Shown here: one piece after another, positions 1 to 64,000 of the stretch | Position numbering within the stretch: the first letter of the stretch is position 1 | Layout of the letters: each line of letters starts with the position of its first letter | Source of the DNA: Vitis vinifera | Taxonomy: Eukaryota; Streptophyta; Magnoliopsida; Vitales; Vitaceae | Assembly (NCBI RefSeq): GCF_030704535.1 | Contig: NC_081807.1 | Location: 3,513,001 to 3,577,000 of the forward strand | Reading direction: 5' to 3' | Length of the DNA stretch: 64,000 bases | Translations under genes and position numbers: made by a program | Notes under the pieces: model-generated | What the model was told of the DNA's origin: nothing | Database searches by the model: none | The model's input: the letters and a program-made list of their open reading frames with translations, nothing else

Positions 1-606
1 TTGACATTGATGGGCAAATGATCACCACAGACACAGTGAAAATGACTAGCTAGGCTCCTTGTTTGTCTTCTTCCCTTTTCATTGGCCCCTCAATTTATTC
101 CAATCATCTAATCTGGATCATTCCAAAAGACTAGTCCCCGAATTTGTTCTTCCCTTTTCATAGGTCCTTGATTTCCTCTAATCATCTAAAGTGCATCACT
201 CCAAACCATTAAGTCCTACTTAAGGCATCCTCTGCATATGAATGTGCTTCTGTTATATAATAATCCCTTGTGGGGCCTAAGGGAATTTTCTTGTTTCAGT
301 GGAAGAAAATAAAAATGGAAAGAAAGTACCCATTGATAGCTATTAGTTGCACCTTACTACCAAATGAGACTACAAACCAACAACTTCCCGAGAAAATCTA
401 CAGCAGTGATCATCATCTTCTCCAAAGTTTTCCTGGAAAAAGTGGAAAAGATCATGCCAAAAAGTAGTAGGAATTATCAAGAATGCATTCCAGGAAGTAC
501 ACGAAAAATTGATGTAACAAGCCCCCAGATAAAAATCATTTTCTACCATCCATTAAGATCAAATTTTCTCCCCGCTTGCCTAGACAACCCTGACTGACAC
601 TTGAAC
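1..606. other. intergenic, no gene recognised
   Basis: Moderately AT-rich sequence. The short open frames here have no recognisable domain, and none has both splice signals and a convincing composition. It lies downstream of the decayed minus-strand coding piece at 607-941. Confidence 0.4.
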
Positions 607-941
607 CTAAAAATAAACAGCATTACATGCATGTCTGGATGATTCCATTTCCTCCTCAGACATATCCACCTTATACAAACCATCAAGAAACGAGGCCGCC
701 CGCTGTATCTTACTAAGGTCCCTGTTATGAAGTCTCTTTTTCAATTCACGGGAGGTTACTGGACCACTGAATTCTTATTCTATATTTCTTTAAAAGATGA
801 ACCCAGCCGACCTTTGTACGGCGCATCTACATCACTATATTTGAAATTTCCAGTTTGCCACAAATTATCTAGGATAGCCATACCGTTCCTTTTTACATTT
901 TCTGAGGCAAAAATTTCTCCTCTAGGCCATTTTTCATTTGA
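607..941 (-). pseudogene. decayed coding exon of an unrecognised plant gene
   Basis: The minus strand has a good acceptor (AAAACAG) just before position 941. A 53-codon open frame follows, with coding-like composition and the motifs NGMAILDNLWQTGNFKYSD and YKGRLGSSFKEI, and then hits a TAG at 780-782. After an 8-nt surplus (775-782) a second frame runs for 55 codons to a stop at 607-609, with the motifs SGPVTSRELKKRLHNRDLSK and ASFLDGLYKVDMSEEEME. The two halves read as one protein if the 8 nt are ignored, so I interpret this as the last exon of a gene broken by a small insertion. I do not recognise the family. It could instead be a functional exon with a sequencing or assembly error. Possible upstream coding sequence lies at 1081-1413. 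Confidence 0.4.
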
Positions 942-1080
942 CTGTTTTTGTGTTTTGATGATCTCATAGAAGTTTCATGTCACAAGATCCAACTAACAGA
1001 CACTAACCATACTTTTGAGGGAGATTTAGACCTGCCTCTCAAGATTTATCAGTAAACAAAAATAATTCAAGATCACACCT

Positions 1081-1413
1081 TCAGGGATTTAACATAGGTC
1101 TCAAGAGATTGCCAAGAATGAAAATCATGATGTCAATACAATTTCCCAAAGAAAAACAGCAAGATTTTTCATAACAGACACAGAACCAAAGCCTATCCAA
1201 CTTGCTAGAAGACCCCATCTCATATGTTGACCATGCAGATTCAGCCATAAGAAAATGTATTATAATTTGATCATGATAGAATTTCAGGTAGCCAGCTAGA
1301 AGCCTAGAACCTTTTGGAATATTGTTCAGAACAAAGAAACGAAACTCAAATTCCAAAGACCTGAGACGAATAAAACTGCAGGCAACCCCCTGTATTCCTT
1401 CTTGGCTGTATCC
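1081..1413 (-). other. possible upstream coding piece of the same decayed locus
   Basis: This minus-strand frame is open after a TGA at 1414-1416 and runs to a stop at 1081. Its first part (motif GYSQEGIQGVACSFIRLRS, then FEFRFFVLNNIPKG) looks protein-like. The end, from about 1190, is less convincing and may be intron. A (CAC)7 microsatellite lies just upstream at 1438-1459. No family was recognised. It could be chance. Confidence 0.2.
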
Positions 1414-1437
1414 TCACAGTCCACTGATTATGTCAGT

Positions 1438-1459
1438 CACCACCACCACCACCACCACC
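1438..1459. repeat. (CAC)n microsatellite
   Basis: About seven tandem CAC units, read directly. Confidence 0.9.
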
Positions 1460-2551
1460 TTATCAGAGTTTATGCTTCCGTGTGAGGCTAAGGGTTAGAG
1501 TATGACACGTAAAAGATAGAAGATAGCTTGAGAGGCAGGGGAAGAGGATCATACTTAGTCCATGCCAGACATTGCAGACATTGCAGAGAAAAGAAAAATG
1601 GAAACAGGAATAATTTGATTATTGTCAGTACTATTTCTTCAAAACCCACCCAACGATAGATCAAAGAAAGAAATCAAAGTCATTCCAATACATGAAATTG
1701 ACTGGGGAATTCATAAATTCCTGGTTTTTTTGAAGGTTTATTGTTAGCAGTCACGAGGCTAAATATACAAACACCATAATATTGGGTAGAGGATCAGCTT
1801 TGATAACATTTGCTCCTAATTATGTAGATATTGTTCGTTTTAGGTCCAAACACCCTCACAGCTTTACCACAGTAGTATAGATAAGAATTTTTTATCCTAT
1901 CTCAAGTGGAATATCACATCTTATATACGCCAAACACTTATACCTTTAAATTTATTTTCAAAATCTTAAAAACAAAGAAAACCAACCATGATCACTCATT
2001 CAACCCAGAGAAAATGGGAATTTTTTCGGAGGGGAAAAAAAAAGAAAGATAGAAAAGTTGTGGAAAACTGCTTATTAGTGTTTCTCATTTAATTTTCAAG
2101 CAAAGTTTCTCTTTTTCATTCACTTTGACAATAAAAGGTGATCATTAAATTATAGAACAGGAATCTTTGTAAACTGCTGTCATCCCAATAACAGGTAGAC
2201 TCTGCAAAGATTAAATCATCAGCACTTTGGGAAAACAGTTTCACAAAAAGGCCCAACGGAGAGATGTCAGACCCTGTTTCGATATGGATAGAGGAAGGAA
2301 GATGATTTCAATTTTTAAGCATTGAATTCAATGGGTAATTCTAGCATCCAATCAATCCCACCACCTCTTAGATATTATATCATAAACGAAAGAAAAATGA
2401 AGAAACCCTTCCTTTGATATTGATTCTTTTCTCCCCTTACCGTTATTTGTTCTGCTTCATCTTGTGGCTCCAGTAGAGATAAGTCACACGCTTAAGCTTA
2501 CCTTTTGGCAATAGATTCCCCAACTTGGCTCCAGCCATCCACCTTATCCTC
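1460..2551. other. upstream region of the first RADIALIS-like gene
   Basis: No gene seen. From about 2440 the sequence becomes typical of a plant promoter and leads to the TATA box at 2552. Confidence 0.4.
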
Positions 2552-2560
2552 TATATATAA
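2552..2560 (+). promoter_or_regulatory. TATA box of the first RADIALIS-like gene
   Basis: TATATATAA preceded by a C-rich stretch, about 205 bp before the ATG. A start site near 2585-2595 would give a 5' UTR of about 170 nt with pyrimidine-rich tracts, as is usual for plant mRNAs. Confidence 0.6.
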
Positions 2561-2758
2561 GAAACACCGATTGCAATAATATTCAACTTAGTCTACTCTC
2601 TTGACTAGAAGTAACTCCTTTTCAAGTTTTCAACTACTCTGTCCTTTTTCCTCTTTTCTTCTCAGGCTGGCCTTTTCTAGTTGTGAATAGAATCTCGATC
2701 TCCTCTCTCTTATTTTCTTCAGTCTGTGTTTTTTTTTTTATCTTCTCTAAATTGGCTT

Positions 2759-3800
2759 ATGGCATCAGGGTCTCGCATGGGCTCTGGCTTATGGACTTCA
2801 AAGCAAAACAAACTGTTTGAAAAGGCTCTAGCCTTGTATGACAAGGACACCCCAGACCGTTGGCAGAATGTAGCCAAGGCTGTGGGTGGGAAGTCTGCCG
2901 AGGAAGTGAAGAGACACTATGAGATCCTCATTGAGGACCTCAAACATATCGAATCGGGCCATGTTCCGATTCCTAATTACAAGTCCACTGGAAGCAACAG
3001 CATTGGTGATCAAGAACAGAGGTATTACTTTTACAACATAACTCTGTTTTTCCCTTGTACATGTCATGCATGCACCATTCTGTTCAAAGTTTTCCAACTT
3101 TTGGAAAAATTGATGATTTTGGAAGTGAAATCGCTTAATACAACTTCATAGAAATGCCTATAAAATTAAGAGTTCAGCCACAGTATAGGAAGCATGGTAT
3201 GATCCATGAGGATTAAACTAAATCTGCAGAAGTTTTTTTAAGACTTAAAACATGATCTTGTCCATGTGTTGCTGCAGGCCAAACACACCCTTAAATGTAG
3301 ATAAAGAATGTATTAAATTCTCTTGGAGCTTCTTATCCTGTCCCTAATCCAAATGAAAACCCACATGAGATCTAATCCTACTGGGTGTGGATCACATGCA
3401 AGCAGTCTAGCGTCAACCACTCCCATAAAAATACAATGTAAAAGTCTTAAGAGTCCCAACCAAGATTCCCTAGTATATACCCAACTCATTATCTCCACTT
3501 GATATTCTTCAGAGCTCTTCTGGCACTGTCATGAAAGTTCTAGACTTCAAACTTCAAATCCCCATTGTTTGGACCCCCCATCTGAACTGATATAAAATGA
3601 CAATATCAAAAACTAATACTTTACTTAATTTTGTGATGTAATATTGAGTTAAGTGGAAGGGAAGAGTTGATATATAGAGCGAGAGAGAAGTATATATAGT
3701 GGTGGGCAGTGGGTAGACAGAGTTTGTCTTGTTCATATGCTAAAATTGGTCTCTCTTTTGATATCTTTACAGGCTGCTGAAGTGTATAAAGCTGCAATAA
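2759..3800 (+). CDS. RL: RADIALIS-like SANT/MYB protein (copy 1)
   Basis: Two-exon gene: 2759-3021 and 3773-3800, with a 751-bp intron (AG|GTATTA ... TTTACAG). It encodes 96 residues. One SANT/MYB-like domain fills residues about 7-60, with the family motifs [29 protein letters not shown] and [14 protein letters not shown], followed by the PNYKS tail. The tiny second exon adds the conserved end [16 protein letters not shown]-type proteins are single-repeat nuclear MYB relatives that antagonise DIVARICATA-type MYBs by binding their partner proteins; whether that holds here is inference from the family. ATG 2759 is the first ATG in the frame and has a TATA box about 205 bp upstream. The length is normal for the family. 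A paralogue in the opposite orientation lies at 57701-58626, about 54 kb away, with the same intron position and phase. Confidence 0.92.
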
Positions 3801-4047
3801 AGGTCCAAGACTAGGCATGACCAAGTTATATAGTTATATCTTTGAGAAAAGCAGATGCAGACTTATCCAGAAGAAATTTTCTCTTTCTCTCTCTCTCTTT
3901 TGCCTTGTATCCCCCTCTAATGCCTGTAATTTAATTCATCTAGCACGCTTGCTTTAATGGAGTATCTATTATCATTAGCATATTTCTACTACCTCACCAT
4001 TTTTATCAATGGGTGCTTCCAGGAAAAAAGATAGAAAACTAAAAAAA

Positions 4048-4118
4048 TGCGCATCCAGGGAATCGAACCCTGGTCAGTACCGTGGGAGGGTACTATGATA
4101 CCACTACACCAGATGCGC
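4048..4118 (-). tRNA. trnG-CCC: tRNA-Gly (CCC anticodon)
   Basis: A 71-nt cloverleaf on the minus strand: 7-bp acceptor stem (GCGCATC pairing with GATGCGC), D-arm with the A-box TGGTGTAGTGG, anticodon stem GTACC/GGTAC with loop CTCCCAC giving anticodon CCC, and T-arm containing the B-box GGTTCGATTCC. The discriminator base is A and no intron is present. All stems pair perfectly, so this is probably a functional cytosolic tRNA gene transcribed by RNA polymerase III. A run of T follows the 3' end on the minus strand, as expected for termination. Confidence 0.97.
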
Positions 4119-5309
4119 TACGGTTCACTTGTTTGATTTCAAAAAATAAAAACAAAAAAAAAATTGAAGATAATGACTTGGGCAGATGAGAGGGGCTGTG
4201 GGGGGCGGACTTGCAGAGTGAGGCGAAGGTCCTCCCAATTTCCCAAGCACCAAAGACCCAGTTCTGAATCTGCGAATTTGGTGGGCCAAATTTCTTTTGA
4301 GCACCAATTGCTCAAACATGCAGGTCCTCTTAACAAACAGCTTAAAAACAGTTTGTTTTGGTTATTTACAACATAAAATAGTTTTTTAATTTAAAAAACA
4401 TGTTTGATAACTTCTCACCAAAAACTGCACTTTGAGAATTTATTCCAAAAATTTGTCAGAACAAATCTTAGGTATTTTTTATTAATTTTTGTAAAGTACT
4501 TAGAGCAATAATTAAAAATATAAAAAAAAATTGAAAACTTCTGTAATTATACATACGCCTGTCGCAACTTAATCGAGATAAAATAATAAAACTATTTTTC
4601 ATAATTAAGTTCTCAAATAATTTTTTTTCCTAAAAATAATTAAGAAATTTTTTCAAAAATTGTTTTTAAATGTTATTTTTTTAAATATTTCAAAGCACAA
4701 ATTTTGACAATTTAATTTGTAACTTGGCCTCCATTTAGGAAAAAATATCTGATGAATTAGCATATGATTGTAATTATTAAGTTGATTCAGTAAATGAATG
4801 TTTTAATTAAACAAATGTTATTTGTAGGATTTTATTTGTTAAATATAGAAATGAATGTATAGTTTGCATGACAATTATTAGTTTTTATCCCTTGATTTTA
4901 ATATACTTTACTTATATATATATATATATATTTAGGTCATCCATTTTTATCTTGGGTTTAGAAATCTAATAATTAATTCATCCTTAAACACATGTATCAA
5001 ACTTAAATTAATAGGAGATTTAGCTACTTGTTTGTGGGGCTCAACCTAACTTGCTTGTCCTCCTGCTAAACCCAATGAACTTGAATATACATTTCTTAAT
5101 CCAAGTCTAATCTTATTTTAATCTCAGTTTAGAAAAATGGGCTTCAATTGGAACCTATAATTGAACATAGGGATTGGAGAAACAAGCTCTATACTTAGAT
5201 TGAACGCAAGTTGACAACCAATCCAACCTAACATGCTAGAGTTACACCCCTTGTCTACAAGGGCCATGGCCAGCTAAACCAAATCAGCTCAATTGTTTCC
5301 GATACCTTC

Positions 5310-5690
5310 GAAGTGTTTGATAGATTAATTTAATAACTTAAAGTTAATTTAAGTAATCAATTAAATTACGTATATTATAAAATAATTTAATGATATAACT
5401 TAAAGTCTTTAGTCTCATTTATCTTAGTTCCACGATCTCTAATCTTCTTTGTTTCTTTACGACCTCCACAGTGACTCAACCTTCTTTACCTTAGTGAAAC
5501 TTTATGAAGATAAATATATCATTTTGATAATTTAAAATATATTTTAAATTAATTTTATCAAACAACTTGGATAGTTAAAATAAAAACTAAATAATAAGTT
5601 TTAAATTAACAACTTAAATATAATTTAACTTAAAATTAATTTAAGTTGTTAAATAATAAGTATTAAGTTTTATCAAACAACCTGACACTA
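5310..5690. mobile_element. MITE with AT-rich terminal inverted repeats
   Basis: The left end reads GTGTTTGATAGATTAATTTA and the right end, reverse complemented, begins AGGTTGTTTGATAAAACTTA. The subterminal regions are also inverted (TTAAGTTAATTTAA-like tracts at both ends). There is no coding capacity. Exact ends and target duplication were not resolved. Confidence 0.5.
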
Positions 5691-5849
5691 CACTTTCTTT
5701 TTTAACTTCTCTTTAGAAAAACTCACATGATATCCTAATGTATTTGGAAAACTAAACATTTTGTATCCCATGTAACACCACCTATAATCTTTTATCAGGC
5801 ATACGTACAACTTCTCATATCCCCCTCTTAGAGTGCACTTAGAAGTAAT

Positions 5850-5955
5850 TCTAAAAAGCGTTTCTAGCATTTTTAACACTTGAATGATAAAATTTTTTAA
5901 GTATTAGATATATTAAAAATGCTTCCTAAAATCACTATCAAATGGACTCTTAATA
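5850..5955. mobile_element. copy of a ~110-bp MITE family
   Basis: Carries the TTCTAAAAAGCG ... CTAAAATCACTATCAAATGG signature, with near-inverted ends. The same family is clustered at 11626-12570. Confidence 0.5.
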
Positions 5956-8900
5956 TCTAAACTTTAAGATTCTGTTATTCCGATTATTTATCAACTCCCT
6001 CTCTTCTTATACTAGAAGACAAACTAATTTTAGATTCCGATTGAAAATAGTTTTAAAAAGTACTTTTAATATCAAAAGTATTTTTTTTAAGAAAAATAAG
6101 ATATTTAATAAAATCCAAAAAATATTTTTAAAATTCTGAAAAATCACTTGTAGTAAATCCCAAAAGAACATTTTTAAAGAAAATACTTCCATATAAAAAC
6201 GCTCGAAATCACAATCTTAAACTCAAACTCTCAATCAGATTTGCAAGTGGCGCATTAATAGCAGTCAATCACTTGAGGATGGTTTGGACACAAGATACAA
6301 AACGAATTGCATTGTTTGGTGTGTAATAAATGTATCCAAAGATGAGTTGTAATAGTCAAAAGGAGAAAAGAGCCGTTAGGCAGCAAACTCTACCTATCAG
6401 TCGAACCTATTAACTAGCCATTGGCAATAAAATGGGCTAATAAGTTGACTGATCCAACCGGTTCCAGCAATGCCTAACCTGAATGCCAGACACATGCAAG
6501 CCAGAAAACCAGTTGGCACGAAAAGCTGCTCAAGGCTCAAGCAATCCACAATAGGGTCGACTTGTTGGTCTAAGACATTGTATATTTTGCAGTTGTAAGA
6601 TAAAAACAGCAGCGAAATTTTTGCTAAGTAATTGAGAAAGGAGAATTCAATCATGACATTTCAAGGAGTTTAACATTATTATATTTCGAGAAGTTTCTCC
6701 AGCTTCCTGCATCTGATGAAAATGAATCAAAAACTTTCAACAAAATTTCACTTTGCTTGGGTTGTTTTTAAAAGAATATGAAAGTGAGGTCTTTGAAAGC
6801 CTAAGATCCAAGTTTAGGTCAATAACATAATCTCATTCATGCACAAGTACACTAGCTTACAGCCTAAATTCTAAGACATTAAAAGTAATACCATCACCTC
6901 AAGTTTCAATTTTGGGCCTTCAAGTTCTAAAACATCTTCATGAGAACTTGCCCTCTTCCGTTGGATTTCACTCATCACACTGGAGCTGACAAATATTCAA
7001 TCCAAAACCATTGTGATTATCAAGATTTAGTCTATGAAAGCTTGGGCTAACAAACCATCAAGTCACGGCTTCCATAGCTCAAGCATAGGCTCATATGCCT
7101 CAAGTCTCTAAACTCAACCATTTGTCACAAGGCTGAAGCACAAAAGGAGTGCAGGCCCAATATAACTACTAAGAGGGAAAATTTTGTGAGAAGTGTCTCA
7201 AATCTGAGGAACATACCATTCAATGTTTTTTTTTCTTTTCCTCTCTTCTATAGGTAATGTTCTCTTTTCCACAAGAACATGGATAGAACCCAAACATCAC
7301 CTTTCCCCACCCCAACCTCTTGCCACTTGAGTCAAGCATTTATATCAATCAATTGCAATCAGTCCTCATAAAATGAATTAAGAGACATAAAGCAATCCCA
7401 TATGAGGACACAGTGTTTTTTGTCTTCCACATAGTAAGTATATGAAAATCATGATAATTCAAAGTTACTCAATAAGATTTGGCTGACAACCAAGAATGAA
7501 TAGATTCTCCCTCAACACATGTCCATAAATATAAAAGCCCCTAAAAAAACTAGGGGGTCTTTCCAAAAGATTGAAGATTGAAACATTTTCTATAAAGAAT
7601 AGGAGCTCCAGCAGAATCAAAAAGAGTTTTCCCCCAAATTGTATGATTTTGAAAATTTTGTGCATGATACAAATCCTTCATCGACCAAGGATTTGGCCAC
7701 AATAGTTTCAAAAATCATTCTTTTGTAAAACAACAAAAAATGTGCAAGCCAAACCCAATTTCAGGTTTTAATAAAGAGCTAAACCTGCAGAGATTCAGTT
7801 TCAAAATAAACTCATACCACATTTAGAAAATATGGTTTCAGTTCTTTAAAAATATAAACCTAAAAAAGCATTGAAAAAATGAGGTTTTATTTGCACTTTA
7901 AAGAAAGGTATTTTGTGACAGAAAAGTCCACCACTAAGCGTAGAATAATGTGGCATTAAAGGCCACTAAAAATTCTATTGTGTTTATTTATACTTTCAGT
8001 GGCCGGAGAAATTCCCTTTCCTTTTTTTGGTTCTTCTTTTAGCCAGAAAGTATTCTCTAAATATGGTTTCCAATTCAACCACAGGCATAAAAATGTCTTT
8101 CTGACCCCACCCTGCAAAACAAGTCCGCGAGATTAGTAATAGATGAGGACTTTGTATGGTTTTTCATATCAATGTTACCTTTTATTATTCAAAACCATAT
8201 GGTTTTGAAAATAAACTCTTCAAAAAGAGAAAGGACTAAACATGTAAGTGTAGTCAGAACCTGCATCCTGTAATAGTCCTACCCCAAGATCCACAAATTC
8301 AACTTCAACCACATACACTCTGCCCTAACAATTCTTGTCCACTGACAGAGATAGTGATATAGGCCCTCAAAAGATGCTCAAATAACAAATCTTTCCGAGA
8401 AAAGGGCTACATTCAAAGAACCGACTGTTTAGCTAGCTTCATTTAGTCTCATTGTAGGCAAATCTTGACCCTATTTACCACACTCTATTCGAAGAGACAA
8501 CCCCAAAATACTCAAATTATCATTCCAACATAATTCCAATTCCTTGTCTTCAATGCAATTAAGACCGATTACATTAAACCATGTATCACCATTGGAATTG
8601 AATTATTGGGTAAGCAAATGAAATCAATGAGCAAAAGTAGGGATAGTATTGCTTTTGAGAGAACTTTAGTCTAACATGAAATGATCAAAGCATGTGTGAA
8701 AAGAACCAAGAAAAATGAAAAACAACTACTTCTAAATGTGGTAAATCATCAACAACAATTAAAATAACATAAATAAATAACAAAAGGAAAGAAGAACGAT
8801 AAAAATGTAGGTTAGTAACTCCTCTTTGATGGGGTAGAGAATGGAGAGGGTAGTGAAATTGACAGGTTTGTATTACCATTTTTGCTTTAGTAAGTTTGTG

Positions 8901-9230
8901 AAAGGATAGAGAAGGGTAATCTGTCTTGTTATCCTGCTTGTGAACAATATGAGATTTGGTCTGAAAAGCTTCCCATTGATCAACATAGCAAGTACAATTA
9001 TACCTATACATCATTGGTAACATTGTGGTTAAATTACCCTAATCTAGAAGCAGCATTAGCAAGTTTCGGATTGAAGAAAGCTAAAGGCCTAATACACTGA
9101 AACATTCAGCATTATACAGGGAAGCATAAAACACCAACACTAAGAATAATCAAGAGGAACCATAAAGTCCACAAGAATATCAATTACCCGGAATTCACGA
9201 AGCCAATTTTCGCAATTTCCAGCCACACCC

Positions 9231-10052
9231 TCAAGTTGTTGCAGGTCCCTTAGGCGATCCAGCACCAGTTTCTCCGGATTCAGCCTTGCCCTGAACTCCA
9301 TTGGCCTCACTTAGTCTCCATATATACCAAGAAGCAACAGACCTATAAGGCCTCCACCGCTCGCAGAGCTTCTCCATCTGCGAAGGCCGCGGCAATTCTT
9401 CAAGACCGTAGAGCATTTGAACCCCTTTTCGGAGATTAGCGTCGCCCACCGGAAGCACATCGGGGCGGTGAAGAGAGAAGATCATGAACATGTGTACGGA
9501 CAACACGCCAAAACCCTTCACCATCGCTATCAATGAAACCAAAGCCCTATCTTCCATCGTCAAAATCTTCGAATCCGATAAAATTCCGGTCCGATACTTG
9601 TTCGCAAGGTCGTGCAAGAAGCTCACTTTCCGAGCCGAAACCCCAATTTGAAGAAGCTGCGGAGGGGTCAGCGCCAGAACCGAGATTGGACAAACCCTAG
9701 TCTCCCCGCCGCAGAGCGACACAAAGCGGTTGTAAATGGTGGTGCCAGCCTTGTGCGTAATTTGCTGGTATAAAATGCTCTTCGCTAAAGCCAGAAACGG
9801 AGTGTCCGAATTCTCGAATTTCGGTGGCTCATACGCATCTATCACCGGAGCAAGAACCGGGTCGGAGCTTCTCAGGTGGCGGAGAGCGGCAGCGACAACA
9901 TCATCAGAAGACAACAGTCTCGTAATTGGCAGCAAAATGGCCGCCGTCCGTGGAGAAGAGTGAGAGGACAGCTTCCGGGACTTCGCCGGCGATGGATTCT
10001 CGGGTAAAGAAGAGGGTGGCTGAGTAGTTTGGGTTTGGGTTTGCTCACCCAT
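9231..10052 (-). CDS. HhH-GPD DNA glycosylase, AlkA/MAG type (3-methyladenine DNA glycosylase II-like)
   Basis: Single-exon gene of 273 residues. It should remove alkylated bases such as 3-methyladenine by hydrolysing the N-glycosidic bond, the first step of base excision repair; this is family knowledge. Residues 1-45 are a low-complexity Ser/Pro/Gln-rich lead. The glycosylase fold starts with FLALAKSILYQQITHKAG (86-103). A helix-hairpin-helix lies at about 170-192 (LVSLIAMVKGFGVLSVHMF), followed by the RPDVLPVGDANLRKG block with the catalytic aspartate at D204. The conserved WRPYRSVASWYIWR motif (233-246) comes next. The canonical GIG of the hairpin reads GFG here. The last 22 residues are a Gly/Ala-rich tail. 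ATG 10052 is the only good start: the frame begins there and lies in GC-richer, promoter-proximal DNA. I could not place it in a numbered plant MAG subfamily. Confidence 0.92.
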   Translation of the reverse strand: MGEQTQTQTTQPPSSLPENPSPAKSRKLSSHSSPRTAAILLPITRLLSSDDVVAAALRHLRSSDPVLAPVIDAYEPPKFENSDTPFLALAKSILYQQITHKAGTTIYNRFVSLCGGETRVCPISVLALTPPQLLQIGVSARKVSFLHDLANKYRTGILSDSKILTMEDRALVSLIAMVKGFGVLSVHMFMIFSLHRPDVLPVGDANLRKGVQMLYGLEELPRPSQMEKLCERWRPYRSVASWYIWRLSEANGVQGKAESGETGAGSPKGPATT

Positions 10053-11405
10053 CAGAGAGCCTGAAACTGAGACTGAGTCTGAGTTGAGAGAGAAACCAGA
10101 CCCATCTCTCTTTCTCTAACAACTGGTTCGCGATGGTGGCACGGGGCAGTCACTCCTCAGTCCTCACTAGTCAGTGTCTCCGTGGAAAGTACACCGACCC
10201 ACCAAATGCGTCCAATCAAGTAGCCGGAAAATTCATGGGCACCAATGGTGAGCTGACATGTGGCTGCTGGTCCGTCAGTTCAGTTGCGTGCTGTTCCGTC
10301 ACCTCCGCCACGTGGCTAAAAGTTTTTACTAGGCCTAGGGTCATCAGACTCTTTACCTCTTTTACTTTAGTTGATGCTTCTATCATCCACGTGTTAGTGA
10401 AAAGTATTTTTATAATTTATTCTATAATTTTTCAGTTTAAAATTATTCTTAAAAATAATTTTTAAAATTTAGTCAAAATAATTTTTAATTAACCTTGAAT
10501 TTTAATAAAAGGTTTACCATCTCCTGAAAACAACATTCATGTTATTAATAAAAAAATATTAAGGAATTGTTTGACAATTATTTTTAAGAATAATTCTAAA
10601 AAATGATTTTTTTTAAATTATTATCTGATTTTTATAAAATAAAAGTTTATTTTATTTAGAAACTTAAAATATTCTTAATATATTTTTAATATTTTTAAAT
10701 ATGTTTTAAAAATAACTTTTATATCTAATTTTTTTTTTAATCATTTTAGATATTTGTATAATTATTTTTTTAAACAACTCTAAAAAAACAAGTGAAAAGA
10801 AGTAAAATGTATTTTATAAAAACACCTTATTTTTTATTCTTTATTATAAAAAAGAAACATAGTAGAAGAAGAAAAGAAACAAAATATTATGTATCCTTCT
10901 CATTCATTATCAGAAATATGAGTAAGAAAGCTCTAGATATAGGAGACTGAAAACAAAGAATGATATAACTGATCTGAAACTAATTTGTAGCTAATCTGTA
11001 ACTAATTCCAGTTCATCCCCTTATAATTGTTTAACTAACTAACAGAATTTTAAGAGAATCTTAATATTCTTAAAAACAAAAAAAACAGATTAAATATATT
11101 TTCTGTATTTTTTTGTTTTAAAAAATATAAAATTGTTTTAAAAAACAATCCTCAAACATGTGAGATTTAAGCCACTAAACGAGGATACCAACTAATGAGA
11201 TCAAAGCATAAATAAATGGAATCAAATTATATAGGTATTAACAGATAAAATTATAGTGCAAACAATGAGAATTAAAAATATGCTTCTGACACCTTTTGAT
11301 TGATGATAGGAAGAACTTAATAAAAATGGATATAAAAAGTACAACTCAAAACAGAGATATAGTGAATAGTGATGATACAAAATCCCAGTGCATTATGAAT
11401 TGTTA
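10053..11405. other. intergenic with an AT-rich MITE
   Basis: The first 330 bp are GC-richer promoter-like sequence of the divergent glycosylase gene. From about 10420 it becomes AT-rich transposon debris, including the element listed at 10555-10865. The 62-codon frame at 11296-11484 overlaps exon 4 of the hydrolase pseudogene on the other strand and is a shadow. Confidence 0.5.
10555..10865. mobile_element. AT-rich MITE, same family as 23775-24065
   Basis: Shares blocks with 23775-24065: an AATTCTAAAAAATGATTTTT-like start, a TTATAGAATAAAAGTTT-like block, and a TTTTAATCATTTTAGATATT-like block before an ACACCTTATTTTTTATTCTT-like end. It is non-coding. Ends were not resolved. Confidence 0.45.
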
Positions 11406-13343
11406 TTACAACTGCTTATCTGTTGTTAAAGAGGCTAGAATCTGCTTGAGGTGCGCGTTGTATACACAAGGCCTCTCTGATTGAGCTAGGTGGCCTGCCT
11501 TCTCTATGTATTGCAGTTTCGCTTTCTCTCCCAATTGTCTGCAACCCAAGGTTCAAATATTTCTCACTGGTGATTATCACTACAAATGGTTAAGTCATTG
11601 GATTTGGATCAACCCATTTAAAATGCGTTTGGAAGTTATTCTAAAAAATATTTCTAACATTTTTAACATTTAAAAAATAAAATTTTTCAAGTATTAATAA
11701 TATTAAAAGCGCTTTCTAAAATTATTATCAAATGAACTCTTAGTTTTTTATTCTTTTTATACTATATAATAAAAACCGGAATGCATTTTATTATGACACT
11801 ATATTTATTTACGATTATACCATCAACCAATTTTACGATCTAAAGCAAATCACATTTTCTTTCTCTATCATATAATGGCATAATGGTAAATAAAAATAAA
11901 TTTTTTAAGGTTAGAGTGATGATGTGAAGAGTGGCCAGACTGATTATTGGCATAACACCACATACATCAACCTTTATTTATCATTACAGCACCTTCCATC
12001 TTTCATTTAAGAAGATGGGAGGAAACCCACAAGATCGTTATCGAACAATAGAAAATTTTCAACCCATTAATAACATCAAACACATTCAGAACCCACCATT
12101 ACATAAGCTGATATTTATACGATACAAGCTTAAATCAATAATTCATATACTTAAAAATATATTTGACAATAATTTTAAAAAGTGTTTTTAATATTTTTAA
12201 TACTTAAAAGATAAAGATTAGAAACACTTTCTAAAATCATTATTAAACGTACTCTTAAAATGCGTTTGTGAGTAATTCTATAAAGCATTTATAGTATTTT
12301 TAACACTTAAATGATAAAAATTTTCAAGTATTAAAAATATTAATAGTGTGTTTGAGAATAATTTTAGAAAGCGTTTTTAATATTTTTAATACTTAAATAA
12401 TAGAAAATTTAAAATATTAGAAATATTAAAAGCACTTCCTAAAATTACTATCAAACAGATTCTAAGAGTGAATAGTAATTTTAGAAAGTATTTATAGCAT
12501 TTAAAAATTTGTATTATTTATATGTAAAAAATATTATAAATATTTTCTAAAATTACTATATTAATTACTATATATGATTTCTTCGTTAAACACTATAAAT
12601 CAAATTTAATTAGATAAAATTTCTTTATTTTTAAAAAATTAAAATTTTTTCTAAATTTTATATTGACACTTTTTAATCATTTTCAATTTACATAAATATT
12701 AACTGATCCATGTGGAACAAAACTTACTCATGAAGGAAAAAAAATTGGGTACTCACTCTGTTAACTTGTGGGCAAGTTCCAAGTGGAATATCTTGTCATC
12801 ATCGTCACCCCACGCAACAAATATCCTCTGCCAAAAAGAAAATAAAAATTTTAAAAATAGAAATGGTGAAAAGATAACGTATTTGTAAATCTAATCTTTC
12901 TTATTTTGTTCCTTGAAAATAATCCATTTTTACATAAATACCCCTCAATATATTTGATTATTTACATGTGTTTTAAAAAATATTATTTTTATATAAAAAT
13001 AATAATACAAGAGTATTTTTTAGAATTAAAAAAAGTGGAAGATAAGATTTTAAAAATGGCGGAGGTGGTGGAGCCGCCGAAGAAGAGCAGGTCCGGCACG
13101 TAGACTGAATAATGGCTTGTCAGATTGAACACTTGAAACATCCACGTTAGAATTCCATCTGCACCGAAGCCATGAACAAAAACCACACTGGGCTTCTGAA
13201 TAATCTCTTCAGTTTTGGGTTTGGTGGGGACCCAGAAGTTCATGACCGTTCCCTGGCTCGATCTCCACTTTTCTTGGCTCAACTCCGGCGAGTTTCATGA
13301 GGGTTTGGAGTAAGGCCTTGTAGAGTGTCACGGTGTTCACCAT
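11406..13343 (-). pseudogene. alpha/beta-hydrolase pseudogene (broken relative of 19309-21167)
   Basis: Unprocessed pseudogene retaining exon structure. The exon 1 remnant starts at 13343 with the same opening as the intact gene (MVN-VTL...). It carries one extra C near 13250-13253, which shifts the frame in the EPGTVMNFW motif, and then continues in the shifted frame through VHGFGADGILTWMFQVF to DLLFFGGSTTSAI. Homology stops near 13055. The rest of exon 1, including the GLSYGG nucleophile elbow, and all of exon 2 are missing, replaced by AT-rich transposon-like DNA. An exon 3 equivalent survives at 12757-12827, one codon longer, with RIFVAWGDDDDKIF and good AGG start and GA|GTGAGT donor. An exon 4 equivalent lies at 11406-11538 (motif CIEKAGHLSQ equivalent reads YIEKAGHLAQ). 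The intron between them is filled with a MITE cluster. Without the catalytic serine it cannot be a working hydrolase. Confidence 0.9.
11626..12570. mobile_element. cluster of about five ~110-bp MITE copies
   Basis: Successive units at about 11630-11745, 12150-12250, 12258-12345, 12350-12468 and 12472-12560 share an AATTTTAGAAAGCGTTTTTA-like left end, a TTAACACTTAAATGATAAAA-like middle and a CTAAAATTACTATCAAA-like right end. The ends are imperfect inverted repeats. All sit in the intron between exons 4 and 3 of the hydrolase pseudogene. More distant copies are at 5850-5955 and 6020-6230. Confidence 0.6.
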
Positions 13344-13658
13344 TTATGGTTTCTGTGTGTGATCTCTCTCCCTCTCTCTGATCAGGTCTCTATGTATAGC
13401 TAAAGATTGAAGACAGAAGTGGAGAAAGGATTAAATCCCAACCAACCATGGTCCATGGTCATCTGGTTGGAATTGAATTATGGTTTTAATTAACCGTACA
13501 CCAACTCCTGAGGTAGCCTGCAGGAAAGTGAACGATTTAAGTAAGTTGGCCGATTTTTTAAGACAGGCTAAATTTGGGGCCGTTGGTGGGTGTTTTTTAA
13601 AAATTGTTTTGGAAATAGAAAACAAAAAAAGGTTTTTGTTTTTTTAATTTTTAAAACA
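13344..13658. other. upstream remnant of the hydrolase pseudogene
   Basis: Pyrimidine-rich on the minus strand just upstream of the dead start codon, similar to the leader of the intact gene at 21168-21250 (the TGTGTGTGATCTCT-like stretch). No gene seen. Confidence 0.4.
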
Positions 13659-14755
13659 TTAGAGTGTTTGGCAAGATGTTTTAAAAAATAGTTTTTTTTT
13701 TTTTATAAAAAAAAAAAAAGCTTGTTTGGATAAAAGAATTTATATTATTTTTAAAAATAATGTATTACTTTTATTTTATAAAAATTTTATAAAATTAATT
13801 TATAATAATAATAGGAAATCAAATTCAAGTTAAGTCTTATTAAAAAATAAAAATTAAATCCTCAATTATATATGAGTTAAAGATAAATAATTTTTTTAAA
13901 TTATGAAACAATTTTTTTATTGTAGTGAAATAAAAATTTTATAAGATAAAAATAATTTTAATATTCATTTTTAATACAAGTCAATTAAGTACTTTAATTA
14001 ATTTTTTAAAATTTTTATTTGATCGTGATTTCTTATGATTTTTTAGAAACTTTTTTAAAGTTAAAAGAATAAAAAAAAAAGTTTTTTATTGTTTTATAAA
14101 ATTAAGGATATTTGGTAAGTTATTATTATAAAATGATTTTAAAAAAAAACAAAACAAAACAAAAAGGCTTGTTGGATAAATTGCTTTTTTTTTAAATATG
14201 TATATTTTGCTTTTGTAAAAATATTTTAAATTCAATTTATATAATATTAATTAATTGAAGTCTTATTGAAAATGAAAATAATTTTTTAATTATAAATAAA
14301 TTAAAAAATATATAAAACAATAATATTATAATAAAATCATAAATTATATTTTTGTAGAAAATTTACTATTTTATGATATGTTAGAAAAAAAATATTTTAT
14401 TATATTAATAATTTTTTTGTATTAATTAGTTTATTATTTAAGTTTTAAATTATTTTGAAAAGTTTTATAGACTTATTAACAAATCCAATGTATTAAATAT
14501 TGCTTAATTTGGAGTTAATTTTTCTAACAAAATAATAATAATAATAATTCTATGTAAAAAAAAAATAATAGAGTGTATATGTTTTTTTTATTATTTTTAA
14601 AGACTAATGAAAACAATTTTTATTTGTTCTCTAAAAACTGTTATTTATTTGACTTTGTTTTAAAAACTTGGAAACATAAAATAATAACTAAATAGTGTTT
14701 TGAATTTTTAAAAATATAAAATTATTTTTAAAAACTCTGCCAAACAAACTCTTAT
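13659..14755. mobile_element. non-autonomous TIR element, very AT-rich
   Basis: The left end (TTAGAGTGTTTGGCAAGATG) and the reverse complement of the right end (AAGAGTTTGTTTGGCAGAGT) form imperfect terminal inverted repeats of about 35 bp or more, continuing into AAAAATAGTTTT-like tracts. It has no coding capacity. An internal end-like sequence near 14105 suggests a nested or duplicated structure. Superfamily and target duplication are not resolved. Confidence 0.45.
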
Positions 14756-14888
14756 ATTATTGTATGAGAGTTTTACTTTTGATATGAAGTTTCTATGACT
14801 TTTTATTTTTAGGAAAAAAAAAACCACCTTAAGTGTATTCAAACCAACACTTAGACCATTGATTTTGAACATTTTTTTTTTATTAAAG

Positions 14889-14893
14889 GTATG
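14889..14893. repeat. 5-bp target site duplication, left (GTATG)
   Basis: GTATG precedes the TGTAGACCCCC end of the LTR and is repeated exactly at 18537-18541. Confidence 0.85.
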
Positions 14894-15720
14894 TGTAGAC
14901 CCCCATTTTGGGGAGACATCTCTACAGCCCGATTATGACAAGTGTCATCGTCTGGGATGACCACGTGTCACTCCAAGACTGGTTGATAAGGTATCAAGTT
15001 AGTGGTTTTGATGGCCAATGGAAGCTTGACACGTGGAGATTTCTTTCAGCAGAAAAAGCTGAAAACCGTTGAGGTTGGCAGCTGCAGGGTAGTGGAAAAA
15101 AAAAGAGGCTCGGCCGTTAGAGATATTTTAGAGAGAGACAGCTGAGAGAGAAAAGGGGGGCAGGCTGGATATTCAGGGTTGCTAGAGAGATTGTGAAAGG
15201 AGCGGAAGAGCTTTTGGACAAGAAGGGGATAGCAGGAGAGAAGTGGCAGGGCATTCCTTTAGGCTGCTACGGAGGAGAAAGAAGCTGAGAAAGGGAGGAT
15301 ACAAGTTGAGAGTAAGAAAGAGAGAGTGGTGTATTTTGGAGAGTATAGGTAGCTCGGCTGTTTCATTAATTTGGTTGATTTCGGAGGAGGATTTAGGGCG
15401 TTTGGAACAGAGCAACCCAAAGCCAAGCTGGTCTTGCTAGTATGGAGGCAACCTACAGAAAAAAAAAATGTATGAAGCTATGCTTGTGGTAATTGCTGCT
15501 GCTGTGGAGAAATCAAGCAGATGGGCCGAGGAAATGAAAATCACTACACTGAAATCACGTTTCGAAGTCATTAGTATTTCTTTAAGGGGTTGCAGTCAGC
15601 TTCAAGGTACTCTGTTTAAGGAAGTCTGATTATCGAATCTGGATGGATTAGAGAGAGGTCTGAGTGTACACTAGATGAAACAGAGCTAAATCAGAGCATG
15701 AGAAGATGAATCTCAGGCAT

Positions 15721-16033
15721 TGGGGGGTCTCCCTTTGGTTGGTTCATCCTTACATAATAGCACTGAAATCTAGAGGTTCTCTGCTGGAAGTGGCTACGTA
15801 TTGAATGAGCAGTCTCAGGCTGTGGTTAACTCTCACATGAGTTCATCATTTGGGAACTCATTCAATTCTATTCCTGGAATGGGACGTTCTAATCTTGGTC
15901 CGATTTTTTGAGGACGTGAATAACACAGTTTTGAACAGTGCAGCAAATTCTGGGTCGAGTGTTGGGGCGAGTTCGTTGGCTACAGATGCCAACTCGGCAC
16001 TTTCAAGAGGTCCTCACTTGCAGAGAATTGGAT
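15721..16033 (+). pseudogene. SLK (fragment): captured fragment of a SEUSS-LIKE (SLK) transcriptional adaptor gene
   Basis: Reading across frames gives NEQSQAVVNSHMSSSFGNSF, NSIPGMGRSNLGP, DVNNTVLNSAANSGSSVGAS and SLATDANSALSRGPHLQR. I recognise these as the N-terminal region of plant SEUSS-LIKE corepressor/adaptor proteins, which act with LEUNIG-type corepressors. Upstream, 15600-15720 may be the matching leader. The copy is broken by a stop and a frame change after GPIF near 15910 and ends at HLQRIG. It lies wholly inside the LTR-bounded element 14894-18536, so it is a transduced gene piece and not a local gene. Confidence 0.8.
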
Positions 16034-17096
16034 AAAACACCTTCAGACCATGCAAGCCAGATCACCTTTTCCTATACCCATTTTCTCATTAAACCTCTCT
16101 ACTCATTCCACCAATCCATTACCTGTTTCCGCCCATGCATGGCTGTTCAAAACTCCTCAGATTCATCCACCCACGCTCATGAGAACATGCAAATCTGGTC
16201 ATCTCTCTCATACCCATATCCCTGCACCTTCATATTTTTCCCACCACTAAAACACCTTCTCTCCATTATCTGCCATACCCACGTCACATATCTCCCCTGC
16301 ATATACTCATTGGACTACAGCTTCAAAACCTATTTCTCTCTCTAGATTTCCACATTGTTCTCACCACCATCACTCAAGGGATTATTCTTTCAATACTCGA
16401 AAATCACAGAAACCGGTTCATGGAAAGAGCAAGCAAAGCTGTCCTTGAATGACGCCGGCGGCGAAGCGCCTCCGCCATCACCGGAACGCCAAGCAACCAT
16501 TGAAGCCCCATACCCATCACCCCATATAACTCATCTTCGGTTCATTTCATCCTTTTCCTAAGTATAAGGGACCCCACATATAGCCACTGTTATCTCATTA
16601 TCCTTCATCACCACCTTCACATATCCGTCTCTCTCATTACATTCTCATACCCATTTTCTCTCTCTAAACCTTCCCATACCCATTAAACTCATTTCTTCCA
16701 ATATCCCTCTCGCTTATTTTCTCATATCTTTCTTCACTCATTCCCCCTTCCCATTTCCTTATCGTATGCATGTATGGCCATGCATGGTTCCAAATAGCTG
16801 AGCTGCTACGAAGTTCAGGAATCCGATGGGTTGGTCAGAATTGGTCTGAAGAAGAAGCCATTGGACCTTGCCAGGCTTCCTGCTGCATGAATCCCGAGGG
16901 AGGAATGGTATCTTACCAACTGCAAAGGATAGCTTGAGCCTTACAACGGGCAGCAGGGTAGCAAATAGCCTCATTTACTGTCACTCCATCAGCTGCTGAT
17001 TTCTGTTTCTTTGAGGAGTCCAATGAACCAAAAGCTGCTGCCCCAAAACCTCCATTTCTGGAAATGCATCTGATGATTGCTGCCATAACCGCTTAA

Positions 17097-17489
17097 AACC
17101 TAGAGCCAGCACTGAATTGGGCTCCCACTAATGGCGACAAACTCGAACAAAATGGATCAGACCTTGAGCTGAAGTTTCACCACTTGCAAGTTCTTGGAGA
17201 TACCGCAAAAGGTCCGCCATGGGATAGGTGCTCGGGTGCTATTCTTGGAGGTTTCTTTGATAACAAAGATGATGAACCGTGTGCGAAGACTGTGGAGTAT
17301 CTTGCAGAATACCCTAAGGCATATACGGGTTGTGCATTAAACATGGGGATAATTGAAAAATCTGAATATGACCGAATCTGCATGGTGTTTCCGGTGTGTG
17401 AAGTAGCAATGAGGCTTTGTGGCATCTTTGGGACCCGTTTCCTCTCTCTAGTTTGGCATGCATGGCCACCTTTGGTGGGCCACCCCTGA
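17097..17489 (+). pseudogene. second coding-like fragment inside the solo LTR
   Basis: Open frame from 17097 to 17489 with coding-like composition: NWAPTNGDKLEQNGSDLELK, FHHLQVLGDTAKGPPWDR and YLAEYPKAYTGCALNMG can be read. There is no ATG at the front and no domain I recognise. It may be part of the LTR's own sequence or another captured gene piece. Confidence 0.35.
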
Positions 17490-18536
17490 AACCCACGTGT
17501 CATACCCCTACATTCCCGTGCATGGTTTTCAAAAATTGATTTTCAAATAAAATCCTTTTCAAAGGTTTAAATCCTTCAAGTTTTCTTTCTTTATCTTAAA
17601 TAAATCCTTTTTTTAATAAATCAATTTTTACCCTTATCCATTCGTCAAACATTTTTTACTTTTTTATTTTTATTTATTATTGTTATTATTAGTATTATTA
17701 TCATTAATATCAATTTCTCTTTCTTTCATCTTTTCTTGATTTTAAACATTTTCCTTTTCTTAAAAAAATATATAAAAATTGGTTGTCATAATTATTTTCG
17801 GCAAATATTTTTCTATAAATCCTCATTGTTTTTAATAATTTCATAATTTTCACATTTTTAATAAGCATCTATTAAATTCTGTAACTCCGAATAATGGAAA
17901 TTATGGAATTAATTCATGCAAAAATAAACGGGCTTTGGTGGGGGCCCCACATATGTGAATTGACGATTGATTGATTGTTTGATTGATTTACTGATTAGTT
18001 GATTGGTTTTCCCGGCATGATTGATTTGCTCTGCTCTTGATATGCGCTTAATTATATCTGTTCATAATTCACTAACCCTGTTCCATGATAGCGCGTTGCT
18101 GTTTGCCGCCCAGGTGCGCATCTATTCATATTTCGCCTATTCTTTATACATGCTTTACTTCTCATATTGTGCATGATCGATTTGAGTATTCATCGTCTTC
18201 CTCATTGATTGCCACGTCAGCTTCATTCCATTAGTAGAGACCCGACTTTAGGGACTTAGAGGGGTGCTACGGTCTTTACCGTACCTTCCCGATAAGTAAC
18301 CTGACCCCCGAACCCAATCCGGTTTTTCACAGACCGCCTTTTCCAAAATAAGGAGTCACACTTAGGGTTTTTCTTTCTTATTTTGTTTACCCTTTAAAAA
18401 TAAAACAAAAATAAGTGGCGACTCCAAGTCAAACTTTTTTTCTAAACAATAAATAAAAACCAATTTTTGAAATAAAAATCGAGCTCGCCATCGAGTGGGA
18501 AACGCATTGAGATTGAGCCGAAATGTGGGGTCCACA

Positions 18537-18541
18537 GTATG
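18537..18541. repeat. 5-bp target site duplication, right (GTATG)
   Basis: Exact repeat of 14889-14893, directly after the CA end of the LTR. Confidence 0.85.
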
Positions 18542-19308
18542 TAAGTTTTATGATATCTCATGTTGGGTAAAGAAGAAAATTTGTAACAGGATATAATTAT
18601 GGACTCCTCTTAATCATGTGAACTTGTTTTAAAGTCTTGAAAGTCCATTTGGAATCGAAGTAGATAATATCTACACATTAGGAGCGGGTCGTTATAAATT
18701 GTATTAGAATTGATCCTAACTTTAGTGTAAGAGTTTGTTTAGCCCAACCCCATAATCTTGTGAGACACAATGTCCTCATTATATTATATGGGGGGTCATT
18801 GTCATGTTCCATATCAATTAAGAGATAAAGTCTTTTAAAGTCGTAAGACATTAAAACTTTTAATTTTGAATTGAACGTTATATCAATATAAAAAATAAAT
18901 AATTAAAATAATATATTTATAATTCCAATTTTTTTTTAACAAAAATAGACCAAAATATTTTTTTATAAATAAAAAACAAATTGAGGTAGATATACCGTAA
19001 ATAACTGTGATCTTTTTTTTTATAATTTCATCGAACAAGCTTAATATAGACTTGGCCCACCTTCTGTTTCCAGATTTATCATAAAGCAAGCCATAACTAT
19101 GCTTGCTGGACAGTTCAGTTGGTGGGCAGTTTTGTGACACCCGCCACGTGGCTATAAATTTTTCTGTCGACATGGCTTACATCGTTGAATTATCAGCTGG
19201 AATTAACTTTCACGTGTCTACTAGGGTCATTATTTATTACAAAGGGAATAACTACAAACACACAGGTAGTGAATAGTGATGATACAAAATCCCAGTGAGC
19301 TGAGATTG
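18542..19308. other. intergenic, 3' side of the alpha/beta-hydrolase gene
   Basis: AT-rich sequence without a gene. The block just downstream of the stop (19261-19300, GTGAATAGTGATGATACAAA and following bases) is almost identical to the sequence after the pseudogene stop (11365-11400), so the duplicated unit included the 3' UTR. Confidence 0.6.
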
Positions 19309-21167
19309 TTATTGCAGCTGCTCATATGCTGTCAAAGAGGCCAGAATCCGCTTGAGGTGGGCGTTGTAGGCACAAGGCCTCTCGAATTGAGATAGATGGC
19401 CTGCCTTCTCTATGCATTGCAGCTTCGCTTTGTCTCCCAATTGTCTGCAACCCAGTCATCAGTTATCACTACTACTGCTTCTAAGTCATTGGATCAACCC
19501 ATTAGGGCTTTGGTTATTTGATGAAACAAAATGGACTTACTCTTTCAAGTTGTGTGCCACTTCCAAGTCAAAAAGCTTGTCACCATCGCCCCATAGCAGA
19601 TATATCCTCTACCACAACAAGGAAAAAGAGAAAGGTTAGGTGAAGACAACGGGCATCTTAATATCTCTTAAGTTGTATCGATCGGTTCCCTCCTTGCTAA
19701 CCTGGTGGTAGTGGTACGGTGTGAAGTCCTCGTCCCTGATGACCAAAGCTTCCAGAAGTTCTTCTCTCTCCTTTCTGTGGCTGAACATCACCTGCCATCC
19801 ATTGCCCAAAACTCACAAACAATCTTCCAAAACTTGTAATGTATGACCTCTCTTTAAATATGTTCTAAGAATATATTTTTATAATAAATATTTTTTAAAA
19901 ACAGACTTTTTACTGTAATCAACAATAAAAACAGATTTTTGAAAATGATTTCTAAATCTCAATTTGATATCTAATTTTTTAAAAAAATAAATAAAATGAA
20001 TGGAGTCTAAATAGAACCTTCCCTTTTAGTATATTAATTCTGGCTCTATAAAAAAATAAAGAAAATTAGCAGGTTTTTTTTTTTTTTTTTTAGCTTTTAA
20101 TCTTTTAGTGATTTAGTTTTTAAAATATTTTTTTTTAAAAATGATGAAAATAAATAAATTAAACCCATGTAAATTAAAATTTTGATTTGAAAAGTTTATT
20201 TCATTATATAATTTTAAATTAATTTTTAAAAAACAATTTGAAATGAAAATATTAAAATTATTTTTCAAATAATTTCAAAATAATTTTTTATTTCATATAA
20301 TAACAATATATATCATATTAAAATTCTAAAGTATATGCAAAAAATCTATAATAGTAAAAAAAAAAAGTTATTGCTTTCTTTTAAATATATGAAAATTAAA
20401 TTTTGAAAATGCTATTTATTAATATTAAATTTTAATGAAATTTATTAATTACTAAAATGTTATATTTGGATGGGACTTGTCTAAGACGAAACTCACGCGC
20501 CAGAAAGGTTAAATGCATGGTAGCAAAACCGAGAAGCGAAGCCTACCTCAAGATAGTCCTTGAAAATCCAATTGGGAATCCATGGCGGTAACCAGTGAGT
20601 ACCGACTCTGAACATCTCCTTCACGCCTTCCACAGTGGTCGGCATCAAACACTCCGACCACCGCCGGAACCCTAGCCTCTTCAGCCTCCGATTGCTGAGC
20701 GACTCCGTCAAGGCCTCCACCGACCCGCTCACCACCATTGACTCCACCAAATCTGGGTACAGTTCAGCCATCTTGAACCCAATCATGCCTCCGTAGCTCA
20801 ACCCCACCACCACACACCTCTCCACCCCAAGCTTCCTCAACCCAGTTGCCAGACACTCCGCCTGGAACCTCGGCGACCTGTTCCCGGCGGCGGTGGCGGA
20901 GTCCCCGAAGAAGAGGAGGTCCGGCACGTAGACTGAATAATGGCTTTTGAGAGCAAGAACTTGGAACATCCACGTTAGTATCCCATCCACACCGAAGCCA
21001 TGAACAAGAACCACATTCGGCTTCTGGGTTTCTTCATTTTTTTGTTTGGCGGGGGCCCAGAAGTTCATGACGGTTCCTGGCTCGATCTCCACCTTTTTGG
21101 GTTCAACTCCGTTGAACTTCATGAGGATTTGGACAAGGGACTTCTGCAGTGTAACGATGTTCACCAT
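19309..21167 (-). CDS. alpha/beta-hydrolase fold protein (intact copy)
   Basis: Four exons on the minus strand: 20547-21167, 19702-19791, 19541-19608 and 19309-19444. They total 915 nt and encode 304 residues. All junctions are GT-AG and keep the frame (E|V, Q|R, GA|A). The protein has the HGFG oxyanion motif (56-59), the nucleophile elbow GLSYGG with S124, the acid loop WGDGDKLF with D247 the likely acid, and the catalytic histidine H276 in KAGHLSQFERP. This is the complete triad of a serine hydrolase. Its length matches the plant family of cytosolic alpha/beta-hydrolases of about 300 residues. The substrate is unknown; esterase or lipase activity would be a family-level guess. The start at 21167 is the only ATG before the conserved MVNIVTL opening. 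A TA run and a GA/CT run lie just upstream and probably belong to the promoter/leader. A disrupted relative lies about 6 kb downstream at 11406-13343, with a solo LTR between them. Confidence 0.93.
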
Positions 21168-21200
21168 TTTTAGGGTTTCTGTGTGTGGTCTCTGTCATTG

Positions 21201-21249
21201 ATATATATATATATATATACACAGTGAGAGAAAGAGAGAGAGAGAGAGG
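21201..21249. repeat. (AT)n plus (GA)n dinucleotide repeats in the hydrolase leader
   Basis: AT repeats at 21201-21219 and GA repeats at about 21225-21248, which read as a CT tract on the transcribed strand. They lie 30-80 bp upstream of the hydrolase ATG, where TATA-like and pyrimidine-patch core promoter elements are usual. The role is inferred. Confidence 0.6.
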
Positions 21250-21761
21250 ATAAGAACAAAGTTGACAAATTAAACAATGAAATCCCAAGCAATTTGGCTT
21301 GCGGTTGTGGGTCAAGGGTGAGCTGGTTAGAATTGAATTGTGGGTTACTTTGAGGAGGGACAACAATGAACATGAAAGAAGCTACAGAAATCTGACTGTT
21401 GAAAAGACCTTTCTTTTTTCAAAAAGAGCATGCAGCAAAAGCGGCTTCACTTTTCTGACCATGTGATACTGAATTCAATTATTTGACACTTTTCAAGATA
21501 ATAAGAAACGCGTGTTGTTTTAATTCAATTCGGATTATGTAATAGAAGTGTCTTATACATTTAAAAAAAATTATTTTTAAAATTTTTATAATTTTGAGAT
21601 AGTAATTTTTTAAAAATATTTTAATATTTTAACTCATTTTTCAAAATAATTATATTTTAAAAGATTAGTCAAAATTGGTGGGAGAAAAATATTTTGAGTG
21701 GAAGATTTGTTACGTGATTTCAGTCCGTGGTGCTTTAGATTTGCTCCTCCCAAAATAGAAC
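21250..21761. other. upstream region of the hydrolase gene
   Basis: No gene seen. AT-rich from about 21540. Confidence 0.5.
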
Positions 21762-22501
21762 CCTTAGAGTTGGGTCAATGGAAGATTAGGTATTTGTCCC
21801 CCCAACCCCTCCCTAAACACATTTTGGCATTATCTGATTTTGAAATTAAAAGCATTTCTCTCCTTTTGGTTAGTGTTTTTTTAAAATAAATCTTATTTGA
21901 TATTACCTTTTATAAATAGAAAATAAGAATAATGGGGGTAAATGTAGATTATAATAGTATGAAAAGAGTTGAATCAAATTCAAAGAGTGAATTTTGATTT
22001 TTATAAAAATGATTTTTTTTAATAAATAAAAATAAATTTCATATTATTAACCCAATTGTTTTCCTAATAATGTTTTGATGATAACAAATAATGGTTAAGT
22101 TACTAATTGGTTTGAATTATAAAGAATTTCGAACCTTAGAGTTGGGTCAATGGAAGATTAGGTATTTGTCCCCCCAACCCCTCCCTAAACACATTTTGGC
22201 ATCATCTGATTTTGAAATTAAAAGCATTTCTCTCCTTTTGGTTAGTGTTTTTTTAAAATAGATCTTATTTGATATTACCTTTTATAAATAGAAAATAAGA
22301 ATAATGGGGGCAAATGTAGATTATAATAGTATGAAAAGAGTTGAATCAAATTCAAAGAGTGAATTTTGATTTTTATAAAAATGATTTTTTTAATAAATAA
22401 AAATAAATTTCATATTATTAACCCAATTGTTTTCCTAATAATGTTTTGATGATAACAAATAATGGTTAAATTACTAATTGGTTTGAATTATAAAGAATTT
22501 C
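21762..22501. repeat. tandem duplication, two ~371-bp units
   Basis: Unit 1 (about 21762-22130) and unit 2 (about 22134-22501) are nearly identical. I see only a handful of differences, for example ATTATCTG against ATCATCTG and GGGGGTAAAT against GGGGGCAAAT. Each unit ends with the TGTTTTGATGATAACAAATA block that starts the LTR-like sequence at 22441. Unit 2 therefore continues into the LTR and unit 1 stops after about 60 bp of it. Confidence 0.9.
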
Positions 22502-23656
22502 AGGTGTTATTTTGGAAATTTATCAAAGGACCTATTAGATGCAAGATCAAGATTTTTGGAAGACCGTTAATCATATGAAACATATGTAAGATGAATGCAT
22601 GAGTGCACTTAGGATTTACATATCATTTCATGCATCTTTGAAAAACTCGATTTATGCTTTAAAGTTACATTTCCATCAAAATCCGAGATCTAGCAAATGA
22701 ACCTTAGACAAAACATTTCAAAATTGGCATATAATTTTACATAAAGACCTTGCCTAAGTGTTAGAAGCAAAAAAAAAAAAAAAAAAAAAATATAGGTTTT
22801 CAGGCTAAAAATGGTGAACCAGTCGAAGCACTGTCCAAACCGGCTCAACCGGTTAGGGTACCGGTCGACTGGTTCCCTCTTCCCGGTCAAGGTTCGATCG
22901 AGAGATGCAAAAATACTCTCTCTCTTCCAATAGCATTTCTTTCTCGGTCAAGGTAGTTGTCTTCCCGATCGAGGTCCAATCGAGGGTAACGGGCACCTGT
23001 CAAGTATTAAATGTTCTAACGGCTAGTGAACCGATCAACCCCCAACTCGACAAGCCAATGCTACTTTTTGGTTTTTTGGCTCTCGAGGTTAGAAACATAT
23101 AAATAAAAAGCTCAACTTTATGTATGACCAAGAGAACACTTGCATTTATTTGTTTACCTACTTGTTCTTACCTTAAAAGCTCTCATTCTTTTCTTGGTGT
23201 TTGAAATCTTCATTTGCATACTCTTTAGTGCACCTTTGCGATTCATCATAAACTTAAGTTGTATTTGAGTCATTGTTGAGAGATTCATACTTGTCAATTG
23301 AGTGCTAAATCCTTCAAGTAAGTTTAAACTTGAAGAGATTGTGTAAGAGCTCATTGGAGTCAGAATCAAAGTGTAAAGGTGATTGAAAACTTGGTTAGAA
23401 CTTTAAGTTAATGGAACTCTCACTCAGTTAGAAGCTTGAGGAGAGTGGACGTATGCAAGAAAGTGTTGAACCACTATAAAATCTGAGTTTGATTTCTCTA
23501 ACTTTATCTATTTTTATTTACTCCTTTTGTGCTTAAATTTGTTGTGTTTTAAAAGATTTTTTTTAATCTCAATTCACCATCCCTCTGACGTGTTTTCTCT
23601 TTTAAAAATTAACCTTTATTTTTTTACATATTTATATTTGGACTTACTACAACACA
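22441..23656 (+). mobile_element. Copia-like LTR remnant
   Basis: Starts with TGTTTTGATGATAACAAA, a common plant Copia LTR start. It contains CGATCGAG-type repeats at 22880-22985 and a TATA-like ATAAATAAAAAG near 23100. It ends in a CTCAATTCACCATCCCTCT block, as is usual near the 3' end of such LTRs, finishing near ACTACAACACA. No primer binding site or internal genes follow. The left end is confident; the right end and target duplication are not resolved, partly because of the tandem duplication over the left end. A pure A run lies at 22770-22789. Confidence 0.5.
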
Positions 23657-23774
23657 ACAGTATATTTTTTTAGTACCTATCCAAAAGATATTACCAATCA
23701 AGTAATACCATATATATATATATATATACACACATTGTTAGATGTCATTGTTTACATCTATTTTCATTTATTTG

Positions 23775-24065
23775 TATCTTTATAATTCTAAAAAATTGTT
23801 TTTAAAAATTTTTTTTGAAAATAATTTTCTAATTTTTATAGAATAAAAGTTTGTTTAAGAATTAGAATATTTTTAATTTTTTATTTATACTTTAAAAATA
23901 ATTTTTATATTTAGTACTTTATTTTTAATCATTCTAAGTATTTATATAATATTTTAAAAAATAAGTAAATAAATTAAAAATAATTAAAAGATGTTATTTA
24001 AAAATACCTTGTTTTTTTTTTAAGAATAGAAAATAAAAACTATTTTTTTAATTATTAATATATTT
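23775..24065. mobile_element. AT-rich MITE, same family as 10555-10865
   Basis: Shows the same block order as 10555-10865 and ends shortly before the Mutator-like element. Non-coding. Confidence 0.45.
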
Positions 24066-24114
24066 TTATGCTTTTTTTTATTTTGAAGAATTGAAAATTG
24101 ATTTTAAAAACAAC

Positions 24115-24123
24115 TTGAAACTA
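24115..24123. repeat. 9-bp target site duplication, left (TTGAAACTA)
   Basis: Identical to 28403-28411, flanking the Mutator-like element. Confidence 0.88.
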
Positions 24124-24238
24124 GAGTTTTGACCCAAAATAGTACATTGAAAAAAAAATCCAAAAAATAAACTTATTTCCAAAATAATGCCTAATCTAAT
24201 GCATCTGTGCCACATAAGTTGTCATGTTATAAAACTGT

Positions 24239-24246
24239 AGTTGGTG
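24239..24246. repeat. 8-bp target site duplication, left (AGTTGGTG)
   Basis: Exact match to 27216-27223, flanking the hAT element. Confidence 0.92.
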
Positions 24247-24586
24247 TGATGGTCTCCAAAAAGCCCGCGGCCCGCTTTAGGCCCGGCCCGGCCCAAGCCC
24301 GTTTATGGGCGGGCCGGGCCGCGGGCCTAAATTTAGGCCCGACGGGCCGGCTCGTAGGCCCACCCTTAGGCCCGCCCCTTTAAAAAAAAACTACAAAAAT
24401 AAAAAGTATTAAAAAAAATATTCATTTCAAAATTTTATTCATTGAATGTATAATTACATTTAAAAATGTGGGAAAAGTTTACATCACTACAAAATAAATA
24501 CATCCCAACTAGGTTGGCACCTATTTATTTGTCAATCATCTGTATTTTTCAACCACAAAAAATAAAAATAAAAATATAATATACAT

Positions 24587-26584
24587 TTAGTCATTATTTT
24601 CTGGCAGTGATGGCGAACTATCATGCATCCATGAAGATCTTGATAATTTTAAAGATTCCATATCGGCAAGTATCTCTGTTTCTCGAATGGAATCGTACAT
24701 CCTTTTATCTGCTATTTCCCAATCTTTCACACATATCTCTGCTTCAATAACATCTGGCGCTAAGTTGCATTGTTTTTTACTAACTACTCTTCCACCTGCA
24801 CTAAAAGCAGCTTCTGATGCAACTGTACTCACAAGAACTGTTAGTACATCACGAGCAATTATAGAAAGCACAGGATATTTGTGTTGATGTGATTTCCACC
24901 ATATTAAAATATCAAAATCTTCTTGATCTTCAAATGAAATTATATCAGTATTAAGATATTTATCTAAATCAGATGTATTATTTGGAGAACTATTTATTGT
25001 CTTTTTTCGACTTTTCAACATTTCTAGAGCTCCTTTATAAAAAGATGAGGAGTTTGTAGATGTAGGTGGTAATTTAATACTATTAATATTATTACCATAT
25101 TTTTCTTTATAATAGTTATATAAATTATGTAATAATGAATTTATTTCATTTTTAATTTCTTCAATTTTTATTTGGTCATTAAAATAAATAATTGTTAACC
25201 ATTCATCCAAAGCTTCAAATTTCAATCTAGGGTCCACAATTAAAGCAATATAAAAAATTAAAGGTATTTCCCCCCAATATTTTCTAAATTTTTCTATCAT
25301 TGCAAATATTGTATCATTAAATATTTCAAAACTTAAATATTTTTGAAGTACAATAAAAATATTAGTTATTTGCATAATAACTCGATTTGAAGTTGGATAA
25401 TATACACCACAAAAAATGTTTGTTGAAGTATCAAAAATTTCAAAAAGATCTGCAATATGCCAATCATAATCACTTAATGCATAAATATCTGCTTCACAAT
25501 CATTGTTAAGTAATTGTATTTCATATAATTCGACTACTTTTCTATATTTTGTAATATTTTGTAAAAGTTTATATGTGGAATTCCATCTAATGGTCATATC
25601 CAAATTTATATTTTTTCTTTTCATATTTAACATTTTGCAACAATCAAAAAATAATTCATGTTTTGCTTGAGAACTATTAATACTATATGCAATGCCTCTA
25701 ATTTTTTCCAATGTATTATCAACATTTTTTAATCCATCCTTTACAATTAAATTTAAAATATGTGCACAACAACGCACATGAAATATTTTAGCATGATCTT
25801 CTTTTACTTGCCAATATCGTTTTAGTCTATGTATTGTTGTATCATTATTAGCAGCATTATCTAATGTTATTGTCAATATTTTATCACGAATGCCTAAATC
25901 TATAATTTCATCATTTATTAAAGATGCTATATTTTTACCATTATGTGGAGCATTTATTAATTTAAATGAAATTATTCTTTTATTTAATTTCCATTCATTA
26001 TCAATGTAGTGAGCAGTTATACATAAAAAACCAGTGTGAGTTAAAGATGTCCAAATATCAGATGTTAAACAAATATTTCCTTCAAAATTTGCAAAAAAAA
26101 TTTTTAAAATTTCTTTTTGTGTATAAATTTTTTTCATAATATCTCTTTTAACTGTATTTCCAGACCAACCTTTAAATTGAGGATTAATACCTCGTTGAAT
26201 TGTTCCTACAAAATCATGAGTTTCCATTATGTTGAAAGGTTGTTCTGCTCTTATTATATAATCAATCATTTCTTCACGACAGTTAGATTCATAATAAGAA
26301 AATGTTTTTAAATTTCCACTTTCATTTTTACCTAATTGCATATAATTTCTAATATCTACATTATTTTTAGTTTTACAATTTTCGTGATGTCTTTTTAAAT
26401 GACTTGTGTCTGCATTTGAGCCACCAGTAAGAAATTTATTACAAATTTTACATTTTGCTTTTATTTCTTTTTTATTATTTTCTAAAATTATTTCTATTCT
26501 ATAAAAAAAATTCCATATATTTGAAGTAAATTTTTTGTTTGATGATATTTCATCACATGGACTAGATGAAAAAGCACTTGTCAT
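24587..26584 (-). CDS. hAT-family transposase (BED zinc finger, RICESLEEPER-like), uninterrupted
   Basis: 665 residues with no stop or frameshift. A BED-type zinc finger lies at about 22-70 (C45, C48, H62/H66, C70: AKCKICNKFLTGG, HLKRHHENC). The RNase H-like catalytic core has its first Asp at D176 (LTSDIWTS), second Asp at D242 (TLDNAAN), the CxxH of the hAT core at C272-H275 (RCCAHILNLIVKDGL) and TIRWNSTYKLL at 331-341. The third acid is E591 in the C-terminal block VASEAAFSAGGRV. That block, with the WW pair at 562-563, belongs to the hAT dimerisation domain. This is the usual length and domain order for plant Ac-type hAT transposases of the ZBED/RICESLEEPER group. It would cut and paste the surrounding element in the nucleus. 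Start chosen at the ATG at 26584, the first in frame, with a TATA box about 280 bp upstream. All acidic residues are present, so activity is possible; this is inference. Confidence 0.95.
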   Translation of the reverse strand: MTSAFSSSPCDEISSNKKFTSNIWNFFYRIEIILENNKKEIKAKCKICNKFLTGGSNADTSHLKRHHENCKTKNNVDIRNYMQLGKNESGNLKTFSYYESNCREEMIDYIIRAEQPFNIMETHDFVGTIQRGINPQFKGWSGNTVKRDIMKKIYTQKEILKIFFANFEGNICLTSDIWTSLTHTGFLCITAHYIDNEWKLNKRIISFKLINAPHNGKNIASLINDEIIDLGIRDKILTITLDNAANNDTTIHRLKRYWQVKEDHAKIFHVRCCAHILNLIVKDGLKNVDNTLEKIRGIAYSINSSQAKHELFFDCCKMLNMKRKNINLDMTIRWNSTYKLLQNITKYRKVVELYEIQLLNNDCEADIYALSDYDWHIADLFEIFDTSTNIFCGVYYPTSNRVIMQITNIFIVLQKYLSFEIFNDTIFAMIEKFRKYWGEIPLIFYIALIVDPRLKFEALDEWLTIIYFNDQIKIEEIKNEINSLLHNLYNYYKEKYGNNINSIKLPPTSTNSSSFYKGALEMLKSRKKTINSSPNNTSDLDKYLNTDIISFEDQEDFDILIWWKSHQHKYPVLSIIARDVLTVLVSTVASEAAFSAGGRVVSKKQCNLAPDVIEAEICVKDWEIADKRMYDSIRETEILADMESLKLSRSSWMHDSSPSLPENND

Positions 26585-26862
26585 ATTATAATTATTGATA
26601 AAATATTATGCCAAAAATAATAAAGTAATAAATATAAAAAAAATATATAACAAAAAAATAAAGTAGTGGGGGTGAAGTATGTTACTCAATTAGAGAACCG
26701 ATGCAGAAATTCCTAGCAAATTTGAACTCTTGGAGCCACCAATGCTTGTTTTGCACCACCAACAATATTGTATAATTTGAGGGAAAAATAAAAGAATTTG
26801 AAATATTGTAGAATGTGAGAGAAATAGAGAGAATTTGATGAAAAAATGAAAAGGAAGAAAAT

Positions 26863-26871
26863 GTATTTATA
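26863..26871 (-). promoter_or_regulatory. TATA box of the hAT transposase gene
   Basis: Reads TATAAATAC on the minus strand, about 280 bp upstream of the ATG. The following leader is CT-rich (TTCTCTCTATTTCTCTCACA), typical of a plant 5' UTR. Confidence 0.5.
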
Positions 26872-26953
26872 GGAAGGTTTTTTTAAATAAAAAAAAAAAA
26901 AAAATTGGCCATGTGACCGTTGGAGCCTTTAATTTTTTTTAAAAAAATAATAT

Positions 26954-26958
<5 letters not shown>

Positions 26959-27011
<53 letters not shown>
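26959..27011. repeat. (AT)n microsatellite inside the hAT element
   Basis: About 26 AT units without interruption between the transposase promoter and the tRNA-like sequence. Confidence 0.95.
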
Positions 27012-27013
<2 letters not shown>

Positions 27014-27019
27014 CACAAA

Positions 27020-27093
27020 AGGAATGTAGCTCAGTTGGTTAGAGCCTTGATATGAAAGCATGAGGGGAGAGGTTCGAATCCCCCCCCTCTCCC
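27020..27093 (+). ncRNA. tRNA-like sequence with Pol III A and B boxes inside the hAT element
   Basis: The A box TAGCTCAGTTGG (27027-27038) and the B box GGTTCGAATCC (27071-27081) match the internal RNA polymerase III promoter consensus, with spacing as in a tRNA gene. The D-stem GCTC/GAGC is intact. The acceptor stem does not pair, the anticodon stem is poor and the T-stem side is a run of C, so it is not a working tRNA gene. It is best described as a tRNA-derived relic or Pol III promoter. It may be an old tRNA or SINE head picked up by the element. Confidence 0.6.
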
Positions 27094-27215
27094 TTCCTTT
27101 CTTTAAAAGCCATTTTGGCTTATTTGAAAAAGCCCACGGCCCGGCCCGCCAGCCCGCGGGCTCATAGGCCGGGCCACGGGCCTCCTATTTACGGCCCGGC
27201 CGTTGGAGACCCTTA

Positions 27216-27223
27216 AGTTGGTG
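27216..27223. repeat. 8-bp target site duplication, right (AGTTGGTG)
   Basis: Exact repeat of 24239-24246. Confidence 0.92.
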
Positions 27224-28402
27224 ACTACGGTTTTATTTTTCCACGGTTTTAACTTTAAGTTTAAAATAAAATTATTATATTATTTTGATTTTAAATAAAA
27301 CTTATCTCATTATTTAAAAAATAATAATATATGAAATTAAATAATTGATATTTTTAATTTTATATAAAATATATATTTTTTCTAAAACGGTTAGAAATTC
27401 TAGTTACAAACCACGGTTTTAACTTTAAGTTTAAAATAAAATTATTATATTATTTTGATTTTAAATAAACTTATCTCATTATTTAAAAAATAATAATATA
27501 TGAAATTAAATAATTGATATTTTTAATTTTATATAAAATATATATTTTTAATTTTATTAAAACAATTGGCACTATTAAAAATATTTAATATAAATATAAT
27601 TAGTTAATTAAAATTAAATATAAATATCATATAATAAATTATAAAAGCCTATTTAGAAAAAAAAACAAATAATATAAATTAATAATTTTTTATATATTAT
27701 ATGTAAGTGGTATATAATATCACATATATATAAAAGTTTAATTTAAGTTTAAAATTTATCATATTTTTATTTAAATATATAAATAAATTATTATCATATC
27801 GATATAATATTATGAACTTAAATTGAACTTATATACATGTGATATTATATATCACTTACATATAGTATATAAAAAAATATTAATTAATATAATAATTTAT
27901 ATTATTTGTTTTCTTAATAGGCTTTCATAATTTATTATATTTTATTTATATTTAAATATAATTAACTAAATGTATTTATATTAAATATAGTGGCTATTTT
28001 TTAATAAAATTTTAAGAAAAATTATATCAAATTAAGAATATCAATTATTTAAAATCATATATTATTATTTTTTAAATAATGAAATAAGTTTATTTAAAAT
28101 CAAAATAATATAATATTTTATTTAAAAAATTAAAGTTATATATATATATATAACTACGATTTTGACCATTTTTAAAAGAATTCAAAATCGGAATCACCAA
28201 TTGCACCTTTAAACTTAAAGTTAAAATCGTAGTTAGTGACTATGGTTTTTAACTATTTTAAAAAATAAAATTCTAGTCACCAAATACGGTTTTATAATTT
28301 CACATCTTATGTAACACAATCACACTAAATTGAGTATTATTGTAGAAACAAGTTCATTTTTTGGAATTTTTTTTTTCAATGTACCATTTTCGGGCAAAAC
28401 TC

Positions 28403-28411
28403 TTGAAACTA
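28403..28411. repeat. 9-bp target site duplication, right (TTGAAACTA)
   Basis: Exact repeat of 24115-24123. Confidence 0.88.
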
Positions 28412-30600
28412 AGCATTTTATTTCTTATTTTCTATTGTAAGATTCCAAATTTGTCCATGTTTCCTTAGAATTAGATTACTACGTAACATAAATTTATAAA
28501 TAATACGTTGGATCTAATGATATGGGCTCTGACTCCTGAGCTGTCAAGTGTCAACAAGGAATGGGGCCCATACGGTTGGCACGAGATCTTATTTAGATAG
28601 TCTGGAATTCGGTGAAACACTTGGCATTATTTCATTGGCTACCTCAAATACTTTCATTATCTCATTGGCAACTTCAAGTCGTACAGAATCCTAGCATTTA
28701 TTGTTCCTCTTTAAAAATAAATAAATAAATAAATAAATAATTTTTTATTAGCTTTAATTAAAAATTTAAAATAAAAGTGAAATATTTTAATATCTAAATC
28801 AACATTTATAAATTGAATTAATAATTACTTAAATGAAAAATATATATATATATATATTAATTTATCTAATTAATATTTTTTATCAATTTAACTATAAAAT
28901 ATTTTATTAATATTCTTTAATTAAAGTAGTAATAGGCCAATTGAAGTTTAAAATGGAATAATTTCGAATCAGTGAAGATTTATATGCATTTAAAAACTCC
29001 TAAGATTATGTTTGGTTCTAAAAAAATTTGAGGGAAAATGCAAAGAAAAGAAAATAAAGAAAAAAAGTAGAGGAAATAAAAAATGAAAGAAAATAAAAAA
29101 TAGAGTTAAAGATGATAAATTATTTTTATTATTACTTCAAATTCATTTTATTTATTTTAACTCATCAATATAAAAATTAAATAATTTTAAAATATATAAG
29201 TTTCTAACTAATTTTAATTATATTTAATTTTCTTTGAAATATTTTATATGATAACTAAATATAAAAAAAACATTTTCCTTAACCATTTTTTTTTTTCCTT
29301 TATACTTTCCGGGAACCAAACATAACCTTAGAAACCTTGTGTAAGATTGAATCGGGTGCATTTCATGGATTTATGTATTTACTATTCATCCAAAATGTCT
29401 TCGCTTAAAATATAACACAATAGATTGCCTATAGCGGTCGAGTATAGTTCTCCATTGAAGCTACTCATATGTCTCGCATCATCGCATGGAGGTGACACTT
29501 CTAAGTCTTTTATAGCCCGAGCCCCTTGTAGGAGTGGTAGTGATTAGTGATTCAACCCCTCTCACATGAGTAGCATCAAATCAACGAGTCTTGTAAGCGT
29601 CTTGTAGGGATGATAATTCAACCTCGGCAAAATGGTGTCAATTTGACTACTTGTTCACAGGGTGGTGGTCGACATGCATCCTCATTCCACAGGGAAAATG
29701 GGGATTCCTCCCCTCCACTAAGTCTCCATATTACATCAAAGATGTCCCATTTCGAGTGCGACACACTAAAGCTATTACACTAACCCTTCCCCTTTACTAG
29801 AGGAGCAGCAACTTGGTGTGGCTCATGCCACTCGCCTTAGGGCCTCGAAAATGGTTTGAGACCCTCGATCGCAACCCCAGGTCAAGCAAACCACTTGTTG
29901 ATTCTTGTTCCAAATATTTTTCACGTATGAAATACAATTTTTAAAAATATTTATACTTTTTACTATTTTTTTTTTCCTATTTTCATATGAAAAAATAAAA
30001 ATAAAAATTTTTTGGGCCCAAAATTTTTTTTTGCTAAAATTGAGAGTAGTGCTTAATGGATCTTAGATGGACTTTATGTCCTATGATGGTGAACTTACCC
30101 TTCCCACCATTAAATTCATGAGATGTCAAGGGTCTTAGTTTGTTGGATAGACTTGCAGACTGACAAGGAATGAGAGACTATGCATACATGGTTCCCATGT
30201 CAACCGTATGAAGAGGGGCGGACATGACACCATTAGGTGATCAACTATCATCTGTATGCTACTAGCATGAGGGTGCTAGTACACGAATGAACTCATACAA
30301 ATATATAGAAGCTTCCCATAGGTTAGGCACCGTGGCCCAATGGCAACCTTGGGTCTCTATACAAAGGGCCTAAAGGTTCATTTTGATAGGGAGAACAAGA
30401 AGACTAGGATCATTCACTATGTTTTGAGTTTATTGTGAGCTCTTGAGTCCATCTCCCCTCCTAGTTGCTCTAAGTGCTTTATCCCCACTTTGACCATTGC
30501 CACTCACTAGCCTGCTCTCCTCTGAGTCTTCTCCACTCCCACTTAAGCCTTAACCCTCTATGATTTACCTCCTATCCTACTAAAAATCTTCCATCAATAA
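28412..30600. other. intergenic, repeats only
   Basis: Contains an (AAAT)n tract near 28708-28740, the MITE at 28991-29335, and a GC-richer stretch at 29340-30560 with no open frame. That stretch (motifs CATCATCGCATGGAGG and AAGATGTCCCATTTCGAG) looks like an old repeat remnant I cannot classify. Confidence 0.45.
28991..29335 (+). mobile_element. MITE with TTATGTTTGGTTC inverted ends
   Basis: Left TAAGATTATGTTTGGTTC and right, reverse complemented, TAAGGTTATGTTTGGTTC form clear terminal inverted repeats. The interior (GAGGGAAAATGCAAAGAAAA, AAATTCATTTTATTTATT) recurs in reverse orientation at about 40905-41220. Non-coding. Confidence 0.65.
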
Positions 30601-33600
30601 TCTTAAATCGTTAAAATTAAGTTTTCGGTTTTATGGAACCCCCACTTAAGTAACTTTCACCCAAATCAAATTTTTTAAACAGAGACCACAAATTCAATTC
30701 ATAAACTACATAGCCAAAAGACAGGTTTAGTGCAAGCAAATATAAGCCTATAGAAATCACAAGGGCTGCTCTAGCATTTAAGTTCAACAAAGACACAAAA
30801 TTATTGAAAAAGAGTGATAACAAAAAAAATTAAAAAGTGAAAAGAAAAAAGAAATATGCTAATGAATAATAGGTGTAATAATATAATTTCAGTAAGATAG
30901 CATGTAAAAGCAAATAGGCATCCCTCAATCATTGCACATAGTCAGCCAACTAAAAGGGTTGGTAACATTGAAAGCTCAATATATTCATCAAGCAGAAGTT
31001 CAAGGCAGCTTATCTAATCTAAGCATATATAGCAATGTCAAAAGCATGGTACTGCAGAAAATAGACAGTCTGTGATAATTTCAAGGTCCAAACCACCAAT
31101 TTGTAAGGACACAACTAATATGCATGTGCAAGGGAGTCATTGCAGGTACAGTAGTACCTTCTCAGGCTGTCAAAGTTCCAAGTCTGGCTGCAGCCACCTA
31201 CATGATACACAAATGGAAAATTATTCAGTAACGATAAAAACCTTGAGCAGCAGTGTATATAGTTGATCCGGTGATGGCCAGCTACAGTTCCCATGAAAGT
31301 TCGAGTATGAATCGAGTTGCTAATGGTTTTATACCTCAATATGTTGACAAGGTAAAGAATACTGCAGAATTTGAAAGCATGAGAAAAGCAGAAGGAAAAA
31401 ACAAAAACGAATGATAAGGGAACAGACATGACTAACTAAACAGATGGTTTAGCATACAGATTTTGGAAGTTGTACAAATCACCTAGGAAGAGAGAAAATC
31501 TATCAGGGTAGGATAGACATACCTGAAACTGCTGCTCATATGGACTGCTTAAGAAACGTGAACAGAGCTGAATGTTTGACCATTGTTTCAAAACACAGCA
31601 ATTGCAAAAGTATTGGCCATGGCTGATAATGATATGCATCCTCCATACAGGGGATTGACGGGGAACAGATTTCATCCCTAGAATTATTTGTTCCTTTTTG
31701 TTCCATGGAAGCACCTTATATACAGCTACTTATCCTTTTTATTAAAAAAAACTTCTAAAAAATTTTAATCCGTGAAACCAATCTAATCAAAAGCAGGAAA
31801 CCAAAGTGAAAATAATGGCAGATTTTGAGGGATAGCTACCACTTCTTAAGGTCAAGAGGGAGGTTGCAATATTCAGTACACAACTCAAATCTGATAGTAA
31901 TTCTGGTTTTTCATATCTCTTGTATCATAATGTGAGAACATATCAATCTCAAAATTTACTTGGATTGCAGCTACTTTGTTGTTAAATCAGGGTAGCAAGT
32001 TGCTTGGTATTTGAGTAGGCATGCTTTGTAGAGAAGCAAGCAGAGAGAGTGATTCTAGCCTTCAAAAGGAGAGTAAATAGGGGAATGCAAGCTGGAAATT
32101 GGAAGTACCTAGAAAAACACAATTTTGTTTGGAAAAGTATGATTGAGGCTCTTACATTTAAATCTATGGTTTGAACAAGAAAGGTCCAAGAGAAAAATGA
32201 TCTGTCCCCTTCACAAGAATCAGAGGAGATTAGTAGCATCTGCTCTGCTACTGCCATTTCACAAGAATACCATGTTATTTTCTCAGTTTTAGGCAGTTGT
32301 AGTAAGTATTACAGGTAATTCTTTTAAAGATGGTGAAGCAATCTTAAGAATAAATGGGAAGATTGAAGACAAATCCTGAGCTTAGCCTTTTTCCAAGGTA
32401 TATTTGAAATCAAGAAATGAAGCAACATAAGGAATTAAAAATAGAACAGAATGCCATGGCAAGGGTTGCAGTTTATTTAGCTCAGAAATATTAGGAAGCT
32501 TATATCAAGTAGCCCAGATGCAGTGCAAAAGGGACAGGAATAGGTTGCTTTGATCAAAGACTGGACAGGCAGCCACTCAAGATGGTGAGATGAAGGCAAA
32601 TGTGTGTGGGGCTATCAATGGGAAGCATTTCGTATGTTTTCTACATATACATGCAGGAACTTGAGGCAGTGAGGGGTTCTTTGGTGTTTGGAAAAAAAAA
32701 ACTTGGCTTTTCTTCCTTAATCACTAAGAAAGACTCCTGTCAATTATGGACCAATTTCAAGGTCATGAAGAATCTTCAAGAATCAGGAGATGAGTCCTGA
32801 CATGAAGAAGATGACTCAGATCAGCGCCTTTCAAACATCCCAAGTGGCTGAGGAATGGTACAGCACAAGAGATTGAAAGACATGCCTCATGTTTTGGTTC
32901 AAGTGTTTGAGTAGATTGGTTGAGAACGATTCTCAATTGTGAGATGTCTGGAGTATTGCGGTTCCTTCTTAGTGCTTGTAACACACACCATTACAGAAAA
33001 AAGAGAGGCCAGCAGAGGAGAAATGTGGATGGACTGCGGGTAGAGAAAAGAAAAATAGAGGCACTGATTCAGATCCAAGGAAGGACACCCAATTGATTGT
33101 GATGGGTGGCTGTTTACATATTTGGGTTAGGAGAGTAACGAAGATAAAATGAGAAGAGGCCAAGTAATCACTTGGTTTGAGGAGATTCCTTCTGGATAGA
33201 AACTAACAAAGTGACAGCTTAAGAGAAAAAGAAGATTGTAGGATAAAAAACCAAGCCCTATATCTTCCCCCAAAAGTAGGAAGACAAGTGGACAGTGATG
33301 CCAGTTCCAGCTCCATACTCTTAATAATATCATAGGAGACAGCTGTATAAAAGAAAACAGGTATGGCCAAACTGAAGCACAAACGGAAATTCAGTATGGC
33401 CAACTGGAAGTAAGATACATTAGCAGGGCCCACCCTCCAAGGAAATAATGATGTGGCATGTGAAATTTCCCACAAGCTTGCAACAGTCCCCATCACCAAA
33501 CTAGCCTAAAGCAGGTGTAACTGCAAGAAATACAGGGCCACTTGCTTCCATTTGTAAGATTCAAATTTGCTGTCTCCTCTGTGACAAAGGATCTCTAAAT

Positions 33601-35145
33601 AATACAAAGACCTCAACAGACTCCACAGAATATCTACAGATCAGGCATCAACTAAATACAACTTTCTTGATCAGGAATTTTGATAAGGATTGTTCTGCAA
33701 AAATAAGTCTGAGATAAGTTAAGATTTTCGCATGGCTATCAAAGACGGTAAGAAGAGACAATCAACAGTTCTACAAATTAGATTTTCAGCAGTAGACAAT
33801 TTTCAAATTACATAATATGGGTGACCCAGTTGAAACTGGAAAATAGTAGTATTTGGTAGTTACCCATCTCTGTTGCAGTTAATTAATTAAAAGAGAGTTA
33901 TCAAGGAGAAGTCAAGGTCACCAACAGGGAAGATCAGACAAGTTCTTAGAAACCCATATCAGTAAATGTGCCTAGCGGTCAATAACTGTAAGGTTTGTAC
34001 AACAGAGCTCAAAGCCTCAACTAGCAGGAGCTAGAGATTTTGAAATAAACCATGTGCACTGTCCTTACAGAGTTTTACCTTTGTAACCGAGTCCTTTCAG
34101 TGCATATATCTAACAGTAATGACAAGAAGATAGGAGTCATGTGATATACTGATAAACCAGAACTAAGGAAAAGTCATTACATATATAACGCATCTACACC
34201 AAGGTCAGATACTTTCATACTCAGTGATGGCACAGGTACACCCTGAGATTAACATAGAGCGCCCTCACAAATAAACTTTTAAATGCAACCATCTTTTATA
34301 AAAAAAATAATAATACTTTCAAGTAAACAAAGATAACAAACAACTTTTTAGATGCCCTCAGACATCATATATGATGATATTCCCCCAGGCGAGCAGGCAA
34401 GTATCATTCACAAAGAATGCTGGGACAAGTAAAATTGAGCTGCCTGCAGCAAAAGTTCTTACAAAGATCAAATAGTTACAAAATTTTAATACAATAAGGT
34501 TTGATATTCAGGGCATAATGAAGCTAAACCTTCATCTCTGCATGGATCAAACCACAAAGGTTGCTGATAAAAAGTCCAAAAAAAGTCAGGATTCTGGAAT
34601 ATCGTCTAATTAGCAAGGAGTGTCCATAAATACCAAAATTGGTCAAGAGTCAGGCTCATGAGGAAGCAACTGGAAACCGTGTGGAAATCATTCATAGCAT
34701 TTGTCTTCTATATGCTTATCTAAAATAAAATCAAGGATTCTAGAAATGGCATGGTATATTATGATTATACTTGGAGACGATTCCTCTTTTTGCATCCAAA
34801 TTTTACTGAAACAGAAGAACGAATTTTTTTTCATTTAGAGGCAATAGGTCCCTTTGAAAATTTTCATTCATCATATTAACACAAACCCACTGTTCCTTTC
34901 AACATAAAAATGATAAAAGCAACATAGTACAAGAACCATAGTTCAAGAATTCATGCCACTCCAAATGTAAGCAAGAGAAATGACAGCCTATGACTTTCAA
35001 GATCAATAAAGCATAGCTTGACCCAATAAACTTAATAAATAAAAAAAAAAAATAACGCTAGCAAGGGAACAAGATAATTGCCTAGGGGAGCTATTAAGGG
35101 AATCCTTTTTCTAAATGAAGACTCTCTAACCGAATTTTGGTTGGG
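30601..35145. other. gene-like composition but no supported CDS
   Basis: This 4.5-kb stretch is less AT-rich and less repetitive than the flanks. Several short frames exist on both strands. The minus-strand segment 31525-31714 has a good donor after CAGCAGTTTCAG, and one at about 31087-31190 follows an acceptor-like TAG, so a spliced transcript is possible. I see no protein family and no long frame. It may hold a non-coding RNA or the extended 3' region of the KCS gene. Confidence 0.35.
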
Positions 35146-36660
35146 CTAGGCAACTACCTCAACTGGATACTTGTTGATGCAATCTTCCCATGGGCCATTA
35201 GGAGAGGGATTCACATTCCGAAGGGCCTGCCAAACTGCACTGTTACATTTGAATCCACTTCCAAAAGCAATCTGCCACACTCGGTTCCCCTTCCTCATCC
35301 TCCCCTTGGCCTCGATGTAAGATAGCTCATACCAAATGGAACTTGATGAAGTGTTACCAAACCGGTGAAGAGTCATCCGAGAAGCCTCAACATGTGAGGG
35401 CAAAAGCTGCAGATTCTTCTCAAGTTCATCAATCACAGCCCTCCCACCAGCATGTATGCAGAAGTGCTCAAACGCAAGCTTGAAATCCGGTATATAAGGC
35501 TTGACCTTAGCATTAAACAACTTCTTGGCAACAAGTGTGGCAAAGAAAAGAAGCTGCTCACTAATTGGAAGCACAAGGGGACCCAATGTGGTGATATTAG
35601 TCTTAAGGGCACCCCCTGCAATTGCCATGAGATCCTTGGACAATGAAACACCAGTTTTCCCAGCATCATCCTGCTCCTGATAAACACACCGAAATGCCTT
35701 ATCATCAGCCCCACGGTGCGTCCTCACTAGATGAACAAGCTTATACTTGGCCCGCCTTCGGTCTCCAGATTTATTTGACAGCAAAACAGCTGCTCCCCCA
35801 ACCCGAAATAAACAATTGGGGATTAACATGGATTTCTTGTTCCCAAAATACCAATTCTGAGTAATGTTCTCAGTACTAACAACAACTGCATAAGTATTCC
35901 TATGAACTTGCAACATATCTTTAGCCAAATCAACAGCTATGACACCAGCACTACACCCCATTCCTCCTAGGTTAAAACTCCTAATATTACCCCTCAATTT
36001 ATACTTGTTAACAATCATAGCAGACAAGGATGGAGTTGGATTAAACAGACTACAATTCACAACAAGTATTCCAATGTCCTTAGGCTTAACATTGGTATTA
36101 GCAAATAGCTTATCCAATGAACCAAACATCACCTGCTCGGCCTCTTCACGTGCCGCCGCCATGGAAGGCTGGGGGGGAATATAATGCATCGCCTCCGGCA
36201 CATAAGTCTCCTCTCCGAGCCCAGACCGCTCGAGGATCTTTCTCTGGAACTCCAACGCCGACTCGTCGAAGTCGCCGGTGAGCCTCGAATGCTCCATGAA
36301 CTGATGGTACCGGACTTGGAGGTGGGACGGCGGGCGATAACAGGCGTAGTCGACGAGGTAAATGGATCGAGGACGAGTCATGATGTAGACGGTGGATCCG
36401 AAAACGAGAAAAGCAGAGCAAATGATGATACTGACGAGATTGTACTGGAGGTGAAGCCAAAGCTGATGAATATCATCTGGGTTCTTCTGTGAAGCCTCGA
36501 CGATAATCAGGGCCATTAAAGGGATCAAACAGAGAGTCAACAAATGGGTTATCAGATAATGATACCCCAATTTCACATACTTGAGATTGACACTCTGAAG
36601 AAAATCAGGCAATCCACGACCCTGCTGGATCTGAACACCCACTTCACCTCCCGAATTCAT
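35146..36660 (-). CDS. KCS: 3-ketoacyl-CoA synthase (KCS, FAE1/CUT1-like), KCS4/KCS9-type
   Basis: Single-exon gene of 504 residues. KCS is the condensing enzyme of the ER fatty acid elongase: it joins acyl-CoA and malonyl-CoA to give 3-ketoacyl-CoA, and so sets the chain length of very-long-chain fatty acids for waxes, suberin and sphingolipids. Two membrane helices lie at about 36-56 and 74-95. The catalytic Cys is C236 in [10 protein letters not shown], with H403 in CIHAGGRAV and N436 in RFGNTSSSS, so the triad is complete. Other family blocks are present ([38 protein letters not shown]). The N-terminal [19 protein letters not shown] and the C-terminal [11 protein letters not shown] favour the KCS4/KCS9 group over CER6- or FAE1-type; the exact member is not certain. 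The start at 36660 is the first ATG of the frame and the length is standard. Confidence 0.96.
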
Positions 36661-37080
36661 GGAGCTCAGTCAGTACTGAGAAATCACCGTATCCACACCT
36701 GGGTTTTGTAGACTGATACGAAATACTCAGAGGGTACGAACCAGTCTATATAAATACCTCCAATCTATACCAAAGCTGTACGGATCTGAATAAAGAAACA
36801 GAGGAGTTGGGTTTGGAAATGGGGTTCGATAAACTACAACAACGACCAAAATCAACCACCCAAAACACAGATTCTGAGTTCAATAGAGAGAGAGAGAGAG
36901 CGCCTTGTGAAGACCTCTCTCCCTGCACTGGGAGTTGGGAAGATGGGCGATTGTTGAAGGAGTCCTTTGAAATTTGCACAACTCACTTCTTCTCTCTCCT
37001 TTTATAAGCACAAAAAAACACGGAAACAAGAAAAAGAGAAAGAGATAAATGGGCTTTTGAATTTGTTCCAATTTTTTTCT
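36661..37080. other. 5' leader and promoter region of the KCS gene
   Basis: Pyrimidine-rich on the minus strand, with (CT)n at about 36883-36901 and a TATA-like TTTATATAG near 36743-36755. Small open frames on both strands are probably upstream frames or shadows. Confidence 0.4.
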
Positions 37081-38782
37081 TTTCTCTCTCTTTTTTAATG
37101 GAGATGGAAGGTGGAAACTTCAATGTAATTTCCCTCATCTAGGTCTTGACTTCCTTCGATTTCAATGGCATTTTCCAGCCATTTTTTGGTGTTAGTTCAG
37201 AGATTTACAGCTATTTTTGGGAGATGTGTGGCGGGCCATGTCCATGCTTTAATTTCTATTTTCTTGGGTTTTTTTTTTTTTTTTTTTCCTGGGCTGTCTG
37301 AACCTCTCGGAAGCTGTGTGTTTTTTATTCTTCAAATTTCACAAAAATTAGTATTTTTTGTTTGGTCTGAAGATGCCCTCTCATGTGAAGGGATGGTTCT
37401 GGTCCAATCATTGACTGAACCCTCTAGAAATCACACTCCCTGTGGATTATGCATCATGGGTTCCTTTGATATCACTCTTTTTTCTTTTTTCAATATGCTT
37501 TAGTCTTTTTTTTTTCTTTCCTTTTTTTTTTTAATTTTGAATTACATACATTTTTTTCCAACTTTTTGTGTTCCCACTTCGTTCCCAAATATTCAAAATC
37601 TAATCATTTTGTAGCCCAAAATTCCAAAGGTGGTATTTGAATTAAATTTTGAAAAATTTTAAAAAAATATTACTTTTTATAAAAGTTATTATTTTACTTG
37701 CATAAAAAAAATTTTCATGTTTAATAAAAATTTAATAATATCGATATTATTCTTTAAAAAATATAACTTTGACTTTAATTTAAATTACAATTAAAAGTCA
37801 AAATCAATTATAAGTCTTGTTTCTATTTTCATTTTTATGAATAATTAATTTAGATATTTCCCTTTCACGTGAGTATTACTTACATCTTTTCTATCTTTTG
37901 TTTTTAAAATAAAAGACTTATGCTAAAAGTAAAAGCACATGGCTCTTCTTGGACCATAAGGAAGACTTACAAAAATAATATATATATATATATATATATA
38001 AATTTACCTTATATTTTTAAAATTACTTAAAAAATTAAAATGTGAGATAGTAAAAAAAATTTATGCAATTTTTAAAATTATGACGTTTTCAATATAAATC
38101 ACTTAGAATTCTTGTATCTTATATGAAAATTATTATTATTTTCTAAATTTAAAATTAGAAAACAACAAGTTTATCCAAACAGACATTTAATTTAATTGAT
38201 AAATAAAAATTTAAAAATAAAAATAAAAAAGACTTGATGATGGATTATATTCTAACATATTTAGCGACTTCTTAGACTAAATTGTAACAATGATAATAAG
38301 CCAATGAATTATTCTATCCATTCAAAGAAATATATTTTTATTAAAAAAGAAAATAAAATAAAATAAAAACAAAAACATACACACTACACAACAAAAAAAG
38401 GAATATGCCTAAAATAAAAAGGGACACCACAAGTTGGTTGGAAATGAAAACACTAAGAAAGTTGAGTAAAGTAGTGATATTGGACTGTTAGAAGAAAAAA
38501 TCATCTTCAAACCCAAAATTTAGAGTAGATGAAGTCGTGTTTGGGAATAAGAAGGTTATATAACATCACAAGAATAAAGACACGTAGAGGATTATGATGG
38601 ATAAAGCGTGTATAGGGCATTGTTCAACATTTTACGATAAAATGAAACCCATGATTCCATTCCTTGAAATGATTTGTAACATTTCATGTAGATGGACAAT
38701 TTGTTGGTTGGGTTGGTGTTGGATTGGGTGGTTGGTTTATTAATTTTCAAATAATTGTTAAATCAACTTGCATCTTCTAAAT

Positions 38783-38970
38783 AGGAATGGTAATAGGATG
38801 AGTTCGAGACAAATCACCTCATCTCAATTCCATTCCGTCTTATTTATTTAAAATAATTCTCACTTTTGTTTCATTAAAAAATTAAACGGGACAATGTGGG
38901 GCAAGGTGGACATGAAAAATTCTTATACTCATCCCCACAACCCCGTCTCACCTCATCTGGTTTAACTTTT
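38783..38970 (+). mobile_element. diverged partial relative of the hAT MITE at 49176
   Basis: Shares, in order, GGAATGGTAATAGGATGAG, TTATTTAAAATAATTCTCA and AAAAAATTAAACGGGACAA with 49180-49330. Only the left part is present. Confidence 0.5.
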
Positions 38971-40904
38971 TTTTTAATATAATTTTTAAATTTAATTTAA
39001 CTTTTTTATTATTATATACTAAATTTGGGAAGTTAGTTCTTGTGAGTGAGGTGTAGAAATAAAAATAAATAAAAAGTAAAGGCAAGAGAGTTTAATAGCA
39101 ATATTTTGGCTTATTTTTTTATTTAAAAATGGGTTGGTTTTAGCCTGTAGAAAGCTCAATTAAAATATGATTTGGTGGAGCTTCTTAAATACCAAAACCA
39201 ATAGTTTTGAAAGTGTGACCTAATTCTGTTAGGTGCAAATGAAGTTCTTAAATGTGGCACTAGATGCCTTCCATTATGTGTCGGTGAATTTGAACTATAT
39301 CTATATAATTAAATCTTTAATTATGTATATATTTTTTATAATTATTTTAAATTTTAATAATATATAAATTATATATTATATGAAGTCATGTTAATATTAT
39401 TATCGACTCGTTTATCAAATTACTAAATTCGTGACTCAATAAATTTTAATTATTTATATATTTTTTTATTTTTTTAATAATATATAAATTATATATTTAT
39501 AAAATTATGTTAATATTAGTGTGGATGAAACTAATAAATGGTGACTCAACAACTTTCTTTTAGTGGAATGATTAGTCTTTGACCATATGCATCAAAAGAT
39601 TTTTTCTTTTCTTTAAATAAATTTAATTAACAACATTCACATTAATACTTTATCCAAAATAGTGACTTGTCTCCCATTCGTATCATCAAACTGTGGATGC
39701 CGACATATTCGTGTTCAATTGTTTTATGCTATTTTTATCTTAAATATCACATCAATATTAATTTTTAGATTTTTTTATTTATTTTCAAGCTGAGTATATT
39801 GAATTAAAGAATGGATAAGAAAGTTGAGAGAGGGGAAGATGGCGAAATGGACCCGTCATTAAATGTATGATACGAGAAGTGGGGGAAGAGACCAAGTCAA
39901 ATTTGAAATTGGGTTCGTTTTCAAACCAATAGGCCAAGTCCCATTGCATTTGTAATTAATATTATTCAATGGTTTGAATAATCCGTTAGCTGGTGAATTT
40001 ATTAAGATGTAACCACCCATATGGCAACCATTCATGAAAAAAAAAAGTTGCCTAAATGTGGGTAGGAGAGTAGGCTTTGAAATTAATATTATACCATATT
40101 TGTCTTATGTAACACGTTGGGATTATTTAGTTACTATATTCATAGAAGCAAGAAATAAATGCGTCAGATCAGTTGGAAAATATTCAAGTACCTAAAAAAG
40201 CCAGTTATATTAGAGTAATTATGTTGGAGTTGAGTGGTACAACTTCTCATTTATTATGGTTTGACCTTTTTATGGTAGATATTGGTGCACAGACTTTTTT
40301 TTCGGTATTTTTAGAGAAAGAGAGTTAGTCTATAATCTATTCGAAGCTGCCACGGTATGAGAATGATGCATAATTATTTTCATATAGGAAGAGTAGCTAC
40401 CGCATGGATGGATAGATAAATGTTTGGATTTTTACTATTATTTTTTAAGAGAGGTTGTTGAATATCAAAATTTTTTATATAAATTTAAAAACCGTTTTCA
40501 AATAAATTAACTAGTTAAAAGAGACGAAATAATTATCATAATTATGAATTTTACTTTTTTCGGGTCTTTACTTGAAGAATAACCTATTTTTTATATAAAT
40601 GTCTTTAACTATTTCAAGTATTTATATGTAATTTATTTTTAAATGTTATTTTTACAATAAAAAAATAAGGGTATTTTTGTCAAAATATAGTAAAAAAAAA
40701 TGATGAAAGGTTAGATTTTCGAAATTGGGTTTCCAATCACCCTTTTAATCAAATAACTTAAAATGAATTTTACCTTAAAATGATAGATGAATTTAAGAAT
40801 TCAAGGTATTTAAAATGTTTTAAAATAGAAAAATAGCAATAACTTTTATATAAAATGTTTATAGACTTATCTCCAAAAGGCAATGAGTATAAAAAAAAAA
40901 TTAT

Positions 40905-41220
40905 TTAGGAATAGTTGGTTTCCAATAAGGAAAAAAAATGTTAAAAGGAAAATTATTTTCTTATATTGATTTTGTCATAAAAAAAAATAGGAAAGAAAGT
41001 TAAATATAATTAAAATTAGTAAAAAAATTATATATTTTAAAATTATTTAATTTTTATATAAAAGAGTTAAATAATAAAAATGAATTTGAAGTGATATATA
41101 AAAAAATTATTAACTTTAAATTTATTTTTTATTTTTCCTCGTTTTTTTATTTCTTTCTACTTTTCCTATTCATTTTATTTCCTTCACATTTTCCCTTAAA
41201 CTTTTTGGAAAACCAATTTT
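40905..41220 (-). mobile_element. reverse copy of the 28991-29335 MITE
   Basis: Reverse complement shows the same GGGAAAATGTGAAGGAAAT-like start and the AATTCATTTTTATTATTTAA-like and TTAATTATATTTAACTTTC-like interior blocks. The ends are eroded. Confidence 0.5.
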
Positions 41221-41651
41221 TAAAAACATAAAGTAAATTCATACTTCGAATATAAAAATTATTATATTTTATATAGAAATTACTGCTACTTTTCATTTTT
41301 TTAAATAAAAAATAAAAATGTATCCAAACAAATCCTTGGCTTTTTTAAATATATTTCATGTAGAAAAATCTAATTTGTCAAGTTTTTTTAACCAATTTTT
41401 GAAAATCATTACATTTTCTATGTAAGTCTCCTAAAAGTTGCTATGGTTTCCTATTTTTTGGTTTCACATTTGTTTCTTCCCCATGCTTCCTTGGACCCTC
41501 TCATTTATGAAGCCAAGCAGGGAGTGGTTGCAGAAGAATTATTATTGTAGCTTTAAATGGTTCTATTTTTATTCATTCACATTTGGTGTGTATGTGCAAG
41601 TTTGAAAATGGCAAATTGAGAATTTCAGTGGTCTTTTTGGGTGGGAATCAA

Positions 41652-43085
41652 TTGAAAAAGTTGACTTGATTTTGCTTAGGCAATAAATTGAAAAAGTTGG
41701 TTTGATTCTTCTCTTTTGGGATGTTTTTCTTTTTCCTTTTTTTTTCTTTTTTAGTGTGGAATTAGTGGGATGAATTGAAAAGGTTGATTTGATTTTGCTT
41801 GTTAAGGGATGAAATTTTTTTTGAGTAAGATTTTAAATTTAATATTTTTTTTTAGACAAATACAATAATAATTTATCCTATTATTGGTATTTTTCGATAT
41901 TGTACTATGGATCAAGTGATACCACGTGATACTTGTCAAGTCCTTTTTAATATTTGATTTCAATTTTTAATAATCTAAAATAAAAATTTTAAAAAGGGAT
42001 ATTTTCTTGATTTTTTATATTAATTTTTTAAATTATAAACTCTTTAAATAATATAAAAATTATTTTAAATTCTTTAAAAAAATGCTTTATAGAAAATTAC
42101 AACTCAATCCAACCAACCAAAGATTTTTTCCCCTAGTGAATGGAATCCATCATTTCTTGGATGAAAAAGTCACCCTTGTCTTTGAACCTTTGGTGACACA
42201 TTATAATATAAAATTGCATTTATAGTAAATTGAAAAGTATGATTTGATTTTCCTTTTTTTGGGCTGACCTTTTTTTTTTTTGGTTGGTGGAAGTAGTATG
42301 GTCAATTGAAAAGGTTGATTTGATTTTGCTTGTGTTAGGGGTGATATATTTTTGGAGACAAATTGAAATGGAAGATTTTTATTCCACTAATTTTCTTATT
42401 TGATGTCAATATTAAATTTAGTATTTTTTTTTTTTTATGGAAGCAATTATGACCATTTGTATTTACCATTCATCAAACCCTCTGGACACATACAATAATA
42501 ATTGATCCAACTAAGACACTGTCTTCAAAATAATGTCATTGAAATATAATAAATTATTATTTTTTATTTTCTTTAATATTTATTTCATTTTTTAAAATAT
42601 CAATATTTATTATTTATTATTTATCATAATGTATTTAAACAAAACCCAACTTTTTATTTATTTTAAAATTTCAAAATAATATCTCTATATATTTTTTTTT
42701 TTAAATCATGTCTTATTTACTTATTTTTTTAAATGATATATATTTTTATTTTACATAATCTAATAAATATAAACCACACTTATATATTTTTCAAGCATAA
42801 TGTGTATTTCAAAAAATAATGAAATAAAATTAATTATTATTTCATTTTTACCTTTAAACTTTAATAGAAATATTTTTTTATAATATAAATTAATTTAAAA
42901 AAAGAAAAAGAGAAAAAAAAAAAAAAAAAAAAGAGGGCTTTCTAGAACTCAATCCAATCAGCCGTGTGTTTTTGACTTTTTTTCCCCCTATTGAGTGGAA
43001 TCCATCGATTATTGAATGAAAAAGACACTTTTCTAAGTTTTCTTTTTGAAGATATTATGTAATATAAAATTGCATTTGCAGTGAT
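41652..43085. repeat. diverged tandem duplication, units of about 0.5-0.8 kb
   Basis: The same landmarks occur in the same order twice: AAAAGGTTGATTTGATTTTG (41778, 42308), ACAATAATAATT (41860, 42492), ACTCAATCCAA (42103, 42948), TGGAATCCATC (42140, 42996) and ATATAAAATTGCATTT (42206, 43062). A partial third start lies at 41652. The second copy is longer because of AT-rich insertions. No coding capacity. Confidence 0.6.
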
Positions 43086-43324
43086 TATTGGTCTTATCCT
43101 TATTGCCCCAACCACCCCCTTACAGCCATTCCTTATGTCACCATCAATAATCCACCAAAACAATCTTAAATATCACCATCATATTATAAAAGTAATAATC
43201 ATTATCATCATTATAGAAATAAATAATTATTTAATATTGGTTTGAGATAATAATTAGTTTCTATTATGAGCTGTACAAAAACTCAGACCAAAAGTTAATA
43301 TTATCACCATTTTTTTTATTAGTA

Positions 43325-43350
43325 AAATAATAATAATAATAATAATAATA
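43325..43350. repeat. (AAT)n microsatellite
   Basis: About eight uninterrupted AAT units. Confidence 0.9.
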
Positions 43351-43679
43351 GATGATGTAATTAGCATATGGCTCATATACCGTTTTTCTAATCATAATCT
43401 AAATTCAAATTCAAATTAGTCTGATTTGTTAAATTTACGGGTATAATTTGGACAAGTTGACCTAACTCAATCTAATGTTTGGACGAGTTTGTGCAAATAT
43501 TTCAATACTCAAGTTAAGCTTAGGTTAAGTTTGAGATTTCTTAACCCAAACTCAATTTGGATTGGGTTTGCGCCCATATTCGAACAACCCGAATATAATC
43601 TTAATCTGGTTTAATATTTTTATAAGTTGGAAATCTTAAAACTCATTCGAAGGCGGAATTTATAGAAATAATGAATAAG

Positions 43680-43689
<10 letters not shown>

Positions 43690-43710
<21 letters not shown>

Positions 43711-45063
43711 GTAGCGGGATAAATACGAGAATTGGAACATGGGAAACTGAAAATTAAGTTCAAAAATTAAAAAATTGGAGTTTCAAATAGCTAAATTTAG
43801 AAATTGGGATTTTGAAGAATTAGACCTTAATGATTGAGATTTTTAAGAGAAATAAATAGGTAAATATGGAATAATGTTATTAATTAATCAAAACGATATT
43901 TGGACGGATGAATAGTAAATAGTGGGATTTTTGAAAATTAAGTTTGAAAGTCGGATCTTTGAATAATTGGACTCTATTTATTGGAATTTTCAGAAGAAGA
44001 AAATAAGTAAACGTGGAATTTATAACAGTGATGACAAAGATGATATTTGGATGAATAAGAATGAATAGTGAAATTTTTTTAGTCTAAGGGTTAAACTTGG
44101 AAATCCGGTTTTGAAGAATTGAATTTTAATGATTGAAATAAATGAATAAATAAACATATAAATAAACATAGAATAACGATACTGATTAAGAAAAATAATG
44201 TTTGAAAGAATAATAAAAGAAAAAATTAGGGGAATTTTTCTAATTAAGAATTTGATTTAGGGCATTGGGCTTTTAAATGATATGGCTTTGAATAAATTGA
44301 TAGGTATAAGATTATAATATTAATTGACGAGAATAAATATTTAGGCGAATAACGATGGATAGTAGAATTTTTGGGATTGAAGTTTTAATTCAAAATTTGG
44401 ATTTTTGAAGAATTGGACCTTATATAAATAAATAGATATGGAGCAAGAATCCTAATTAACCAAAATAACATTTTAGACGAATAATGGAATTTCTGGGATT
44501 GAAAATTGAATTAAGACATGGGGTTTTCGAAAGATTGGACTTTGAATAGATATGGAATAATGATTCTAATTGATGAGGATAAAATTTAGACGAATTGTAG
44601 AATTTTTAGGATTAAAAATTTGAATTAAGACAAGAGATTTTTGAAGAACTAGGTTTTAAATTAATAGATGAATATGGGATAATAATCCTGATTGATGAAA
44701 AATAAGATTTAAATGAATTATTGAAAATTTAAATTAAGACAGGGGATTTTTGAAGGTTTAGATTTTGAATAACTAAGTGAACATGGGATAATAATTCTAA
44801 TTGATGAAAATTAGACTTAAATGAATTATTTGAAGAATTAAATCAAAACATAGGATTTTCTTGATGGATTTAGACTTTGAATAACTAAGAAATACGGGAT
44901 AATAGATTCGGTTTATGAAAATATGAATTAAATGAATTATTGAAAAATTAAGTCAAGGCAACTCCAAGTCATTTTTCCTAATCAATAAAAACCATTTTTC
45001 AAAATAAAAAAATCGAGCTCGTCATCGAGTGGGAAATGCATGAGCCGAAATACGGGGTCCACA
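43690..45063 (+). mobile_element. degenerate tandem array ending in an LTR 3' end
   Basis: From about 43720 to 44940, roughly ten imperfect repeats of 100-150 bp recur. Each has a GGAATTTTTGGGATTGAA-like line, a GATTTTTGAAGAATTGGAC-like line and an ATGGAATAATGATTCTAATT-like line. The array runs into 44955-45063, which matches the last ~100 bp of the solo LTR (AATCGAGCTCGTCATCGAGT, GGGGTCCACA). So this is a second, truncated copy of the same LTR family, or a relative with an internal repeat array. The left end is not found. Confidence 0.6.
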
Positions 45064-46089
45064 CATATACTTTTTCATTTTTTTTAAAATATGTAAGTTT
45101 ATTTTTACTTATTTTTTTATTTCTATTTTGAAATTTTATCCTTATTTATTATTTGAATTTTGGTATGGATATATAGAAAAAAAAAAAGAAAACTATGGAT
45201 GAATTTTGAATCTTATAACATAATCAACTCATTCAATCTGAGTCTAACCTAATCAACCCCAATTTAACTCGACTAAGCGAAATTCAACCCAAGTTTAGAA
45301 AAATGAGGTTAAGTTGTACTCGGGTTGAGTAACTCGGGTTAGAGGTTAGATTAAATTGAGCTTGGTTTGATTGTTTTTAATTTAGATTGGATTTGAATTA
45401 GTTATCCTGATCAACCCCTAAGGTACAACCTCAATTAAATCTAATATCATAGTTATCTAAATTATTATTATTATTTTTTCATTATTTTTTATTTTGTTAA
45501 ATATAGGGTCCAAATAAATTACCGAGGATCTCCCATGTGGGCATGGTAAGCATATGCTTCCAAAGATTCTCAAATATGCCAAATAAATAATAAATACATA
45601 AAATTACATACCTCCAAATTATTAAAATGAAATTTATAGATTTACGTTAAAACAAAATCTTTGACCAAATGCCCTACTTGAAATTTTGGTGCAAATAACA
45701 TTATGATTGATTTGACATTATACTAAAAATAAGAATATAAATAAATAATTTATTTTATCAATATTTAAAAAAAAATTTAATTCAAAAAAAATTATTCTTA
45801 TTTCTATGTAGCATTGAGAAATTAATCTAAACCAAAATATTTAAATTTTAATATTAACGGTTCAACTACTCCTTGAACTCTGTGTAGCTGCCACCATCAA
45901 TGGAGGCTTGTGCTTCACATCCAACAATATTATAGTGAATTTACCACTAGTACTTTTTCTGATTATTTTATTGAATAATGGGTTAATTGTCTAACTTCCC
46001 TTGGATTAAGAAAAGCAAGTCAATCTCAGCTTTGAAATTTTGTTAGGTGACATTTGGTTAGGTCATGTTTTATTTTTTTATTATTATTT
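45064..46089. other. intergenic, AT-rich
   Basis: No gene or clear element. It contains (ATT)n near 45460-45475. Confidence 0.5.
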
Positions 46090-47030
46090 TTAATAAAATC
46101 GAATATTTTAAAGGGAGAATCACGTAAAGTTGCACTTTAAAAAAAATATTTTTTTAAAACTTTTCAAAAATAATTATATAAATATGGACTTTAATAATAA
46201 CTTGATGAAAATTCCAAAATTACCCTCAACTTTTCTCTTTTCTAGAAAGTCAAAACTCGTCATCGTTATCCTTAAAAAAAAATGGACATGTGACGACCAC
46301 CATGCCACGTGGTTTTTTTTTTTCATCAAATTTTTTAAGCTTAGACATGTGACCACGTTATTTTTCTTTCTTTTTTTATTTTTCCTCTTTCTCCGTTTTG
46401 GCTTTTGACTTCTTCTTTTTTTTTAAAAAAATATTTTAGTTACAAGTTTTAGGAAATCTTTTTAATTCCTTTTTTTTTTCTCTTTCATATTTTCATTTTA
46501 ATTATTTATGAATACATTAAAATAATAATAATCATATATAATAAATAATTAATGAGAAAAAAATTAATATTTCTTATTAATCATTTATTATATATTATTA
46601 TTTTATGTTTAAAATGTTCATAAATAATTAAAATTATTACATTTGAAAAGATGAAATTGTGAAAAAAAAATTGAAATTAATTTTTTTTTGCTAGAGTCAA
46701 TACATTAAAAAGAGAAAAAAAAGGTGAAGGCATCATGGGGGGGAAAAAATAATTAAAAAAAATTATGTGGTATGGTAGGTTGTCATATGTCAAATATTTC
46801 TTTTTAGAAAAAAAGATAAATATGATGAGTTTTGAGTTATCATGAATCTAATTTTTGAAATTTGACTTTTTACTTTCGATATTTTATTGTAAAAGTAACC
46901 CTCTTTTTTAAAACTTTTACATAAATACTTGAAATGATTAAGGGTATTTATGTAAAAAAATAAATTACTTAAAAAAAAACACATGAGTAATGTTAGATTA
47001 ATAATTTGGGGATTATTTAATCTCTTTTAA
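46090..47030. mobile_element. large foldback (inverted repeat) element
   Basis: Its centre is a near-perfect palindrome at about 46497-46632 (TTATTTATGAATACATTAAA against its complement). Further out, the arms still match: the left ACTCGTCATC, TGTGACGACCACCATGCCAC and poly-T blocks pair with the right arm between 46740 and 46830. There is no coding capacity. Short similar fragments occur at 12890-13010 and 40550-40740. Ends and target duplication were not resolved. Confidence 0.5.
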
Positions 47031-48714
47031 CCAAATATTTCAAAATAAAAATTATGGTGGTTGGTGGTAGAAAGAAAGGAAAGGAGGGTTAGAGGGTAAT
47101 ATTAACATATTTATGATTTTTAGGAAGTGCATGTTTTAACAATTATTTTCTCCAAAATACATGCACTTTGAAAGTGATATAATTTGAAAGATTGATACTA
47201 TATTAAAACCATTTCAAAAGTGTAACGTTCAAAACACGACCAATGCTAAAATTAGCATAGTATTGAAGTTCGAATATTTCAATCGTGAACTTCACATTTC
47301 TTAAAGTTATTCATGAAGTATGTAGATTTATGTTGAAGATTGAATATTTCAGTGGTAAACCTTACACTTCTTGATAATATTCATGAAGTGGACAGGTTTA
47401 TGTTTTTCCTAGTGTAACTAGGGGAAAATAAAATTTTATTTTATTATTATTTTTTTAAAATGTCATTATTTTGCTTGTGTTTTTAAACAACATTTTTCCG
47501 ATATTTACTTCTACTTTTATTTCTTTTGTTTTTTAGAAGTATAAATTAAACCTCACCTTAAATATGTTCTAAAAGTATATTTAATTTATAGTAATAAAAA
47601 TAAGAATAAGAATGAGGACAAAAGGCTAATGATAATACCTTGTCGAAAGAAGGGAATTCAACGAGTAAGGTCATGTTTGTGTCTAACTAGAAAGCCAGTT
47701 CATTGTTATCATCAACATACAAAGTGTACAACTGTGCTCAATCAGGTGCAGTATATATTTCCATGATTAGACACTAGTGCTTTACTCCAATATCTACTAG
47801 CCCAGCCCAACAACCTCAATTTGAGATTGGGAAAGCCCCCCTGGTCACTGACATAATTTAGAAGTTAGAACAAAAATAACAATGATGGACAAAAGGAGTG
47901 TCATCCTATCATGCTGTAGTCTGCTGTCTGCTGATATGGATTATAGCTCCCTGGAACTTCCATCTTCCCAATTTGGTGATCATTTCCTTCATTTACCAAT
48001 TAGGAAGGTAATTAAGGCTTTCATATTATAATAATAATATCATCAATATAACAGTATATCTTTGTTTCCTAGTTATGAACCGTATGACCTCAAAAGACTA
48101 CATTTGTAAATGCTGATTTTTGGTACAAGAACAAGTGGAAGGTCGGAAAACAATCTGCATCTTCCATGCCAACAGGTAGATTTTGAATAAGCTTTGAAGT
48201 TATAGAACCACTCCCTCTTCCAAGTCTGCTCTTAGGTTTTCTACGTCATATTGGGCTGTCCATCCTCTGAACACATGGCTAAAACATCATCTTTGCATTC
48301 TCAATGAGCCAAATTCTGGAGTCATAATTAAGCTGCTCAGTAACACCTGCAAGGGGGAAATGAGCTGGTTTCAGGCAAGTCATAGAACTCATTGCGAAGA
48401 GGTGGAATTGACTTCCTCCTATATGTGAAACATTCCAACTAGATTTCAGATGGTCAAGACTTGATTGAAGATACATTTTCACAAACTATTTTGTCAAAAC
48501 TAAATAGAGATTAAATAAGTCTCTTATCATAATGTAAGGAGGTTATGAGGCTGACCTAAAAATGAGGCGATGATCGACCCTTTGAGAGAGAAGAAGCAGG
48601 GACATCAGAAGATTTTAGGCAATTTGATTGTAGCCTCTTCTCATCTGTTTCTCCATTTATTTTTTCCCTAATATATACATTCAAGCCTACATGAAAGCAA
48701 TTCAAAATCTCCCT
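47031..48714. other. intergenic, no gene recognised
   Basis: AT-rich to about 47600, then more balanced sequence. Short frames lack domains. 48000-48700 may be the degraded downstream part of the PPR remnant. Confidence 0.4.
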
Positions 48715-48918
48715 TCATGCATTATCAATCCTGGCTTTAGAAATCATATTCCAGATAGAAGTGGATGGTTTTAAACCCAACTCTATCATCTCTTTAAGTA
48801 GAACAACTGCCTCCATCCATTTCTCATCCTTGCAAAGAACTCGTATGGTTGAATTATAGCTAGCAACATTTGGGACCATCCCATTCTCACCCATTTCTGT
48901 AAGCAATCTCAGGGCTCT
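48715..48918 (-). pseudogene. 3' remnant of a pentatricopeptide repeat (PPR) gene
   Basis: Minus-strand open frame ending in a stop at 48715. It holds the end of one PPR unit (ALRLLTEMGENGMVPNVAS), one complete 35-residue unit (YNSTIRVLCKDEKWMEAVVL, LKEMIELGLKPS) and a short tail. A TAG closes the frame just upstream at about 48919-48921, and no further PPR units are found, so only the 3' end of a gene is left. PPR proteins bind organellar RNA. Its upstream neighbour is the inverted duplication arm 48930-49836, and the homology of that arm to its partner stops almost exactly where the PPR remnant begins. Confidence 0.75.
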
Positions 48919-49167
48919 CTATATGTAGCCCTATGGTAATACCAAACAATGTATGTAGCCTGAGTTCCACATTCTAATGGGGAACACAATGTAACCAAAA
49001 GCAAATTATTTAAAACACTACCTTTTTTCAATTCGAAACCATACAAATGCGGCACCAAAATATGCCATTGAAATTATCCAAATGAACATCAAATGCCCTG
49101 AAAATCCCTACATTAACTTTTGCACCAAAAGAAGCAAAGACAAGAAGATCTTGATGCAATTTCATAA

Positions 49168-49175
49168 AATCCACT
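49168..49175. repeat. 8-bp target duplication, left (AATCCACT)
   Basis: Pairs with AATCCATC at 49688-49695 (6 of 8 identical). The MITE-free partner arm has AATCGACC once at this place. Confidence 0.65.
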
Positions 49176-49687
49176 TAGGGATGGCAATGGGGTAGGTTCG
49201 GGACGGGTTGCCCCCATCCCAACCCCGTCCGGTTTATTCAAAATAATTTTCATCTCCGTCCCATTTAAAAAATTAAACAAGACGAAATGGGTATGATAAA
49301 TTCTCATTCTTGCCCCGCCCCACCCCCTTTAACTTTTTTTTCAATTTAATTTTAAAAAAAAATTGCTTTTAACATTTTTAATTACATTAAAATAAATATA
49401 TTTTATAAATAATTAAATTATTATATTTTTATAACTTATTTTATTAAAAATATTTTATTGTTATCTATATATTAAAAATAGTAAAATAAAAATTAAATTA
49501 AATTAATTTTAAAATTTAAATTAAATTAATTTTATATATAATCGGGGCGAGGCGAGATGGGGGCAATACCGCATCGGGTTTTGAAAAAAATTCCTAAACC
49601 CATCCCAAACCTGTTTATTAAAATTGAACCCTATCCCATTAGGGGCGGGGCGGGTACAAAAAGAAACCCAACCCATTGCCATCCCTA
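49176..49687. mobile_element. hAT-type MITE, 512 bp
   Basis: Perfect 16-bp terminal inverted repeats (TAGGGATGGCAATGGG at the left, its complement at the right), GC-rich subterminal repeats (GGGGCGGGGCGGG, CCCCGCCCCACCCC) and an AT-rich core. The imperfect 8-bp target duplication and the empty site in the partner arm (53999-54010) confirm insertion. No transposase. Confidence 0.88.
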
Positions 49688-49836
49688 AATCCATCCCAAC
49701 ACAAGAGTCCTAATCAATCTTGAATACCGATCCCATTGTAATTGATAAACCACATGGCCAAGTTGGAATAAAGATTGAATGTTAAATTATAAGATGAATA
49801 AGCTATAATTCTTTCATAACTATACAAATATCCAGA

Positions 49837-50889
49837 ATGTCAAATTTTTAATTAGATTAAATTAGGATATAAGAATTTTTATATCTCAAATTTAAAATTT
49901 TTTAAAGGTATAAAATAAATCTAATTAAAAATTTTGAAATGTTTTTAAAGATATAAGATAAATATATATTTTATTTTTACATATAATTTTTTAATTTTAA
50001 AAATAAAAAACAGAAAAATAGGACACTAACAATCGAGTTGCAACATTTGATCCAAGGGTTATGTAAGAAACAAGCCCACCAACAATTGAATGGTTCAAAG
50101 TTTGGGCTGGCCCACTCGCAGCCCATTAGTGTAGGCTTTAGGGTTTGGTTGCAGCCCAAGAAGCCTCAGTCCCTGTTTACAGACGAGCATTCAATCGTTT
50201 CTTCTCTACATGCTACATTTGGATCGATCTCGGTTCGAGGTACTGCTCCTCTCTATTCCCAAGTCAATAAATCGGTGTGTAGGTCAGATACAAACGACAA
50301 ACGTTTGGATACTGAGAAAATGCATCTAGGTTAGGCACGATCATTTGGATGCTGAGAAATGACTCGAAAGGAAATTTTGGACCGTCAAAACTCATTTCAC
50401 TTTTTTTTTTTTCATTATATAAAGATTATGTAATTTAAAAATGTATAAATTTTTAAATAATTTTAATTATATTTAATTTTTTTTATTTATAAGAATACTA
50501 AATTTAAGAAAATCATAATCGTTAGCATTATTTTAATTATAATGTGGCCTTTTCTATCTCATAAAACATATTCTAATACTTAAAACGACGACGTTTTTCC
50601 TCAGTAGTGAATCCTAACGATGTCGTTTCAATATCAACCCTCTTCCCCCTTCTCCAAGCAACCAAGCCCGGTCCCACACTAAAAAGCAATAATCAGGTGC
50701 TTCTTCCTCGCGAAACATCCGACCACGTGTCACTGTTCCATTCGTTAGTTTAACAAGGGATCTCTGAGTTTGACCAATTCCATCCAGAACCAATACCTAA
50801 CTGAAACGTCACCAAGTGTACCTAATTCTATCCAAATACAAAATACATTAAGAATATCAAACCGACCCAAACAGCATAAATTGAGATCC
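49837..50889. other. intergenic and promoter of the downstream small gene
   Basis: AT-rich to about 50030 and again at 50400-50530. 50560-50890 is promoter-like, with GACGACGTTTT and GATGTCGTTTC repeats and a C-rich leader. A plus-strand frame at 50038-50334 has no domain. Confidence 0.4.
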
Positions 50890-50941
50890 ACTCTGTTTGT
50901 TCTCTCAGTATCTTTTCTCGCTGTTCATTCTCTGCGATCGA
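50890..50941 (+). other. probable 5' non-coding exon of the small gene at 54915
   Basis: Pyrimidine-rich leader (TGTTCTCTCAGTATCTTTTC) followed by a strong donor ATCGAG|GTGAGTTG at 50941/50942, with no in-frame ATG. The next good acceptor before an ATG in this direction is at 54912. This is an inferred link; RNA data would be decisive. Confidence 0.5.
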
Positions 50942-51206
50942 GGTGAGTTGTAATCTCTCAATTTTTCAGTGGATTTATTCAATTATCTGTTTTTTCTTCA
51001 TGTACTTGGACATCTGTTTTCAATAGTTCTTTTTCCAGTTTTGATCTTTAATTTTATTTTTCTTTGCACATTATTTCTACGATTTTTGGTGATATGATCT
51101 CGTGCGGTCTAAATTTGCAGTCCGAGGAACAGTGATTTTGTACAAATTGATTGGCTGCTTTGGTTGTTTTGAAGATTTTGGGTTGATAAATGCGTATGGA
51201 TAATAT

Positions 51207-51214
51207 GTGTCAAC
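51207..51214. repeat. 8-bp target duplication, left (GTGTCAAC)
   Basis: Exact match to 53586-53593. Confidence 0.85.
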
Positions 51215-53585
51215 CAAATGATTGAAATATCGGTTTTTACGGATATATCGGTACTTCGATTTTACGGATATATCGGAAATATCGGAGAAATATCGGTGGA
51301 TATTTTTTCACAAATATCGATAAAGTGAAAATTATTTAAAATTAATAGAAATGCTTGAAAAAACTTTAAAAAATGATAAAATAAGTAAAAATACACATTT
51401 TAAAGTTATCTTGTAAGTGTAATTGACATATATATAATTAAGAAGATATTTTAAACAAAGATATATTGGTAGATTCGATATTTGAATTTTAAAAATAATA
51501 TATATGAATTTTGAAAGTATATAGAGTTGGAATTGAATTAAAAAATATTTGATTTTATTGAATAAAAACAATTTATACATAAATATAATACATATGATAT
51601 TACAATAGTCCTTATACTAAGGAAGAGATCGATGTGATTTCATTATATTGTTAGATGAAGATGACCTAATTTGCTGAAGATAATGTTTATTTAAAAAATT
51701 TTAAAATATTTTTATTAAAACATGTTTTATTATATTTTAAATGAAAATTAAATTAATTTATATAAATATTTTATTTAAGATTTAATTTTTAAAATTTTGT
51801 TAAAAACATATAATAACAACTTTTTTTTATTAATATTAATTTATTTAATAATCAAAATAAAATTCAATAATTTATAATTATTTATATGGGTAGAGAAAAT
51901 TGCTCTCATGATTGGTTTTTTTTTTTTTTTTACCTCTGCTAAATCTAAAAATTAAAAGGGCCACCCTCTTCTCTTCTGAAGTTGCCCTCCAGCCGAGAGA
52001 ATTCCCCTTTCCCCTTTTCTGAAGCTGCCCTCCAGCCGCTGAAGCTGCCCTCCAGCCAAGAGAGTTCCTCTTCCTAAAAAGACCTATCTTCCTCTGCCAC
52101 TCTCAATCCTCGCAGGTACTAATCTAATCACGTTGATATTATTTTTTTTGCAACCCCCGTTTGATTCCCAAGAAAATCCATCCCCCATTTGATTTCCGGG
52201 AAAATTCATTCTCGTTTGATTTCCGAGAAAATCCATTCAAAACCCCCAAAGAAAACCAAAAAAATTGCTTTTCTTTTGCTCCCTGTATTTTCTGGATCTG
52301 TTTTAAGGGTCTCTTTGTTGTTGTGCCATTGGATTTAAATTTCACGAACCCTAAATCCACGATTTTTGAGCCAGATTTTGTATCCTGTGCGCGAAAATAT
52401 CGGGAAATTTTCCGATAAATCGGTATTTCGCCGATATATCGGCGATTTTGCCGATTTTTTGTCGATTTTTCCGTCGATCATACAAGTATCTTTGAATGTT
52501 ATCTAGTTGTTTTGTGTATTTTAATTTCTAATCTTTCTACTTTTCCATTAGAACCAATATTTTAATCAAAAACTCATATTTTTGCAAGGATAATATACAA
52601 ACAAAATTACATGGAAATTGTCTATATTTAAAATAAAATATTAATTTCCATGATATTTCAATTTTTTTATTTTAAACATTGCCCTCTCTTAGAATTTATT
52701 AAAACATGTATCTTCACTTTTAAAATTAAATGTCTTATTGTGAATTGTGTGGTAAGAGAGAAACGCTAGGATTTTTTAGGATAAGGGGAGATCAAAAAGG
52801 ATATTATGGGATTTACTTCACTTCTACTCCTCTCTATGGGCCTCTTGTAGTGTTGCTTTTAGAGGAGTTCCTCTTTTGTGTTATATAACTCAACTGGCTT
52901 GTGGTTTGTGATTCAAAAGTTTGAGATAGTTGGGGGTTATCTTTGTATATAGTTTTGGATACAGTTTCATGGTAGTTGAATTTAGAATATCATGTACAAT
53001 GGTTGGGAAGCTTGTTAGCACGTTGTTTGATGATAATGTGCTTGAAATTTGAATTTGGAAGAATCAGTCATGAAGCTGGAAAAACTGTACTAGATGGTGG
53101 CAGTTAACAGACCTAGTGATGATGAAATTCTTAGTTCTTATTGGTTCTGAACTACACATTACTGGATTCCATTGACAGCTTAAATCGGGGCTAGGTGGGA
53201 TGGGAATGGCTTTTTTATAACCATGAATGTCTGGGTCAGCTTACGCGCACCTCGACTAATCCCACGAGGCCCTGAAGTTAACGACCGGGTAAACCTCCAG
53301 TGGCCCTGAGGGGACTCGAATTTCCAAAACCATGTAGTCACTTCTTTAGGATTTTCTTTTTTGTTTTATTTTTCCTTTTAAAATAAAATAAGTGGCGACT
53401 CTGACTTTTCCAAAACTAATTTTTCATTGTTAAAAAGCGAGTCTCGCCAACAAATAAGGACGCACATGAAGAATGCGAGTCCACAAATACCCATTTTTCA
53501 GTTTCCATAGTTTTTCTTTCGGCGCCGTCCGATATCCGATATTTCTTCAAAATATCAGCGACATTTTCCGATTTTTCAATCCCTG
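51215..53585. mobile_element. non-autonomous hAT-type element in the long 5' intron, 2371 bp
   Basis: Left end CAAATGATTGAAATATCGG and right end (reverse complement) CAGGGATTGAAAAATCGG are imperfect terminal inverted repeats, flanked by a perfect 8-bp duplication GTGTCAAC. Subterminal regions carry many ATATCGG/CCGATAT motifs (51224-51315, 52395-52490, 53520-53575), probable transposase binding sites. There is no transposase frame. The interior holds a gene-leader-like segment with three GCCCTCCAGCC repeats and a donor-like CGCAG|GTACT (51955-52120), an open frame (52161-52418) and a diverged LTR 3'-end-like piece (53185-53495). Confidence 0.8.
53185..53495 (+). mobile_element. LTR-like fragment nested in the hAT element
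   Basis: TAAGTGGCGACTCTGAC, AAAGCGAGTCTCGCC and the end GCGAGTCCACA resemble, in layout, the 3' end of the solo LTR. The upstream CTTACGCGCACCTCGAC block looks repeat-derived. Confidence 0.4.
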
Positions 53586-53593
53586 GTGTCAAC
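53586..53593. repeat. 8-bp target duplication, right (GTGTCAAC)
   Basis: Exact match to 51207-51214. Confidence 0.85.
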
Positions 53594-53853
53594 TATGTTC
53601 TCTTTCAGTGATGTTTTCTCTGAGACATTTCGTCGAACAATTATTAGTGATAATAGTTTTGATTCAACAATTTTTTTGAGTGTCAGTTTACGTTTTTTCT
53701 TATTTTTTATTTTTTTGAAAGATCACTTGCAGGTTGATTACTGGAGGCATTCTGTTATGTATTTGTAGGTTTTCTACTTGTGCATAATTTTTCCATTGAA
53801 TTTGTAGTTGTTGAGCTGATTTGTGAATTTTTATGGAAACAAGGCAAGAGTAT

Positions 53854-54253
53854 TTTGGATATTTGTATAGTTATGAAAGAATTATAGCTTATTCATCTTG
53901 TAATTTAACATTCAATCTTTATTCTAACTTGGCCACATGGTTTATCAAGTTGGTTTTCTTGACAATGGGATTGGTATTCAAGTAAGATTAGGACTCTTGT
54001 GTTGGGGTCGATTTTATGAAATTGCATCAAGATCTCCTTGTCTTTGCTTCTTTTGGTGCAAAAGTTAATGTAGGGATTTTCAGGGCATTTGATGTTCATT
54101 TGGATAATTTCAATGGCATATTTTAGTGTCGCATTTGTATGGTTTTGAATTGAAAAAAGGTGGTGTTTTAAATAATTTGCTTTTGGTTACATTGTGTTCC
54201 CCATTAGAAGGTGGAATTCAGGCTACATACATTGTTTGGTATTACCATAGGGA
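53854..54253 (+). repeat. inverted duplication, arm B (partner 48930-49836)
   Basis: Matches the reverse complement of arm A with the MITE absent. It lies in the long 5' intron proposed for the gene at 54915. Confidence 0.85.
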
Positions 54254-54914
54254 AGCCTTATCTGGGAAATTACAACTTATTTTCATGTATGAGGTTTTCA
54301 TAACAGTTTAACTAGATGTGGTTCTTCTCTGAAGTTGTTAAATCTGTGACAAGCAAGATGAACTGGGAATTATCCTTATTTTGTTGGTAATATTATCTGG
54401 TAGTTGTATGATCACTACATTTCAGCATAGAAGATGCCACTGAAATCCATTCTATGCTTCTGGCTTGATTACTAGGAAGAAGGCAATCCAAAGAAACATA
54501 ATCCTCTTGTTTGTTTGTGCAGTTGCTCCTGTAATAAGAAAAATGTTGTTTTTTATATGTGAAAAATTATCGGATGCATGGAATGAACATCAATTGCCAT
54601 AATCAGAATGCTGATTGATTGAGTTTATTTTGATCTTGTTGAGAATAATGTACTCTCTATTCACTAAAGAAGCCAACTTTGTTTTTCATTGGTCTTAACT
54701 TTTCCTTTTTAATGGTACCATCTTATGAATGGAATCATGGTTTGGGGCTTCAAGGACTTGCTTGGTAGAGGTTTTTATGCCCTGCTTTCTAAGTGAAATG
54801 AGTGAGGCAGTTGGTGTACTTTGATGACTCTGCCATCACTTTTAGAGGCATTAGCCTAGGTTTAAGTAAACCCATTGGTTTCTTCACATAAATTCTTCTT
54901 CTATATTATCAGGG

Positions 54915-55284
54915 ATGGAAGCTCAAAACAATCAACATGAAACACAACCGGCATCTGCTGCCAAGGCCCCAGTTGTGACTTCATGTCGAAAGAAGAAGTC
55001 AGATGACGCCACCTTTTTGCAGGATGTAAAGGATCATATTGATGAGTTCATTCATGCTTCTATGGATGAACACAAAACTTGCTTTACGAAGACTATTAAG
55101 AAGGTTTGTAGCAACTTCCTAAATCCACGCTCATACAGTCTATGCACAGAAATTAATCTTAAGCACTTCGATTTTTACTTTTTTGTTTCAGATGTTTGGA
55201 ATGTCAAAGGTGGTAGCTGAAAGGAATTCTAACTCTGAGGGAGTTGAAAGTTCTCTTCCCCTCCAGACAACAATAGCCAACTAG
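54915..55284 (+). CDS. small conserved-looking plant protein of unknown function
   Basis: Two coding exons, 54915-55103 and 55192-55284, joined by an 88-bp intron (AAG|GTTTGT ... TTTCAG|ATG). They encode 93 residues. The ATG comes 2 nt after a good acceptor (ATTATCAG), so a non-coding first exon is implied; the best candidate is 50890-50941, giving a 5' intron of nearly 4 kb. The protein has a polar N-terminus, a basic SCRKKKSDD stretch and a central amphipathic helix-like part (FLQDVKDHIDEFIHASMDEH, TCFTKTIKKMFGMSKVVAE). There is no signal peptide or membrane segment. The style resembles small plant proteins annotated as uncharacterised. I cannot name a family or function. Confidence 0.7.
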
Positions 55285-57700
55285 AGTATCTTATAGTCAT
55301 ATGCTCTTTCAGCAGCCTGATATCTGTTTCAGCTATAATGGGTTTTTTTCAGGCTAACGAATTAGGATATATGTGGTATGCATAGGTTTATGATCGTACA
55401 AATAAGAGATTGTGTTTCAAAACCAGGTTTTGAATTACAGATTTCTGTGTTGTTAGTGATACACTAGGAAATTTTGTGGTTTTGAAACTTTGTTTTGTTA
55501 CTGTAGGATTATCACATCGATCATAATCAGATACTATGTATTTGAGTAAAATTGAATGGAATTCATGGTTTGCCCCAAACTCAAACCTTCCTCCCAAGAT
55601 CATGGCTGACTCCTTTGAATGCTTGTCTCTTACTGAAAATGAAGATTACACATCTTCTCTGGAGTATCTCAAATCTCATCTACCCTTTCCTGATCTTTTT
55701 CCATTTCCAATTTGCCTTCCACCGAAAATGAACTCCTGTTCTTAGTTGTGTGGCCTTCAGCTTCAAACTTTAGATTGGGCCTGGTTAAGGTTCAAAATCT
55801 TGGTGCTTCGATCTGGCCCCGCTTTTAGCCCATGGCCTTCAGTTCATCTCTCGTCTATGATCAATACCGAAAGCCATCAAACTCCCATGAAACCTACCTT
55901 GGAATCCGAGAACACATGTATTGTTAGGAAAAAAATAAAAATTAAATCAATTTACGTCAGAGCCTGGCTACACACGTAACACACCTCTATTTAGATTAAA
56001 TGCTAAAAAAAAAATATTGTAGTAGCTTTAATAAGGTTTCCCAATTTGGAAATGGTTCAATCTACAACCCAATATATTGGTTTAAACTTTATCCCGGTTA
56101 GTCGCCGACGTGTGCATTTTGTATACCATTTGACTGGTGGTTGCAGGAACCATACCTGCCCCCATCCTTGTGAGCCATATCAAGTTCTCAACATCGCCAA
56201 ACCATCCGTCCTATTTTTCAAAATTCTCCTACTTCTCAAGTACGGTCTTTTTTTTTTTTCTCTCAACCATTTCCTTAATTGCCACGTGGACTTGTACATA
56301 ATATTATTTTTGTATATGCATAGTAAGCAAGGGATTTAGGCACACAAATATTGGATAGAAAACGATTTTTTGTTGAGAATTTATTTTGAAAGCAAAATAT
56401 TTTTTAAAACATATTTGAAGTGTTTTCAATTATTTTTTCAAAATATTTTAAATAATAATTAATAATATAAAAAATATTTTGAGATTTTTTATGTTAGATA
56501 TAAGTGTGTAGTAATTTCGGAGATGATGAATTGTAAAAATTATTTTTATATTTAAGTTTTAAATAAAATTTTATTATTAAAAATCAATGAAATCGTGATT
56601 TTCTTGAAATGCTTCGGAAAAAAAAATTTCTTTAGAGATTGGAACCTGGAGGTGGTGGGTGGGTCCATGGACTCGTTCCATGCAACCTTTGCTTCCATTA
56701 CGTACATAATCTTCTGCTACATAGTGAAAGCGACAGGTTTTCCACAATATTCTATGCATTATATGTCACATCATTTTTCCTTAAAACTAATTTTTTTAAT
56801 GTTTTTAATTCACAATGAAATTGCATTAAATGTTTATTTTTTATTAAATAAAAAACAATTAAAATATTTATTTTTTTCTATTAAATTAAAAATAATTTAT
56901 TAATATTAATCAATATAATTAAAATGAATTTATAATTAATAAGTTTAGTTTAATTATATTAATTGATATCAATAAATTTTTTTTATTCAAGTAAAAAAAA
57001 TAAACACTCACCTAATCTTTTTGTGTAGTTAAACTTAAAAAGGGTCTTATTGGTTTTTTTTGTTTTTTTTTATTTTTTATTTTAGTTTCATTATTTATGA
57101 TTTAGATTTGAGTTTGGTCCGAATTTTCTAATAAAATAAACAAAAAGAAATCTCCATGTAAGATATGATGTGTTGTTCCTACCACCACGTGGCTAAATTT
57201 CATGGCCGGATAACGTACCTAAACGTCACCCGGCCTTTTATTTACTTATTTTTGGTTTCAAAGAAAAAATTTTCCCGCTTTTTTCTCATTCATGGCATCG
57301 GTTTTTTCAGATTCCCAATTCGGTTGGATCGGATTGCAAGGTCAGATATCTCCAAACCCTAATTCTGAAACTTTGATTCTTGTCTCGATCTCGTACATGT
57401 GTTTCGATTCTGATTTTATCAATGGAATGCTCACGAAGAAGAAGAAGAAGAAGAAGACGACAACGAAGAGAAACACATAGTACATATTTTATTCATAGGA
57501 AATTCATCGAAACAACAACACTAACACAAGAAGCAGATGACATGGATGCAATACTCTCTGCTTTGATACGTTCATAGAAGAAAACTGGAATGAGAATAGC
57601 AGAAAAGTAGTAGATATATAGGTAGAACTGCTACTGCGATTCTTGATCTTAGAACGGGAATAGCACTGGATCATTCTGGTCCGCGATCTGAATTTGTTGC
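55285..57700. other. 3' region of the small gene, then intergenic
   Basis: 55285-55750 is probably 3' UTR or downstream sequence. 56340-57160 is AT-rich. At 57270-57480 there is a TTTTCCCGC element, an ATG at 57292 and a 62-codon frame, ending in a (GAA)n-type tract at 57435-57457. The frame (MASVFSDSQFGWIGLQ...) has no family I recognise and could be the first exon of a dead or unrecognised gene. Confidence 0.35.
57435..57457. repeat. (GAA)n microsatellite
   Basis: About seven GAA units. Confidence 0.85.
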
Positions 57701-58626
57701 TCAGCGGAGCTTCAGATTCATCATCCTGCATATCAAATTAATGAAAAAAAGACGAAAAAGAATTCAACGTTAGCTAGTAAGAAAGAAATCATGATATTTT
57801 GTATTAAGAAAACTGTGTACATAGAGCTTAATCAATGGTATTAAGAAAATTCCGTGATATTTTGCCGCGGGAAGGGACCAAAAGGGGAGAAAAATGGAGA
57901 GGGAGGGAGTGGGGAAGAAAGGGAGTGATGATTAGTTAAAACCATTACAGGGAAAGCCACGTGAAAAGTGCAATGCGAAATTGGGCCCATACAAAAAGGA
58001 CCAGAGATCTAGGATGATTTTGTAGATGGAGCTTTGTCGGGGATCAATGTGTTTTTGTTAATTAAGTGTTTCCTAAAAGGCTAGCTGTGGCCACCTTTAG
58101 TATGTGGCTATCAGGTGGTCTTTATAGTCTTTATAATTTATAACACCTTCTGCATATGCCCTTGTTATATATGTCTTGGTGTTAAGATTGATTGCTTGTG
58201 TTGAATGGTTATGGATTCAGGGACATAGAGAATTTGGGTTGTGTGTACACATGGTAGAGTGGAAATCTAAGACCATTATGAACACAGGGCTGTATGGCCA
58301 CTCTGTTGTGATAGCTAGGTGAAGGAATTATACTATATATTCTACCTCTTTTCCTGGTCGCTCATGTTGGACCGGCCACTAGCTCCGGTAGTCTTGTAAT
58401 TGGGGAAGGGCACTTTGTCTGAGTCGATGCTCTTGATATCCTCAACAAGGATCTCATAGTGCCTCTTCACTTCCTCCACGGTTTTCCCACCAACAGCCCT
58501 GGCAACATTGTACCAGCGGTCAGGGGTGTCCTTGTCATACACTGCAAGCGCCTCTTCAAAGGCTTTGTTTTGCTTGGCAGTCCAGGATGAGCCAGAGCTG
58601 CGGGAGGACATTGAGCTGGATGCCAT
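57701..58626 (-). CDS. RL: RADIALIS-like SANT/MYB protein (copy 2)
   Basis: Two exons on the minus strand: 58346-58626 and 57701-57725, with a 620-bp intron (AG|GTAGAA ... TATGCAG). They encode 101 residues. A Ser-rich start ([12 protein letters not shown]) leads into the single SANT domain ([51 protein letters not shown]) and the PFPNYKTTG tail. The second exon supplies only RMMNLKLR, the conserved end of the family, which is why the gene is easily missed without the intron. Intron position and phase are identical to the copy at 2759-3800. A TATA box (TATAAATAG) is at 58846-58854, about 220 bp upstream of the ATG. The function is inferred as for copy 1: a small nuclear competitor of DIVARICATA-type MYB complexes. 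Confidence 0.92.
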
Positions 58627-58845
58627 TTCTTAGGGTGGGATGGATGCAAGTTTAGGAAGTGTTGATAGGGAGGGAATACTATAGAATGGTTGTAAGGTAT
58701 GGAGTAAAGGAGGGTATCAAGTGAGGTGAAAAAGGGAGGTTGCAAGAGCTGAAATTGAGGTCAAGAATAGTGAGAATGATGAAAAGAGTCAAGAAAGAGC
58801 TCTCTAGTCAAGAGATGGTTTGTGCAAAGAGGTGGCAATGCCTGC

Positions 58846-58854
58846 TATTTATAA
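58846..58854 (-). promoter_or_regulatory. TATA box of the second RADIALIS-like gene
   Basis: Reads TATAAATAG on the minus strand, about 220 bp upstream of the ATG. It predicts a 5' UTR of about 190 nt, similar to copy 1. Confidence 0.65.
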
Positions 58855-61800
58855 GCTTCACGACTCGAGGGGGGGAGGTGAGGTATTGCTAATTGGTCTA
58901 CAAAATTTGCCAAACTGTAATGATTTCTTTGATTGCCAACCACAAAATAAGTAGGACAAAGTGCAAGGTAGACAATCGTATCTCCAAGTACTTCCTTCTT
59001 TTTCTTTTTCTTTTTCTTTTTTTTGTTAAAGTTTTATTCTTAAAAAAAAGGGAAAATTCAAGTCCTTTTCTATCTTTTACATAAATATCGTTTACTGTGA
59101 AGAATGATTCTCTTTATCAAGCCCTAAGTGTGAGGAATGAATTGAAAGTTCTGAAAGTTGCAGTATCTATAAATCCTAAAAAATTCTTTGAGGTTTTGCA
59201 AAGAAACTTGTTAGCAAATTCATGTGATCTGCTTTCTGGGAATTGCCCACCGCCTGGATTATTAGGCGATTTCTGTGGGTTTGAGCCTGAGAAAAATAGT
59301 ATGTCAATGGAATGAAGGACAGGTGGGGTAGGAAACTCAAGGTAAACTCCGCCGTATGTGACATATTAAATAAGATTATCATCTCCTGGAATGTAGACAC
59401 TCTGCCCTCCGTGCCTCAACAGAGTTGTACTAGATCAGCATTACAAAAACAAATCACATCTCATGAGTGGACATGTTTAACTACTTAGTATCCTTAAAAA
59501 AATTAGTTCAGTTGATTGATTTTAATTTGCCTCTGGATGTATTCATTATCAATCAAATTGACAGTGGACAATTTTTGCTAATCAGAAGGCAAAATTCAAA
59601 GCACTGATTTGACATTATGAAGATTAAAGTGGTGGATCCCAACTGTTTCACTATGCCAATCTCACAAAACTGAGGCGGTAGAAAAGGCCAAGATGATGGA
59701 GGTAGGAGGTGATGCTAATCCGACAAAAAAGTTTCCTACGTGTTTTATTCTCTTCCTTACATGGTCTTATTGGGTTGCTAAGACTTTTAACCGACAGCAA
59801 ATCCAATGACGGTACCAAAACTTTCTTACTTTCACATGCATGCCACAGTTCACACAGTTTCACCTTTAGGAGCCCTGTAGAAAAAGAAACCTTTATGTTA
59901 TCTTCATTACAGGAGATTTTTTGTGTAAATTGTCCTGAACAATGCCAAGAACTCTGTATCTGGCTGACTGGATGTGTCCGTACAATGATTATACTGTGTG
60001 TTTTTTTTTTTTTTTCTCAGAAGAAAGGTCCACACGTGTTACCTTTGCAGTTAGGACCCCCCCACCTGAATACAGAGTTTTTCAGAGATGGGGGAGCTTG
60101 CAGGCACTTGGCTTTCTATCTGATAGGTGTTTGATTGCTTAGACAAAAATTTCTGTTCCACCCATTATTCAAGAATGACTTTGTACTCTGAGGATGCCAA
60201 ATGTACTTTCTAGATTTCTTTCTATCATCTATTTATTTTTCTCTGCAGATAGGTTTGATATCGTCAAAAGTTGAATGGGAGCCCTCTAATCAATCTTGAA
60301 TGCTAATTAGGAAATGAAGAACCAGATTTGATGGATGCTAAGCTTTTGCCTTAGCCCATCATATTACAGACACTTTGTTATCATTGTTCTGTTGGCTGTG
60401 TCTTATCAATCAAGGAAACATCAATATAAATGAAAACAACACCATGTTTTCCTTGATTGATAAATAAATTAGAAAGGTAATGTGGAATTCATGGCCCACT
60501 ATATGATTAATCATTAATCATATCATCATAATATTTAGAGCAACTATGGTTCTAGGCCTTGCAGATAAGGCAAAGGCAAATTTGAAAAGTGTGTACTAAA
60601 CAACAGTGGGGAATAAGCCATTTTATGATAACTAGAAAGGATTTGATACTTTCTTGTGTTAAACACATTCAAAGAATCTATTGAGAGATAGGAGATAAAA
60701 GACCACTATATATAGCAAGGATATCCAGAAATGATTTGTTTGCTTTGTTGTTAGCTGTTACTTCACTATGGTGGCTGGTTTCACTTGGTTCATAAGGTTA
60801 GCCACCTTTTATTTGATTTTTAACTCGTTATGGGGTATATTTCATTGCTTGCTACTGCTATTTTTGGTTATCCCTCCCTTAAAAGAAAAGTGATTTGAAG
60901 TTTTACTTTTCTTGGGTGAACAAATTGTTTGAGCCCAGTTGTCTCATATATCAGTCTTACGTGTATATTTGTTGATAATGAAGATCTACAATTCGTATCC
61001 CAAACTATATCAGGTCAGTCATGGGCAGCCAAAATGTAATAATTTCAGAGAATCTTTTACTGGGGCCAAATGCAAGAAGTACTTTTGGCCTGGTCGAGTT
61101 GCTTTCCTCCATGTTTAACCACAGAGACATTAATGCAATCCCATTTTAGACCAGATTATATCAAAAGATTAATGTGTTTTCAATCTATTGACCAGTCCAT
61201 TTCTCTGTCTCTTCCTAATTATGGTGCCTAATGTTATCCTCTTTAAGAGAATTATCTCAGTTTACAATATTGTAGGCTCTAGTAGCATCCTAGCATTTGA
61301 AGAGACTTTTCTTATTGATTTCTTTGAGATTATTAGGTTATTTGATTGAAAGTAGAGTTTCCTACATGCTGTCATTGCATTATTTATTGTATTTGAAACC
61401 TGCAGATTGCAGAAACTCCTTTCCTTCGAAGAATTTATTCATATTAATGTAAATCTGGTTTAATGCTAGTATATGTTGAACACTACTATTAGTATTTACA
61501 TTTTAACATTTTGCTAGTTGAATTTTTTCTGCTTAATTCCCACAAGGCTTATAAATACCACATGTTGCCTGATTAGGTTTCCAGGAAACTAAATATCTGT
61601 ATGGAAAACTGTCAGATTTCAGAGGTCGGTTGAATGATACCATATAGCTTTGGGCTGCAAGTTGTCTAGACTCTAGAGTAGCCCCAACCTATGGGCCCAT
61701 AGTGTGTAAAATCATGCAAGTAGGCTACGGTTTAGTCTATTCACTACTAGAATCCATGGAAACAACTCTCAAATCTGAGTTAAAAGGAATAAAATGAACG

Positions 61801-64000
61801 GGGCAGGAAGCTTCCATAATTGAGATATGGGGTATATACTGCACCTTCAAAGTCTTGATAATGTTATTGTGTCCCCTTTAAGTTGCCAAAGAAGTTGATA
61901 TGTTGCATTTTTAACCTACTAGCAACTTTTGGAGACGAAAAGACTAAAGAAATATGTAAATCTTAGTATCTTGAAAAATTATAGGCTATGTTTTAGTAAT
62001 AGTATAGCTATCTGTTCCAATCCTTCACTGATTTTATCAGTACATGGTGAAACAACTTGGCCTAAGGAATTTTCATGTCATTTGTCAATTTCTTCCTTAC
62101 AATTTTGGATTCCCATTGCCAAATGAATGTTCCTAATGAGAAAGCAATTTTCTTACTGCTAGTGAAACTTTTTAGGATTTGATATATTGTAAATGAATGT
62201 GGCCCCAATTGTCAAGTTGCACAAGTCCTGGTCATGGGATACCGACCACATGTAGTGGGGCTGGCGGTGATCATTGGTTGAAAATTACTTATGCAACTTT
62301 CTAGGAATCTGTACGAAAAGAGTGATGCCTTGAGATGCACCTTCCCAATGATATTAAGAATCCTTATCATCCAACCTCTATCTCCTCTTGAAAGTAATAT
62401 CTGTGGATTCTTCTATGAATGTGTGTTAAGTATGAGGACTATTCATCTTCTGCCAGTGGTCCTTCCTTCCAAGTTGAAGAAGTTGGGTTACACTGCACTC
62501 TAATCATTCCAGAATTATAACTGTGCTTAATGATTTCTTTGTGTCTCAATGGGTTGATGCAGAGAGTAATATATGCCTTCAGGCTTCATCAAGATTAAAA
62601 CTTTATTATTTGTTACAGGACAGAAAACTAGGAATCTTCAACTTTTTTTAGGGAGGGGAAAAAAGTCCAATGATTGTGCCTAGGCACTGGCCCCACCTTG
62701 GTATACAAAAGCAAAAAGATATATTTTAAAGGGAATCTTCAAACATTTGGGAAATTTTAATTAGTGGAATTAGCTGTGACAAACATGGTAACCTTAGCTT
62801 TAATGGAGGACATGACTCCAGAAAGAACTGAATTATAGAAAAGGAGATTTGTGAGACCACCCAAGTAGTTGGACTTTGGGTTTTATTGAGTTAAAAAACT
62901 TGGGTCTTGGAAAGGGGAAAGGATTTTGTGAAAAATTTCAAGTTGAGGAGAATTATGCTAAGTGGTATGCTTCTGTGTGACTGAGAATTGTACAACTCTC
63001 CTACTTGTATGATAGGCATTTGTTGGTGTGTGTGTGTGTGTGTGTGTGATTCTAAGAGGTAAGCCTGAAGCCATATAGAAAGGCTTTAAGTTGATAATAT
63101 GTATGTGGCTAGTAGAAGTTGGATAAGATATGGTGCTCCACATAGGACTAGAGCCAAGCAAAAAGGAAAAGAAAAAAAATGTAACAGATAATTTCTTTCA
63201 CTTTGGGTGTGGCAATGAACTTGTTATCAACTTGTCAAAAGATCATGCCACGAGTATTGGACTAGAATTGACTGGGTTTGAGGACAGAAACCCTTTCAAT
63301 TTCCTAACTGTAATTAGACTGCCACATACAAACATCACTATGCAAAAACTAGTGTTGGAAGAGTCAAGGAGACCACAGCAAGATATTGTGGGGCATGGAT
63401 TCTCCTATCCTCATGCTGATCTTGAATTGTCATTCTCTTAAAAGGGTAGTCCAAAGTCAATGATTTTGCTTTTTGTCTCCTTGGTGCATTTTCCCTTTTT
63501 TTTTTTTTTTGTGTTACACTTTCATGGATGGAATAGTGTTCTTTAACATGCCATTTGTCTCTAGTTTGTCCTCATGAATTTTTAGCTACTGATTATCCTC
63601 CTGTGTACAATCTGCCTTTACTAAAGTACATCAATGGAATATCTTAGCACCACAGTACCTTAACCATATTTCTCAATAGCATTTGAAACTTTTTCTTTTC
63701 CTTTTATCATTAATGATTTTTAGTTATGTTCATGAGAGGATATATGGATCATTTGGTCTTGAAAAAATTGCTTTTGCTGCATTTGGTTTCTTTCTCACCC
63801 TACAGTCTTGTAACGTCATCATTCCATGGAGGGAATAATTGATACGAGAACAAGAGTATCTTTTATGGCTGAACATCAGGGTTAGATTATTGATGGTTGT
63901 GATGGCTAAATGAAGATCATATGCCGAAAACTTTACTAGTAAATTACAGCCTTTTCATCACTCAAAAAGTTTTTCTCCTGCTTTTCATTTGGGTTTAGTT
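58855..64000. other. no gene recognised to the end of the window
   Basis: Composition is moderate, not the extreme AT of transposon regions, with a (TTTTTC)n-like pyrimidine tract near 58999-59022 and a (TG)n run at 63026-63049. Frames such as 59709-60134 and 63130-63441 have no recognisable domain and no coherent exon chain. It may be the promoter region of the second RADIALIS-like gene plus introns or UTR of a gene beyond the window. Confidence 0.4.
63026..63049. repeat. (GT)n microsatellite
   Basis: About twelve GT units, read directly. Confidence 0.95.

Follow-up and report, generated by a model that had tools for sequence, protein, structure and literature searches.

The terminal inverted repeats of hAT transposons are short, usually with an A at position 2 and a G at position 5. 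RNA polymerase III (Pol III) promoters, for their part, are known in SINEs and in some LTR elements. For grapevine (Vitis vinifera), Benjak et al. (2008; PMC2528002, Table 2) list Hatvine-9 as 2.9 kb long, with an 8-bp terminal inverted repeat and an 8-bp target-site duplication, and as the only high-copy family of that length in the table. Their account counts 76 copies that retain over 90% of the transposase, 113 deleted copies, 6 potentially functional open reading frames (ORFs) and 7 EST hits. The same article reports that most of eleven tested insertions were polymorphic among seven cultivars.

Here we consider a hAT element in a 64-kb stretch of grapevine DNA (the window, by which we mean that whole stretch). 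It is very probably an ordinary cut-and-paste hAT that belongs to a large plant family, which is most likely Hatvine-9. That family has been mobile recently, while the window copy is older, has drifted, and probably encodes a weak or dead transposase. As a transposon the locus is nothing out of the ordinary: a further copy from a family probably catalogued in 2008. Its right end carries a tRNA-like module that calls for separate discussion.

The element, its ends and its family

The window copy, L001 in our numbering of loci, occupies exactly 24247–27215, a hAT element of 2,969 bp between perfect 8-bp duplications, with the following parts.

24239–24246, unstranded: left target-site duplication, AGTTGGTG
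24247–27215, minus strand (that of the transposase gene): hAT element
24247–24259, plus strand: left terminal inverted repeat, TGATGGTCTCCAA
24247–24381, unstranded: left GC-rich subterminal region, with 9 GGCCCG/CGGGCC motifs
24587–26584, minus strand: transposase ORF, 665 aa, with no internal stop
Within 24587–26584, minus strand: BED finger (aa 21–66), RNase-H-like domain (aa 394–490) and dimerisation domain (aa 539–622)
25442–25443, minus strand: junction at which 12 bp of most copies (four codons, DLLR) are missing, as they are in L031 and L044
26863–26873, minus strand: TATA box of the transposase gene, CCTATAAATAC, read from the sequence
26912–26914, unstranded: approximate point of 61 missing alignment columns (a palindromic CAACGGTCACATGACCGTTG region in most copies)
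27131–27215, unstranded: right GC-rich subterminal region, including the right terminal inverted repeat (27203–27215)
27216–27223, unstranded: right target-site duplication, AGTTGGTG

An earlier note on this DNA had claimed a perfect target duplication, terminal inverted repeats, GC-rich subterminal repeats, a TATA box and an uninterrupted transposase of 665 codons, and all of these are borne out. The two copies of the duplication agree without mismatch, the ends read inwards (TGATGGTCTCCAA and TAAGGGTCTCCAA) are equal at 11 of 13 positions, and GGCCCG/CGGGCC motifs number 9 in the left 135 bp and 5 in the right 85 bp, against 0.48 and 0.38 in shuffled sequence. The TATA box stands on the minus strand as listed. 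In the protein, D176, D242, E591, C272xxH275 and R333-W334 are in place, and three Pfam domains score above cut-off: zf-BED (28.8 bits), hAT-like_RNase-H (47.2) and Dimer_Tnp_hAT (95.3). The only clear relative among solved structures is the Hermes transposase in the PDB (E 1.4e-9 to 2.7e-8), to whose catalytic aspartates and glutamate D176, D242 and E591 align; a comparison of the BED finger with solved structures returned no BED relative among the matches. By the example of its family, the transposase would bind the GC-rich subterminal repeats through the BED finger, cut at the inverted ends with its RNase-H-like D-D-E domain, and produce the 8-bp duplication by staggered joining.

The right end, TAAGG, fits the A2/G5 pattern, and the left end, TGATG, has a G at position 2. 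This TGATGG form is common to the window copy, L010, L015 and L026, and departs from the commoner TAGGGG/TAAGGG. Because L010 and L026 lie between different perfect duplications of other sequence, the TGATGG end must have been mobile, and we rejected it as sole evidence of a defect. The right end of the window copy is also short: 61 alignment columns found in most copies near 26913, upstream of the transposase promoter, are absent, as are further GC-rich columns near 27148 and 27199. Its 5 right-end GGCCCG-type motifs compare with 14–17 in L037, L039 and L040, 7 in L035 and 2 in L013. Palindromic CAACGGTCATGTGACCGTTG-like repeats at 26905–26930, upstream of the transposase TATA box, are kept between the two subfamilies introduced below and partly lost in the window copy; they are a possible regulator or transposase site.

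A DNA search of the genome yielded 333 candidates, of which the best 40 were scored; window copy aside, these are 91–98% identical to it, and all 39 were retrieved and compared with it. A protein search was scored for the best 67 of 581 candidates, and the family is accordingly larger than either scored set. L002–L008 are other cuts of the places L009–L015 and were counted once; L047, partial and poorly aligned, was left out of the tree and of the private-change and ORF-consensus counts; and the right-end alignment, leaving out L032, L036 and L047, comprises 37 copies. Taking the best-scoring end pair at each of the 40 loci, we found perfect 8-bp duplications at 33 and one-mismatch duplications at 4 more, with those of L015 and L032 looking spurious; none was obtained for L031 or L047, and at L044 a shift by one base gives an alternative free of mismatches. 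Elements built alike stand between other duplications at other loci, and the structure of the window element is therefore beyond chance. With the right end alone as query (best 40 of 195 candidates scored), several places outside the ORF list were matched, which suggests non-autonomous derivatives.

The surroundings are themselves repetitive. Just right of the element, at 27241–27549, lie 1.8 copies of a 169-bp unit at 99% identity, and from about 27374 the sequence belongs to a high-copy repeat whose inverted partner occupies 27766–28138, resembling a foldback element. The left flank at 23782–24125 is a dispersed repeat with copies 74–81% identical on many contigs (best 40 of 3,162 candidates). 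Searches with the left flank (23700–24238) and the right flank (27224–27800) revealed no empty site elsewhere in the genome, and neither match reaches the insertion point: the left one, to the dispersed repeat, extends only to about 24125 (best 40 of 3,162 candidates), and the right one, to the high-copy inverted repeat, begins only at about 27374 (best 40 of 382 candidates). Elsewhere in the window, judging from the translations of other long reading frames, the one at 35146–36669 resembles a 3-ketoacyl-CoA synthase, that at 20493–21194 an alpha/beta hydrolase, that at 9231–10115 a DNA glycosylase and that at 2687–3151 a MYB-like protein.

A tRNA-like module in the right end

Between 26958 and 27116, on the plus strand and so opposite to the transposase gene, a module resembling part of a tRNA gene points at the right end of the element.

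26958–27011, unstranded: (TA)27 tract upstream of the tRNA-like module
27014–27021, plus strand: CAA-type start motif, CACAAAAG
27027–27081, plus strand: tRNA-derived module, with A box TAGCTCAGTTGG (27027–27038) and B box GGTTCGAATCC (27071–27081)
27113–27116, plus strand: T run, a possible Pol III terminator

These are the features of a type 2 Pol III promoter: an A box followed by a B box at tRNA-like spacing, a TATA/CAA stretch upstream and a T run downstream. A tRNA-Gly gene with anticodon CCC at 4048–4118 on the minus strand served as an internal control of the box scan. A functional tRNA in the right end was rejected: Rfam gave no tRNA match in the window module or in the 20 of the 39 other loci that were scanned, ARAGORN called a tRNA in 2 of 40 loci, the cloverleaf of a functional tRNA gene was not found, and four folds were no better than those of shuffled sequence (z −0.8 to −1.4), the stretch taken from L037 having missed most of the module. 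Rfam matches below the gathering threshold in the right end (a pestivirus UTR, mir-341 and others) were taken as chance products of the TA tract and a GC hairpin.

What, then, has kept the module? The reading we lean towards is that a tRNA fragment was caught long ago and has been kept only by descent, or that its motifs are binding sites of the transposase. The want of a cloverleaf is consistent with this, as is the near-palindromic form of the B-box stretch itself (AGGGGTTCGAATCCCC), and so is a pattern of conservation that is decidedly mixed. Within the window subfamily, variation in the A box is close to that in the spacer (9.0% versus 10.6%), and in a sister subfamily of about 80% protein identity the B box varies more than the spacer (18.5% versus 5.5%); in both, the 5' leader varies less than the boxes, at 1.0% and 2.5%. 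Nine right ends of the sister subfamily have a module in the corresponding position whose middle part differs, and in the sister copies L048–L056 that difference lies around CTTATGGATCCATAAG. Against descent or transposase binding stands the fact that the islands conserved between the subfamilies are exactly the Pol III motifs, the upstream CAA included: the two consensuses agree at 31 of 32 positions of the CAA, A and B motifs versus 37 of 67 in the rest of the stretch, and only 173 of 20,000 random placements agree as well.

The same agreement speaks for a tentative alternative, to which we give clearly less credence, namely that the module is a working internal Pol III promoter, from which a short outward RNA might be made or by which TFIIIC might be recruited, keeping the end open. 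Exact pairs of A and B boxes occur twice in the 64-kb window, at the module and at the tRNA-Gly gene, and in none of 20,000 shuffled versions of the right end. Both boxes lie within three mismatches in 37 of 40 copies; in the right-end alignment they are exact in 30 of 37, and CAA, A box, B box and TTTT are found together in 29 of 37. The order of CAA, A box, B box and T run also matches the layout described for plant tRNA genes (PMC11700998). Of the nine sister right ends, 7 keep a B box within two mismatches. The individual sister copies, however, are decayed, with an exact B box in 3 of 9 and an exact pair in none of 9; the variation of the boxes set out above, together with the Rfam, ARAGORN and folding results, likewise tells against a working promoter, and in the window copy the (TA)27 tract stands in place of the usual stretch before the CAA. 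Taken together, the evidence for constraint on the module is mixed.

More speculative again is the fuller proposal, which we regard as doubtful, of a hAT family with a tRNA-derived Pol III promoter in its subterminal region, beside the transposase promoter, kept through the split of the two subfamilies and pointing out through the right end. The short RNA, or a hold by TFIIIC, might then shield the element from silencing or separate its promoter from the surroundings. If true, a DNA transposon, which has no use for an RNA copy, would contain a control element like those of SINEs. A search of the open-access PMC literature by title or abstract start found no account of Pol III boxes in a hAT element, and a real module would raise the question of what role the Pol III machinery has in a cut-and-paste element.

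A young family and an older copy

Divergence was computed over element positions 110–2650. Among the best 40 of 333 candidates, nine copies (L013, L033 and L036–L042) lie no more than 0.2% from their nearest copy, L037 and L040 being identical over the compared 2.5 kb, and the family has therefore moved recently. The window copy is 1.10% from L015, its nearest in that set, 1.38% from L010 and 1.58% from L026, and its terminal branch in the tree of 39 copies measures 0.73%, not an extreme value beside the 0 to 2.2% of other copies. At a plant rate of 6.5e-9 substitutions per site and year the branch corresponds to about 1.1 million years; this is an upper limit for the insertion, and the rate may shift it two-fold either way. 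At such a depth the flawless 8-bp duplication is uninformative on age. The distances point to a young, recently active family with the window copy outside its youngest members. In other words, the recent activity that the earlier note had suggested is supported for the family and not for the window copy.

That suggestion had been drawn from intactness, on the premise that an intact copy is unusual, and the premise is not supported here. The frame is open in 14 of the best 40 copies of 333 (L001, L013, L014, L016, L029, L033, L035–L040, L042 and L046), and 15 of the best 67 protein matches of 581 have no stop; within the neighbourhood of L001, L009, L010, L015, L026 and L028, the window copy alone has an open frame. 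We took the majority of its five nearest copies as the inferred local ancestor, from which the window ORF differs by 17 changes, none of them synonymous. Under a random-change model, in which 19% of substitutions are synonymous and 5.7% make a stop, the probability of no synonymous change among 17 is near 0.026 by simple arithmetic, and that of a frame still open after 17 changes about 0.37. Because the 17 changes include no synonymous one, nothing indicates that selection has maintained the function of the protein, and intactness is weak evidence for activity.

Six of the changes are unique to the window copy: S5F, G59D, D98Y, M119I, T530I and P660L. At position 59, in the BED finger, 38 of 39 copies have G and the window copy alone has D; in the sister subfamily, 4 of the 5 sequences read have G and the fifth has S, L058 having given no readable BED stretch. 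In Tgf2, another hAT element, the BED finger is required for binding of the ends (PMC4890040). P584 and R605 are each found in 36 of 39 copies, and Hermes has the same two residues where it aligns; the window copy has L and Q. The earlier note had named a key residue shown to be wrong by alignment to active hAT transposases as a refutation, and part of this is borne out: in the alignment to Hermes, P584L and R605Q depart from residues that Hermes shares with the family majority, and G59D is unique among 39 copies. D176, D242 and E591 themselves are right. Dimer_Tnp_hAT scores 95.3 bits, where three open relatives reach 102.4, 97.3 and 101.8. Against impairment, zf-BED and RNase-H stay above the Pfam cut-off, zf-BED dropping only from 30.2–31.8 to 28.8 bits and RNase-H scoring the same as in L014. 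A departure from the family consensus is no proof of damage, and with an open frame and all catalytic residues the window copy may still be active; on balance, though, an impaired transposase is the likelier case.

It is accordingly improbable that the window copy is a fully autonomous and presently active element. In favour of that reading stand the open frame, D176/D242/E591, CxxH motif, BED finger, dimerisation domain, TATA box and perfect duplication, and elements with its TGATGG end (L010 and L026) do sit elsewhere between perfect duplications. Set against this are G59D, P584L, R605Q, the four-codon deletion and the 17 changes without a synonymous one; the missing promoter-side repeats; the want of a near-identical daughter among the best 40 of 333, the nearest being 1.1% away; and 5 right subterminal motifs where the young L037, L039 and L040 have 14–17 (the young L013, however, has 2).

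The history we favour is that of an older, drifted copy in a mobile family. Recent movement would have been that of a young subfamily, with the window copy on an older branch; its insertion would fall at some point along the 0.73% terminal branch, with drift ever since. Substitutions in the BED finger and near the catalytic glutamate, with four codons lost, would probably leave it a weak or dead source of transposase, and its ends might still be moved by the enzyme of a relative. The case shows why, when a family is large and young, an open frame by itself says little about activity.

Comparison with known systems

The Hermes transposase (6dww, 2bw3, 4d1q, 8edg) shares with that of the window copy the aligned D, D and E, a W, the RW pair and a C-terminal ASE motif. 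It is nonetheless remote in sequence, and at P584 and R605 the window copy departs both from Hermes and from the majority of its own family.

A second comparison is with Hatvine-9, to which the window family probably belongs. Compared by published description (PMC2528002), the two are alike in a length of 2.9 kb, an 8-bp duplication, a short inverted repeat, high copy number and several intact ORFs. The inverted repeat is given there as 8 bp, against a 9-bp identical core in the window element, and the article's main text makes no mention of a tRNA, Pol III or subterminal repeats. Another grapevine hAT, hAT-7_VV or Hatvine-7, likewise has intact loci, with eight full-length ORF reads by ONT reported for it (PMC9097378), but at 3.9 kb is a different family.

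For the module, the instructive parallel lies outside the hAT elements. The Helenus LTR retrotransposons, as described in PMC10886601, have kept tRNA-derived A and B boxes in which the tRNA fold is mostly not functional, much as in the right ends examined here. There, however, the module sits in the LTRs of a retrotransposon, where it would drive a mobile RNA, whereas here it lies in a DNA transposon.
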